A stretch of DNA of 64,000 bases from Schizochytrium sp. TIO01 (taxonomy: Eukaryota; Sar; Bigyra; Thraustochytrida; Thraustochytriidae), in assembly GCA_004764695.1 (NCBI GenBank), contig SMSO01000037.1, positions 1,410,247-1,474,246 of the forward strand, given 5' to 3'. The position numbers and the translations under genes were made by a program. Numbering within the stretch: position 1 is the first letter of the stretch; each line of letters starts with the position of its first letter. The notes under the pieces are model-generated. The model was not told the origin of the DNA. It worked only from the letters and a program-made list of their open reading frames with translations, and made no database searches. Below are positions 1-64,000 of this stretch, one piece after another.

Positions 1-748
1 TCTGGTGATGTAAACTTTGCTGTGAGTGGCGATGAAGTCGTATTTTTACAATGAACCAATGGGTAAATTGATCTGGCTTTTGTGAAGCAGCTCGAATACA
101 TAGATAATACTATCGTTTCCATTTGTGATCGTCCTTATGAAACAATTGGCTCGTAACAGCAAGCAAAGTAAACAACCTACTAATAGCCAGAGCTAACTTC
201 GAAAGTGGAGGAACCTTAGGCTCCGAGTCATGTCCTCATACTTCCTCTACAACTCAGCATCATTCGGCCTCATGTGAGAAATCGGGTCTCTAAGCTTCCA
301 CATATTGTCAGACAAACCAGTAAATTTCGGCTAACCATCTTAAATACAGAGGTCGTGATCGGGAAATTCTCTACATACCTTTAAAAAGAACCACAAAACA
401 ACAAAGATAAAAGGAAGTCCAAGTGTTAGGCAGTCTGAGGGTTTTGTTCCGTTTTCCCTCTTCATTCATTAGAATATTATAGCCAGATAATAAGAATAGT
501 GTTCTTTTTCTTTGCTTTCTTTGCTTCTTTCCTTTTAAAAATTAAAAACTATTAGTTAACTACTAAAGCTTTCTTTAATAGTAGCAATATATAATAAAAT
601 AAAAGTCAGTATGAAATATCATTTTAATAATATGATGTTAACTTCATCACGGCATCGTGAAGGGTACCTCTCCATAACACTCAACAATTCTTACTGAATA
701 TGGAAACTAGTATCAACCTGGTGTATCTTACAATACAAAGTCTTCAAG

Positions 749-1039
749 TTGAAACGAGCTTTTACTCGAAAAGTATCGTCCTGTACTGAGGGCTTTGCCT
801 ACCTCAACAAAATTGAGTTTCGCATACAAGAGGGAGGAAAGGCAGGGCATTGGCAAGCAACCCGGACATCTAGTTTGAGTGAAGCGTTCAACCAGCTCGC
901 CGTCCCCGGAGTGCATATCGAAGCTTTGGGCAAAGGGGTCAAAGGAAGAAATTGTCTACTTCAACAACCATTTGAGGGGTCGAATTCAAGTAGCATTCAT
1001 ACTCAAAAAATGAAAATAGTGGGATTGTGCCCAACCTAA
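749..1039 (+). other. Open patch of 96 codons, unassigned
   Basis: The frame is open for 96 codons, but its first codon is TTG, and the opposite strand is also open with an ATG over 728-916. Composition is more balanced than the surrounding AT-rich DNA. I recognise no domain. It may be a fragment of a decayed gene, an exon, or chance. Confidence 0.12.
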
Positions 1040-3661
1040 ACTAGTTGGCTCAGGACAAATGCTCCTCGTCACCCTTAAACCGTCGACGGACCAGTGAAGG
1101 TTCATCGATATAGAGACTGCCATTATTTTATTGTTTAGGTGAGGACTTTGGCAAGGTTTTAGAAGTAAAGAGGTCGTTTAAAATTCATTCGCAACAATTT
1201 GTCCACAAGTTTCCATGATTGGAGGATTGTAATTGGAAATAAGGAAAGTGCAGCTGCAAAACCGAGGATTACTACAGCTTTTCTGCTTTTTATCTCACGA
1301 AGGCAGACATAAATCCTCCACCAGTTTGGAAAATCGCAACGCCAGAAAATCAAAATATCGATCATTGTGTTCCGTACTTCGTTGCTATGTAACCTTAATT
1401 AAATTAACGTTTCTGCGGTTATTTTTGCGTTGATGTCTGAGTGAGATAATATTAATCAAAGTGTATTCAAATAGTGACCTAAATAGCTAGCTTATCATGA
1501 TTTTACATTGCCTGTTTGCGTATGCGCGCCTAAACTATTGAATTTGAGCCTGATATAATATCTGGAGCATTTCTTATTTGTACCTTTTCAATATATACCT
1601 TGAGAATACAGAAAGTACGTCGATGCGCCGATCAACTCTGTTGATGAGTTCTTTGAACTAGGACCACCCAAACACGAGGTAATTCTGCTTCATAAGACCT
1701 AGTGTTCTTCAATTTCAGTGCTGACAGACATGGAGCTGGTTTCATTTATGGCCAGGACGCGACGTTCGTATGTTAGTATATACTGCAACTTTTGGTTCCT
1801 CGCTTTTTTATTATCAAGTGCAAACAATTGATGCTGGAAGGTTAAAATACAGCAAAAGCAGCAAAATAGGGAGCCTTGCCAGCAGCGCAAGAGCTTGATT
1901 GATGTTCTATAGAACCTAATTCCATGATTGCATTAAATGTAAGGTTGGTTACTTTCATTCTACCTTCTGGGTCACTAGCAGCTAACATGTTTCTCCAAAT
2001 TCAATAGCAACTCTTGCTTGTTGTATGCGAAAAGTGAATTACCAGCCTTAAAACCAGTCATTCCAATCAATCACGCTCATATATTACTGTAGTATGCAGA
2101 GTTATGACTGAGCCCCTTCGATGTACGCAAGCATGCATTGAAGAAAACATAGTCCACACGGTTTGAATCGACCTCTGGAAAGTCAGAAGGATAAATGAGA
2201 GGGTTTTGAGTGCGCATCTACTGAGTCTCTCAACCCCGACAGCTCTCCGCCAGCAGAGAATTCCAGATACTGCTGATCTACATGCTGCTATTTTATAACT
2301 TTAGGGACTATTTCTACTACTACTTACAGTATTGCATAATCTAGCCCAAAATTAGGCAATCTCCTATTGTAAACAAGCAACTCATCCAGAATCATGTCAC
2401 TCAGTTCAACTACTTCAGAACACGAATGATGTTCCTTTCATTCCCCTAGAACCTTTCTTCCACTTCTATTCATCCATCAATGACCTTCATGTGCTGGTTC
2501 TTAGCGCTTGTCTTCACGTGCTGACACTTTTGGTAGCGGGTTCTCCCACAGCCATTAATCGCTCGACGTACGCGAGCGGCAAAGCGCTTGATGGAAAGCA
2601 GGAAAAAAAAAGAAGCCGAAAGAATGAAAGAAAGATGGCGCTCCCTTGATTGCCCTCAGCGAAAAACTTATATTCTCTCATATATGACAGTAATAGTTTT
2701 AAAACTGCTACTACAGGAGCCTGCTTTTTTATTTCTTCATCTTCTTCATCTTTCTCATCTTCTTCTTTAAAATAATAATAATAATATTTTTCAAATTAAA
2801 AAATAATAAGTAACCTTGTACTTCTTATTAGGGTGTTTTATTTTTTAAAGCTGCAGTGGGTTTCTAAAAAATCAGAGTTTTTCATGTCTTATCTTCAAAA
2901 TCTTGATAATTGCTGAGCATTCAATAAAATACTCACACTTCAAACGCTCTGACTACCAACTGGTTGTTATCGCTTTCGATGTCGCTGTTTCTATTTTTGC
3001 TGCAGTCATGAAGGGTTTAGGTGCCTGCAAGCTTCTTTTTGTTGACCGTACGAGGTCTTCAAACTGTAGAGCTGACAATTTGTTGTCCTGTTTTCAGACT
3101 TATTTTAGCTAAAACAAAAACATAACATAGCAAAACATAAAAAGAATACTTTTAAATTAATTGCTAGCCTCTTCAAAAGCGAATGTGGAGAGTAATGCCA
3201 CATCTTCTTAATTGCTGATGACGAACGATTATGCGATTATGGTGACAACTATTTCTGATAGTGCGCTTGTTGACCTTTCTGCTAGCAAAGACCCCTCAAG
3301 AATGATATGGATTTCAAGCCACTTGTCACATTCAAAATGATCGAAATAGAAACTCGCAAGGGCAGGCACGTCTTTTCAAGTGCCGCCGCGCCGAGCCTGG
3401 ATGGCCAACCAGAATCAGGTTCGTCTTTGTAGAGCCAGAAACTTGTGGTAGAAGAAGATAGTGTCCGCAGTGCCTCCTCGCTCGAATGCCGATGGGCCCT
3501 GGCTGGAATAGAAATCCAGAGCCCGTTCTGTATTTACGCGTACTATTGTCACTATAAACCTTGCGTGGAAGTTTAAGTGTCAATGATCGAGATAGCTATG
3601 AGATGATTCTAATATATATCGATGGCCAAGACCATCCTATTCATATATGGTAGTACACACC

Positions 3662-4680
3662 ATGAGAAGCAAGCAAGCACCAGCAGCAGGAAATCAAAGC
3701 GATATTCCAGATCCCGCCACTAGGCTGTTGAAATCTCGAGATCAGGTAAGAATGTAACATATTTGAGTTTACTTGTTTGTATGTATAAAGCTAAATGTCA
3801 CGGTGCTGGTCAAGCTGCCTACCCTTTTGTATGCATGAACTGTCACGGAAGTCGCGCAAGTTGCCGTGCGCCTTTTTTTGGGAGCGGAACTCTTTATTTC
3901 AAAAATTTTAAAGTCTTCTCTTCTTATGGAGAAAGCTTCTCTCCATCAGAACTCTTTCTCTTTCAAAATTAAAATATATATTTTTAATAAATGAAATTCA
4001 AATATTATTTTATTTTCAAATAAGGAGAAAATGTTTTTGATTTAGTGTTGATTTCCTTCCCTCAGCAATCTCAGAAGAATTGCAAGCGCGAAAGCATGTT
4101 GAGGAGAATCGCATCAAAGATCACTTTGCAAAGGAGGCACTTTGGCCTATGAAGGTGACCAATTTTGAAGCTTCCCGAATCATTCGTTTGCTGCGTCTAA
4201 GTCGGTCCTCGACGCGCAAAGACCACTTATTGCGGTGGCAGCCCAGCATCTCCTTCTCATCTGTCAGAGATCGAAGAATTATTATCGTCATGTCTTTATA
4301 AAATTCATAACCTCAAAAGAAGAAAGAATTGCCGACAGCCTTACAGGGAACAAACAGTTTCGTCGCGGGACACAAATGAAATGAACTTAAACTCTGTCTA
4401 TCAAAATGAACTTCGACATTAACTTCAAGGCCATGTACTATGCATGTGCCACGCCAACCTCATGAAGTCCAATCGAAGATGGCAAATGCAGCCCGTCAGA
4501 ATGAATACCTCAACGAGCAATCGCTGGATGAGCAAACGGATGGATAAACCCAGACGAAGTCAACGAACGGGTATGCTACGAATGGCCGACAACGATAAGG
4601 GCTTCGAAAGGAGCAGAATGACACTTGAGGAGAGAAAGAAAACAATTCCGCACGTCGTAGACGCCGTAAGTGAGTGATAC
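3662..4680 (+). pseudogene. Possible decayed or fragmented gene
   Basis: Several coding-like patches lie close together on the plus strand in different frames. An ATG-initiated patch at 3662-3745 ends at a good donor-like site (CAG|GTAAGA). A patch at 4074-4300 begins just after a pyrimidine-rich CAG acceptor and is rich in charged residues. Near 4446-4680 three frames in turn look protein-like, as expected after small indels. The simplest splice between the first two patches does not keep the frame. I recognise no family. A multi-exon gene that I cannot assemble is the alternative. Confidence 0.2.
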
Positions 4681-4968
4681 CTCAGACAGTGGCTGGCTGC
4701 TTCACCTCTTTACGTTGCTAAACTCCGGTGCCCTGGCGGTATGGCGGTGGCCAAGTGAGGCATTAAAGGAGCACCACCGAAACCACCACGTTCAATGCGC
4801 ACTTTACGGCCTCTGGCGCGTGAGGTGCGTATCTAACGAGCCCATGCAGCTAAAGGTGCGAGTCCTCTCAGTCACTCTTTCTCTCTTTCTCTTCGCAGAT
4901 ACTCTTCTTTCAATTTTCAATTAAAAAAAAAAAATACAAACTCTTAAATATAGTAGATAAACACGTGC

Positions 4969-5006
4969 TTTCTTTCTCTCTTTCTCTCTTTCTCTCTTTC
5001 TTTCTG
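4969..5006 (+). repeat. TTTC/TCTC microsatellite
   Basis: An imperfect pyrimidine tract of alternating TTTC and TCTC units lies in noncoding DNA, followed by a T-rich run to about 5050. Confidence 0.8.
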
Positions 5007-5377
5007 CCTTTCACTCACTCGTGGAAAAATCTCTCTTTTTTTTTTTTCTCATTTCTTTGAAAACTATTTCGAATCATGCAGAAGAGCTCTTTCATTTACC
5101 TTTGTCTGGAGGGACGTAGTACGTTGTCGGTTTTCATTTTGCTTAATTTGTTTCCTCCGAACATGGAATACAAAGTAGAAGGTGTAACTTTTACTTTCAC
5201 TTCTCTTCTTCTATCATCACTTGGCCGCGTGCGGCATGAGCGCTCCCTGCCTGATGCGCCCTCTCTCTCTAGCCCTCCTCCGCCTGCAGTGTTAAAGTGG
5301 GCCTCGGCTCTCTCCTTTTCTCTCTCGTGCTCCGGCTGTTCACTTTCTCACCTTGTTTCTGTGGACCTGCGAAATCG

Positions 5378-5587
5378 ATGGCGATAGAAAACAGCGATTC
5401 GTCGAGGTCTGTGTGGTCTGTGTGCGGAGATGAAGAAGCGTCTTCACTTGATCGCTTCTGGCGCGTCTTCCTTCGCGCATGCATAGCACTGGTCACCTCC
5501 CTGCATCCTTTTCCTTGCTGGGGCGAGGAACAGGTCGCAAGGATCGGGATTTCGTGCGCCAGAGGAGTGAGTGAGTCAAAATCCTGA
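5378..5587 (+). other. Small ORF, 69 codons, doubtful
   Basis: An ATG at 5378 opens 69 codons in a locally GC-richer patch. The opposite strand is also partly open. There is no recognised domain, and nothing shows it is expressed. It lies about 0.7 kb before the GFAT start. Confidence 0.12.
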
Positions 5588-5906
5588 AGGAAATTAAATT
5601 ATGATCGAAGAGTTCATAAAAAAAGCGGAGAACAGCAAGTGAAAAGAAGCGACATTTTACTATATTTGAAAGAAAAAAGAAATGGAAACTGAGAAAGAAA
5701 AAGAGGCTTCCTTTGGAGGAGAGGGGAGAAAGAAAGTGATAAATGCAGGTTGAAAGAAAGTGAAGTAAAGAAGAGGAGGAGGAAAAGGAAGGCCATGAGA
5801 AAGTGAGAGAAAAAGAAAAAGTGCCAACGATTGATAAAAGAATTAGAAAGGAGGAAGCAAGAGCCGCGCATATTAATTACGATTGGGACCTCCGCGGCGC
5901 AGCGGC

Positions 5907-6194
5907 ATGAGGTCACCAAACCAAGAACTGGCGAGCCAAGTCGATCAAAGCAAACATCATCAGGAAAGCTCAGCTAGCCATAAGCAAACGTTAAGAAGAG
6001 CTTTGTGTGACTTCTTTGGCTTTTGCGTACCCCCTTCTTTTCTGCAACAAGGTGAAGGAACGGGTGAGTGGACTACTTCGAGCAGTCCTCAGACGCGGGG
6101 TATTCAAGCCGCGCAACATCAGCAGCAGCAGAACTGCAATAGTTCTACCTTCATAAGGAGTTCGGAGAAGCAAGCAAGCTCTCCTTTCTTCTAA
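5907..6194 (+). other. Small ORF in probable GFAT 5' leader
   Basis: An ATG-started frame of 95 codons, rich in Ser and Gln, ends 107 bases before the GFAT start. It could be an upstream ORF within the GFAT leader or chance reading of a CAG-rich leader. No domain is recognised. Confidence 0.18.
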
Positions 6195-6300
6195 GGACCA
6201 AGAGTGTAGGTACAGCTTACGTTGTTGTCCTCAAAGTTTGATCAATTGATCCTCGTGGAGCTCATCTAAGTTCTTTTTTGTCTAATACAAATATACAAAA

Positions 6301-8373
6301 ATGTGCGGAATCATTGCATCCCTCATGTCTGGTGACATGACCGTGCCGGTCGCTCTTGAAGGCCTCCGACGCATGGAGTACAGAGGCTACGACTCTGCTG
6401 GTGTCGCCTGCATTACCAACCTTGAGCGTACCCTTCAAGTGGAGAAGCGTAAGGGTAAAGTTATCAACCTTACCAGCGCAGTAAACGGACGTCCTACATT
6501 CCAAGATGCTAGCGTTGCCATTGCTCACACTCGCTGGGCTACCCACGGACCCCCTACTGATCGTAACTCTCACCCTCACTGCTCTAACGATGGCAAGCTC
6601 GCCATTGTCCACAATGGAATCATTGAGAACTACCAGGACCTCAAGAACGAGCTCATTGAGGTTGGCTACAACTTCGCCTCTGAGACTGATAGTGAAATCC
6701 TCGCAATCCTCATTCGCCACCAGCAACTCCAGAACCCCGAGCTCCCTCTCGAAGCCGCCGTCAGTCTCGCTCTTGCGGAATGCACGGGTGCCTGGGCAGT
6801 CTGCGTTATCGACGAGTCCAACCCGAACCTTCTTGTCGGTGCTCGCAAGGGATCCCCTCTGATCCTCGGCCAAAGCAAGAACGGCCTCATGCTTGCCTCG
6901 GATGCCACCGCTGTTGCAGGAATTGCTGACAAGGTCATCTATCTCGAGGAGGACGACGTCGTATCCTGTGTTCGCGATGCTGTAACTGGAGACTACGTCT
7001 TCTCCATTGGATCTATGGCAGAGGCTCACTTCTCAGACTACATGTCTGACAGTGAGGACTCCGTTTCTTCTGGTCACTCTGGGAGCTCTGGAGAGTCCAA
7101 GAACTCCAAGGACTCAATCTTCTCCGAGGGAATGCTTGGCAGCCGCCCCATCACCCCCCGTGCTCGTTGCATGAAGAAGCTCTTCCGTCGCTCCTCTTCC
7201 AATCCTCGTGTGCAGCGTAGTGCTGTCGAACTCACCATGAAGGTTGAGACTATCCAGAAGAATGGATTCAAGCACTTCATGCTCAAGGAGATTATGGAGC
7301 AGCCCAAGGTTCTCCGCGAGTGCCTTCGCTCTCGTGTTGACGAGAAGACTGGCCTGCTGCAGCTCCCTTCGCTTGACGGAGTTATGGACCGCATCTTAAA
7401 TGCTCGCCGTATTCTCATCTGTGCTTGCGGCACCAGCTGGCATGCTGGCCTCGTCGGTGAATACCTTCTCGAGGGTCTCGCTCGCATCCCTGTCGAGGTT
7501 GAATACGCCTCAGAGTTTCGCTACCGCTCACCCATCATCTTCAAGGATGATGTTGTGATTGTCACTTCTCAGTCCGGCGAGACTGCTGATACCCTTGAGG
7601 CCATTCGCATCGCCAACAAGGCTGGTGCTCTTACTCTTGGTGTTGTCAACGTCGTGGGCTCTTCGATTGCCCGTGAGACCGACGCTGTGGTCTACCTTCA
7701 GGTTGGCCCTGAGATTGGTGTTGCCAGCACCAAGGCGTTTACTGGTCAGGTCCTTGTGCTTACCATGCTTGCTGTAGTCCTTGGACACCGCAACGGCAGC
7801 ATCTCTGATGCCAATGCCCTCGAGTACTCTCGCCTTGTTCAGGAGATCCCTGACAAGGTCTCTGAGTGCCTCTCTCAGACCAACCTCGACTCCATCAAGA
7901 AGCTTTCGGCATCTCTTCGCTACGCCAAGAACTTCCTGTACCTTGGTCGTGGATTTAACTTCCCTGTGGCCCTTGAGTCTGCACTCAAGCTCAAGGAGGT
8001 CAGTTATGTGCATGCTGAGGGATACCCTGCGGCAGAAATGAAGCACGGACCCATTTCCCTGATCGACCAGCAAATGCCTGTCTGTGTGATTGCTCCCAAG
8101 AGCTTCCACGAGAATAACTACGAGAAGGTACGCTCCAACATCCAAGAGGTGGTTGCACGTGCTGGCAACGTCATTGCTATTACTGATGCTGAGGGCAAGT
8201 CTGACTTGGACAAGCTCGCCGAGAAGGTTATTGTGGTTCCTTCCACTGTTGAGTGGCTCTTCCCGCTCGTATCCTGCATCCCGCTTCAGCTCCTATCATA
8301 CTGGATCGCCGACTACCGTGGATGCGAGATTGACTCTCCGCGTAACTTGGCCAAGAGTGTTACTGTGGAGTAA
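6301..8373 (+). CDS. GFAT: Glutamine--fructose-6-phosphate aminotransferase (isomerizing)
   Basis: This enzyme converts fructose-6-phosphate and glutamine to glucosamine-6-phosphate and glutamate, the committing step toward UDP-GlcNAc for glycans, GPI anchors and walls; it is cytosolic. The product is 690 residues, near the usual 680-700 of eukaryotic forms, with no intron. The start is certain because mature enzymes need Cys2 at the N-terminus, and the protein begins MCGIIA. The glutaminase domain (about 1-235) shows HTRWATHG, NSHPH and VHNGIIENY. Two SIS sugar-isomerase domains follow (about 365-500 and 535-680), with CGTSWHAG, SQSGETADTL, STKAFTGQ and EMKHGPISLID. The C-terminus PRNLAKSVTVE carries the conserved Lys (K685) of the isomerase site. 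A Ser-rich linker at about 245-310 contains an RRSSS site (R296-S300), a PKA-type motif. Codon use is strongly C-biased, suggesting high expression. Confidence 0.98.
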   Translation: MCGIIASLMSGDMTVPVALEGLRRMEYRGYDSAGVACITNLERTLQVEKRKGKVINLTSAVNGRPTFQDASVAIAHTRWATHGPPTDRNSHPHCSNDGKLAIVHNGIIENYQDLKNELIEVGYNFASETDSEILAILIRHQQLQNPELPLEAAVSLALAECTGAWAVCVIDESNPNLLVGARKGSPLILGQSKNGLMLASDATAVAGIADKVIYLEEDDVVSCVRDAVTGDYVFSIGSMAEAHFSDYMSDSEDSVSSGHSGSSGESKNSKDSIFSEGMLGSRPITPRARCMKKLFRRSSSNPRVQRSAVELTMKVETIQKNGFKHFMLKEIMEQPKVLRECLRSRVDEKTGLLQLPSLDGVMDRILNARRILICACGTSWHAGLVGEYLLEGLARIPVEVEYASEFRYRSPIIFKDDVVIVTSQSGETADTLEAIRIANKAGALTLGVVNVVGSSIARETDAVVYLQVGPEIGVASTKAFTGQVLVLTMLAVVLGHRNGSISDANALEYSRLVQEIPDKVSECLSQTNLDSIKKLSASLRYAKNFLYLGRGFNFPVALESALKLKEVSYVHAEGYPAAEMKHGPISLIDQQMPVCVIAPKSFHENNYEKVRSNIQEVVARAGNVIAITDAEGKSDLDKLAEKVIVVPSTVEWLFPLVSCIPLQLLSYWIADYRGCEIDSPRNLAKSVTVE

Positions 8374-9845
8374 ACAGTCCCACCGATCATCCATTTCATT
8401 GCGTACCCGCTCTGCCTGTTTGCCTGACCCGCGTGCATATCGAAATGTTTCCTTCGCTAAACTCAACCTGCACGCACATCATTTGCCTGTTGTTTCCCGA
8501 CATGTCTGGTTCTGTTCACTACTAAAGCAGAATTCTTATGTAGTATCTCCCGATCCCAACTCTCGCTCAGCGAGACCCAAATACACTAGATTTTCCCTAA
8601 GCACCAAATAAGTGCTCACATTTTATATGTTATCCAATATTTCTCGATTGCAATATTTTCAAGACCATGACACGCTGGTTTCTAGTACCATTTATGCTTC
8701 TATGAATAGCCAAAACACTACTCCTTGACTTGCAGTGAAAAGTGTAGTGACGAACGAGTTTTCGTAACGGATCTAACCATTTGGATGCTTCACTTTTCCT
8801 ATCCAAGGAACATTAGTTTATGTCTTCAATTACATCTGATGAGAAATTCATAGACCGTCTCACTTGCTCCGATCCATGTAAATCTTTAAACATATTGTCA
8901 GTTTGGAAGCAGTATATGTTGGCCAGTAGTAGCCGTCCTCAGATTCTTGGATTGAAATATTTTTCTTCCTCAATATCAAGGAGTTTTAGAAGTCCACACA
9001 TGTCCGATGGCCTGAATTACTCATCTAACCTCGCTTTGTCTGCTTTTGACTCCTTCTTGAAAGTTTGAAGTTACTGCGGTCTCTTTTCAAGTCCTCGTTG
9101 CGATGTTCTCAAGTCTTAGTTCGTACTAAATCCCTTCTAGGTCGAATCCAGATTTCTCGTGTAACATTGGTAGAGAGTACTTCTACTATTAGTTATATGC
9201 AGGGCTAGGAAGTACGTACGGTCTCTTATCTCAACTAGCAATAAATAGTAGATAGAGAACTCTACTAGTAGGTATAATATAGTTACCTACTCGGTCAGCC
9301 TAGGCTTGTTAGAGTAACTAGTAAGTACGTACTATTCGACGTTTCGACGTTGTGATAACTATTATCATTGTTATTCACAGTAGGTAGTGTTATTATTATC
9401 CAATTATAGATTAGGTATTGTTCTCGTAGAAGGCAGAAGAAGCAACTGCGTCGAGCCGAATCGGAGCTGCCAGACTCGTGACGGCAGAACCTAGGGCCGT
9501 GACATCGCACCAAAGGCAGGGGAGCCATCACTTTAGTGGCACTGCTTTGTAGAGTCTTCGTTGACAAAGACAGCCTTCTACAGGGACAGGATATCTAGTT
9601 TTGAGCTCGTTCACAAAGAAGCTCACTACAAAAGAGCAGATTGCACACGGAGTCATCTTACTCCATCTCTATCGTTATCCCTTCTCGGTTTTCAAACACC
9701 GCGCAGCGTGTACGAAAGAAGCATAGTTCCCAAAGACTGAATTGGTTGATCGTGAGGAATTGACATTCTGTAGAGACTGAATCGAAAGATTATCTGAGAG
9801 GACGCTCATCAAGATCTTTCAAGAGATCAAACTCTTTTACCAAAC
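8374..9845. other. Gap between GFAT and the TBCC/clathrin gene
   Basis: No gene is seen. The first part should hold the GFAT 3' UTR and the last 200 bases the leader of the next gene. Between about 9160 and 9400 there are many TAGTA/TACTA/GTACGTAC words (see findings), with no clear tandem repeat. Confidence 0.6.
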
Positions 9846-11496
9846 ATGGTTGTTGTTAGCACTCCTGACGGTAAGGAATTTAGCGATGCTCGTGAATACC
9901 GCCGATACCTTTTTGAGCACTACTATAGTTTTCGCAACCGTAGCGATGAAACCCTATCCAAGGTCCCTGGCGAGATTAATGGAGAGGAGTTCCAACTTGA
10001 TGGTCTCACCGACTGCGTCGTGACAATTCTCGATGTGACCAACCGCGTCGTTGTTAGCGACTTGACCAACTGTAAGGTCTTTCTTGGTCCATCCAAGGAA
10101 TCAGTCATGTTTCGTAAATGCAAGAATTGTGTTTTTACCGTTGCCTGCAAGGACTTGCGCGTAAACTCTTGCCAAGATTGCACCGTCAATGCCTTCTCCA
10201 CAATGCCCGTGCAGCTCGATGACTCGCATCACATCTCTGTTGGCAACTTCAACGGTGCTTACTCTGGCCTGACTGCTCATTTCCGCGCTGCTAATCTCGA
10301 TCCTTCTCAAGGCACTGACGTCAAGGTAAAGGATTTCAGCGAGCGCGACTCTGAGCTTCCTCAGCCGCATTTCACGATGCTGACTGCTGACGACGAAGCA
10401 TCTCAACCCTGGGAGGTGGAACTTGAAAACGCTGAAGGTCCGCCCGAAAACCCAATCAACCCTTACAGTAGAACCTGCTGAGCCCCCTGCCTGCCCGCAC
10501 CCTGTGCCTGATCCTCATGCTAGTTTCGAGGAGGATGCATTTGGTCAGGAAATCGATGACCAAGATGCATTTGGCATTGACGAAACCAACCAGCCTGAGA
10601 CTGCGTTCGGGTCTGATGAGGAGTTTGAAGGAGACCCATTCGGCGAACCTGCCTCTCGTGTAGAAAACCAGACTGTTGAGCCGTCCAATGACTTCTTCGC
10701 CCAGGACGATCAAGTGCAATCGCAGGAAGAGGACCAGCACTTCCAGGCTAACAGTGACATGGACGTGATGGATGACAACTTTGGCATGTCCGAGGAAGAG
10801 GCACAACAGCAACAACAGCAAGACTACGGGATGCTTGAGCAGCAGCAGCAGCAAAATTTTATGATGGCAGAACAACAGGAGTATGTCGCGCCTGAACCAC
10901 AGCAGCAGGAGTATGTCGCGCCTGAATCCCAGCAGCAGGAGTATGTCGCGCCTGAACCGCAGCAGCAGGAGTATGTCGCGCCTGAACCGCAGCTGCAGGA
11001 GTATGTTGCGCCTGAAATGCAACAGCAGGAGTATGTCGCGCCCGAACCGCAGCAGCAGCAACAACAATATGAAGCACCTGATCTTGATGGATACACAGAG
11101 CCGATGGGTGCTGCAATGGATGCACCTTCCCCTCCTGTGTCAGACTTCATGGCGGACTCTGATGAACAGGACGCGCGTATTGCATGGGAAGCCCAGTTTG
11201 CAGAGCGTGTCAAGGCTTTGGATCAGCAGGCTGAGGATAAGCAGGCTGAGATGCAAGAGAAAGCGGAGGAAGAACTTGACGAACACTATGCACAGCGCAC
11301 GAATGAAAATGCTGTGCGCTATACAACAAATCGCGAGTCAGAGAATGCCATGCTTCAAGAGAACGAGGATATTTCTGTATCTACAGACGAAGACATCAAT
11401 TGGGCAAGAGTTGTATCGCTTGTAGATGTGAACACCAAGGAAGGCGATGCAAAATGCGATCGTATGAAGGCATTGCTGATGCGTCTCAAGAACTAA
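9846..11496 (+). CDS. XRP2/TBCC-domain protein fused to clathrin light chain (spliced)
   Basis: Proposed CDS is 9846-10437 joined to 10469-11496 (539 residues). The N-terminal part (about 35-165) is a cofactor-C/XRP2 beta-helix domain. It shows the ladder of D/N-C repeats (LTDCVV, LTNCKVFLGP, FRKCKNCVF) and CKDLRVNSC, which aligns with the XRP2 arginine-finger segment; R105 is the likely finger. After an acidic region with DAFG and DPFG motifs and a Gln-rich repeat comes a coiled coil. The C-terminus (WARVVSLVDVN ... MKALLMRLKN) matches the end of clathrin light chains. Clathrin light chain binds heavy-chain trimers at coated pits; TBCC/XRP2 domains act as GAPs or partners for Arl/tubulin-type GTPases. 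The light-chain frame has no ATG before codon 10758, inside its acidic region, which supports splicing to the upstream frame. A one-base sequence error or an unusual two-gene arrangement remains possible. Confidence 0.72.
10438..10468 (+). other. Proposed 31-nt intron
   Basis: Both halves of the gene are open but in different frames (codon starts at 0 then 1 mod 3). A GT at 10438 and an AG ending at 10468, preceded by a pyrimidine-rich CCCTTACAG, remove 31 bases. This joins G10437 to TA10469 as a Val codon and restores one frame. The donor GTCCGC is not a strong consensus. An acceptor three bases further on also keeps frame. Confidence 0.6.
10870..11049 (+). repeat. Coding minisatellite, six 30-bp units
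   Basis: Six in-frame 30-base units encode the decapeptide QQQEYVAPEP with minor changes (E for the first Q, S for P, QLQ for QQQ, M for P). They sit in the disordered region between the acidic segment and the coiled coil of the clathrin light chain part. The near identity of units at the DNA level shows recent expansion. Confidence 0.95.
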
Positions 11497-11884
11497 TTCT
11501 GTCGAGCCTTAATGTCGATATGCACTCTTTCTTTTTAGTAGTTTCTAGTTGTGGTACCCTTGCACTATGCTGCATCAATTACTTTTATCCCTACCTATCT
11601 ATAACTGACAAGCTGCCACGAACATAGTTCGCACGCAGGTACTCCTGTTTGCTATTTCCATAATCTTCACTATTTCTCATATTAAAATTGCATTGCTTTT
11701 CTTGTGTCGTGCAGTGCACTCTAAGTTCTCAAAAGCAATTGAGGCAACATGACAGCATGGCACATTTGCTATACAAGTATCACAAACTAGAAAACAACCG
11801 GATGCTTATCCATCCCGTTGAAGACGTTTACACAGGAGGTAGAATTGATTATAAGGTACAAAAGAAGTATGTATGTAGTCGAGT
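11497..11884. other. Convergent 3' ends gap
   Basis: 388 bases between the stop of the TBCC/clathrin gene and the stop of PIG-F on the other strand. It should hold both 3' UTRs. No further gene is seen. Confidence 0.6.
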
Positions 11885-12733
11885 TCACATTCGCTTTTTG
11901 GAGGCATGGGAAGTATCTGTGTTGCCAAAGAGAAGAAAGAGCCCCAGTAAGCTTCCTGATAGATAACCAACGCCAGCCCCATATACTAACGTGATGGGCC
12001 ACGCTTGCCAAGGTCGATCCCAATCAAGAGGAATAGGAATGGCACCGAGCCAGGCCCCGGCAACAGTACCCACGATCTGATGGAATAAAATATTATCGAC
12101 CATCGTATCGGTACTGAAGAAAACATAGAACTGAAGAAACTCATCAAGGATGGCCTCAACTCGGCCTGACCTTGATGATATCCATGCAAAAGGCATCGTC
12201 ACTAAGCTTGAGAAAAGAGACGCAAACAGAAATGTCCTCTCGCTCATTCTGGATGCTCGTCAATAGTGCCAGAACAGCATAAGAAAGTATTTCAAGAGTT
12301 CCGAATAAACCAGCAGTTAGCCTCTAAAATATTGAGTAACTCCTGATGATGCTCTATATTGTCCTCAAGTCAGGAAAGTACCATTTCTGTCTGAGGTTCG
12401 ATGAATTGAAACGTACTGAAAAAAGGGTGCCCCGAACAAGACAAGTACTACATGCAAAATAAAAGCACCTGCGATGCATGTCAAAAACGTATGTGATAGA
12501 AATGATATGGTTGATTTGTCAGCTCTCGCATACTTTGCGTGCCGAGGGCACTGTGTATAAAACCACGCAATGCGACCAGTCAGGACCAGCATTAGAGCCA
12601 CCTGCATGTGCAGCACAGGCTTCTCTTCCAGAGTATTTCCCGTAAGTAAACGTGGCGCGAGCCCTAAGCTACTCATTGTCCAGACCACATCTCCACCTGC
12701 CCACACAAACGTGTCCCATCGTGTATTTGACAT
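11885..12733 (-). CDS. PIGF: PIG-F / Gpi11, GPI ethanolamine-phosphate transferase subunit
   Basis: PIG-F is the small ER membrane partner of PIG-O and PIG-G that adds ethanolamine phosphate to the GPI glycan core. The CDS on the minus strand is proposed as 12733-12417 joined to 12248-11885 (226 residues; the human protein is 219). Exon 2 carries the family hallmark [20 protein letters not shown] followed by a glycine-rich final membrane segment. Exon 1 carries [14 protein letters not shown]. Splicing gives [17 protein letters not shown], which lines up with the GAP...ETFLFA block of animal PIG-F. The start is the first in-frame ATG (12733); an in-frame stop lies about 50 bases upstream of it. 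Several hydrophobic helices are visible. It converges on the TBCC/clathrin gene. Confidence 0.88.
12249..12416 (-). other. PIG-F intron, 168 nt
   Basis: On the minus strand the donor is GTACGT at 12416, a good consensus, and the acceptor is CATCCAG ending at 12249. A CTAAC branch-like motif lies inside. The exons on either side are in different frames and each carries part of PIG-F, so an intron is required. Confidence 0.82.
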
Positions 12734-13663
12734 CTCTAAAGGCACGTCGTTACTTGGCACTGTAGAATCAGGGATTTCGCTTTGCTATCCAATTTATCCT
12801 CCCTCGTGACTTGTTTTCTACTAGAGATTCAACTATGTGTATGATAGTAACCTTTAAAACGAATCTGCTCAGTATAAGTTGGTTTTCTCGTGTTTTGCCT
12901 GGAACAGCTTCTTGTTTTCAGAATATTAGACAGTGTGCATCTAGAATTAACTACCATCGTGAGACAAGAGACGAGGAATTTTCTATGCCATGTTGACATA
13001 TTTACAGGTTTGGTGGGTGTTGCAGGCCCAATGTTTCTTTATCCTCTCACTCCGGTGAGGCGACCTAAATGAGCATAATCTGCCGCCATTTTAAATTATT
13101 AGTAGGACCTTTTGTACCTCATAGGGACTTACTTCGCCATAGTTCATACTTTTGCCAGTATGTAAGACCCTGATGAATTCGGTCTGTATGAAACTTGTAT
13201 CTTTCGCTTCGTCGATATGCTGTCGTTACGATAATCAGCCAAGTGGGGTCAACACCAATTAATGAGTTATGTGATGGCGGTTTGTTGCTGCAAGAGAGAG
13301 AACCTACTTATTCATTCGGCTATCATGAATTGTCGTGATGAATCAAGTTTGGCCATTTCCTGGAAAAACTCATTCTGTAAGATTCCTATTATGGGTATTA
13401 TTTGCCTTGGGGGTTTTCTAACAGGATTCATGGCTACCATTATTTCACCAATCAGAAGTTACTACTATTCCTTTCAATCCTTTGGTTAAGCAAAAGCACC
13501 TTCATGATAATTAGGAAATACTCTTTGGGAGTGCAAAAATTTTCTCATGCACGCAATGTGTTTTCCACTGGGATTCTATTTTTCATTTCACGCACCCTGA
13601 CTTTGCCATGGCCTTGAAACAAAGGCCGGCCAGCAATTCGTGAGTGCAAATGTTCGTAGGCTC

Positions 13664-13864
13664 TCAGCGTGATGAACCTACTTTAGAATCGAGTTTTCCG
13701 CCTGAAATGAAAACATGCAGCCTGGCCTGTGAACTGTTTCTAGCGTACCACTGTATCAAGGAAGTTCTGCGCCGCTCACTATTTATCGCCGGCAGCAACA
13801 GTTTCTGCAGCATCCTTTTGGGCTCTTCACCATCAGATAGCTCCACGTCTATCTCTTGGCGCTC
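13664..13864 (-). other. Possible small minus-strand ORF or exon
   Basis: From an internal ATG near 13870 the minus strand encodes about 68 residues starting MPERQEIDVELSDGEEPKRM, with protein-like charge balance. Upstream on the same strand (to about 14060) other frames also look coding-like, including a hydrophobic stretch that could be a signal or membrane segment, and a donor-like GTAACC follows GAGCAG. I could not join them into a gene. The plus strand is open across the same stretch (13644-14042), so this is uncertain. Confidence 0.2.
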
Positions 13865-14595
13865 TGGCATTATGGTGACTTTCACGAATTACGATGCCAT
13901 TGTCGATAGATACTCCCAAATAAATTGCAATTTTTCAGCGAAGGCCCACGCCAATGAGGGAAGAAGACAAAATAAATACAGGAGGGAGGTAGTCCTTCAC
14001 GTAGGGAGAGCGACGTTCTCCATTTCCAAATTCAATATCTAATTAGTTGGTTACCTGCTCAACTCGAGCCATTGGCGAGATAATTGAATAGCTGCAGTTG
14101 CTTGTGTCTTGGTTAGTCTGTTGGTGGTTGTTTTCTATGCGATGGAGCTCTTGCTTCTTGAATTTCTGTGCATGAATGGCACGATGACTCTGAGTCGTGC
14201 ACTGCATCCTGGTACCATACCAGCTCGTAATGTGCAATTATTGTTCCTTCCCGTGCAAACCTTTGCATTGGCCGAAGCCAAAAGCAATAGGAAGTCTCGG
14301 CTGCCTCGGGTGAGAAGAGTAAATTCTTAACTTCAAGTTGTGCGAGAGTTTTGGACCTCGGGAATGGGGATGTATCGCAAATCTCGCTCCCCTTCCTTAG
14401 CTCTTGGACAGACAGACGGACAGACAGATAGATGCCTCTGCGATGTAGTTTCGCACGAGTTGTTAGGCACGAATGCATCCATGCATGCATACATCCATCC
14501 ATACACACATACACTCAAACCAGCATACACAAGGCTAACTTCACGAACTCCAAGGGGTGATTTGGCAAGGTGTGGTGAAAAGGGTGCCTGGGAGC

Positions 14596-14596
<1 letters not shown>

Positions 14597-14639
<43 letters not shown>
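14597..14639 (+). repeat. (CTG)14 trinucleotide repeat
   Basis: An uninterrupted run of about 14 CTG units. It reads as poly-Ala or poly-Leu on the plus strand and poly-Gln or poly-Ala on the minus strand. No confirmed gene contains it, but coding-like minus-strand sequence starts just to its right. Confidence 0.95.
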
Positions 14640-14699
14640 GAGGCTCTCATCTGGCTTCAGGCCGACTGACAATCGAAGAGACAAACTCACAGATTCTAG

Positions 14700-15230
14700 T
14701 TTCTCAGCCAGAGATGTCGGCAGACGGGTCGTGGAGAGACGATCAATCACCTCCTTCAAGTTTGCGCGGGTGCTGATGGAGGCCATCATTTTCATGGCAC
14801 GGGTCTTTGTTCTGCTGCACGGTCGAGAGAAGACAGACCCTTTCGAAGTCGTCGAGCTACCTCTGCGAGGGTGCGATCGACTTTTGCATCGAGAGCGGCG
14901 AGGAAAGGCCGGGCGCTTGCGAAGTTCACAGCTCGAATGAAGGTAGGCTTCCCTGGCTCCTCGGTTCCGGACCTGTGGTGGGTGACCGCCTCGAGATGAT
15001 GCTGGATGTGCCCAGCAAGGTCGGCGATAATGCCATCCATCCATGGCCTCCAGCGGAGGCGTTCCTTGCATTGAGCGCTGCAGACTCTTCCGTTCAAGGC
15101 ACCATTCTCACGTCATCGCCAACAAGCGAGGCCGGGTCTGTGGTGAGTGCGGACTTCCTCGAGCTGGTCGAGCAAGTTCTTTCTGCCCATGCAAGTTTGC
15201 AGGTACGTATTTGGGTGCAGACAGTCAGAG
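14700..15230 (-). pseudogene. Possible minus-strand gene fragments with helical segments
   Basis: On the minus strand a frame open from 15097 to 14792 encodes a helix-prone, charge-balanced stretch (for example LAALDAKVDRTLAEVARRLR). In a second frame, STRANLKEVIDRLSTTRLP follows at about 14790-14705 and ends at a donor-like GTGAGT. Upstream, near 15200, MGRKNLLDQLEEVRTHH is seen in yet another frame. A frame change of about one base deleted, or an intron of length 2 mod 3, is needed to join the first two. The plus strand is also open here (14807-15649), as is common in GC-rich DNA, so strand and reality are unsure. No family recognised. Confidence 0.22.
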
Positions 15231-15379
15231 AGCGAAGCGGAAGAGCACGGGGGTCCGCATTCGTACAGCGCGCAGTTTCTGCGTGCGCGCTATCAAAGTC
15301 CTCAAACTTTTCAGAGCCGTTTGCGCTTACGAACCAGGCTTCCTGGCCGGGCTTCAGCCGAATTGCCATACATGCAACG

Positions 15380-15482
15380 GCACAAGCAAGCAACCACAAG
15401 CAAGCAACAACAAGCAAGCAACCACAAGCAACAACCACAAGCAACAACCACAAGCAACAACCACAAGCAACAACAAGCAAGC
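15380..15482 (+). repeat. CAA-rich AGCAACCACA minisatellite
   Basis: A run of short units mixing AGCAACCACA, AGCAAGCA and AGCAACA. The period is about 10 bases in the middle and shorter at the edges. It has a strong purine/CA bias on the plus strand. Confidence 0.9.
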
Positions 15483-15844
15483 GAGAAGCGGCCACCAGCG
15501 AACCCCGGTCGCGAGGGCTGATGAAACTGAGGACGTGCAGGCGCCCAGGTACCGTCTGCGCAGCTGCCTCCTACCTCTGTCTTCGCGGCGTTGGATCCGC
15601 GGTTTTCAACTTTCGCTTCAGCTTCAGCTTTGTCATAGTACGTACCTAATTCACGATGCAAGGATTCACAACGCACGCATGACTGAGAGACTGACGACTG
15701 ACTGCCATGACTAGTCTGACTGCCTCAGAGATCAAAATCGTGATTCCAAGTCACTTCATACTCCATGCATGAGCCACGGTTGATCTATCGTCGATTCGTC
15801 AGCCGTTCCCGATTCGCCGCCCTTCACGAAGAAGAAGAGGTCCG

Positions 15845-15890
15845 CGAATGAATGAATGAATGAATGAATGAATGAATGAATGAATGAATG
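15845..15890 (+). repeat. (GAAT)11 tetranucleotide repeat
   Basis: About eleven uninterrupted GAAT/AATG units. The same unit on the opposite strand (ATTC) recurs at 16983-17105 and 18219-18255. Confidence 0.95.
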
Positions 15891-16982
15891 CATGTTTGCA
15901 TTCCTTCTCTGAAATCCATGCGGAGATGAAGCAAGGGCACCCGCTGCTGTAACTCGCAGGCAGCAGGCCTCGTGCCATTTATTGTTCGTTGGCCCAGCAG
16001 GCGGCACGAGCCAGCAGCGGCGCGGGTGCCGGGAGGCGAGAGACGAGAGGCGAGAGACGAGAGACGAGTGATGGGAGGCACAGGCTTCTGCGGCTTCCTC
16101 GCGCTGGGACCTGCGATGTTCCTGGCGATTCCTGAGCTCAGGTTGGTTGATCAGAGCGGGAAACCGGTGAAGCTGAGATTTGCTCATGGTTGTTCCTTTT
16201 TGTTTGTTTTTGTGGTAACAAATTGAAAAGGAAATACAAAGTATTTTTATTTTTATTTTTTTTAATGTGTGTTTTTTTTAAATTGAGATTTAAGAATTAC
16301 AGAACTTCTGAAAGATTGCTTTTTTCCATAAGGATGGATGATTGATTGACTGATTGACTGATTGGTTGATTGGCTGATTGATTCGAGCCGGGACCATGAT
16401 TCTGCACATCATCACCGTGGTACTTCCACGCAACTCCGCCCTTCTACGCCAATGAGGTCGAAGGTCTGCAGCAGAAGGGAGGAGAAGAGGAGCGTGCGAT
16501 CTCTTGGCTGAAGATCTCCGTGCGTGCGTGCGTGTTTTTTCCCTTCAAGTTCTTCTCTCTTGTTTCCCAAAGTCATGCAATGAATGCTGTACTTCGCTCG
16601 CAGGACTAGAGTAACCCGTAGGGACCAACCCACCTACCCTACTGCCTACTCTCTGCACTAAACAAAGCCATTGAAAACACCTCTACTGCTATGCGCCCCT
16701 AAGCACTGCTACCTGAGCCAAAGCTGAGTCTCAGGAGAAGAAGTTCTTTCCTTCTCAGGATATACACAAGCTACAATGTTAAAATGTTGGGTTGAGGTTG
16801 GGGGCAAAACTCAGACAAAGCAGAACAACTGTCACCCACTCACTCACCCACTCACTCACTCACTCACTCACTTACTGCAGTCTGAGGCTGTCTGCATAAG
16901 CAGGCACCGACCGATCTATGTAGGCACCTCATCCACCGCCATGCGAGAGCAGCATTGAGAAATAAATTATATTCACTCACTC

Positions 16983-17105
16983 ATATTGAATTCATTCATT
17001 CATTCATTCATTCATTCATTCATTCATTCATATTGAATTCATTCATTCATTCATTCATTCATTCATTCATTCATTCATATTGAATTCATTCATATTGAAT
17101 TCATT
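16983..17105 (+). repeat. (ATTC)n tract with ATATTGAATTC interruptions
   Basis: Runs of ATTC units are interrupted at intervals by the phrase CATATTGAATTCATT, repeated four times. This is a compound repeat with a higher-order unit, not a simple run. Confidence 0.93.
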
Positions 17106-17754
17106 TAAAGATAATAAGCTTTATTTTAAAAAGTAATGAATAAGAAGATAATCAGTTAGTATCACATCACTGAGCTAAAGAGAATTCATTCACAGTGATT
17201 GAATTCGTTTGGGCATTTGATCGATTGATCTCTTCTTCGTGCATTTGGCCATTCAGCCACTCACTCCCTCACTCCCTCACTCACTCAATGCCTGCGCTGC
17301 CTAGAAGCATGATAAGAAACAGGAGTGCTGTGGAGCGTGTGGATGTATGTATGTGCGCCCATGCACAGCTCCGACTCATCCATCAGATAGAACTGATCGA
17401 AGAAGTGGAACTGATGTTCTGTTGCTTTCTTCTCTGCTGTTTCGATGATTGATTTGCAGAGCTGAAAGGAAAGGAGCGAATCTGAGTGAGTGAGTGAGTA
17501 TTCAGAGAAGAGCCACGAACGAACTGTGGCGAAGGGTTATAAAGCAGCAGAGCCAAAGAACCTCAGCAGCGCTCGCCACCACAATGACGAGTGGGTCGGT
17601 GGACTTGATTGGGTTCGCATTTATGTGCGCAGACAACCACGCGAGTTAGCGCATTGGGTGTAGACGGCGGGTCTCCAATCAAGCAAGGTGATCCTCATCT
17701 TCTTTGCTTTCAGTCTACTCACTGATTGATTGATGATTACTAATCAAAAGTGCA

Positions 17755-17782
17755 TCTTCTTCTTCTTCTTTCTTCTTCTTCT

Positions 17783-17822
<40 letters not shown>

Positions 17823-17824
17823 TC
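17755..17824 (+). repeat. TTC/TTTC pyrimidine tract
   Basis: TTC units lead into about ten TTTC units. All pyrimidines lie on the plus strand. Confidence 0.93.
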
Positions 17825-17934
17825 CCTTTTTCTTTTCCCTTTCTCCCTCCACATAGAAGAGAGAGAGATAGATCAAGAAAGATAGAAGTTAGATCATACA
17901 AGTTAGTTAGATGATGATCATGTAAGATAGATGT

Positions 17935-17936
<2 letters not shown>

Positions 17937-17997
<61 letters not shown>
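17937..17997 (+). repeat. (GATA)15 tetranucleotide repeat
   Basis: About fifteen perfect GATA units, preceded by degenerate GTTAGATGATGAT sequence. A shorter GATA run occurs at 18780-18796. Confidence 0.95.
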
Positions 17998-18218
17998 TCG
18001 TAAGAGGAAGACAAATCAACGTCGTAAACCGCACGAAACTGAGAAGGAGTCAGGAACTTCAGCCATCAAAACGCTGACAACATCGCAAGCTCATTCAAAT
18101 AGTCACAGGCAATGGAGGCCACCGCTGGCTTCTTCAGTGCTGCGCTGGTGTTGCTGGATTTGCTGGATTTGCTGGTGTTGCTGTAGACGACAAGGAGGCG
18201 GATCGTTGGATGGTGACC

Positions 18219-18255
18219 ATCATTCATTCATTCATTCATTCATTCATTCATTCAT
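18219..18255 (+). repeat. (CATT)9 tetranucleotide repeat
   Basis: About nine perfect CATT units in noncoding DNA. Confidence 0.94.
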
Positions 18256-18409
18256 CTGTGGCTCTCTCTCTTCGATTGCCTCTTTGCTTTTGCGGTTTAT
18301 GACGATGATGAGAGCACGATGGATAAAGAAAAGACATAGCGCATAGTTATGGGTAGGACCTGAGTAGGCTCATTGATTCGACTCTCTTGGTCTCTCGCTT
18401 TGTCTCTCT

Positions 18410-18412
18410 GTT

Positions 18413-18456
<44 letters not shown>

Positions 18457-18457
18457 T
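18410..18457 (+). repeat. (TTTC)12 tetranucleotide repeat
   Basis: About twelve perfect TTTC units following a TCTC-rich approach. Confidence 0.94.
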
Positions 18458-18886
18458 GTTGTCTGTTTGTTGGAGTTCTTTCGTTCTTCTCTTTTGTCAG
18501 GACTGCCCTAAACAAACTGCCCAAGAATTGATTGCGAAAGGAGCACAATCGATCTCTCTGCATGCATACGTTTGTTCGCTCGTGATGGATGGCCTCCTCG
18601 TCGCTAGGGCTGCCACAGATCGATAGTCGGGCACATGCACTCATGAACCACGGGAGGGCCGAGGCCCGGGAGTAAGCTCGACGGAGAGGTCCACTCAGTG
18701 CAATCAGCAGAGCACTTGGACTGTTGAAAGATAGATCAACTGACTGATCGATGAGGAAGACTGAAGTAGAAGACGCAGACAGATAGATAGATAGATTTTA
18801 AAAATAAAATTAATAATACTAACAATGATAATGATAATGATGATGATAGTAACCATAAAATAGATAGCAATTCTTATTCTTTTTAG

Positions 18887-18957
18887 AACAAAATAAAACA
18901 AAATAAAACAAAACAAAATAAAACAAAATAAAACAAAATAAAACAAAATAAAATAAG
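18887..18957 (+). repeat. AAAACAAAAT decanucleotide repeat
   Basis: About seven units of AAAACAAAAT with one variant, ending about 160 bases before the Ca2+-ATPase start. Confidence 0.9.
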
Positions 18958-19114
18958 AAAGATAGAGTTAAACTTGAAGTTGGAGTTGGAGCAGTCAGTG
19001 TTAGCTGCTACTCTCTAGCTAGCTAGCGATCTAGAGAGGTTGCTCTTAAAGAGCAGAAGCGCAGAAACAAACAGACCTCGAACTTGAGAAAGGAAAGCCG
19101 CTCTCCGATCCAAG

Positions 19115-22100
19115 ATGGCGCGTGGTGAGGTCCGCGACGAGGAAAGACCTCTGCTTGGTCAGAGAAACAACTCTTCCTCTGCTTCGCAACAGCAGCAACA
19201 ACAGAATGGCGGCAAGTATGGGTCTGAGGACAAGAGAAACGGGACGTCCTCGTCTGGGAAATCGTACGCCAAGGCTGATGGGTATGAGCTCTCACCAGAA
19301 GGACTTGCAGATATGGTAGCTCACGCGCAGTTCGGGTTTCTTAAAGCATTCAAGGGAACCAAAGGAGTGGCGAAAGCAGTGAAATGTGAAGATACATCCC
19401 GAGGACTCGGCAAGAATTTTGACTTTGAGCATCAGCGGGAGAAATTTGGCTCCAACGGAATCGAGCTCCCGCCAAAACCCAATTTCTTCGCGCTTCTTTA
19501 CGAAGGTCTTCAAGATCTTACCATCCTCATGCTTATTGCATCTGCCATTGTCTCGCTTATTCTTGGCCTTGGCGTCGAAAGGGACTTTCAGCACGGCTGG
19601 ATCGAGGGTACCAGCATCCTCGTCTCCGTCATGATCGTCATCAATGTCGCAGCTGTCACGGACTACTCCAAGGAATCAGAGTTCCGCCAGCAGCAAGTAG
19701 ATCTCGACAACGACAAAGAAGCCCAGGTGATTCGTGACGGAGAGTCAACGAAAATCCACCCCCGTGACCTCGTTGTCGGTGATATTCTTCGCCTCGCAGT
19801 AGGAGACATCGTGCCTGCAGATGGTGTTCTGCTTGAGGGCACTGACATCCGCATGGACGAGTCAGCTCTCACTGGAGAAACAACACTTTTGAACAAGGGT
19901 GCCTTCAACCCGGACGATAAAGATCCAGCAAACCCGTTTATTGTCTCTGGTACCAATGTTATGCACGGCTCCGGCCGGATGCTTGTTGTGGCGGTCGGTC
20001 GTAACAGCATGCAAGGCAAAATTCTCGCTCGCCTCCGAGAGCAAGATGATGGCCTCCCAACCACAGCAAATGGAGGCGATGGAGACGACGAAGGCGACAT
20101 TGAGGAAGGCCGTGGTGGCAACAATCTGGAAGGAAGTTATTCAAGAAAGCAGGGCTGGTGCTCAACTTGCATGGATCTCTGCCGCCAGTTCTTTACCTTT
20201 GGTGGTGGGGATGATGGTGGAGACCTAATGGAAAAGCTTGATCAACTGGCTCTAGATATTGGTAAGGCTGGTATGATTGTAGCGGTCATTGTTTTCCTAG
20301 TCATGCTCATCAAGTGGACTATTGAACAATGGATCCAAGGAGGAGGGTGCGACGAGTTTACTAGTGCAAGTACTTGTACCGACTCGTGTTCTTGGGATGG
20401 CAACTCTTGTGTCCGCACATGGCAGACCTCTGACCTCGCTACCATTCTGCGCTTCTTTATTACCGGAATCACTGTCCTTGTCGTCGCGGTCCCGGAAGGT
20501 CTTCCCCTTGCAGTGACCCTATCACTTGCTATTTCAATGCGGCGTATGATGCATGATAATAATCAGGTCAAGCACATGGACAGCTGTGAGACCATGGGAA
20601 GTGCAACAACGATTTGCTCTGATAAGACCGGCACTTTGACAGAAAACAAAATGACGGTTATGCGCGCGCTCCTTGGTGGAAAGTCCTACGCCTACAAGGC
20701 TGGTGACAGTGGATTCAAGAATTTGGCCAAAGTGCTTGAGCACGAAAAAGCACCCAAAACCCTGTTGCAACGCTTCAGTGAAATAGCAATTCTTGACTCA
20801 GGATCTACCTCGCATGCCAAATGCAACAACGGTGAATGGGAGTATGAGGGCAACCCGACAGAGTGTGCACTTTTGAAGCTTGCCAACCAACTCGGCGATG
20901 AACCTAGTCAATTGCGTTCATCTTATAAGGAAGATGGTTCTGATCTAGACTGGGGCATCTATTCTATTCCCTTTAGTTCTGAGCGGAAAATGATGTCTTG
21001 GGTTGTGCAAGTGAAGTCATCCTCAAGTGATGGTGCAAAGTACAGGCTCTTCACAAAGGGTGCCCCAGCCCAAATTATGGATGTCTGCTCGAATCTAGCT
21101 ATCCAAGAGAAAGATCGTTTCTCAACTAAAAAACTTGATGATAACACTCGCAAGGAGTTTAATGATACTATGGAAGAATACCAGCAAGCAGGAATGCGTA
21201 CACTGGCGCTTGCCTTTCGTGATTTCAAGGATGCCCCCAGCGGTGGCTGGTCGTCGAAAACCGAAGCCCTCGAGCAAGATCTCACTCTTGTTGCACTAGT
21301 TGGTATTGAGGACCCTTTGCGTGAGTCCGTACCCAAGTCCATCGAAAAGTGCAACGCAGCAGGAATTGATGTGCGTATGTGTACTGGCGATGCGCTGACT
21401 ACCGCAATCGCTATTGCAAAGCAATGTGGAATCCTTCGCGAGCGCGATTTTGCTTCTGACGGTAAGCCCAAGCCGAACTTCGCAATGACCGGTGCAGAAT
21501 TTGATGAGCGCGTCCATATTAAAGATTCTAAAAAGGAACAAGTTCGCCGCAGAGTCTTCGACTTTGACAAAAATGAAGCATCCGAAGCCATGGCCGCCCC
21601 TTTTAAGCTCGATGAATCTGGAAACAAGATCATGGACCAGAGAAAGTTCGATGAACTTTGGCCAACTCTACGAGTTCTAGCGCGTTGCCAGCCAGAAGAT
21701 AAACTCGCCCTTGTGCGGGGTCTCCGAGCAAGTCGTGTGTTTATGAACTCTGCACGCTGTGCAAAGCTTGCCAAGGAACATGATATTCACATTTTCCCCG
21801 ACTACCAAGTCGTAGCTGTGACTGGAGATGGCACAAATGATGCTCCGGCATTGAAGAGTGCAGATGTCGGATTTGCGATGGGTATTGGAACTGAAACTGC
21901 CAAACAAGCATGTGATATTATCCTACTGTCCTCAAGTTTTGATGCAATTGTTGCTGCAGTATCCTGGGGGCGTAATGTTTTCGACTCCATTGCCAAGTTT
22001 ATTCAGTTTCAGCTTACAGTAAACTTTGCTGCAATTGTTCTGGCCGTGGTTGGCGCTCTGTGCTATAATGAAAGCCCCCTCAGTGCGGTTCAAATGTTGT

Positions 22101-22969
22101 GGATCAACCTTATTATGGACAGTTTGGCGTCTCTTGCATTGGCAACAGAGCTGCCAACACCTGAGCTGCTTGAACGTCCCCCGTATGGAAAACGCCGTGG
22201 TGTTATCTCTAGGGTCATGATTTTCAACATTGTTGGTCAAGGGCTCTATCAAATCGCTATTCAACTAACGGTTCTCTACGTTCCTCAAATCCTCCCTATG
22301 GATCCCCCTGTCCAGTATGAACCCAAGTCTGGATCACTCCACTGGACAATCTTTTTCAATATTTTTGTCATGTTGACCTTTTTCAATGAGCTTAATGCAC
22401 GCCGTTTACAGACTGTTGAGAATCTGCGTAACTCATGGACAGAGTGGAATGTCTTTTCTGGAATTTTTAGTAACCCTCTCTTTGTAGGCATTGTAACGTC
22501 CACTGTTGTGGCTCAAGTAGTCATTGTGCAGTATGGTGGGCGTGCTGTCAACCTTATTGAGGGAGGCATTTCTGCTCAACAATGGCTTATCTGTATTCTT
22601 ATTGGTGCTGGAAGTTTGGTGTGGCAGATTGTGATCAACATTGCCCTCGTGCTTACTACCCCTCGAGAGGACAAGGACAAGGCCGCAGACAAGATTCGAT
22701 CGTCATTCTCGGAACGTACGCCTTCAGAGGCCCGGGAGGGCGCCCTCAATGCTTGGGATCGTGTTCGATTGGACATGCGTTATGGTCGTATTTACGCTCG
22801 TGCATTTAGTTTGCCATTACACCAAGGTGTCAACCTCCAAAGTGTTTTGCAAAATGCACGTAATCATCGTAGACGACGCTTGTATTCTACGAGTAAATCA
22901 TCTGAAGCAATGCATGAGAGTTACCGCCGAATTGCTCGTCAACTTTCTTTTGAATTCTCTCAGAATTAA
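19115..22969 (+). CDS. P-type Ca2+-ATPase, plasma-membrane (P2B) type
   Basis: This pump exports Ca2+ from the cytosol using ATP, at the plasma membrane or an acidic vacuole. It has 1284 residues and no intron. Visible features in order: a Gln/Ser-rich N-terminus; M1-M2 (about 125-190); the actuator domain with DESALTGET; M3; M4 with PEGLPLAV; the phosphorylation site CSDKTGTLT (D503); the nucleotide-binding domain with KGAPAQIMD; the hinge TGDGTNDAP (903-911); and M5-M10. Helix 4 lacks the longer SERCA signature, and the M6 WINLIMDSLASLALATE block is typical of P2B pumps. The basic C-terminal tail (about 1190-1284, with NHRRRRLYST and RRIARQLSFEF) may be a calmodulin-binding autoinhibitor; this is inference. 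An odd Cys-rich insert lies in the M3-M4 loop (C412-C432). The gene converges on PIG-W. Confidence 0.97.
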   Translation: MARGEVRDEERPLLGQRNNSSSASQQQQQQNGGKYGSEDKRNGTSSSGKSYAKADGYELSPEGLADMVAHAQFGFLKAFKGTKGVAKAVKCEDTSRGLGKNFDFEHQREKFGSNGIELPPKPNFFALLYEGLQDLTILMLIASAIVSLILGLGVERDFQHGWIEGTSILVSVMIVINVAAVTDYSKESEFRQQQVDLDNDKEAQVIRDGESTKIHPRDLVVGDILRLAVGDIVPADGVLLEGTDIRMDESALTGETTLLNKGAFNPDDKDPANPFIVSGTNVMHGSGRMLVVAVGRNSMQGKILARLREQDDGLPTTANGGDGDDEGDIEEGRGGNNLEGSYSRKQGWCSTCMDLCRQFFTFGGGDDGGDLMEKLDQLALDIGKAGMIVAVIVFLVMLIKWTIEQWIQGGGCDEFTSASTCTDSCSWDGNSCVRTWQTSDLATILRFFITGITVLVVAVPEGLPLAVTLSLAISMRRMMHDNNQVKHMDSCETMGSATTICSDKTGTLTENKMTVMRALLGGKSYAYKAGDSGFKNLAKVLEHEKAPKTLLQRFSEIAILDSGSTSHAKCNNGEWEYEGNPTECALLKLANQLGDEPSQLRSSYKEDGSDLDWGIYSIPFSSERKMMSWVVQVKSSSSDGAKYRLFTKGAPAQIMDVCSNLAIQEKDRFSTKKLDDNTRKEFNDTMEEYQQAGMRTLALAFRDFKDAPSGGWSSKTEALEQDLTLVALVGIEDPLRESVPKSIEKCNAAGIDVRMCTGDALTTAIAIAKQCGILRERDFASDGKPKPNFAMTGAEFDERVHIKDSKKEQVRRRVFDFDKNEASEAMAAPFKLDESGNKIMDQRKFDELWPTLRVLARCQPEDKLALVRGLRASRVFMNSARCAKLAKEHDIHIFPDYQVVAVTGDGTNDAPALKSADVGFAMGIGTETAKQACDIILLSSSFDAIVAAVSWGRNVFDSIAKFIQFQLTVNFAAIVLAVVGALCYNESPLSAVQMLWINLIMDSLASLALATELPTPELLERPPYGKRRGVISRVMIFNIVGQGLYQIAIQLTVLYVPQILPMDPPVQYEPKSGSLHWTIFFNIFVMLTFFNELNARRLQTVENLRNSWTEWNVFSGIFSNPLFVGIVTSTVVAQVVIVQYGGRAVNLIEGGISAQQWLICILIGAGSLVWQIVINIALVLTTPREDKDKAADKIRSSFSERTPSEAREGALNAWDRVRLDMRYGRIYARAFSLPLHQGVNLQSVLQNARNHRRRRLYSTSKSSEAMHESYRRIARQLSFEFSQN

Positions 22970-23457
22970 TCGCTTCGCTTCCTCATTTTATCCAAGTATT
23001 TTGTCTCACTCTAAATGCTTTTGGTCTTCATCTTTTTTGAAAATAGTAGTTAAACAAACGATATAAATAGTTCTTCTGTTGCATCTTTTATGGTGCTAGC
23101 TGAGGTAATTTTTGTTGTTCAAACTGATCAAATCGTATAGCTGATGGTTTGCACATGTTCCTCAAAGTGTCTCTTCCACAAAAAGGTCAAAGACGTTTTA
23201 AAAAAGAAAGTGTATGCTATTCGCACTTGAAGTGAGACTAATGAGGGTCGTTCTCACCTTCATCATGGTAGCGAAGGAAGTAATTTGCCGAATAGCTACA
23301 TGAAGAGATGGATACCAATTTACATTCAAGAAACCAAAAAGTATCATCTTTGTAATAATTAGGGTGTCTTACAAAAGGGGTAAGCTCGAGAAAAAGAAAA
23401 CACCCTCTGTCGAGGTATATGATAAGTCACAATTATCTGTCACAAGCAAAGGGAACA
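22970..23457. other. Convergent 3' ends gap
   Basis: 488 AT-rich bases between the stops of the Ca2+-ATPase and PIG-W. They should hold both 3' UTRs. No gene seen. Confidence 0.6.
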
Positions 23458-24897
23458 CTAGTGTGACTTCAGGAAAGAGTGGACAATACTCTGAAGCGAG
23501 AGCATTGGATGTAGCCGCTTGCGACCGCGGTATAAAGCAAAAGCTGTGGCGTGAACCACAATCAAATAGATTACAAGACAACCAAATGACTCTGAGGTAT
23601 TAGCATCCAGTGTTCGCACTAATTGGTTACATAAACCCGTTAGTAGATTTGCAATCAAAAACACAAAGAGTTGGTTGAAGTTTACAGCCTCTAGAAGAGC
23701 TGCAGGACTTGAATCGACTCGCACTGGGGAAGGTAAAATGGCCTGTAGGATCAGTATTTGAACGAGAAGCATCTGTGTGATAGCAAGAGTCCACATGATA
23801 TATGACGGATTTGCTAACCTTCGTGAAATAGGCCCTGCCCAGCGCTCCATAATTGATGTCCCATAGAAGAGAACAATGAACAACCCAACTTGTCTTGTAA
23901 CAAAGCTCCGATCAAGTGTCACTTCCCCGATGCGCGGGACATGTTTTCTGCCGAGCCATACACCCATTGAAAACAGCGAAAGATACCCCAGGATACTAGC
24001 AACACCTTCCTTATTTTGGGAGATGAGATCAATTCGTGGGCCATGTAGGACCCAATTCTCCACACCAGCCTCCTTCAGAATGAAATGATGACCAGCGAGT
24101 AAAGCAACTCCCACGACGCCTGGCCGCTGTGAGAGGGGAAGTGGTAGAATTTTTCCAAAAAGTAGACTACTAAACAAAGATACAGCTGCAAGAGTGAAAA
24201 AAAAGTTCCAATGTAACCCGTATTCTGACACATGCTCCTGGTAATCAACACTCTTCACAAGGGCCAGTCTGAGAAGCCCAATCATTACTAGCAAACCAGT
24301 TGAGGAAAGAGTCTTTGAAAATGTCACACGTAATTTTGCGTACGTGTCGTTAAGGCCCAAGACAACTGCATTTGCAACGACAAAACCACCAACTCCAATA
24401 TCCATAAGACCTGTACCAAAAGTCTCAGTTTTTGCAAATCTTCGAGGGAAAATTTGAAAGTCGACACCAAGAATCGCAATACAAGTCATCATCATAAGAC
24501 CTGATCGCATTGCTGTAATGTGGCCAGCTACATGGTCTGCAACAAACTCATCCTCCTCTTCAACAACACCCTGCTGGCGACGCAATAGTACTGCTGTTGA
24601 AGCAGCTGCCAGAGAGAACGGAAGCCAAAAGGAAAACTGGGCTTTCCAACTCCCGTCTGCTGCAATTGTCATGCTTGCGAGCACAGGAAGCACAACGCAA
24701 ACAAATTCTATACTAAATCTTCGCCATGATCTTGGCAGCTTCAGCCTCAGAGCACTTGAGACTAAGGCAGAAAGTAAAACAGCGATAGGGAATATGCTAA
24801 TCACCAGGACAAGCTCTTCCTTAGTCGTACCTGACAGGTTGCTCACGAAGGCTTCTTGTCTTGACTTATAGTTGCTATCGTCATTCGCATCGTTCAT
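23458..24897 (-). CDS. PIGW: PIG-W / GWT1, GPI inositol acyltransferase
   Basis: This ER multi-pass enzyme acylates the inositol of GlcN-PI, an early step in GPI-anchor synthesis. It has 479 residues, close to the usual 480-510, in one exon. The start is supported because QEAFVSNLSGTT near the N-terminus matches the EAFVSNLNGTT block that opens animal PIG-W. Another hallmark, AILGVDFQIFPRRFAKTE followed by FGTGLMDIGVG, lies at about 138-170. Eleven or more hydrophobic segments are spread along the protein, and the final segment carries conserved N residues (FVFLIANLLTGLCNQL) as in the family. It is the second GPI-pathway gene in the window, 11 kb from PIG-F. Confidence 0.95.
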   Translation of the reverse strand: MNDANDDSNYKSRQEAFVSNLSGTTKEELVLVISIFPIAVLLSALVSSALRLKLPRSWRRFSIEFVCVVLPVLASMTIAADGSWKAQFSFWLPFSLAAASTAVLLRRQQGVVEEEDEFVADHVAGHITAMRSGLMMMTCIAILGVDFQIFPRRFAKTETFGTGLMDIGVGGFVVANAVVLGLNDTYAKLRVTFSKTLSSTGLLVMIGLLRLALVKSVDYQEHVSEYGLHWNFFFTLAAVSLFSSLLFGKILPLPLSQRPGVVGVALLAGHHFILKEAGVENWVLHGPRIDLISQNKEGVASILGYLSLFSMGVWLGRKHVPRIGEVTLDRSFVTRQVGLFIVLFYGTSIMERWAGPISRRLANPSYIMWTLAITQMLLVQILILQAILPSPVRVDSSPAALLEAVNFNQLFVFLIANLLTGLCNQLVRTLDANTSESFGCLVIYLIVVHATAFALYRGRKRLHPMLSLQSIVHSFLKSH

Positions 24898-25922
24898 ATT
24901 CTGAGGGACGCAAAAAACTATTTACCTCCTCCTTGATTCAAAGCCGGATGACTTTTGCGGCCGAAGCCGCTGCTCTGAATGGCCGGTGGAAGGACGGAGG
25001 AGACAGTGAAACCACAGAATCACAACCAGTCCAGCAAGAGATGATTTGTGATACCTAATGGATTTGCAACAGCCTATTCTTTTCATGTTTGTTTTCCCAG
25101 CTTCTTTTCTTTTACCTAGCTAGTACTAGAACTGTACAACACTTAAAATAAAATGCAAAAACAAAAACAAAAACATAACCATGTACGCTTATGAATGAGT
25201 AAATATTCGTTGTTACTATCATTACATAGACAAACAAACAACCACCGTGCTCTATATTCTCGCCATTCCTACTATCCTTTAGCTTGGGTTTTAGCTTGGG
25301 TTGAACCGCATCAAAGCATTTCACCCATGACCAAGCTCGTTATGAACTAAGTCTACCATGGCAATTTCACTGTAGACAATTTCTAACAATCTGTTGAAAG
25401 CAACGCTTGGTTTTATTTTGTTACAAATTTCATGAATGCTCAAAGATCTTATGAACTGCCAGTGATACAAAGATGAATCCTGTGACAAACTTCAGCTACC
25501 AAATCATATAAAGTCTAGACGCCATAGCAGCAGCAAAGTAGTTTTAGTTCTGTTCATTTGTCATGTAATATGCAGAAACGAATGCATGTGCTCTCTGCTT
25601 TATATTTGATCCACTTTTACCGGTAAAGAGTATTGATTAGAGTTTTCTAGTTAGAAGCGTGCGAACTTATAGCAAAATTAAAGAACAATTAATAAAACTT
25701 GCAAACTTCAGGTTTTATGTTTTGTCATGTTGATTGCGGGTAAACATGGATAATGTTGGTCAGCGAACAAAACTCAAAATTTGTACTTTTGGATCTAGGG
25801 CTAACCCTATGATGTCATATAGGGAGAACCTTACAGTCTAATGTATGTATCAAACAGGCATGATAAATTACACATAAAATCATTGAAAATGAATTGAATG
25901 TTACAAATTAGACCAACCAACT
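24898..25922. other. Gap between PIG-W and BEACH gene
   Basis: About 1 kb, AT-rich. The left end is the PIG-W promoter/leader and the right end the BEACH 3' UTR. A 36-codon ATG ORF on the plus strand (24948-25058) overlaps the leader and is probably chance. Nothing else seen. Confidence 0.6.
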
Positions 25923-28900
25923 TCACTTCTGGTCTAATGTGAGTATATTAAATGTCCCGTCATCAAGGGCTAGGATAAAACGATGCTGGGGGAACGAATC
26001 AAGAGCAGTAATAGACAATGGTGAAGCTTGCGCTGGAGATGTTTCGCACAACATATTCATGTCGTGAGCTTCAAACACAACAACAGTGTCCCGGGGTGTT
26101 ACACATAATAGCAGCTCGCCATCGAGAGAAAAACAAAAGTACAAAAGAGGGATGTCCACGGTTTTTTCACCGAGCTGCCTGCCGTTCACAGAAAATGAAA
26201 AAAGGGCCATTTCTGGACCATGCCAGACAACAATGTATGGGCTCTGAGAAGGCGCGATGCCAACCCAGAGAGCCGATGCCTTGTCTGAAATATGTGCAGG
26301 AGTCTTTGACGTGTTAGCGTCATCTATCGATACGGTTGCTCGAGAAGATGCTTGGCTGGTCTCTGCTGTATGAGAACCTCGAGGAACAGATGTTGAGAAA
26401 ACCAAAGATCGAACGTAATGCGCATGCTCTAGAGTATGCATGATACATGTCCCATCAAGACTAGCCGATACTACGAGATCTAATGCAGCACTCACGGCAA
26501 CACTTGTGACAGCATCATCGTGCCCAAGTAAAATATTGTCCAGCACTAGTGTGTCGCGGTGCACTTTCCACACAAATACACAACAATCTGCAGAGCCCGT
26601 AAGAACAAAAGAGCCATCCTCAGATATTGCAATACAAGTTGTCAGGTCAGTGTGTTTTTTGAAAATTCTGTCCTGGGACAGCTTGGTGTTTTGTTGACGG
26701 GCAAACGGATGTTTGTTGTGTATTTGCCCAAAAAGAACCCCTGTTTCGCTCGCAGGGGTCCAGTCAAAGGTACTCAAGCGAAAAGAGTTGTCAAAGGATC
26801 CAACAGCCATCACACGAAGAAGATTGCGAGCATCGACAGGTACTTCATTATCAGCTGCAGACGCGGAGCTTGTAAAAGTTGGCGAGCTACTAGAAGGGGA
26901 AGGCAGACCTGCCCGCGAATGTCTTATAGAACGGGCTGGGCTACTAGTTGAGGGTGAATTCAGCATGCCTGTATCAAGAGGATCACCATGAGCAAATGAG
27001 GCCATAGAAATTATGGGCTTGTAAGAGCCATCTTCCTCTGGAACAACCGAAATAGAAGCTGACTTTGGCGAAGTTGCCAATTTGCGGCCATCCAAAAAGC
27101 TTGCCTCGTCAAGCCCCGCATGAGTCACTTTATCTTTGCAAGGGCCTGGTAGACAGGCAAAACCTCCCCACTGGCGCGCAGCACCAAAAGTCCGGTGATA
27201 TTTCTCGGCACGCAAACCGCTCACTTGCCCTAAGGTTTCCCATGTTGTCAACACCTTAGTAGTGTCTCCTAAAGGCGTGAGAATATACAACATAATTGCA
27301 GTCTGGCGTTGGGTTACCATTAAAACATGGCGCACATCAAATATCTTGGAGTGAAACTCGATTTGGGAATATTTCCGTGTGCCGCCTAAGCCAAAGGGAA
27401 TAAGCGAAGAGACAAATGAAATATCGAAAACAGGTGACGTCCATTCAATTCGGTCATCTGATAAAGGTGGCTGTCGAAGCCGAGTTTTCACCCAAATTGG
27501 TTCCAGTGGAAAAAACAACCCCAAACTTCGATACATTGGTAGCCTCCTCGGCTTACGAGCTGGATGACTTCGATCGAAAAGCACTGGAGGACTTTGTCCA
27601 TACTCTTCAATCATCCGTTGCACAGTTTTGTATAAGTCTGGACGGACCTTTTCAAGATAATCAAGGTCCACAGCACCTTCATACATAAGATGGAAGTACA
27701 CATTGACAGCCTCTGCAGCTTCAGGTCCTTGTTGTTTCACGCCGAAGGTGAGATCAATCCAGTGATGAAGGCGTTGAGAAACATATTCACTCTCCAACGC
27801 CTGGCGTTGCTTTCGCACGAAGTCTTCAGGGCTCGAGGCCCACTTTGGAAGAATAACATCATTGACACGGGCTCCATCCTGTTTTGTTCCCAGATCAAAT
27901 CCAGAGCTGTTGCGTAAAAACTCTGGGTTGCAATAGAATTCAGGCAAAAGCTCGCGAGGACTTACTTTTGTGGCGAATTCATACGCCTTTTCAATTGAAT
28001 CAAATTGGCGATCAGCATGGTCGAATCTTCCACCTTGAAGTTCTATATGAAGAGTAGTGAAAGGTTCAAGACGTAGAAGATACCAGAGAATGCAGCCACG
28101 CGACGAGTAATGACTTCCAAAATGCCATGGAGGTCCTTGCAAAACGTTTAGATCGCCGTGTTTCTGCTCTTGAAACTGTCTATCTTCTCCGCCACCAAGG
28201 AGAGGCCAACGGAACAAGCCACCAAGAGATGAAGTTCCAGGAGAAATTACGCGATAGTCTCGTGTTGCCTCTTGAAACTTGGCCCGCAACTCTTCACGTC
28301 GAGACTCTGATTGGGCTCCGATAGGAAAGCGCAAGTCTCGGTAAAAAGATGGGTCTTGCAAGTCTATAGTCTCTGATGAGAATGAGCTCAGGACCCAGGG
28401 AATTATTGGGTACTGAGCAAGATCTTCATAGGTTCTGCCAGCATAGTCGTTCAGAACCATGAGATACTCCAAATTGGAGATTCGACCTTCAAGCCAAGCT
28501 TCTTGAGCCCCCGAGCGCAAAGCACGTTCTGAAGGTGTCCATAAGGCATCCTCTTGATCGATGAGTCGAGCAATTTGTTTCAAAGCAGCGAGTGACTTGT
28601 CTGTTCCTCCCACAAAGTCGAAAAGATAGGATTCGCGTTCTGTGTTTCCAGTAAAGAGTTCCATTGCTGTCCAGCGCATATTCACCCGGCGTCGCTGAAC
28701 ACGGCGAACTGTGCTAAGTTGCCACTGCTTGCCCTGACTGATAGTTGCCCCCATACCACTCGCTAACTTAGCCCGATAGTTAGTATCAGCTTGATTTGAA
28801 ACAGCACTCCTGACAAAGCGAAGATGTGTACCAAATATTTCCAGAATACCTTCGGTTTGACCTGTTGGCATGATGAGAACTACTCTCTCCTTAATTAGCG

Positions 28901-31900
28901 CTTCAATAGAAGATGTTGGTTTTGTCGTTGATAGATGAGGTCTGCGAAGTTTTCGAGCTGACGGGGTCTTTGGTGGTTCTTGAGCCGCTCCATTTGCAGT
29001 GTTATCTATAAAATTCTGAGACTGTTTCATATCCGACTGAGGAGAGCTTTGAGATGAATTTTTCGCAAGTGCGCCGCTAGATACAGTGACACCAAGTGTT
29101 CGAGCCTCTTGTAACTCACGAAATAAATTGAGCTTTGATCCTGCGTTCGAGTCATCACGGCGGTGAGACATCGGCGAGGAAGATGTCTCACTTTCTAACT
29201 GGTTTTCTGGAACATCGGCATCCACCAACACAGTAGGTCGAGAACGCGAAGATGCCTGGCGATGATCACTAGCGCTTGGATTGGCTCTCACCTTGAATCT
29301 TAACCTTGTACGCGAGGTCTCGCACCTATCAAGTTTCAAAAACCTGACATCACTCGATCGACCTTCGCCCCACGTTCCCCGTTCATGAGCAACCTGACGG
29401 AGGATATTTGACCAAGTTGACAATGCTCGCTTTGCTCGCCGTGTATAATTTGCGTGCTTTACCTCACGAGCACGGGCTTCCCGCAAGCCTAACTGCGCCA
29501 TAGCAACCTTAATGTGACGATGCCAAGGTTCGACATCCCGTGTACCATACGACACACTTGCGCTTGCACTTCTTTCCAAGGAGCTGGACTTTTCTTGTGA
29601 ATGGTGGCCACTGGACGTTGATACTTGCGATCTATTATCAACTGCTTGGGCTTGGGAATTTAATTGAGAGGCTCCCGGCTGGTTGCCTAATAAAAGTTGT
29701 TGTTGATCTACTTGTTGCCAATGCTGAAGACGATCCTCGCTGGCTTTTAGCAAGCGAGGTAGAACCTCTAAGACTCCGGATTCTACCACTTGGGACATTT
29801 TACCATCTTCATTAGATGCAGCATCAGCAACTGTTCCTGAATATTCTGTATACAGCCGTTGGAGGTCTTTGTATGCATACTGCAATGCTTCGTATGATAG
29901 AGAGGCGTCGTGTTCAATAAGAAGTGCCAGAGCTGAAAGTGCTCGCTCTAGTTCAGTCCGTGTAGGATTGTTTACTGAAGTATCCAGACTCCAGACGCAC
30001 CCTGAGATTATCTTTCCAAGAATTACAACTAATGGGAGTTGCAGCTCCAATCGGAGGATACAGCCAACGCAACGACAATCTGGCGATGCATGGACTGAAT
30101 TCTTTCGAACTGATAACCTACTCTTGCCGTGCCCTTTGCCGCCAATACAAAGTGGAGACACGTCGAGTTTATCCATAATGGTCAACAGAGCATAGAACGA
30201 CTGTATCCAAAGATCACCAGAACCAATAATTGCAGGCGTCTCACGAGAAGCTCCATCTGTCGAATTGCGGTACAGTCGACTCAGTGTTCGGCCAGCAAAT
30301 GGATGCGGGCCTTGTTTGAAAGGTGTCATAGAGTGCGCCAAAATACGGCACAACAGAGATACCAGGTTATGATCTGCCCGAAGGCAATCGTCTTGTCGCG
30401 TGGAGCTTATTCTATCGCCAATAACCACTGTAGTACTGAGCATAAACAGAGGAGCCATGTAAAGCAATGGCGAGTCAGGAGCACGAATTCTTGCTTCGGA
30501 GCTGATAAAGGTTAATGTTGTCTCAAGGCTAGTAGCAACAGATAAAATTGCTGTTTGGGAGTGAGGTCGGCACGAAGCGTCCGTTGCGATTTGCACGAGA
30601 TTCTTCATATGTAAAAAATCAAATAGTGAGCAAATGAGCGAAAAGCATTCACAAATTTCAGTTTGAGGGTCAAACGCATTGTCTTTGCAAATGAGTTGTA
30701 CCAAGTGAGCACGCCAATGCGGGATCTGCAGAAATGCTTTCCAGTTATCCTGCAATTGGACCAGCGTCCAAATTTCCTCAAGTCCACTCCTTTTGAGTTT
30801 GCCACAAGAAAGATGTACCAGAACTCCTGCAAGGGTTACTTCCAGAGCTTTGGGAAATCCAATGCTACGTTTTGCGGACCGTTCCACCACCGCAAGACTA
30901 ATTGTCTTCTCCAGTAACCGTTGTAGGTCTTCATCAGAGGATTGCCAATACAATGCTGTCATTGAGTCGCTGATAACGGACGTAATTGCAGACCATGCAG
31001 TGGCTAAGCTTTGCGCTGGAAGGACTTTGCGAGTTCGTAGAATTCGGAACAACTCTAATGCACGAGTAACTACACGGCGATCATCTGAAGCCATGAGCGC
31101 AACTAAGACCTCAACCATGACATTCCTTGCACGAGCTGGTGAACCCTCTTCCCAACCTGTTGAAATTGAATTGGCAGTCTGACTAGAGGATGACACGACA
31201 GAGGCATTGTCATCTGTAATAGTCAACTCAGAAACCTCCCTACAGTAAACAGGGTCATCTTCTACAGGTATTTGCACGTCAAAACGTTTGACCAAGGTCT
31301 CCGGCTCAATTCTGGACAAGGTGCATAAGGAATGCAAAAGTGGTGCCATGAGAGGTGCATCCAAATCAAGGTTGCACAACAGCGAGACTAACGATATGTC
31401 TTCATCAGCCATCGGAAGGTGGGAGCTCATGGTCACAACAGCTTGGTCGATTAACTCAGCTAACGAAAGCGTTACTTCTCTTCCAATCCGTTGTTGAATT
31501 TGTTGCGCTGCCGCTAAAGAAACCATGCCCTTCCAGAACATGCGCGCAGCGTCACGTCGCAAATTTAAGTCACTAGAAGACTCCATCTTCGGTTCACATG
31601 AGCCAGGGTCCGTTTGCTGAGTACTACATTCCTCGCACGCTGCTGTTTTTCCAGCGACAGACGAAGCTGCGGAAGGTGGACTTGTTGGTGTTGGCAGAGA
31701 GTTCATATCTGCATACAAAGAGATGGAGGAACCCTGAGTGGCGAGCTCTTGTTTGAGCTCGCCCCTGCCACTACTTTGGAGAGTCCTAGGATCACTAAGA
31801 GACAATAATTCACGTGACGTCTCTTCTATTTGACCATCTTCCGAGTGCATATCTTCTTGGTCCGAATTGTTTGCATAAGTAGCAAGTTTCTCTTCCATGA

Positions 31901-34900
31901 TTGGATCAAATATAAGACTACGGGAGTGTTTTGATTTGAGCCTAGAAGCAGGGGAAAGTAGGCTACTTTTCTCTCCGTCAAGGCTCGAGCTTTCAAAGAG
32001 AAACCTTCCTGTGAGTTCTTCAACGATGTGTGGAACGGTAATCAAAGATCTAACAGCCATCGGCCTGCCTTGAAGAGTGCGGTGCACGGCATTCACCATG
32101 GCGAATGGAAGACCAGTGCTACTGGACTTGCCCCATATCTCGATACTGAGCAAAATCTCGCGTACTGCTTGCTGGTAAAGACGCTTATCATGCACGAGGC
32201 GGCCTACAAAATACTCTGCACCAACAAGTGTGTCTGATCCAATACATGAAGCTGACAAGCGTCGAAGTAGGTATGATATTACTTCAATTCCATCTGTAAG
32301 AGCTGCTCTAGAAGCAGGGGAGGTTCCCTCCAAGACAACAAGTTTGCCAAGGAGGTTTAGGGCACACCCTGTAAGCGTATGGCTACCCTCAAGAGCCAGC
32401 AAAGGGAAAACAGCTTGCATGCCACCTACTGAAAGCATTGCCTTACGAGCGCCACGCTGAAGGCAAATGTAGATACGCTCATTCACATGTTGGGAAGCAA
32501 TCGGGCGATGTCCCATAAATAGTGCCGCTGAATTCCGACTTACGTCCATGAAGAATTTTCCATCCCTTGCCGTCGCCCGTTCGTCGAGCTCAAGCACCAC
32601 ACGGTTTGCACGGATGGTTGAAGATGATGCTCCGTCAAATATTGCTAACACCTCAGCTGCAGTGAGCGCAGCACACCAAAATTTGATGTCACTAAGGCAT
32701 CCATAAAGAACACATTGAAGATCTGTGTTGACTCCAATAACCCAATGAGAAAGAGGCACACTGCCTAACGGAAAAGCACAACGTCCTTGCTGACTTAATT
32801 GAACTTGACCATCAATATAAATATGCACTTGATCATGACCACCACTTCCAAAAATACCACTTGACTTTTCTCGCGAAATCACGAGAACGAGGTGATACCA
32901 CCTCCCTGCTTCGACACGGTATGCGGCTGGAAAGCTGCGAGTTTGACCACGCGTTTGAATCGCAACAGTAGGAGTACCATGATCAACATAGCATCCGACT
33001 CCTTCTCGTCGCTCGTGGCTACACATTTCAAAAAGAGTTGAATTGGTGTCAGTTGAGTGCAGAAGAAACCATACTGAAAAGCTTAGTGATTCTTTGCTGG
33101 GCCATGTTGGACAGGAGGTTGCATTAATGGTTTTCATGAGTGGAGCTGTTGTAGGGCTTACTGCATCAGGAACAGCTTCTATTGTAGGGTCTGTCGTGAA
33201 GCTCACGCGCAATCCACTCTGCGTTGCAGCAAAGTAGATAAAAGAGCGGCCGCCTTCAAAGACAGTATTAATAAGGCGAGCGAGATCTGTCACAAGATCC
33301 TGTTGGTTGGATACAGTCCATATTTTTCTAAACATTGCCTTGAGTAAGCGAACAGATGTTTGGGCGGATGCTAAAGCAGCCATTATCTGTAGCGCACACA
33401 GGCGCACAATTGAATCCATAACCTCCAGGTGGGCCAAAAGAAGGAGAACAAGTGGTTGTTGAATATTAAGTATTGCTGTAGCATTGACCCCCGACTCTAC
33501 ATGATCAAACGCATCATTTCGAGGGCTGCGAGCTCCAGACTGTTCATGATCAGTCAAGCAAGGACTTGAGTCATAAAGAACGCCAGGAAGATGAAACCTT
33601 CTATTTGCTTCTTGTTCAAGAGTATTCTTGGAACTACTTGAGCCCTCTTCAACAGGGTCGATGTTTAGAGTTTGGCTATTTGCTTGTGAAGGGCAGACCA
33701 GAGAGCGAATAACCTCAAGTCCAGCTTTAAAAACCTTTGGTTGAGCCATGCGGGATCTCATCAAAATGGCAATAGCGATATCCAATGCGTGAGCATTCAA
33801 AATAAGCTTGGATCCGCTAGGGAAAACACTGCAGAATTCGGAAGTTTCACTTTGGAAGGAATATTCGACTTTGCCATCAAACGCCATGAAAAAAGTTGCC
33901 GAAAGTGCGTTACCAAATTGGGACTCTGTTTTACATGATTCTGCAACAAGAGGGGCTATCTTACTGTACATACTGCGTGCTTGCGAGCTTGCCCTCACGT
34001 TGCTGTTTTTTTCCATGAGCTGTGTGAGTGTTCTTAAAATGTTAAGAGTGAGTTGATGCTTTCCATTAGCGCTTTTGCAGGAGGATATAAGCTGAATAAG
34101 GTCCTGAACGAGATGAAAATCTATCCAAAACATTGTCATGCACGTGGACGCAGCCAGTGCAACGAATAGATCGAGAAAAAACCCCATTTTATTTGCAGAC
34201 GTCATCCCCTCGCTTTCATTTTCTTGCTCAACTTCTCGTGAAAATTCAACTTCAATCTCCTGACGAATAGTACGCAAGAGCAAACGCGCTTGACCTCGTT
34301 CAAGGAGCTGTTGTAAAAGTGTTCGATAAATATTTGCCAGTGCCGGGCGAATGGATGGTTTGTTAACGATACCACGTTTAACAAGCATCGCAAAAAATTC
34401 GTTCATCATCGTTGAACTTAAAGTCCAGTTACCACGAGCTTGTTGAACTATTGCGTCAAGAATGGCCCAGGTGCAACATTCCATACTCCAGGGTAGAATA
34501 TCTGCAATTGGGGGCGTCAAGATATCGAGCAATTGGCGAATTCGACGGTCTCCAAGAGTAGGAGGTTCGCCGATCAGCATAGTTGCTGTTAGAACAACAA
34601 GTGATTCTGTTGAGCCGTCTTTCTCGCGTACCAAATCGTACAATTTGGATGTGGTGCACGCTGCATGAAAAAGGTCGAGCCTTGAGTGCGCGTCAATTCC
34701 GTTGAGCCATTGTTGTTTGATTGCGAGATCGTCACACCGAGGGTCAAAAATGAAGGCTGGGTATTGTACGAATGCCCTGTCTAGGTTTGTGTCTAGACGT
34801 CGAAGTACGGTGACGAGAGCTCGCTTGAGCTTTCCTGATGGTGATGACTTTAATTTATCTATCATATAATCTGAAGCGTGTTCCTTGAGCGTCGGATCCA

Positions 34901-36308
34901 TAATGTTTGCAATAAAGCCTTCTGCTACAGCGATTAAACCACGGTTATCTCGTCTCGGACGAAGGTCCACTGCAAAGCTACCATCCACAACAAATCGTGT
35001 GGTCGCGCCATCGCAGACGTCAGGGATGTGTGCAAAATAACGGGAGCATGGTTCGTCGTCCCAAGGGTATGCTGCAAGTTCTTCAGATAGTATGCTACAG
35101 ACCTGGTGAACTGCAGATTTCGTGAATGCGCGTGGCATGAATTTACTTGTATACAAACTAGCGATGCCTGCTGCAGAAAGGATCATCTCAACATGCTGCC
35201 TGGGATTCGGTGTGGTCATAATATCAACTACAGTCTGAACTTGCGGTAGGTCTTCAATGGTTTGCTGGAATACCGCCGAGCAATTATGAAAGCGCCGCAT
35301 TAAATACAAAGCCGCACCCAATGCTTGCAGCGCGGCTTCAATAGTACAACATAGCCATGAAGCCTTGGCTTTTGAGTAGACCCTCCACAATCTATCAATA
35401 ATATTGATGATGATGGGGATGAACTGATGTGCTAAAATAGGGTAGTAGTCAGCTGCTTCTGGTTTTGTGTCTGGTTTGACATTTGAGAGGTCCAAACCGC
35501 GCCATTCCCCGCAGAGACACGTAGAGCAGCTCAGTTCGCACGCCGATCGAAGTGTAGATGCTGCTTCCTCGCTAATAAATGCTGTAGATACTTCATCCTG
35601 AAGAACAGTTCGGAGGTTGATAGTGATTTCTTGAAGTAACTTCACGTATAGTTGCTCCGGGAAATGCCATGTGAAGCCCAGTGCAATGGCAGTGGCAACC
35701 TGGCACACAGAGTCCACTGTCATCTGGCGACTAACTCCATGTGGATTTTTGTCATTGTTGCTGTTTACCTGTTGAGTTGGTGTTGTTTGTGCGTTCGCTT
35801 GCTGCTGTAGTTGATGTAAAGTGTGAGAGTTTGTTTGAAGGGTTGCCTGGTGTTGGTGTGACGGTGATCGTGGCGATACATGTGGAGGTGGAGGTGGTTT
35901 CCGATGTGAGCTCTGTTGAAGTCGAGATTCAGTCAGTGTAGGGATAATAACGTCTCTAAAGATTGCGAGAAGACCTTGCTCGCAATCGAGTTCTAAGGCA
36001 GCTGCATCGAGGCTCTCCTGGAAGGCCCTAGATTCGATGCCTGCAGTTCTTGCCTGCTCAAATAGGACACGCGCTTTTCTTTGTGCGACTTTTCCAAAGA
36101 AAGCCACCGCGAGACTTGAGCCTGCGTTTGATGCGCCTGCAGGAAAGGAGGACGAAGACGCGCGACGAAGGCCGTGATGAGTACTTGCTCGGCGCGAGGA
36201 GTCGCCTGAGGACTTGGCGGACTTGGAGGACCTACTTGAGCTGCTCGAGTTAAAGTTAGAGTTGGACGCCCCCGCAAGCCCGCCTTCTCTAGATCGGGTC
36301 TGTCCCAT
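25923..36308 (-). CDS. Giant BEACH-domain protein (neurobeachin/LRBA/LvsA class)
   Basis: BEACH proteins are large scaffolds in vesicle trafficking, lysosome and autophagy control. This one has 3461 residues in one uninterrupted 10.4-kb frame. The order is: a Ser-rich N-terminus; a long helical armadillo-like region; a ConA-like lectin fold at about 1065-1210 (LSFSVWFLLHS, HIYIDGQVQL); a PH-BEACH domain at about 2460-2585 (VLIMPTGQTEGILEIFGTHL); the BEACH domain at about 2595-2920 (YPIIPWVLSSF, RDLRFPIGAQ, LRLEPFTTL, ELLPEFYCNPEFL, HHWIDLTFGVKQQGPEA); and C-terminal WD40 repeats (about 3210-3461, LTGSADCCVFVWKV). There is no C-terminal FYVE domain, unlike WDFY3. The N-terminus MGQTRSRE fits an N-myristoylation signal (Gly2, Ser6), which is inference. 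Exact orthology within the class needs a tree. Confidence 0.96.
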   Translation of the reverse strand: MGQTRSREGGLAGASNSNFNSSSSSRSSKSAKSSGDSSRRASTHHGLRRASSSSFPAGASNAGSSLAVAFFGKVAQRKARVLFEQARTAGIESRAFQESLDAAALELDCEQGLLAIFRDVIIPTLTESRLQQSSHRKPPPPPHVSPRSPSHQHQATLQTNSHTLHQLQQQANAQTTPTQQVNSNNDKNPHGVSRQMTVDSVCQVATAIALGFTWHFPEQLYVKLLQEITINLRTVLQDEVSTAFISEEAASTLRSACELSCSTCLCGEWRGLDLSNVKPDTKPEAADYYPILAHQFIPIIINIIDRLWRVYSKAKASWLCCTIEAALQALGAALYLMRRFHNCSAVFQQTIEDLPQVQTVVDIMTTPNPRQHVEMILSAAGIASLYTSKFMPRAFTKSAVHQVCSILSEELAAYPWDDEPCSRYFAHIPDVCDGATTRFVVDGSFAVDLRPRRDNRGLIAVAEGFIANIMDPTLKEHASDYMIDKLKSSPSGKLKRALVTVLRRLDTNLDRAFVQYPAFIFDPRCDDLAIKQQWLNGIDAHSRLDLFHAACTTSKLYDLVREKDGSTESLVVLTATMLIGEPPTLGDRRIRQLLDILTPPIADILPWSMECCTWAILDAIVQQARGNWTLSSTMMNEFFAMLVKRGIVNKPSIRPALANIYRTLLQQLLERGQARLLLRTIRQEIEVEFSREVEQENESEGMTSANKMGFFLDLFVALAASTCMTMFWIDFHLVQDLIQLISSCKSANGKHQLTLNILRTLTQLMEKNSNVRASSQARSMYSKIAPLVAESCKTESQFGNALSATFFMAFDGKVEYSFQSETSEFCSVFPSGSKLILNAHALDIAIAILMRSRMAQPKVFKAGLEVIRSLVCPSQANSQTLNIDPVEEGSSSSKNTLEQEANRRFHLPGVLYDSSPCLTDHEQSGARSPRNDAFDHVESGVNATAILNIQQPLVLLLLAHLEVMDSIVRLCALQIMAALASAQTSVRLLKAMFRKIWTVSNQQDLVTDLARLINTVFEGGRSFIYFAATQSGLRVSFTTDPTIEAVPDAVSPTTAPLMKTINATSCPTWPSKESLSFSVWFLLHSTDTNSTLFEMCSHERREGVGCYVDHGTPTVAIQTRGQTRSFPAAYRVEAGRWYHLVLVISREKSSGIFGSGGHDQVHIYIDGQVQLSQQGRCAFPLGSVPLSHWVIGVNTDLQCVLYGCLSDIKFWCAALTAAEVLAIFDGASSSTIRANRVVLELDERATARDGKFFMDVSRNSAALFMGHRPIASQHVNERIYICLQRGARKAMLSVGGMQAVFPLLALEGSHTLTGCALNLLGKLVVLEGTSPASRAALTDGIEVISYLLRRLSASCIGSDTLVGAEYFVGRLVHDKRLYQQAVREILLSIEIWGKSSSTGLPFAMVNAVHRTLQGRPMAVRSLITVPHIVEELTGRFLFESSSLDGEKSSLLSPASRLKSKHSRSLIFDPIMEEKLATYANNSDQEDMHSEDGQIEETSRELLSLSDPRTLQSSGRGELKQELATQGSSISLYADMNSLPTPTSPPSAASSVAGKTAACEECSTQQTDPGSCEPKMESSSDLNLRRDAARMFWKGMVSLAAAQQIQQRIGREVTLSLAELIDQAVVTMSSHLPMADEDISLVSLLCNLDLDAPLMAPLLHSLCTLSRIEPETLVKRFDVQIPVEDDPVYCREVSELTITDDNASVVSSSSQTANSISTGWEEGSPARARNVMVEVLVALMASDDRRVVTRALELFRILRTRKVLPAQSLATAWSAITSVISDSMTALYWQSSDEDLQRLLEKTISLAVVERSAKRSIGFPKALEVTLAGVLVHLSCGKLKRSGLEEIWTLVQLQDNWKAFLQIPHWRAHLVQLICKDNAFDPQTEICECFSLICSLFDFLHMKNLVQIATDASCRPHSQTAILSVATSLETTLTFISSEARIRAPDSPLLYMAPLFMLSTTVVIGDRISSTRQDDCLRADHNLVSLLCRILAHSMTPFKQGPHPFAGRTLSRLYRNSTDGASRETPAIIGSGDLWIQSFYALLTIMDKLDVSPLCIGGKGHGKSRLSVRKNSVHASPDCRCVGCILRLELQLPLVVILGKIISGCVWSLDTSVNNPTRTELERALSALALLIEHDASLSYEALQYAYKDLQRLYTEYSGTVADAASNEDGKMSQVVESGVLEVLPRLLKASEDRLQHWQQVDQQQLLLGNQPGASQLNSQAQAVDNRSQVSTSSGHHSQEKSSSLERSASASVSYGTRDVEPWHRHIKVAMAQLGLREARAREVKHANYTRRAKRALSTWSNILRQVAHERGTWGEGRSSDVRFLKLDRCETSRTRLRFKVRANPSASDHRQASSRSRPTVLVDADVPENQLESETSSSPMSHRRDDSNAGSKLNLFRELQEARTLGVTVSSGALAKNSSQSSPQSDMKQSQNFIDNTANGAAQEPPKTPSARKLRRPHLSTTKPTSSIEALIKERVVLIMPTGQTEGILEIFGTHLRFVRSAVSNQADTNYRAKLASGMGATISQGKQWQLSTVRRVQRRRVNMRWTAMELFTGNTERESYLFDFVGGTDKSLAALKQIARLIDQEDALWTPSERALRSGAQEAWLEGRISNLEYLMVLNDYAGRTYEDLAQYPIIPWVLSSFSSETIDLQDPSFYRDLRFPIGAQSESRREELRAKFQEATRDYRVISPGTSSLGGLFRWPLLGGGEDRQFQEQKHGDLNVLQGPPWHFGSHYSSRGCILWYLLRLEPFTTLHIELQGGRFDHADRQFDSIEKAYEFATKVSPRELLPEFYCNPEFLRNSSGFDLGTKQDGARVNDVILPKWASSPEDFVRKQRQALESEYVSQRLHHWIDLTFGVKQQGPEAAEAVNVYFHLMYEGAVDLDYLEKVRPDLYKTVQRMIEEYGQSPPVLFDRSHPARKPRRLPMYRSLGLFFPLEPIWVKTRLRQPPLSDDRIEWTSPVFDISFVSSLIPFGLGGTRKYSQIEFHSKIFDVRHVLMVTQRQTAIMLYILTPLGDTTKVLTTWETLGQVSGLRAEKYHRTFGAARQWGGFACLPGPCKDKVTHAGLDEASFLDGRKLATSPKSASISVVPEEDGSYKPIISMASFAHGDPLDTGMLNSPSTSSPARSIRHSRAGLPSPSSSSPTFTSSASAADNEVPVDARNLLRVMAVGSFDNSFRLSTFDWTPASETGVLFGQIHNKHPFARQQNTKLSQDRIFKKHTDLTTCIAISEDGSFVLTGSADCCVFVWKVHRDTLVLDNILLGHDDAVTSVAVSAALDLVVSASLDGTCIMHTLEHAHYVRSLVFSTSVPRGSHTAETSQASSRATVSIDDANTSKTPAHISDKASALWVGIAPSQSPYIVVWHGPEMALFSFSVNGRQLGEKTVDIPLLYFCFSLDGELLLCVTPRDTVVVFEAHDMNMLCETSPAQASPLSITALDSFPQHRFILALDDGTFNILTLDQK

Positions 36309-38414
36309 GGCGAGGCAGAGTCTGTCTTGTTAGTGAGGCAGGGCCTCTAAAGCGAGGAAGAACTGCCAGAAGGACAGCAGAAATCCCCAAACGGGGTTGT
36401 GTGATGGAGGACTGGGACTGATGAACACCTGAGGGTGACATTGATCATGAAAATAAAAGAGATCATTGCATTTCTTTACTTTATTCTTTTAGAAAAGGAA
36501 CAAGAAGAGTGCTATGGGTCTACTATGTGATATAATAGGAATTCTTTATTAAATTAGGTGGTAATATTTCAAGTATGACTGATAATAATCTAAAAACAAA
36601 CTATTTGATGATACCCAATATCTTCAAAGTTATCCCATATCGAAGAGAAGGATATTTTAGTGTGGGAAACAGACCTCATATTACCAAGGTAGCAAGAGAA
36701 CACAAGTAACTCCAGCTGTTGGAGCAGAAGAAGATATTTAGAGAAACAGTGCATGTGCAACCGAATCCAGACCAAAATTTCTCTTAAAAGGAAACAACGA
36801 CCAACATTGGGACTACTTAAAAAAGTATTAATGCTATATGTCCGGTTTGTTAAGTTCCCCTCCCCAAGATGTAAACTATTAAGCACCTGGTGAAGACAAA
36901 AATCTCATGCCTCCCGAATTAGCTAGCTACTAAGCTCAAATTGGCTCAAAAACTAAAATTTCGAAAAAATGAGGAAGCTTGTCCTTCAAATATCCGTAAT
37001 CAATGAATGTAAAAGGCATAGAATTTTCGAAAACTAGTCATATGAAAATTCCGTGAACTTAAAGCTTTAATATTCTCATTTAGAGTATTGTATGAATATC
37101 TTTCAGAGACTTTTGACCTTGGCTTTTTGGCTTAGTTAGTCACAGTTTAAACAACCTTATTGGTTAATCAATTATTGTATATTAGAACTAGCTCAGATGA
37201 AATAAGAGGATATTTAGGTTGCCTTCACAATTTGGAAGCTCATGAATTAAACTCAAGTTGATGGATAATATGAACCATCTTTGCCTCAACTTTAACCCTA
37301 CTCAACCCACAGCTCGAATGAGTGATCTGAAAAGGAAGCGGCTAGCTGTTATCCTAGGCAAGGACCTAGAAGGCCTCTCTTAATTCTCCATAAGCACCTC
37401 CAAGACAATATATTTGCCTAACACACCAGTCATGAATCTTAATTTTGACTTGCTAATATAAGTATCCTTCAGTGGTTCTACTCAAAGGTCCCTCATTTCC
37501 TGTCCAACACACTTCCGGAATGTTTCGAGTCCATATTTTCCTTGCATATGGCCATTGGCCATGCCAAAATCAGTGAGTATAGGCTCTTTTTGCTACTTAT
37601 TTTGCTGCAAAGGACATTGGCCGTCTCATATCGTCGTGCAGTACCTCCAAAGTAAATTTTCTATAGATCATGCACGCACCTGTCGGTGAGATCATTGTCA
37701 GTAATATGATTATCCGTGGATTATGTGCTCTCAAAACACGGCATGATCGGGGTATTCTGGGAAGTGACGCCAGATTTTTGTAAATTGCGACTTCATGAGT
37801 AAATTCCCTTGACTTAGTCCCCTCAAATCAATAAGTTAACTTCACTACTCCATACACTTGTTCTGCTGTACCATACGGAAGCCTGAGATGGAAGATTGGG
37901 TAGTACAGAGTAGAAAACTAGACTGGGTGGAAATTCATATACACACGGTGGCAACTCCTTAAAATATTTCTAGCTTCAAGCCCAAACAATCACTTGTACA
38001 CAGATGTTCGTGATAGATGAGATACGTACCATCTCAAGCCGACTCGTAGCCAGTATCAAACCATAGGTTTAAAGACACAGATGTTAGAGTTGAGACACTC
38101 AGGCTTCTTCCATCAATCGGAAGTTGATCATTCTGGACACTCCAGGTGTGCACTAAAATGCGTTGCGGGAACGCTAGTTCGTTGGCTATTCAAAGTATTA
38201 GTATTATTGTAAATACGGTCTGATTCATCTAGTACACAACTCAAGGGCAAGGAAAGAGATACAACTTTCATTTAGGCAACCAAACAATCTTCGTACGAAC
38301 GTTGTACCAAAGTTGCCAGGCACAGGCTTTTGCGAACGTTAGTCTAACAGCATCCGAGCGGAAAACAGGAGATTCCCACATACTGGTTTAGCAGAAGAGT
38401 CCTCGTCTGGTTCG
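36309..38414. other. Divergent gap between BEACH and unknown gene
   Basis: 2.1 kb between two divergently transcribed genes, so both promoters lie here. AT-rich with short frames only. No gene, repeat array or RNA gene recognised. Confidence 0.6.
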
Positions 38415-40140
38415 ATGCAGAGAGCCAACAATCATGAGCATTCAAGCTTGGTTCGGAAAGTCCGAGCAAGAACACCTGAAAGTCTTAGGAGCAAGATGAA
38501 GGAGGATGACTTAACATATCATCTAAGTCAATTGGACAAGGGTGAGGCTGGCAAAACAAAAAAGCTTTACATTGGTAATCCATTTGAGGGCATAGTATCA
38601 GAACTTGAAGAACAAGAAACAAAGCAAGAAGAAGACTATGACACCCAAGCAATTGATATCGAGGAATTCACTCGTCGTTCCTTTCCACCAACAGGCTTAC
38701 AAAGCTCAACATCTCGCAAGAAGAATGACAAGATTGTAGGCAATGATGCTCTCTCCTCCACTGCGCAGTATTCAGGATTTAAGATGGATCTGTGCTCTAA
38801 TGTTGATGAAACTAGCATGGAGATGAATATGGATCAAGAGGCCCCGAGACGAGCCCCGCCCCCTCCACCAAGCGCTATACACTCTACCCCAGCTCAGGCG
38901 CTGCAAAAATCTATTATTAACGGCAACTTGGCAGAAAAAGCACAAGTAAAATCTGTGCTACTTTCGAGTCCAACCATGTCGCGTCGATTGTGTCTCCACG
39001 AAACCGGCCGTATTGAAGTGTTTTTTGAGAATAATGACTATGTAAATCCTTCCATCAGCAAACAAAATCAGGATCTACAAAATCCACTAAAAAGAGCAGA
39101 ACTCGGACAGATCCAAGGCGAGGTCATCATAAATGTGGAAACAACTAATCAAATTGAACCTAGATGTGAGCCTAGTAGTAACCAATTCACGAATGACTGC
39201 AGAGTTGGGAAATATGAAAGTGCAAGAGCTAATCCCAAAGTGATGGAGTATCGTGATAACGCAGTTAGCAGCAGCGACCTTGGCTTTCAGAAGACGTCCC
39301 TCTTAGAGGAAAAGCTTGACATCGATTCTTGCAATGCGTTTGATCTGTGTAGCAGAGAAGAAGCAGCAAGACTTGATGAAGATATAACGTCTCTAGAAGA
39401 AATCAATAGCGCAAATTCTAAAAAAAGCAGAGGACGTTCAATTGAAGACTTAGAGTTGTCAGTTCTCGAACCTTTGAGAATTATTCGAATCGAGGAGAGG
39501 AAGCGTCAAGATTTGATGTGTGAAATCAAACGAAGGCTCTCGAAATACAACACGAACAATGCACAAAACAGATCAGGTAAAAGCAATGTACTTATTAATG
39601 AACCTTGGTTCAACGGTTTTGAGGACCATGTAAATCTTAGTGGGAGATATGCTGAGGATGATCAAAAGAGAGAACCATTCCCAAACAAGCTTCCTCAACG
39701 TTTGCAGCTTAAGAGCGTTTCTGATAGGAACAGAGGCGATTTAACACAGCTAAATGTTGACCCTGATTCCGCACAACATGTGATGAGTTTCTCTGATTGG
39801 GCTACGCAGTCTTCGGCACACTTAAGAAGTAATACCTCTGATCTAAATGGACTACATGACAAGCTAAGGAACAATTGTTCAACCTGAAGTTTCACTCTCT
39901 CACAAAATTCAAGAATCTGGGGGCTTGTGGAGTGAGCAAGAGAGGCCAGAGGTTGCTCTCTTATCAGCTCAAGTTCGTCGCCTTCGCGAGAGACTCAGTG
40001 CCCGTGCTTTGGATCTTCAAGTAAGGCCCTTTCAAGGCGGGGCTACTGTAGAAGAACTCTTGAGTGACGCTCAACGGTTTGGATTATCAGCCTTGCGCAA
40101 GACTAGGCGGTCCTCATTCGTATCAGCAAAGAAGAGCTAA
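38415..40140 (+). CDS. Unknown acidic/disordered protein, two exons
   Basis: Not recognised. The proposed CDS is 38415-39828 joined to 39869-40140 (561 residues). The protein is polar and rich in Glu, Ser, Asn and Lys, with a short proline run (RAPPPPPS) at about residue 150 and no membrane segment. The middle (about 300-390) is helical and charged (LEDITSLEE-like and IRIEERKRQDLMCEIKRRLS). The C-terminal exon looks like a short conserved module: VALLSAQVRRLRERLSARAL, a Gly-Gly turn, then VEELLSDAQRFGLSALRKTR, ending in basic residues. This suggests two amphipathic helices that bind a partner. Without the intron the protein would end at residue 490. Function unknown; a cytoskeletal or scaffold role is only a guess. 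Confidence 0.68.
39829..39868 (+). other. Proposed 40-nt intron
   Basis: The donor is AAG|TAAT-like (GTAATA at 39829) and the acceptor GCTAAG ends at 39868. Removal takes the frame from the 490-codon ORF into an open frame whose 90 codons look strongly coding. The spliced codon is AGA. The intron contains a CTAAAT branch-like motif. Confidence 0.6.
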
Positions 40141-43100
40141 CAATTATAAAGGAAAACACATTACCTTGATCGCCACTGGCTGTTTTCGACAGTGTTTGAG
40201 TAACGTGAAATAGACAAGCTTGGTAGTTGCAAATTTCAAAGATTGTGTTGAGGTTGCTTCATTAAAGTGGCTCACCATGGCCACCCGGCTTCAATGAAAT
40301 TCCTGGTTCTTCTACCTGCTACGCTTCGGTATTTTGTGATGGCCCACTAGAAGTTGTAGTTCAGCGGATTATCTTAGGATTCTCCTTGTGAAGCGATTCT
40401 ATTTGGGTGAAGGATTCAAACATGTTTTATCCTGATGTAGTAGGAGAGACGGCTTTGCTCAGTGAAAGCATATGAATTATCTACTAACCTATAAGAGAAC
40501 GATGAAAGATCGGCCGCACCGCTTTCGAATTGAAATATAGAACTTGGAAAACCATCCTGGCACCTACCGTTTTCCGTGCATACTCCAATAGGTTGATTTC
40601 CAAGCTGATCATAATTTAAATATATATATATAGATAAAGTATACATAAAGTATATATAAATAATATAAGAAGATCGGAGATGCAAGCTTTGATGTATTTA
40701 CCACAAAACTATCTAGCATCAAATATTGTATGCCTACTACCTATCGTCTGTTAAGAATTGGTAGGTATAACTTGGGTTAATTGTGGAGCTACGCATATAT
40801 CTTCGCCCTGGGCCCGCCCACCATTGTTTTGCGCTCACTATGCTTGCGCAAATACCTGATGACCGCTGGCACGGTACTCTGAGTTTCCTTCGTTGCTATC
40901 GTTGTGCAGTCTGGTTTTGATATCATAGGATGTACTAAGGCCAGCCTATCCGGGAGACGCTCTGTCGAGACTCTCGATTCTTGGGTGTCGCGGGTGACCG
41001 ACAATAACATGTATAACTCATAAACTAGCATTTCCATTTTCTTTTAGTCTCTTCCCTTTCAATGCATAATTTATAGGCTGGCAGCGGCGCCAGCGCGTTA
41101 CCTATGCTTGCCCTCGTCCATGAAATAAAACCGTCGCGGAATACCTGTCAGAAGTTGATAAATAGGACCTATGTGCTTTCAAAGAGCCATTTTCCTTGTA
41201 TTTTTATTCTTTGAAACTTTGAAGTTCCGGGTTATCTTGACCACGCACGGCGGTACTGTTCCTACAACAGCAATATAATTAAGGAAGTGCCGAGTGCCCT
41301 AGTCAACGTGAGGTTAGATAATCCGTTTCCGCATTGCTAAGATGCTTTCCAGCTTAAAACTGCAATTACGTGCTATAAGACTCGAAGCTGAGTGTGCTAA
41401 ATTTTCCCTCTGCAATCTGCCTCACGAATAAAATGAACGTAAGAACCATTTTGCAATTTTCCTCCTTTGAAATTAGAGTCTTCTTTTGCTAGACGTGAGT
41501 TCGGATGGTTATTTTTTAAAGAACACTTGAGGGACCTGGCAACAAACCTTCAATTGTTTTGTCCTGGCTTTGCACTACCTAGCGGTTTTCAATTTTCTTG
41601 CACTTTCCCCTCTCATTAAGTTTTGGCTTTCTATGTTATGGAGGAATAGCTCATCTTGAAGCCTTACGTGGTGGCACGTGGGCGATCGAGAAAAGCCCAA
41701 GTTGAGCTTTGCTACTGCTACCTAGTGTCAACTTCCTGGTCCTTTTAGAAGTTCTAAATACATGGACGAGTTGCCAAGGAGGGAGGGAGGGAGAGAGGGA
41801 GAAACAACTAATTCTCACAGCATAATAGCCTAAGGTGCGAATTATAGAATAGATTGCATTTAAATAGCAGAAACTTGTTGGTTTCTTGCAAACATCATCG
41901 TTCATGATACAGCTGAGGATAAATTGCGTTAACCAGTTTATTTGAATCACTCACTAAAGTAAGGGAAGTGCTCGTAGACGCGTGTGTATTTTTATTTCAC
42001 TCGCTGGTGGAAGAATAAAGCCCAGAGTGAAAGCAGTCGAACTTGTAGCTTTGTCTCTTTTGGGGGCAATGGAAAGAAATTCATGTTTGTCTTTAAAGAA
42101 ATCTACAACTTGAAACTAAGATAGCCCACTCGCGGAGCTAAGGAACAGGAGGAGAGAAGAGAACGCATGAAATGTAGAACCATTGTCTCCCAGCCCAGGG
42201 CTTTCGTATCCCTGCTTCAAAGTTTAGAATTTTCAGAGCAACAATCAATAAGTTCTTCGCATTGTAGTGTAGAATCACGGCATTAAAAGAATGCTCAGGC
42301 ACACAGAGCAGAAGTGCTTTCATCTTAAATTAATTACTCAGTCGAGTCACATTGATCGTTGGAGTATGTTCTATCGTGTGCGAAGTACGGCCTTATCCTG
42401 CGTGCTCAGAGCGCTCGTATCCAGACTGCTCGTTTCAGATGTTCAGATCACAAGACTCGCGGCCCGAAACCGCTCGCGGAGGAGCTAATTTGTGATCCCT
42501 CCAATCTGCGCATTCCTAATGAAGGGACTACGGAAACACTTAGGAATACATAGGTGGAAATTCTTCCACGATATTATTTTTAGTTTTAAAATAAAAAGTA
42601 GAAAATATTAAAAGAAAAAAAAAGATTATCTATTCATACTCCGTAGTGGGTAGCTAATAGGTGTATAGTAGTGCTGGTAGGAAGTAAACAAAAGTAAAGA
42701 AAATGAATAAGTAATAATAATAAGGGAAGAATTAGAGAGCTATGATGCAGCAAATCAATCAATCATAAGTGTATGGATTACCTCTACTACCTAGCTAGAA
42801 TGCAAAAGGCCCGCGAGAAGAAGGATATGCAATATTAGGTGCCACGGTGTTGTCCGGGTAGTGGTGAAAGTTGGCGTTTTGGCAGTAGCTGCCTGTTTGT
42901 AGCTGCGAAGAAGAAACCGGGAACGATTCCAACAATTTCAAGAACCACTTCCTTGACCATGTTTTTCGCTCTCCAGTAGCAGATTAAAACTGCTATGCTC
43001 CTATTAGGAAGGATTAGTAGTACCTGATTTCTAACATTTACAAAGCAAAGCATCAACGATCGATGATGAGATAAGTTACCAAGCGAAGAAACTTTGCTGA

Positions 43101-44025
43101 GGTTTTGCAGACCGATGGAAACCCTATGACGAACTTTGGGGAGAATCACAGAGGATCTAGCGATTTGGTGATATGGCGACTCAGGCTCAGACTTTGGCCA
43201 GATGCTTTGCGATATGACGAAACTGGGTAGGTTGCATGAAATATTTCAACTTTCCTTTTTTTTATTTACAAGATAAAATTTATTATCGTGACCAAAATTA
43301 TATCTTACATAGTATATTATTTATATACTTCTCGACTTCTACCCTTACACTATAGTAGCATGACAAATAGCCAAATTTGAAAAAGTCATCGCGCATCACA
43401 CTTTGAGAGCTATTTTACAGTATTGGCTAGAGACCAGCTATAGTAATGGAATAGGGCTCTAGTAGCATTTCGTCTTTAGTATATCCACAAAAAAAAAGAA
43501 AAAAAAGCAAAAAGCAGAATAGCAGCAGACCCCAATTGATTGCAAAGGTAAGCCGGCGTGGCATGAGGGAGGCAGAGACTGGCAACTTGAGTAGTCTGGA
43601 GGAGGGACTCCTGATGCGTTGCGTAAAATCGAGAATCCAACTGTACACTCTTTGGTAAGGGTATCGAAATATCTATCCATCTTTCTGGTTGCGGTACTCT
43701 TGCTTTTGTGCGTTCGCCATGGCCACTGGAGTGTCCCGTGGACGCTAAGATGTTTTATTGTTATTCTGAAGGGACAGTGTAGAATGCAATTTTGTGTAGG
43801 TGAAGGCCTCGCTTCAAATGACTAGTTTTTGCATGCGTAAGCAGAAAGATTCATCAATTCTGAAAAGAGTGTGCATTGGAAAGCGCAACAGAGAAAGAAC
43901 TATGAAACTAACATTGCATCCCAACATGGCTGTTGTTACTGTATGCTGTTTCTGATGATAAATGCAGAATCGGATTACAGAGACGTTGATTGACGTGTTT
44001 GACGCAGTCAAAAAAACTTGTCAAA
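40141..44025. other. Gap upstream of the first oxidase
   Basis: 3.9 kb of AT-rich DNA with short frames only. A GC-richer patch at about 42360-42550 is open on the plus strand for 65 codons without a match I know. A short GGGA run lies near 41783. The last 300 bases should be the oxidase promoter and leader. Confidence 0.55.
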
Positions 44026-45102
44026 ATGCCTCGCGGATGGAACCAGGCAGGAAACAACTTCACCAAGCGCCGTGCTGTTGTTATTGGCACTGGTGCCCAG
44101 GGTCTCGCGGCAGCATGGAAGCTCCTTGACACTGGCATGTTCGAAGTTGAGGTTATCTCTGACAAAGGAGGCATGATGCCCCCGAATGCCCTTTGGGAGA
44201 TCCCCCCTTACAATGTACAGCCTGAGGCACTTGTGACAAAGTGGGCCAAGGCTACCTTCGGTGAATACCTTGCCCTCAAGGCCACATACGGTGACGAGCC
44301 CGGTGTCTGCTACCCGGTTCCTCTTTACGCGCTCACCCGTAACTCCCTTCCAGGAAAGCACCCTGCTCAGGAGTACCTTGTGAACTATCGTAGTGGCCCT
44401 GAGGTGCTCAAGGAAGAGCTTCTGCAACGTGCTACCAATGGAAAGGCCACCGAGACTTACAAGGAGGCCGAGGCTTATGACTCAATCACTGTGAACACCC
44501 GCAAGTACTTCGCTTGGATGCGCAAGCAGATTACCGCTCTTGGAGGCCGCTTCACGCGTCTGGAGCTAAAAAAGCTCAGCGATGCTTGGACTGGTGCAGA
44601 GCGTGGACAAGTAGACATTGTGGTCAACTGCACCGGCATGGGTGCGTACGACCTTGTGCCTGACAAGAATGTCAAACCCGTCAAGGGCCAGACCGTCCAT
44701 GTTCCTATGGACGAGGTTCGTTGTGCAATGTCCGATTTCGAGAGCCGTTCCTACGCCATTCCCGCTGATGGAGAATGGCTTGAGGTTGGTGGTACCTCTG
44801 AAGAGGGAGTCTGGGACCGCAGCCCTGACCAGGCGATCATCGAGGACCTTGTTGACCGCGCCTCCGAAATGCTGCCCCGCTTGAAGGAGGTTGTTAAGGA
44901 AGGCGACGTGTGGACTGGTTTGCGCCCTGGTCGCGAGGGCGGAGTTCGTTTTGGCATTGACAGCGAGCGCGCCGCAGGCGAGCCTGTTGTTATCCATTGC
45001 TACGGCCATGGTGGCGCTGGCGTTATTACAAGCCTTGGATGTGCCAACGATGTTGCAGCACTTGCGATTGATGCCTGCGAGGTTATCAAGTCCAAGATTT
45101 GA
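44026..45102 (+). CDS. D-amino-acid oxidase family flavoenzyme, copy 1
   Basis: DAO/DASPO enzymes oxidise D-amino acids to 2-oxo acids, ammonia and H2O2, usually in peroxisomes. The product is 358 residues, near the usual 340-350. The start is set at ATG 44026 because the paralog downstream also begins MPRGWN; the frame extends upstream only through a TTG. The FAD site is VVIGTGAQGLAAAWKLL (GxGxxG) near residue 20. Also present are VNCTGMGAYDL (residues ~205), PVKGQTVHVP, GLRPGREGGVRFG (holding the arginine expected to bind the substrate carboxylate) and CYGHGGAGVITSLGCA, the family signature near the C-terminus. It ends in KSKI, a weak PTS1-like tail. Codons are strongly biased toward C and G, suggesting high expression. 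Substrate (neutral or acidic D-amino acid) cannot be told. Confidence 0.94.
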   Translation: MPRGWNQAGNNFTKRRAVVIGTGAQGLAAAWKLLDTGMFEVEVISDKGGMMPPNALWEIPPYNVQPEALVTKWAKATFGEYLALKATYGDEPGVCYPVPLYALTRNSLPGKHPAQEYLVNYRSGPEVLKEELLQRATNGKATETYKEAEAYDSITVNTRKYFAWMRKQITALGGRFTRLELKKLSDAWTGAERGQVDIVVNCTGMGAYDLVPDKNVKPVKGQTVHVPMDEVRCAMSDFESRSYAIPADGEWLEVGGTSEEGVWDRSPDQAIIEDLVDRASEMLPRLKEVVKEGDVWTGLRPGREGGVRFGIDSERAAGEPVVIHCYGHGGAGVITSLGCANDVAALAIDACEVIKSKI

Positions 45103-46433
45103 ATTGATAGTTTTGGATCCCCTTGTGACTATCCTGATCTCAAATGTTTTAGCAGACTTGATATGTGGCATCGTAACTCAGGACACTGTTATACAAAACA
45201 ACAAAAAATGATCACACGACTACATTTGTGTATGCAAACCCTGGGCTCAAGCTAGAAAGTGTACCTAGCATTGTTCAGAAACCGTATTTTAAAAAAGCAT
45301 AAAGTACAATTTCTTAAAACCTGCAATTCGCAGCAGCTGGACTTAGATCACCATCTCCGCAGCTTGTTTTTCTCTTGTACAATAGATGATTTTCCCCTTC
45401 CTTTTTGAAATAGAAATATTGAGAGATTTTTTGAGAGATCGTGCCAAGATTTCTCATTAAATTTGTGAGGATGCATGGTGGTACTTAATTTCCAAGTCTG
45501 CTTCTTGATATTGCCGCATACGAGAGGAATACAGATTCCACCATAGTACATCTTCATACAATTACATTCATTGAGATGTAGCCCTATTAGTTCTGCCTGG
45601 CAAGCAGTTCTGCGTCGTGATGGTTGGGTACTTAGGTAGGCGCCAAGGTGGCTACTATGAAACAAGAAATCTTATTAGCTCTCAAGTATACGTAATATAG
45701 GAAAGTACTAGATTTGGTGCAACATCCATCATTCATACATCGTCGGAACAACTAACATCGTTTTTCAAGGGCTTACGGCACTGAAGCACTAACGGAAACC
45801 CTTCAGATCGTATTCTTACTACCATCGCCTTTGCATATCCGACCAACATTTGTCTAGTGATGACTTCATGTTGAGCCCAGTTCGATTTTTGTGACAGGTT
45901 TCAAACAAGGAGGGTGCGCACACACGTAATAAGGGATGCTTAGGCAAAACTGCAGCACTAGGTCACATTATTATGAACGACAGCAGAAAGCAACTTTTCA
46001 CAGCACTCAAGACTTGTTCTTCAAGTTTGCTGAGAAATCCAATACTGATTCTACGGTAAGCGAAATGATGGGAGACCCTATATCAACAACTTTAGCATTA
46101 GCAATACATCAAGCTGCGCGTTGGACGTAGCTTCTCCTCAAGCAAGGTGAAGCTCGCTGTGGCTGGTTCTCTTGGATATGCCATTTCACGCCTCCAAAGA
46201 TCAGAACCGCTGATGCTTTAATCTCCGTCTTTGGCGCAGGAGGGTTACAACTTTGGGGAGCAGGATATCTGACATGTTTTTGGAATACCCTTTGTTACAG
46301 ATGATACTGACGAACGGTTCTTGCAAAATTTGGAAAACTATCTTGACATATCACTCTCCCACTTCATCTTGAAACTCAGACATTCGCTTCAGGAATCTTC
46401 TACCAAGCCGCACCAAGCCGCAAGCAGAACGTC
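45103..46433. other. Gap between the two oxidase genes
   Basis: 1.3 kb. The first half is AT-rich and plain. From 45936 to about 46300 the plus strand has protein-like patches in changing frames (one ATG ORF of 64 codons at 45936-46130, then a patch near 46140-46220 and another near 46230-46310). They may be a broken gene or an unassembled 5' exon of the second oxidase. Confidence 0.4.
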
Positions 46434-47513
46434 ATGCCTCGGGGATGGAACGATGAAGGAAATAACTTTATGAAGCGTAAAGCAATTGTTATAGGCGCTG
46501 GAGCGCAGGGTCTTTCAACCGCTTGGAAATTATTAGAAAGTGGCATGTTTGACGTCGAAATAATTTTTGACAAGGCAGGGATGATGCCACCAAATGCTCT
46601 GTGGGACATTCCACCGTATAATGTACAGCCAGAGGCACTGTTCACCAAATGGGCAAAGGTCAGCTTTAGTGAATATCTTGCGTTGCGTACGATATACGGA
46701 GATGAGGCAGGGATCAACTATCCTGTTCCATTTTATGCTCTCACCCGTGGAAACCTACCAGGAGATCATCCACGAAAAAATGAGCTAGTTAACTATCGTC
46801 GGGGTAAACAGGTTCTTCAAGAAGAGGCCTTGCAGCGCGCAACGATGGGAACTGCGCACAAAACTTACAATGATGCTGAGGCCTTTGAATCTTTATCCAT
46901 AGACACGCCAAAACACTTTGCTTGGCTAAGAAAGCAAATTCAATCGCTTGGGGGTAAGTTCACCAGAATGGAGCTCGAAAACGTTACTCAGGTGTGTACG
47001 CTTCCTGGGCGTGGCCAAGTCGACCTTATAGTAAACTGCTCTGGGCTAGGAGCATATGATCTAGTGGGAGACCAGGCGCTTCATCCAATTAAAGGTCAAG
47101 TTCTTCACGTTCCTATGGACGAGGTCACTTGTGCAGTATCAGACAACGACACTCGTTCGTATGCAATTCCTGGTGGCCTAGGCCAATGGCTCGAAGTTGG
47201 AGGAACTGCAGAGGAAGGAAATTGGAACAGAGTTCCCAATGCTTCAGTAGTCAACGATGTTGTGAAGCGCGCTTCGGAAATGCTTCCTCGGCTGAAAGAT
47301 GTAGTATCTGAAGGTGATGTTTGGGCAGGTCTTCGACCGGGTCGACGAGGGGGAGTTAGGTTTGGTCTTGATGAGACAGGTGAAGCAGGGTTGCCAATCA
47401 TCATCCATTGCTACGGACACGGAGGAGCTGGGATTATTACCAGTATTGGTTGTGCAATTGATGTGACCGCCCTTGCTGTTGAAGCTTGCAGGATTATTAA
47501 ATCTAATTTGTAA
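46434..47513 (+). CDS. D-amino-acid oxidase family flavoenzyme, copy 2
   Basis: This is a paralog of the gene at 44026, in the same orientation 1.3 kb downstream. It has 359 residues, well over half identical by eye, collinear with almost no gaps. It keeps the FAD motif VIGAGAQGLSTAWKLL, VNCSGLGAYDL, HPIKGQVLHVP, GLRPGRRGGVRFG and CYGHGGAGIITSIGCA. The start ATG is confirmed by the shared MPRGWN opening. Codon use is far less biased and more AT-rich than copy 1, so this copy is probably expressed at a lower level. The C-terminus is KSNL, a non-canonical PTS1-like tail that differs from copy 1. Changed substrate preference or regulation is inference. Its 3' end converges on the aminotransferase. 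Confidence 0.94.
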   Translation: MPRGWNDEGNNFMKRKAIVIGAGAQGLSTAWKLLESGMFDVEIIFDKAGMMPPNALWDIPPYNVQPEALFTKWAKVSFSEYLALRTIYGDEAGINYPVPFYALTRGNLPGDHPRKNELVNYRRGKQVLQEEALQRATMGTAHKTYNDAEAFESLSIDTPKHFAWLRKQIQSLGGKFTRMELENVTQVCTLPGRGQVDLIVNCSGLGAYDLVGDQALHPIKGQVLHVPMDEVTCAVSDNDTRSYAIPGGLGQWLEVGGTAEEGNWNRVPNASVVNDVVKRASEMLPRLKDVVSEGDVWAGLRPGRRGGVRFGLDETGEAGLPIIIHCYGHGGAGIITSIGCAIDVTALAVEACRIIKSNL

Positions 47514-47953
47514 ATTTGATTTTTGCTTCTTACTCAGTGAATTCAGCTAGGTATAATTCTAAAGACCTTTCGTTTAGTGTAACTCTGACAGGCCAAAAAT
47601 AAACTCTTTCTCTCACCAGCGTTTTCCAATACTCGCATGTTCCATGCCATGCAGAGACACCCCTTTGATGCGACTTAATTGTAAAGTGGGCGAGACTTGA
47701 TGACATGTAACGAAGATAGGACAGTTTATCACTGCAATTTAGCAAACCGCAAGGAATGAACCATCTCACTTGCAATTCCACCCTTTTCTGACGTATACAA
47801 TTCCTGCAACATAAGAAACATTTCACTTAGATTTCTTCCTCTTTGTAAACTATTAATGGGGTAAAAATTACAAGAAACAGTATTTCATTTGATCGATGTG
47901 TACTTTTATCTTATTTTTTCAACACAAGGAAAGAGAAGCAAGACCTGTGTCCT
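47514..47953. other. Convergent 3' ends gap
   Basis: 440 bases between the stops of oxidase copy 2 and the aminotransferase, AT-rich, expected to hold both 3' UTRs. No gene seen. Confidence 0.6.
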
Positions 47954-49282
47954 CTAAATATAACGTTGAGCCAACTTGAAAATAGCTTGTACACCCCGTT
48001 CAATTTGCTTACGAGAAGTCATGGAGACACTCACACGCACAGAAGAAAGACAACGTTTATTCATCTCGCGCATTGTCGCCAAGGTCTCTTGATCTTTAGG
48101 GAATTCATAAGTCATGACACAACGTTTGGCAGGCATAAACCTTATGCCCAGATCTATACAATCCCGCTGGAAAGCCTCAGAGCTTGTATCTTCCCAAGGT
48201 CCTTGCAGCATTGTAAAGTAACCTCCCCGTGACCGATGCCAAATCTTAAGTCCAAGATTTGCAGGTGCCGCCTCAATCGCATCCGCAAAAAGATTGGTCC
48301 GTTCACCTAACTCGCGACGTAGCATTTTCAAATGGCTATCAACAAACTCATGGTCCTGTAGCATTTCGGCTATCAGCATGCAAGAAATGGGATTCACACC
48401 TCCACCGCTTGTGATACTGCCTGAGTTTGTGTACAGTTTACGCACCTCAGCTGGGTCACCTTGCACCCAGCCTGCCCGTAAGCCAGGTGCAAATATCTTT
48501 GAGAATGACACCAAGCTGATGATGCGGTGGCTACCAGGGAGGTTTTGTTCTCTCGCAATAGATGCACCATGCGGAATGACAGACCCTGTGAAAGAAAGAA
48601 AGTTGTAAGGTTCATCGAGTAAAAAGTAGGTGTTATATTCCTCAGCAAGTGCAGCTAGTCTTTCTATGTCGTGACGCTGGACCTCTAAACCAGTTGGGTT
48701 ATGGAACGTCGGGCACAAGTACACAAGAGCAAATGGGAACTTTTTGTCTCGTTGCCTTAGCTCGCGTTCAACTGCAGAAATAATATCATCAGTGCGCGGA
48801 AGACCAATTACCTTGGAGCATCCTGCATCACGGAGGATCTTTTCAGCGTGGTAGTATGAAGGTACCTCAACTAGGCACTCGCGTCCACATTCTTGGTATT
48901 CAAGATTACAGGGGTCTTCACTTTGTCGAATTATGCCTCTTGCGAGGATCCCTAGAGCCGCACTGGTGCTAGCACTGGCAAATATTTCTTCAGGTTGCAC
49001 TGGACACCTAAGATGCCGAGTAGCGAATTCTGCGACCTTCTCCCGAAATGGGAGCGGCCCAGCTGTCAGCCCATACTGCAAAGACATTGGATTATCTGCA
49101 ATAATGTTGGTCGCAACTTGCTGCATGGCAGAAGCTAACCTTTTGCTGGGAATCAGGTCTGCCCCGGGCTGACCTTTGTCGAAGGATACTGGCGCACCAG
49201 GTACATCGAGAGTACCCTCTCCAGACCAGTACTGTGGCTGTACAGGAGGAGGCATTACATTGTCGTCTTGTTTGCTCTTCAT
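47954..49282 (-). CDS. PLP-dependent aminotransferase (class I/II, 2-aminoadipate/aromatic type)
   Basis: Fold-type I aminotransferases move an amino group between an amino acid and a 2-oxo acid. This one has 442 residues in one exon. The sequence resembles the AadAT/LysN/ARO8-like subgroup: GQPGADLIP and LQYGLTAGPLPFREKVA near the N-terminus, CPTFHNPTGLEV (substrate loop), YFLLDEPYNFL (PLP-binding Asp), SFSKIFAPGLRAGW with the PLP lysine K262, and a C-terminal VRVSVSM strand with the conserved Arg. No clear mitochondrial targeting peptide is seen. Exact substrate (2-aminoadipate, kynurenine, branched-chain or aromatic) is not readable. Its neighbours are two D-amino-acid oxidases, so linked amino-acid catabolism is plausible. 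Confidence 0.93.
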   Translation of the reverse strand: MKSKQDDNVMPPPVQPQYWSGEGTLDVPGAPVSFDKGQPGADLIPSKRLASAMQQVATNIIADNPMSLQYGLTAGPLPFREKVAEFATRHLRCPVQPEEIFASASTSAALGILARGIIRQSEDPCNLEYQECGRECLVEVPSYYHAEKILRDAGCSKVIGLPRTDDIISAVERELRQRDKKFPFALVYLCPTFHNPTGLEVQRHDIERLAALAEEYNTYFLLDEPYNFLSFTGSVIPHGASIAREQNLPGSHRIISLVSFSKIFAPGLRAGWVQGDPAEVRKLYTNSGSITSGGGVNPISCMLIAEMLQDHEFVDSHLKMLRRELGERTNLFADAIEAAPANLGLKIWHRSRGGYFTMLQGPWEDTSSEAFQRDCIDLGIRFMPAKRCVMTYEFPKDQETLATMREMNKRCLSSVRVSVSMTSRKQIERGVQAIFKLAQRYI

Positions 49283-50958
49283 GATGGTTGTCGAAGTAGT
49301 CTATGATAGAGACCGATTGCGTGTTTGCTTTGCTCCTTCGACAAACCTCCTGATAAACTACTACTACGTAGGTGCCTACTACCTTCCTAACGTCCTATCC
49401 AGTCTTACGAATAGCTCGTTCATTAGGTTAGGTACACACGTGTGCAGACCCAAAGATACCTCCAACCCACGATATCGATAGACAAAAGAAGCTATACTCC
49501 ACTGATATCTCTGCTACGAGCTGGTAGTAGACCTGAAAACATACTCATGAGCCGATCGTATCGCCATACTAATGAAGCAGTACAAATTCTATTATGACGG
49601 TGCAGAAGTTATTACTCCTGGGTCATAAAGTCAATGTTAAAACCAGCTTCATTACAAGCAAAGTTGGCTACATTGATCTTTATGAAATTGTCCAATGGGT
49701 GAAACACCTTTTTCAATTTAGAAATCATCATAAAGTGAACATGGTGGGCTTGGCCGTAAGAGCTGACGCGGACAGTGACTTGAACAACCCGATACTGGGC
49801 ATGTCAGAAGGTTATTTCTCTTGTTGCAGGTCTGCTGTCGAGCTAGACTAGCAGATTATTTGAAAGCAATGGTAGAAAACCTAACACTCCTCTTGTTGTC
49901 CCACAGAGTTGCAATAGCCCTCAATAAGTTGAAATATAATGTCCATCGAAAGCTTCAAGAATGAGATGGTTCTGTTAAATCTCCATGCCTAAGTTGGAGC
50001 TGCATATCCTGTTCTGCTTGCAAGGAACCGAATACATATTCTACGATTCAATGTTGGTGGTCATCCAGCTTGATAAGTCCTTTGCACTTGTCAGATAACC
50101 ACTGATTATAAATACATAGCGTGCGGCTGTAAGCAAACTTCAAGCTCCAGAACAATATGTTTGCTTAGACAACTCTGTAACAGTCTTGAATAATTAGGTG
50201 ATCAGGGTGCTTGAATTGGTTTCACGAGTTTGACAAAACGTTTCCAGCTGATAGTACTACATTGGCGTATTTTGCACGTGCAAAATTCCTAGTTTGAAGT
50301 GCACATTGAGCGCTCAGGACTCATGATTCAAACTACAGCTTTAGCTTCAAACTCAGGTTCCCCACCTGTTCTATTTTGTTTGTATTTTTGTGGGGGGACG
50401 GGAATACAATGCGGTACTTCAATACTATCAAAAAAAGTACGCATAGAGCATACTTTCATATATCGTCACGCTTGAGAGCCCTTTTACCTTCGCTAGTCAG
50501 AGGCTGTTCCTATTAACTGTTGGACGTCAAATTGGGTACAGTCTCAAGTCAAATCATACTATCTCCTACTTAGTGCGGTTTGAAATTTGAGCAGTCATAC
50601 AACTTACCTGATACCAAGTTTGTAACAAACTAACAAAGGGTAGTGTTATCTATCATATAGTAGGAGTTTAAAGGCTTATGACGTTATTCGAATGCAAGTC
50701 ATTGCAAAGCTTTCCTAAAGCCACCAGCAGCGATCTCCAATCATAGTGTCACGTTAGCATATGTCCAAAATAACGAACCTCCAGAGAGGTCGAGGCAGAA
50801 AAGGTACACGACACTATCTAGCCGAAATATTTAATTCTCACGGCTCTTTGCATGCTTTTGTGTACCTACGTTTTGGAGCTTTTTGCTTGTTGCTACATGA
50901 CATTATTTCTCCTCTTTGCAGCAGTTTTTTTTTCTTTCTCTCTTTCTCTTATTTTTTC

Positions 50959-51090
50959 TTCTTCTTCAAGTTCGTTAGCTTCTTCAAGTTCGTTAGCTTC
51001 TTCAAGTTCGTTAGCTTCTTCAAGTTCGTTAGCTTCTTCAAGATCTTTAGCCTTTTCAGCTTCTTCAAGTTCTTCAGGTTCTTTAGGTTG
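50959..51090 (+). repeat. 18-bp minisatellite CTTCTTCAAGTTCGTTAG
   Basis: Four near-perfect copies of an 18-base unit are followed by degenerate copies (TTCAAGATCTTTAG, TTCAAGTTCTTCAG). The unit length is a multiple of three, and several frames stay open on both strands. The plus frame reads SSSLAS-type repeats, the minus frame leucine-lysine repeats. No gene supports either frame. Confidence 0.9.
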
Positions 51091-51125
51091 TTAAGATCAC
51101 TTCTATTGCCATCACTTTTATTTCT

Positions 51126-51207
51126 TTCTTCTTCTTCTTCTTCTTCTTCTTCTTTCTTCTTCTTCTTCTTCTTCTTCTTCTTCTTCTTCTTCTTCTTCTT
51201 CTTCTTG
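51126..51207 (+). repeat. (TTC)n trinucleotide tract
   Basis: About 26 TTC units with one TTTC break, directly downstream of the 18-bp minisatellite. It reads as poly-Ser or poly-Phe on the plus strand and poly-Glu or poly-Lys on the minus strand. Confidence 0.94.
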
Positions 51208-52146
51208 TTGTTGAAGAAAGACATTTCTTCTGTTGCTATGTATTGCCTATGCTGACTAGCCTTAATGAAGCTATCGCTGTTGCTGGGTACCTGCTACCTA
51301 CTGTTTATACTTGCTGTCTGCTGGAGCTTTCTCGTCTCGCTCCTCCTGCTCCCCGCGGCAGTCCCCATTCTGCTCTTCGTCTTTGGCTTTGCTCCAGGCT
51401 CGCTGAGTTGGTTTCCAAGTTTGCTTGCGCCTGAGAGAAGCTGCTTCTCTCGTCGGGTTTCGAGCACTTGAAGGAGAGAAGAACAGACACTCACTTAGGC
51501 CCATGGACTAACGCCTAAGTGGGGGCCACGGACTAAGCAACTCTTAACTCGATGGCTAGCAGCAAACACACCCAGTGCTAGGCAGTAGGTAGGGTAGTAG
51601 GTAGTGGGGTAGGAGGTAGTAGGCACTACCTACTCCACAGCATAGAATTCTTAGATACCTTCCTTTCTTCATTCATAAAATACAGACTAAGCAGGCAGGC
51701 ACAGACAGACAGCAGACGCAGGCTTGGTCAGACACAGACATAGAAAGGCAGGGGGCCGCTGCGTGGTGAACTGGGCTCAAAGACACCTGTTCGTTCGTCT
51801 GGCAGTTCATTTGTTTAACTCATTTATCTGAGTAGTTTATCTATCTATCTATCTATTGTTCCGTCTGGCAGCGATTCTCTTTTGTGCGCGAAGCAATTTT
51901 GAAAATATCACACGAGCTTTCTGCACTTGAAGCAATCATTCACGCTAACAACGGGCCAAGCATAGACGCGAGGAGGTCAGGACAAACGGAAGGCATAACT
52001 TCAATCAACGGAGGGATAAATAAACAGAAACTCAGGAAACAAACGAAGCAACGAGACAGCACCGAAGGGGAAGGAATATCAGTCTAAAAAACCAAGAAGG
52101 TATACATTTCCCATCGATCTGTGCTCCATTTATTTCATACTATGCA

Positions 52147-55100
52147 ATGTTGCAATCTATGCTAAATCCGCTTCAAAAGGTATTTGATGTCCCTTTCAAA
52201 CGAGTCATTAAATTCGCCTTGAAATCCTCCCTCGGACGATTTCTGCAACACGACCTCCACTTTGAGCAGTTCTGTGTAAGTCTTAGCAGCGGACACGCAG
52301 AACTACATGATTTGGAGCTGGATACTGAGGAAATATGTCGTGCTCTTGGGGCAGAGGAGCTTCCGTTTGATTTAGCCTCAGTTCGCGTTGGTCTTGTTCG
52401 CGTTGAGGCTTTTGGTGGCGATGAAGAAGGGCTCTTTGTGCATTTGGCTCGAGTGGAAGTTCATATCCGACCCCGAAATGGACACAAGTCATCCAAAAGT
52501 TCAAAAGATGTGCATACTGTAGATAATGATAAAAACGAATCACAATCGAGCTTCCAGAGCCGGCAGTCTAGGTATTCTCGCAAAGACTCTACAACAAAGC
52601 CTGCAGGAACAGAGGCTGAGCGGAAAAAACCACTCCCTGCTGATCTAGAACTTGAGGACCCAGACATTGACTATGGAGAGTCCCTGGAGACTCCGCTAGA
52701 TTCTGAGCTAAGCCAAGCTGCTATGGATGGCCTCGATACTCTAGGTCGCTGGATCGAAGAATATGCTGCGGGACTACGAATTGAGGCCGTTGATGTAGCA
52801 ATATATGTTTCTGCAGGATCGGCACCTGGCTCAGACATACCGAATTCGGAACAAAAACCTATGCTAATACTGCGATGTCCACGGATGTTGTTTGGAGCTA
52901 CAACAGCGGATGGACCTGATCCTTCCCAGAACAGTGGAGAACCACCCTCCTCCTCGTCAACTGCCGGAAAGTCTAACACAGCGGTGGTGGAAAGATCAAT
53001 CAAGATTGATGAAACCACTTTGCACATTAAATATACCGACTCGATCTCATCAGAGAGCAAAGAACACTGCGTTGCACGCATAAAGAAAGGTACAACTGCA
53101 CAAGTGCGGACAAGCCTACAAAATGATGTGACAATAGTAGTACCCTCTATTTTAGCTGTAATCAATCCAACCTTGTGGAACATTGCTTTGGAGATGGCAG
53201 ACAAGTTCACGAAACATGAAACCCCGTCATCTTCAGTAACAAAGGTAGGGCTGCCCGGAATAACGACGATGAAACCTGCAGCAGCAACGATGACGACTCC
53301 TGTTTCAGGACTGGCAACATCTGTGGCTGAAGATTTAAAGAGACATATTACGAAACAGGGTGGAACAGAAGAAGAAGAAGATTACGATTTTGGCTCTCAC
53401 TCAGATGTTGATGAATTCTTTGATGCTGAGGATGGCTCAAGTGATTCATTTGTAGCAGGAGAGGGGAAAGCCGGCGAGAGTGCTAGTATGCTGTATGGTT
53501 CATTGACATCTACTCCACACCAGGATTTAAACTCCAGCATTGAAAACAACCCGTTATCGATCAGGGTTGTGTTGCAGAGACTACAGGTAGAGTTTATGTA
53601 CAGATCAAGTCAATCATGTGGGTTGCAAACGCCTGCACCAATTCGAAGAGTTCTAGACCGATGGCCTGACGAAGCTGATACAGCAAGTGAAATCGCAACA
53701 AACGTAAGCCCCGCGGACTCGTTCAGCTCTGATTCTGTACTTTTACGGCAACTAAATGGTAATCTTAGTCGTCACGACTCTGAACCCCGTCCTGCTGATC
53801 TCGCAAGGCTCATCCTGCAGGTAGAGGGAGCGCAGTTCGCTGCAAACCTTGCTGAGCAGGGTAATAAATTGCGCGCAAATATTACGCTTCAACGCTTTGG
53901 AGCCTTAGAGTTGCTTCCAAACTGTTCTCATGGATCTCTTTCCAAATCGACTCAGTTTTCCATACACCGTGTACTCGATATGCAACCTAACAAAGACGAG
54001 GTGGCATGCCATGTGGATCTTGTTCGTGGGACGTCTATGCTCGTGCAACTATCTGCTTTAGCATTGAGTTGGGACAACGGGATGGTCGCTCAGCGAATGG
54101 CTGCTTACTTACCTGAACCAAGTCCTCGGGCAGAAGACTCTGAAAGTCAAAACCGGAGACCAGGACCCGCAGCAAATAGCACCAATTTATCGAATGCAAG
54201 CAATTCCAGCGCAGACTTTCATCTTCGCGTAGTCTCCCCACGTGCATTAATTATATTGCGTGTTCCCTCATCACTTCCGAAAGTAAAAGATACAGAACTC
54301 TACGATATGGCTGCAGATTGGCTCCCTGAAGCGATGGTACTTGATATGTGCAACGTGAGTGCGCAAACAGGGTCGGCTGCTCGACAAGAGGAGCCACACC
54401 GATTGGGGATAAACGATGGGAGTGGAGGGATGGGTCGATCTGCATTCTATGATGAAGTAGAGGAACTTCGCAACGTAATTTGGAGTTTAGTGCTTGATTT
54501 TACTCGGGTACGCGCAGGGGTAAAGCAAATCGAAGCAGGAGCATTGCCCTTGCATATCCGTGAAAAACTTCTTGGAAATTCTTCTACATGGGCACTTGTT
54601 GTTGATGGAGCGAACGGAAGTAATTCAGATGCACCCCGCCTTTCAGTAAGCGTTCGGCAGCCGTTTACCAGCCCTATGCAATCTGAGAGAACATCCCTTG
54701 CTGCGTTATCGTTGGCACGCAGATCGCGGCGTGCATTTAAACGCAGAGTGCACCAGCGTCGCGCTCCAGGAGAAGAAGGCGGAAGTCACGCTGACCCTGC
54801 TGGTGATCATGACCTGGACAAAGATCAGGAGCCACCTTTATATGAAGTAATGGAGGCTGTTTCTACGCATGGATTTTGCACTGCTGATACTGCAGTTCGC
54901 TTGCTTTGCCCTGATGCTGTTATGTCAATTGACCGAGTCCAGTATCATAGTCTGAATGCTGCTTTGCAGTTAATTCTTGGATCTTTACCTTCCTTTACAC
55001 GCGGTCTTGAAAATGACTGTGAAGTCAATGCTTATGAGGAAAGAATCATGGAGGATGCACCACAAGAAGGAACTTTTAAATATAAAGAAAAAGAAGATGT

Positions 55101-58100
55101 CTTGTTTAAGCAAGATGAGGAGCCTTTGGTCTATGGGCAAGACCCTCAATCGTTCGATGTACTCACTTCGAGCTTTTGGGATGACGAGGACAACCCTAGC
55201 AATTCAAATAACAGTGAACCAGACATAGCCCGGGGACATGCTGAAGTGTGTGGTGTGGTGTTAAGTCATGCATCAAGCACATTTTTTCAGATGTGCAGTC
55301 GTGGTGGGCGTGTCGAACTCATTGACAAGCTTACTCCTGACTTCGAACTGGATTATTCAGGGTTAGAGCTGATTGTTGTTGACTCCAAAACCATGGCTGA
55401 AGCACAGGATGTGACTCTTCTTGAATCCAGTGCCTCGTATCACTATGGAGGTGGTTCTAGCCTAGAACCCATTTTCCATAGTACAAAATGGGGTCGGAAC
55501 GAAAGTTCTTCGCCCCTTTTGCAGATTTTCATGGATGGAGATCCGCAGCTAGCAGCAAAGAATACCAGCGTTTTGCACGTCTGTGTTGATGGTTTGACGT
55601 TACAGCTCCTTCCTCAATCCCTGTGGCTCCAAAAACTTTCTGACTTTTTGACATCTGCTCCTCCCCCAAATGCAGTAGGTGCTCATGACATGCGAAGCCA
55701 AAAGCCAGCCAGCAACTCAGGAGAGGCTTGCACGTCGCAAGTCCCCCTTGTGAGTTACACAGAAGTCACAATTGAGTTCTTTGATGCGGTAGTAGAATAT
55801 CGGAGCTGCGAAAGGCCTCAAAATATGGCACTAGTTGGTCTCGGTATGGTACGCATGTCATCAAATGTGGCGTCCCCTGTTGTCCGTGATCAGTCTTATC
55901 ACTTGACTGCTAGAGATTTTGCATTATATGTATCGAATGATGCACCTAAGCAAGAACCGTCGCGTATTGGTTATGAATTACTATCTTCAAAGTCAAGCCC
56001 TTTCGCCTCAATTGAAGACTTTGTGGCATCGATGCTTTTCGCTAAAGTGGCATCTCTTGATATGGTCGAGCTATTCATTCGATGCCGAAATCTCTCTGCG
56101 GAGGCTCAAGAGCGTAAGGCGAATCGAATGAGCGCTGATGTCGATGTTGATCCAGACACGGACTATGAGGTTTCGATTCCTAATGTCTCCCTTTACAGTT
56201 GCACAGATTCATTTTGTACCTTGGAAGGCTTGATGCATGACCTTATTGTTGAGCTAAGTGGGCGCAGCCCTGATGTACCCGTACCAAAAGAAGAGGAATC
56301 AACGGATTTCGAGAATCCAATGCTCAAATCTATGGAGTCTCTGGACAACACAATATATTCTGCTGCTACAGAGAACATGCTTGATAATCAAGAAGATGAA
56401 GCAAGGTGCATGGAGTTGCAAGCGCCTAATGTGGTTCGAGAGCCGTTTGCAGAGGCTGAGGATATACCTGATAAGAAAATATCTGACACTGGCGCTCCAG
56501 ATGATGAGCATACCGCATCAGAACTTCGTCACTCATATCTTACACCAACTCTTCCCGATGATCAGTTGTCTGGACCTCAGTTACGTAGTCGACACGCCTA
56601 CGGTCAAGACCCAGATCCTGATGCCATCTTTGTGGATGGATTTTATGCTGTTGATAATGTCAGTGTTGTTCCTGCTAGTACATCGCCATCTGCTGCACTA
56701 ACCAGTGATGTTGGACGTGTCACCGGCAACCAAAAGATCGGCTCACTCACAACACCAGCAGGGAACGAGGGTGTAGGAACTTGGTTTCACATCGAAGAAT
56801 CTGCACCAAACTCATTGGATCACGAGATACTTCATGGTGGTAACACTGATACGGCTGATGAAAATGAAGACGAATTTTCAACAATGGGTAATGAGTTTCT
56901 CATATGGGGAGACCCAACCTCCGGAGCACTTGAGGAGATGGAGCTTGATGAGTGGCCCAAAGTGCAGGTCCCAGATTGTAAAGATCGAGCGCTCTCGTTT
57001 GAAGCAGAAGAAGCTGAAGAGCGCTTAGCAGAAGCACAGGTTCAAGAAGACAGTCGCAGGGCCGCACGAGAGCGCGAGCAGGCGATGGCTGACTTCGCGC
57101 ACTTGTATAAACGAGAGTATCCAGACCAAGTTCTTCAAGCCAGCGGCGACTTTGCGATCCTAGAAACCTCTCCCAGCACGAACACTCAAATCAGAGGCCG
57201 AGTTCAAGAAGGGGTTAGTATAGCAGATGATGACGATGGATCACCTAGCGGTTGGTACGAAGACGTCGAGGTTCGAATTTATCCACACTATATGGGGATT
57301 CCGTTTGAAGCAGGGCCAGGTTCTCATGTTCCAACAGCAGAGGCTCTTGCGGCTCGAATGGAAGGTCGCGCAAGCCTTCGCAGACGTGTTGCGCCTTGTT
57401 CTTCACGTATTGTTGTCAGGGATATTTCTGTGCGTTGGTTCCTGTTTGGTGGCTGTGACTGGAACTCTACTGCTGAAACAGTAGAGCACTCTCGTAAACG
57501 GCGAAAGGAAGGCACAGGCCTCCAAGAGAATTCTGATTATTCGCAAGGCGTACAAGATTCTGGCTCAGGATTATCAACTTCTGCCGTGGCTGGAACATCA
57601 ATTAAAAAGCGCGAACGCCATCCCTTGGCAGGTCGGCAAAATGATCGAAAGCTTGAGATTATTCTTTCGCACGGCACTGCACTTATTACAACTTACGCCA
57701 CAACTACTGTGCGGGGCCCTTGTATTGCAGAAAGTGTCGCTATTGCTGTGCGAGACTTTGGAATCATTGATCACATAGCGAGTTCCGAAATACACACCAT
57801 GGTTGGTGAGTGGATTTCAGACGCAGAGCATCCTCGTATTTCTGGTTCGTCGATGTTACGAGTAGCACTAGATCGCGTTGAGCGCGAGGTGAGGGATTCT
57901 TTATTTGTGCGTGCAAGTATTTTACCTGTCAAGGCTAACCTTGACCAGGATTCTCTTGAATTTCTTCTGGACTACCTTGCTATGCGAGTAGGCACTGATG
58001 GCGCAGCCTTTGCTGAGCCCCGGCAACAGTCGAGTCCACATGGAACCTCAGATACTGACTCACATGAACGCAGCCGTGGCCAGCACCGTCATGGGGGGTC

Positions 58101-59115
58101 ACCTAACAAAGATGATAGTGGAGCGGATGACAGTGACTTGGACGTGATGATGGATGGAGAATCATCTTCTGATGGATGCCTAACGGGAGAAGATGCTGAC
58201 ATCGTCTTAGTTGAGAACACCGATTGGTTCATAGAGAGCGCAGACATCCGTGCGTTTAAGGTAAAGCTGGATTATCGCCCAAAGCGTGTTGATTTGAAGG
58301 GGCTTGTTGCTGGTGATCGAATGGCTTTGGTCAATTTGTTTGCATACGAAGGATTACAAGTGTCTTTACGAAGGGTAGAGCTTGAATCTATTCGTGGCGG
58401 GTGGCGCGAACTCTGGGAGCATGTTCAAGTATCTTGGGCGCATGATGTGCAGCGTCAACGTCATCGCTGTTTGGCTGGCGTATCTTTTCCCCCTATTAAC
58501 AAGGTAGCAACCCTTGGTTCTGGGCTTACTAATCTTGTGTTGATGCCACTTGAGCAGTACCAGAAGGATGGACGGATTGTACATGGAATTCGTCGTGGCA
58601 CAGCTTCATTTGTACGTACAGTTGCAATCGAGGCGCTGGGTACGTTTTCTATGGCCGCTCAGACAGCACAAACATTACTAGAGCACGCTCGGGATGTTCT
58701 TTCGCCGCTGCCTCCAGGTGCTGAGTTTGGAGGTCGCGATAGGCTGATACGTAATAGCATTACGGACCGCGACTCCGATGTTTCCGGAATTTCAAGTGCA
58801 GGACGCGGAGCACCTGGTCTTGTTCCTCCACAAAATGTAAAGGAAGGCTTGGAGCGTGGAGCGGATAGTTTTACTCGTGAAGTGAAACGTGCTGCATTTG
58901 TACTGGTTGCTCTTCCTTATGACGAGCTTCAGAGGACAGGTCCAACAGCTGCTGTTAAGTCAGTTTTGCGGGGAGTCCCTATTGCTGTGATTCGTCCGCT
59001 GATTGGAGCAACCCAAGCCGTTTCAAGTACTTTGATTGGGATTCGAAACTCTGTAGATCCTGATGCGAGAGCAGAGGATGCTCAAAAATACAAGTCACAC
59101 AGTGCGCGGGATTAA
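52147..59115 (+). CDS. ATG2: Autophagy-related protein 2 (bridge-like lipid transfer protein)
   Basis: ATG2 is a rod-shaped lipid channel that moves phospholipids from the ER to the growing autophagosome, working with ATG9 and WIPI/ATG18. It has 2322 residues in one exon (yeast 1592, human about 1940). The chorein N-terminal domain (about 1-115) shows LGRFLQHDLHFEQFCVSLSS and ELHDLELDTEEI, the membrane-extraction end. Long acidic, Ser-rich linkers separate beta-strand segments. The CAD motif lies near 1745-1830 (VVRDISVRWFLFGGCDWN). The C-terminal ATG_C domain (about 2130-2320) shows GIRRGTASFVRTVAIEALG and VPIAVIRPLIGATQAVSSTL followed by IGIRNSVDPDARAEDAQKYK, which matches the family end. 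The start is the first ATG giving the typical hydrophobic helix; a second ATG five bases upstream is out of frame. Confidence 0.95.
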   Translation: MLQSMLNPLQKVFDVPFKRVIKFALKSSLGRFLQHDLHFEQFCVSLSSGHAELHDLELDTEEICRALGAEELPFDLASVRVGLVRVEAFGGDEEGLFVHLARVEVHIRPRNGHKSSKSSKDVHTVDNDKNESQSSFQSRQSRYSRKDSTTKPAGTEAERKKPLPADLELEDPDIDYGESLETPLDSELSQAAMDGLDTLGRWIEEYAAGLRIEAVDVAIYVSAGSAPGSDIPNSEQKPMLILRCPRMLFGATTADGPDPSQNSGEPPSSSSTAGKSNTAVVERSIKIDETTLHIKYTDSISSESKEHCVARIKKGTTAQVRTSLQNDVTIVVPSILAVINPTLWNIALEMADKFTKHETPSSSVTKVGLPGITTMKPAAATMTTPVSGLATSVAEDLKRHITKQGGTEEEEDYDFGSHSDVDEFFDAEDGSSDSFVAGEGKAGESASMLYGSLTSTPHQDLNSSIENNPLSIRVVLQRLQVEFMYRSSQSCGLQTPAPIRRVLDRWPDEADTASEIATNVSPADSFSSDSVLLRQLNGNLSRHDSEPRPADLARLILQVEGAQFAANLAEQGNKLRANITLQRFGALELLPNCSHGSLSKSTQFSIHRVLDMQPNKDEVACHVDLVRGTSMLVQLSALALSWDNGMVAQRMAAYLPEPSPRAEDSESQNRRPGPAANSTNLSNASNSSADFHLRVVSPRALIILRVPSSLPKVKDTELYDMAADWLPEAMVLDMCNVSAQTGSAARQEEPHRLGINDGSGGMGRSAFYDEVEELRNVIWSLVLDFTRVRAGVKQIEAGALPLHIREKLLGNSSTWALVVDGANGSNSDAPRLSVSVRQPFTSPMQSERTSLAALSLARRSRRAFKRRVHQRRAPGEEGGSHADPAGDHDLDKDQEPPLYEVMEAVSTHGFCTADTAVRLLCPDAVMSIDRVQYHSLNAALQLILGSLPSFTRGLENDCEVNAYEERIMEDAPQEGTFKYKEKEDVLFKQDEEPLVYGQDPQSFDVLTSSFWDDEDNPSNSNNSEPDIARGHAEVCGVVLSHASSTFFQMCSRGGRVELIDKLTPDFELDYSGLELIVVDSKTMAEAQDVTLLESSASYHYGGGSSLEPIFHSTKWGRNESSSPLLQIFMDGDPQLAAKNTSVLHVCVDGLTLQLLPQSLWLQKLSDFLTSAPPPNAVGAHDMRSQKPASNSGEACTSQVPLVSYTEVTIEFFDAVVEYRSCERPQNMALVGLGMVRMSSNVASPVVRDQSYHLTARDFALYVSNDAPKQEPSRIGYELLSSKSSPFASIEDFVASMLFAKVASLDMVELFIRCRNLSAEAQERKANRMSADVDVDPDTDYEVSIPNVSLYSCTDSFCTLEGLMHDLIVELSGRSPDVPVPKEEESTDFENPMLKSMESLDNTIYSAATENMLDNQEDEARCMELQAPNVVREPFAEAEDIPDKKISDTGAPDDEHTASELRHSYLTPTLPDDQLSGPQLRSRHAYGQDPDPDAIFVDGFYAVDNVSVVPASTSPSAALTSDVGRVTGNQKIGSLTTPAGNEGVGTWFHIEESAPNSLDHEILHGGNTDTADENEDEFSTMGNEFLIWGDPTSGALEEMELDEWPKVQVPDCKDRALSFEAEEAEERLAEAQVQEDSRRAAREREQAMADFAHLYKREYPDQVLQASGDFAILETSPSTNTQIRGRVQEGVSIADDDDGSPSGWYEDVEVRIYPHYMGIPFEAGPGSHVPTAEALAARMEGRASLRRRVAPCSSRIVVRDISVRWFLFGGCDWNSTAETVEHSRKRRKEGTGLQENSDYSQGVQDSGSGLSTSAVAGTSIKKRERHPLAGRQNDRKLEIILSHGTALITTYATTTVRGPCIAESVAIAVRDFGIIDHIASSEIHTMVGEWISDAEHPRISGSSMLRVALDRVEREVRDSLFVRASILPVKANLDQDSLEFLLDYLAMRVGTDGAAFAEPRQQSSPHGTSDTDSHERSRGQHRHGGSPNKDDSGADDSDLDVMMDGESSSDGCLTGEDADIVLVENTDWFIESADIRAFKVKLDYRPKRVDLKGLVAGDRMALVNLFAYEGLQVSLRRVELESIRGGWRELWEHVQVSWAHDVQRQRHRCLAGVSFPPINKVATLGSGLTNLVLMPLEQYQKDGRIVHGIRRGTASFVRTVAIEALGTFSMAAQTAQTLLEHARDVLSPLPPGAEFGGRDRLIRNSITDRDSDVSGISSAGRGAPGLVPPQNVKEGLERGADSFTREVKRAAFVLVALPYDELQRTGPTAAVKSVLRGVPIAVIRPLIGATQAVSSTLIGIRNSVDPDARAEDAQKYKSHSARD

Positions 59116-61152
59116 TTAGTTGTGATCCCAAGTATACATTGGCGAAATCACTTCAACTAATACGAATATCAGATTCGTTTTGTAAATTTTTACTTTTAGA
59201 GTTTCTGTGTGGGTGTGTGGGTTGCTGGTACTGTACAAAATATGAAATTTTCTATTGGTTAGATTCTGCCCAAGCGGGTTCTGCCAAGAAAAGGCAAAAC
59301 TTTGAATTGGTGAAGTTTTAGGGACTATGATGGGTAGTCAGTCATCTTGTGTAATCAAAATGATGATGGAAAGAACGAACGATCAAGTCAATCGAACCTT
59401 TAATGCAAATAATGAATAAAATACTTTTGTATTGTTTGCTGTGGTGAAATCCAGCTTTCCCCTTATCCCAGCTCTTGTGAAGAATTAAAAAAATGTAGAT
59501 TTGAATAGGACCTATTGAAATATTGCTTTCTTTTTTGTTTCTTGTTTTTAAATCTTCTTCAAGGATACAAATCTGATCATCTGAAAGAAGTACAACTGCC
59601 TCCTGAAATCCTTCTGACTGTATCAATCTATCGGTTGGGTGATTTTGTTTCAATTAGAAACCCTTCTTTTCATGTGCGAAATCGTACAGTGATCAAGAAT
59701 AAAAATATCCTCTAGAGTTTATGGCCATAGTGGAGTTCGGTAGAAAGACTAATTAAGACCAACTGGCCTTCCAAACTCATAGTAGTGCCTACTTTCGAGA
59801 ACTTCTTGCGATTTCAAACTTGACTTACTACTCTTTTTTTACGACTTAGAAAGGTTTTATTTTATTTAATTTAAAAATAAAATAAAAACAAAAAACAAAA
59901 AAGTAGAAAAGAAGCTTAAGATAAGAAACAATAACAAGCAAGAAGAAGGCATGCATTGCGTTTCTATTGGAAAGTTCACGCACGAAAAGATAAAATTCTA
60001 TGGTAGACCGATAACGTGCACTGTAACTTTTGGTAGAGAAGGGTTTAAAACATAAAAATCTACATTCTGTTTTACTTTGATTGTGCAGCGTAAACATTAA
60101 CAAGAAATAGGGCTTACATTCCAGTAAGGAAAAAGGTTATTATGGTGAGATATAGTAGTATGTATGTGGCATGTGTCATTTGGTTTTGTTTTATTTTTGT
60201 TTTCTTAAATCCCCCAAACTATACTTCCGTCTTTCATCTTTTTCTTTTTCAACTATCATGTACTTCATTATTAGGTCTAGAAATTAAAATCTACGAGCTC
60301 AAAGACTCGCGAAAACAGCAGTTGGGGTTCGCGATTGTTAGCAAGTTGCATGCTTTTCACTCTTGAATTGGTGGGCTAGGACTGCCAGCTCGTTTGTAAG
60401 AAATAACCAGAAAATAAAATAAAAGAAAATACACAAAAAGTCATCACAGTACCTTTAATAGACTTCCTTCCAATACTTGAGTGATGCATCTCCAGCAAAA
60501 GAGCTGAACACTCTGAGGGTTTAGGGGACAAAATCACTTAACGCCGATCTAGAGCTTGACAAGGCTACAAGTAGGGACAAATAGCTATGTTACTGTATAT
60601 TGCGAAGCATTTTTTGGAGAATGAACTTGTCACATAAGCAACTGTGATAAGGAAGCTTTCTGTGACGTGCTCTATTCAACTTGACATTTAGCAGGGGCTA
60701 GTTCTTTGCAATCAAATCAATTTATTTGAATAGCACAATAACTGTGTATGCATTACAAGTGAAGTGGTAGAGATTATTTATGAATGAATTGTAGTGTGTG
60801 CTAAAATACGAGCAAGAATTGGGGACTCTGTGTGATCGCATCAACTCCTGCGTGTGAAAGAAAATGTTGTTTGTCTATGTAAGTATATGTATGCATGGAA
60901 GAATGTTCTACCTCCGGAAAAGTTCCACCCTTCCGAGTGTCCTTGATTGGCTTCTTGAAAACAAAAGGACTGGGGAAGTATTATTCATCTACAAAGTCAA
61001 GCGCGAAAGAGCTGGCTAGCTTTTCAAGCTTGGTAAAACTCGAAGCCTCATTAAAAGAGACCTAGGAATACAGCCGTGAGATGGTCTTTGCCACCACTCG
61101 CAGTGTCAATAGGGAATGAGCTGCATGATGCAGGAAAACTTGATAGGCAATC
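59116..61152. other. Convergent gap between ATG2 and the Gln-rich gene
   Basis: 2.0 kb, strongly AT-rich, with an A-rich tract near 59865-59905. Short frames occur on both strands at 59342-59715, neither convincing. Should hold the two 3' UTRs. No gene, RNA or repeat array recognised. Confidence 0.6.
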
Positions 61153-63243
61153 TCAATTGTCTCCATGAACATTTGGCTGTTGTTGCATAGCCGGCCATGC
61201 TTGAGCAAGAGCAGAGAGTGTGGCAATGTTACCGAACGGTGCACCGGATCCCTGAAAACCTTGAGCTTGGTGAGGAGCAGTGTTTGAAGCATTCAACGTG
61301 TTGAGGTTCGCTTGCTGACCAAGAAGGGCCTGAAGTTGGTTAATGAACGCCATGTTGCCAGGATTCTGTTGTGATTGCTGTCTGTTAACCACATTCCACG
61401 GGAAATTGAGCGTTGAAGCCTCATTGCCATTTGATGTTTGCGCAGATGGGCTGCAAAATGATCCCAAAGAATTATTGTTAGGCTGAGCATTCATGGATAC
61501 GAAAGACATAGCTGAAGCAGACTTTGGCGAAGAAGAATTGCTGCCTCCAGTAGAAGCCTCATTTTTCAATTGAGTGATCTTGCTGCTGCTCTCTTCGTTA
61601 TTACTGTTGTTTCCTGTGGACTGAATAATCTTGTTCTGCATGAGGAGGTTAGCAGCTGGTGGGATTGATCGCTCTGACATGGACGCTTTCGCCTCCTCAC
61701 CCCGCTCAGCAGCTGCAAGAGAAGCCATTGTATTTTTATCGCCGAGAGAAACAATGAATTCAGAAAGAGCATTCGACATTTGCAGAGCTTGCTGTTGTTG
61801 TGGCTGCATCGATCCGCTCATAGAGGGCTGTTGTTGTTGGGTCAGAGAAGTGTAGAATCCCCCCAGAGGTTGTTGCTGCTGCATGGCAAGTTGCTGCTGC
61901 TGCAAAGAGAACTGGCGTCCATAGTTAGCAGAGTAAAAGGCATTGGCACGTTGTTGCTGTTGCTGTTGTTGACCACGAAGAAACTGCTGATAGTTTGCAA
62001 TTGCCTGCGCTTGTGCTTGAGCCTGCATCTGTGAGGACATCATCCCCATAGACTCAGGCTGGGTGTTCACGAAGGAAGAACGACGCTGGTGCATCAGGCC
62101 GGGTACTTGGTGTTGAGCCTGCTGCATGGTCTCAGGAGCTGAGGAAATTGAGCTACGGCGATGGAGCATCGGATGAAGAGGTCGAGACACAGTGTTTACA
62201 TCTTGGCGCCATGCAGATACAATTCGAAAGTGGGGGGAATCTTTAATGTCAATGCAAATATTCCGGTCATCGAAGACATAGGCAGTAAAAGCGTGAAGCT
62301 CGGAGGTTGTATATTTGTTCTGTTCACAATGGTACCTCCACTTGCGAGGCGGCATGAAATCGAACACGGCAACACCCTCTGCTTCATTGTATTCCTGGAA
62401 GGAGGCGAAGACAACACGGGAAACCTCCGATGTGGCTGAAGAAGACTTGACGCCAATCTCCACCATGGGCTTTTCACGCACCTTGCGGAAACGGCCCATC
62501 AGATGCAGCTTTCGTGCAGTCTGAGCATCCGGGCAGCGCAAGAAGACAGTAATTGGGAGACCGCAGAAGCTGCGCTCCTTATGTTCAGGAGCGCAAAAGG
62601 GAAAACAACGAAGGTTCTTGTGGCGAGTGCGAACGTAAGACGGGTGCCAATTTGTTTCCAAGGCAAAGCGCATCTGGCTGTGGCCTTGAGGTCCCATACC
62701 ATGATCCATGACGCGTGGCATGCTATTTAAAAAGCTCTTGCTGGATTTACGAGATCTGCGATTAGGATCCTGGGAATCGGTCTCAGAGTCGGCGTCCTTG
62801 GTTTCGGAGGACATGCGCTTGACGGAGCGCTCGTCGTCATCATCATCGTCTTCGTCATCAGTTTGTGGCTTACTGCTATCAGCCAATTTCCGCTTTCGCG
62901 AGTTTGTTGCAGATGTAGATGCTTCGCTACCAGACTGAGAAGAATCATCATCACTCTCCATGTTATTAGATACAAGGTGACCGATGGCATTACCTGCAAC
63001 ACTCGCGAGCTTGCTAAGGTCAAGGGCGCTGCCACCAAGAGGTTGCTGCTGCACCTTCTGTTGAAGTTCTTCCTTCTCTTCAAGTTCGCTATGACGAGCC
63101 TTCAGCGCTGCTGCAACTGCTGCAGCGACGGCTTGCTGTTGCTGCTGCTGCTGCTGCTGGGTTTGCTGGCTTGAGCCAACGTGTGCTCTGGCCTTGCCGT
63201 TGGCCTTGTTGCTGGCAATTTTGGCGCCTCCTACGGCAGCCAT
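61153..63243 (-). CDS. Gln-rich protein with unrecognised conserved-looking domain
   Basis: 696 residues in one exon, start MAAVGGAKIA. Poly-Gln (about 26-36) and Gln/Met-rich tracts (about 400-500) surround an acidic/basic segment (EDDDDDDERSVKRM near 130-145) with a KRKL-type nuclear signal, then a dense globular domain at about 190-350. That domain is rich in aromatic, Cys and basic residues: ALETNWHPSYVRTRHKNLRC, FCAPEHKERSFCGLPITVFL, FDFMPPRKWRYHCEQNK and HAFTAYVFDDRNICIDIKDS, followed by SPHFRIVSAWRQDV. The strand-rich pattern ending in SPxFxIVS could be an immunoglobulin-like beta-sandwich such as those in some transcription factors; this is inference. The layout (Q-rich, acidic, nuclear signal) suggests a transcription factor or co-regulator. 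I do not recognise the family. Confidence 0.85.
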   Translation of the reverse strand: MAAVGGAKIASNKANGKARAHVGSSQQTQQQQQQQQQAVAAAVAAALKARHSELEEKEELQQKVQQQPLGGSALDLSKLASVAGNAIGHLVSNNMESDDDSSQSGSEASTSATNSRKRKLADSSKPQTDDEDDDDDDERSVKRMSSETKDADSETDSQDPNRRSRKSSKSFLNSMPRVMDHGMGPQGHSQMRFALETNWHPSYVRTRHKNLRCFPFCAPEHKERSFCGLPITVFLRCPDAQTARKLHLMGRFRKVREKPMVEIGVKSSSATSEVSRVVFASFQEYNEAEGVAVFDFMPPRKWRYHCEQNKYTTSELHAFTAYVFDDRNICIDIKDSPHFRIVSAWRQDVNTVSRPLHPMLHRRSSISSAPETMQQAQHQVPGLMHQRRSSFVNTQPESMGMMSSQMQAQAQAQAIANYQQFLRGQQQQQQQRANAFYSANYGRQFSLQQQQLAMQQQQPLGGFYTSLTQQQQPSMSGSMQPQQQQALQMSNALSEFIVSLGDKNTMASLAAAERGEEAKASMSERSIPPAANLLMQNKIIQSTGNNSNNEESSSKITQLKNEASTGGSNSSSPKSASAMSFVSMNAQPNNNSLGSFCSPSAQTSNGNEASTLNFPWNVVNRQQSQQNPGNMAFINQLQALLGQQANLNTLNASNTAPHQAQGFQGSGAPFGNIATLSALAQAWPAMQQQPNVHGDN

Positions 63244-63757
63244 GGTGAAGCTCTTTGGTTTGGTTTCTGGAGCTGCTAATAATACTGTTGGACTTTATAC
63301 GCCGGGCGCCACAACAGCAAGTTCGAGAGACTTGAAGCGCTGCAGCGAGTTGGGGTTCTGCTGTCGCTAGCCTGGTTTGCTCTTTTGTTGTTTTGCTGTT
63401 GTTATGTGGTGATGTAGTTGATCTTGGTGTTGTTGTTTTGGTCTCACTCTCTGCAGAGCTGGCACACTAGTAAAATGTTGAGGATACTGGTCTTTGGGTG
63501 CCTGGCGTTTAGGTGTTTATTAGGTGTTTGGGTGTTTAAGTTTTGTGTTTGCATTCAACTTTATTTATCTAAGTCTATTCCATGTCATTTTCCTTTTCTT
63601 TTCAATCCTTCCTCCCCTCTCAACTGCTTTTATCTCTTTTAATCTACCATTCTTCCAATTCTCAACCACTTTTAAATCAAAGAAACTTCCTCTCATCGAC
63701 AAACAAAAAGAGCTACTCTTTTACTCTTTTTTTTAAAATTAAATAATTTTAAACAAA
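63244..63757. other. Divergent gap at the right edge
   Basis: About 500 bases between the Gln-rich gene start and a tiny plus-strand ORF. The left part should be the Gln-rich gene's promoter and leader; the right part is T/C-rich then A/T-rich. No feature otherwise. Confidence 0.5.
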
Positions 63758-63928
63758 ATGTTTTTAAAATCAAAGAAGGACCTCTGGAACGAAAACAAAA
63801 CAGACATACAATCTTTCAACAAGCAAATTGTCCAAGCCAGATTTCTTCCAAAAGATGACATATACCGCCATAAACTAAAAGAACAAAGCATTACAGCACT
63901 TACAGCACTCAGAGAAATCGAAAAGTAA
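63758..63928 (+). CDS. Small Lys-rich ORF, 56 codons, unassigned
   Basis: An ATG after an A-rich context (AAACAAAATG) opens 56 codons starting MFLKSKKDLWNENKTDIQSF and ending ALREIEK. Codon use is AT-rich. After the stop both the same frame (KDGFRFMPTVVRGAKP) and another frame (with RCKTCDSQKG) stay protein-like to the window end. So this may be the start of a broken element or of a gene cut by the window. No family is recognised. Confidence 0.3.
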   Translation: MFLKSKKDLWNENKTDIQSFNKQIVQARFLPKDDIYRHKLKEQSITALTALREIEK

Positions 63929-64000
63929 AAAGATGGCTTTCGATTTATGCCAACAGTGGTAAGAGGTGCAAAACCTGTGATTCACAGAAGGGGGTAAGCA

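Follow-up and report, generated by a model that had tools for sequence, protein, structure and literature searches.

The TBCC domain is known from RP2/XRP2 and from tubulin cofactor C, and in RP2 it carries an arginine finger, Arg118 (excerpted text of PMC4539340). The same excerpted text assigns roles at the nucleotide site to Gln115, Gln116, Arg120, Glu138 and Phe101. XRP2 also has an N-terminal myristoylation signal and a C-terminal NDK domain (excerpted text of PMC3879569). The other relevant family, the clathrin light chains, is represented in the genome of Schizochytrium sp. TIO01 by an ordinary gene on contig C31 whose product has an acidic D-A/P-F-G N-terminus and ends in a W-x-R..L-V-D-x-N..LKN segment.

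We analyzed a 64,000 nt stretch of this genome (termed the window), in which proteins related to both families are encoded side by side. The source genome measures 64 Mb in 37 contigs, with a GC content of 45% in the 264 kb that we sampled. An earlier note on this DNA had described a TBCC/XRP2-type N-terminal half and a clathrin light chain C-terminal half that point in the same direction, and profile searches identify both halves (PF07986, E 7.7e-28; PF01086, E 1.4e-13). The two known domains are genuinely arranged in this uncommon way; that the two are made as a fusion is unproven. Based on the arrangement of reading frames and candidate splice sites, we consider it reasonably probable that an RP2-like TBCC protein and a second light chain are produced from a single transcription unit and share a start codon.

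Among the papers listed from the open-licence literature, we found clathrin light chain and TBCC nowhere in a fusion context, and clathrin light chain was not co-mentioned with C-CAP or tubulin binding cofactor C. Among the papers listed for a broader query, three name clathrin light chain once or twice. The only co-mention of clathrin light chain and TBCC in that literature was in a dietary transcription study whose excerpted text is irrelevant to the present question. In PMC12221091, which deals with the proteome of Aurantiochytrium limacinum, a term search finds clathrin a single time, within a reference.

Layout of the locus and its two coding parts

The upstream half is an ORF of 211 amino acids that runs from ATG to TGA (9846..10481, + strand). 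Its coding score is +36.8, in its own frame only, as evaluated by a codon model whose training set was 47 other long ORFs. The match to PF07986 reaches 97.2 bits against a cut-off of 24.8 and places the TBCC domain proper at residues 47-164 (9984..10337, + strand), and the best PDB match of this half is human RP2 (2bx6, 1.3e-23). The light-chain frame is open from stop to stop for 370 codons (10384..11496, + strand). It lies one frame on from the TBCC ORF, and the two open frames overlap head to tail. According to the codon model, both halves are coding in their own frame and negative in the other five.

The locus is flanked by 1472 bp on the side of a long upstream ORF (end at 8373) and by 388 bp on the side of a downstream ORF (start at 11885). 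A search of the genome for a second copy of the junction, such as might come from a second haplotype, returned the window itself as its sole match. The downstream gene (window positions 11885-12733, minus strand), which from its sequence we take to be a PIG-F-like gene of the GPI-anchor pathway, comprises two ORFs with a probable joining intron of 168 nt (GTACGT..CCAG).

The earlier observation that the light-chain half lacks an ATG at its start is correct, in that the earliest in-frame ATG (10759..10761, + strand) is located well inside the coding stretch. Moreover, the region upstream of this codon (10483-10758) has a coding score of +28.7 bits that was equalled in 0 of 500 shuffles, and thus the light-chain coding region appears to extend upstream beyond its first ATG. 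An acidic N-terminal region with DAFG, TAFG and DPFG motifs (10525..10644, + strand) was delimited here by alignment and coding score. It resembles the N-terminus of the C31 light chain (MAEEEDPFGFG start), a low-complexity likeness that is not significant by BLAST.

The clathrin light chain profile covers the long helix and the C-terminal segment (11035..11493, + strand), corresponding to residues 189-341 of a query that begins at 10471, with 51.7 bits against a curated cut-off of 22. In the window light chain, a long helix precedes a C-terminal segment of the form W..R..L.D.N..LK, and by analogy with the family this part would be expected to dock on the clathrin heavy chain via the helix. 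A low-confidence single-sequence model of the read-through protein (P0001) predicts helices at 438-508 and 531-548. The light-chain half also contains a 30-nt tandem repeat encoding EYVAPEPQQQ-type units (10876..11058, + strand; 6.1 copies, 90% matches), whose length is likely to vary between strains.

PF01086 has two matches in the genome, one in the window and a stronger one on contig C31. The gene on C31 starts at a codon of its own and contains a 281-nt intron, and Pfam gives its main exon 78 bits; with this ordinary light chain as query, phmmer found nothing in the PDB at E 0.1. The two light chains are 31% identical over 106 residues (BLAST) and have in common both the acidic N-terminus and the C-terminal segment described above. 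In contrast to the C31 copy, the window light chain has no start codon of its own, is directly preceded by the TBCC ORF, and includes the 30-nt repeat array and a proline-rich linker.

At least eight TBCC-profile matches occur in the genome, the window included. Nearest to the window TBCC half are two proteins encoded on contig C32 (L012 and L013), each with 38% identity, that carry Tudor-like domains. No light-chain match was found in the stretches of these two proteins that were scanned (for L013, 1004 residues of a 2061-residue frame). The Tudor-TBCC proteins share with the window TBCC half an N-terminal PDG..F..Y..F segment and a tail in which a Trp and an Asn-Pro pair are common to all three paralogues (W189, N202 and P203). 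Asn202-Pro203 (10449..10454, + strand) is identical in both paralogues. Because an ordinary light chain and other TBCC proteins are encoded elsewhere in the genome, the window locus represents an extra copy. By sequence comparison, its light chain is a second, diverged copy beside a TBCC paralogue.

Searches farther afield yielded pattern matches and no confirmed relatives: 123 matches for the TBCC half and three for the read-through protein in viral contigs, and 87 in prokaryote genome contigs, with 0 confirmed in each case. Modelling of the read-through protein from its single sequence gave a poor result (mean pLDDT 49.8), and Foldseek found no match to this model within a threshold of E 0.001. 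The three best Foldseek entries are TBCC, CAP and RP2 chains (E 0.018, 0.10 and 0.42), which may offer mild support.

A probable shared start codon and two candidate products

Splice sites were judged against eight introns inferred from conserved proteins, with lengths of 134, 143, 168, 202, 215, 281, 299 and 521 nt, donors of GTAAG or GTACG, and acceptors of CAG or TAG. This reference set is small and inferred from sequence, and four of its eight members, being introns of two Arf paralogues, cannot count as independent. Furthermore, conservation does not fix the donor of the PIG-F-like intron, for which the best of several possible sites was taken. Background frequencies were taken from 27,945 GT and 36,176 AG sites in 264 kb. 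De novo intron finding with the codon model in 264 kb produced 14 pairs of adjacent segments but hardly any introns that could be used.

Two Arf genes (L041 and L042 on contig C34, at about 105-106 kb and 100-101 kb) have an apparent 7-nt microexon, TTCACTG, between two introns. A further Arf-like gene (L039) reads through the TTCACTG place without introns.

A candidate intron of 598 nt (9871..10468, + strand) would join the start of the TBCC ORF to the light-chain frame. Its donor (GTAAGG, after ACG) is located 25 nt past the ATG, ranks in the top 1.2% of the 27,945 GT sites, and has the same six letters as two Arf donors. The acceptor at 10468 (TTACAG) is in phase with this donor and ranks in the top 3.3% of the 36,176 AG sites. 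Removal of 9871-10468 gives an in-frame light chain from the ATG at 9846, with the start MVVVSTPD-VEPAEPP. The summed donor and acceptor scores are 12.0 for the 9871 pair, 11.7 for an option with donor 8878, 5.3 for a 205-nt pair and 2.4 for a 31-nt pair. By these values 9871/10468 is the best-scoring route, a suggestive result, and this route gives no fusion.

In the mechanism that we favour, splicing of donor 9871 to acceptor 10468 would generate a light chain that stands alone and begins with a leader of eight residues. Unspliced RNA would instead generate the TBCC protein, which ends eight residues past Asn-Pro, its last conserved motif. The light chain probably depends on the promoter and the start codon of the TBCC ORF for its expression, since its coding stretch extends upstream past any ATG of its own.

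Control frequencies temper the splice-site evidence. Of 318 coding stretches 595 nt long, 51 contained an in-phase donor that scored no lower than 9871, and of 762 stretches 95 nt long, 138 contained an acceptor that scored no lower than 10468; the 9871/10468 pair can therefore be a product of chance. In addition, the GGTAAG at 9870 codes for the Gly-Lys of a conserved PDGK motif; the paralogues use other codons.

It is doubtful that the light chain is instead a separate nested or overlapping gene, with an upstream exon or a non-ATG start, or an untranslated copy. The donor at 8878 combined with acceptor 10468 scores nearly as well as the 9871 pair (11.7 versus 12.0), as expected for a separate gene with an upstream exon, but such an exon implies an intron of 1.6 kb, and no promoter spacer exists between the two ORFs. 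The presence of an ordinary light chain elsewhere in the genome also fits this reading. Decay, however, would not be expected to leave 370 codons open and the C-terminal motif intact.

Possible routes to a fusion protein

The main alternative to alternative splicing is a fusion, in which the frame break would be explained by an error in the assembly, by an intron of an unusual kind or by +1 frameshifting. We regard it as possible, with less confidence than the shared start codon, that a TBCC-light-chain fusion protein is made. The four routes considered below all sit within the shared transcription unit, and hence their odds overlap with those of the explanation that we prefer. The earlier note had held that separate loci for the two domains in related genomes would speak against a fusion. 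In this genome the two domains are also encoded at different loci, as the C31 light chain and seven other TBCC matches; these genes are paralogues only, and the fusion is not refuted by them.

No single unbroken reading frame passes through both domains. The TBCC frame ends at a TGA (10479..10481, + strand), and reading TGCT as one step leads into the light-chain frame, a frame change of +1. One explanation is that the fusion is genuine and that the break is a one-base assembly error or a very recent indel within 10455-10478. Both halves are intact, the light chain is without a start, and the break affects nothing but the linker that follows the conserved Asn-Pro, all of which agree with a single continuous gene. 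We nevertheless consider this explanation unlikely, because the error must have hit about 24 of 1650 bases by chance, exactly at the protein boundary, and the break contains no long homopolymer.

Frame breaks elsewhere in the genome bear on this question in both directions. Stops fall inside 3 of 60 Arf matches (one stop among these families being at an intron), 1 of 16 chaperonin matches and 2 of 67 kinesin matches, and the 264 kb sampled contains another clean frame switch, perhaps two (L033), as would be expected if errors of this kind occur. However, frame breaks inside conserved domains look rare in the kinesin and chaperonin families. Among the kinesin matches, 53 of 67 span at least 300 of the 327 profile positions without a stop. 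Three split pairs among the kinesin matches are 117-144 nt apart, with no frame change across less than 100 nt; in two of these pairs both pieces lie in open frames of equal length and were taken as one frame. Similarly, a span of at least 400 of the 490 profile positions is reached by 11 of the 16 chaperonin matches, of which one contains an internal TGA, and three split pairs among the 16 are 235-365 nt apart. No short-gap frame change was seen in these conserved families, in a search that detects breaks inside domains only.

The switch in L033 (minus strand, at about offset 7270, and perhaps a second one at 5380-5440) is a clean +1 frame change at a TGA within a long coding region. Neither half around this frame change has a Pfam match, and the change may reflect an assembly error, a mobile element or frameshifting.

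The earlier note had proposed that the halves are joined by removal of 31 bases. Removing 10438-10468 does place them in frame with no stop, and the candidate intron (10438..10468, + strand) has GT..AG ends and uses the acceptor that ranks in the top 3.3% of AG sites. Its splicing fares worse, and a fusion made in this way by the spliceosome is very unlikely. Frame joining is weak evidence, because 155 GT/GC-AG removals achieve it (donors 10300-10480, acceptors up to 10759). The donor (GTCCGC, after AAG) scores -3.1, versus 6.6 to 11.4 for the eight inferred donors in leave-one-out scoring. It is equalled or beaten by 35% of the 27,945 GT sites in 264 kb, which is the background level; training the donor model on two other sets changes this share to 41% and 24%. 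A length of 31 nt is under a quarter of the shortest inferred intron and compares with a range of 134-521 nt. Finally, this splice would delete the Asn-Pro that is common to both nearest TBCC paralogues.

Programmed +1 frameshifting at UGC-UGA, in which most ribosomes would stop to give the TBCC protein and some would slip to give the fusion, would work like antizyme-type shifts. The break runs in the +1 direction, and a TGA closes the stretch shared by the two open frames; the frame switch in L033 is likewise +1 with a TGA. We consider this route highly improbable, given that three stretches show no unusual RNA structure (z-scores of 0.69, -0.09 and 0.15).

The least probable route is another intron such as 10326-10530 (205 nt, + strand; donor GTAAAG after AAG), which has a length in the range of the genome and would join TBCC residues 1-160 to the light chain, but whose donor is only in the top 12% of GT sites, whose acceptor is GAG rather than the CAG or TAG of the eight introns, and whose removal would take away the conserved TBCC tail (F164, P172, P174, H175, W189, N202 and P203). 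A 97-nt intron at 10468-10564 was rejected: its donor is at background level (73% of GT sites are as good), its acceptor is AAG, and it would cut out sequence that scores as coding.

Candidate GTPase partners and possible biological meaning

If the light chain and the TBCC domain were joined, the properties of the TBCC half would determine what is brought to clathrin. Arg105 (10158..10160, + strand) aligns with the arginine finger Arg118 of RP2 and is invariant in the three paralogues. The neighbouring residues of the nucleotide site are less well kept: RP2 Gln115, Gln116, Arg120, Glu138, Ser99 and Phe101 correspond to Lys, Asp, Asn, Asp, Ser and Met in the window protein, such that one of six is identical (Ser99) and the change at Glu138 is conservative. 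The window TBCC half differs from RP2/XRP2 and from the Tudor-TBCC proteins at the same three positions, where Gln116, Arg120 and Phe101 have become Asp, Asn and Met; the equivalents of these residues are retained in both L012 and L013. Judging from these alignments, the TBCC part may bind its GTPase yet be a weak GTPase activator. The earlier note had pictured a GTPase-regulating module on the clathrin coat. The catalytic arginine is kept, and the idea is weakened because several residues that neighbour this arginine are changed.

The window protein differs from RP2/XRP2 in two further respects. Its start, MVVVSTPD, has no Gly2 and consequently no RP2-type myristoylation signal, and the proteins of the locus have no Pfam match to an NDK domain.

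The genome encodes an ARL3-like protein (top PDB match ARL3, 5.1e-74) and an ARL2-like protein (top PDB match ARL2, 9.3e-89), and proteins of ARL2/ARL3 type are candidate partners of the TBCC part. A separate Arf-like protein (L047 on contig C5) has C-terminal repeats that look Tudor-like by eye. These repeats agree with a Tudor domain reported on the Arl13 of A. limacinum (excerpted text of PMC8358228). An RP2-like regulator and an Arf-like GTPase of one pathway thus seem to have gained the same type of domain.

If the fusion is made, a fold typical of ciliary and tubulin GTPase regulators would be tied to the clathrin coat, a link that we did not find among the papers listed from the open-licence literature. 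An ARL2/ARL3-binding domain would then be present on every triskelion that takes the window light chain instead of the ordinary one. As a speculation, the light chain of such a fusion could stand in for the lipid anchor as a targeting device. Events at the junction, on the RNA or at the ribosome, would decide how much free TBCC protein is made relative to the fusion, or relative to free light chain. If, as we favour, two proteins are instead made by alternative splicing, the locus would be a clean case of one start codon that serves two unrelated domains.
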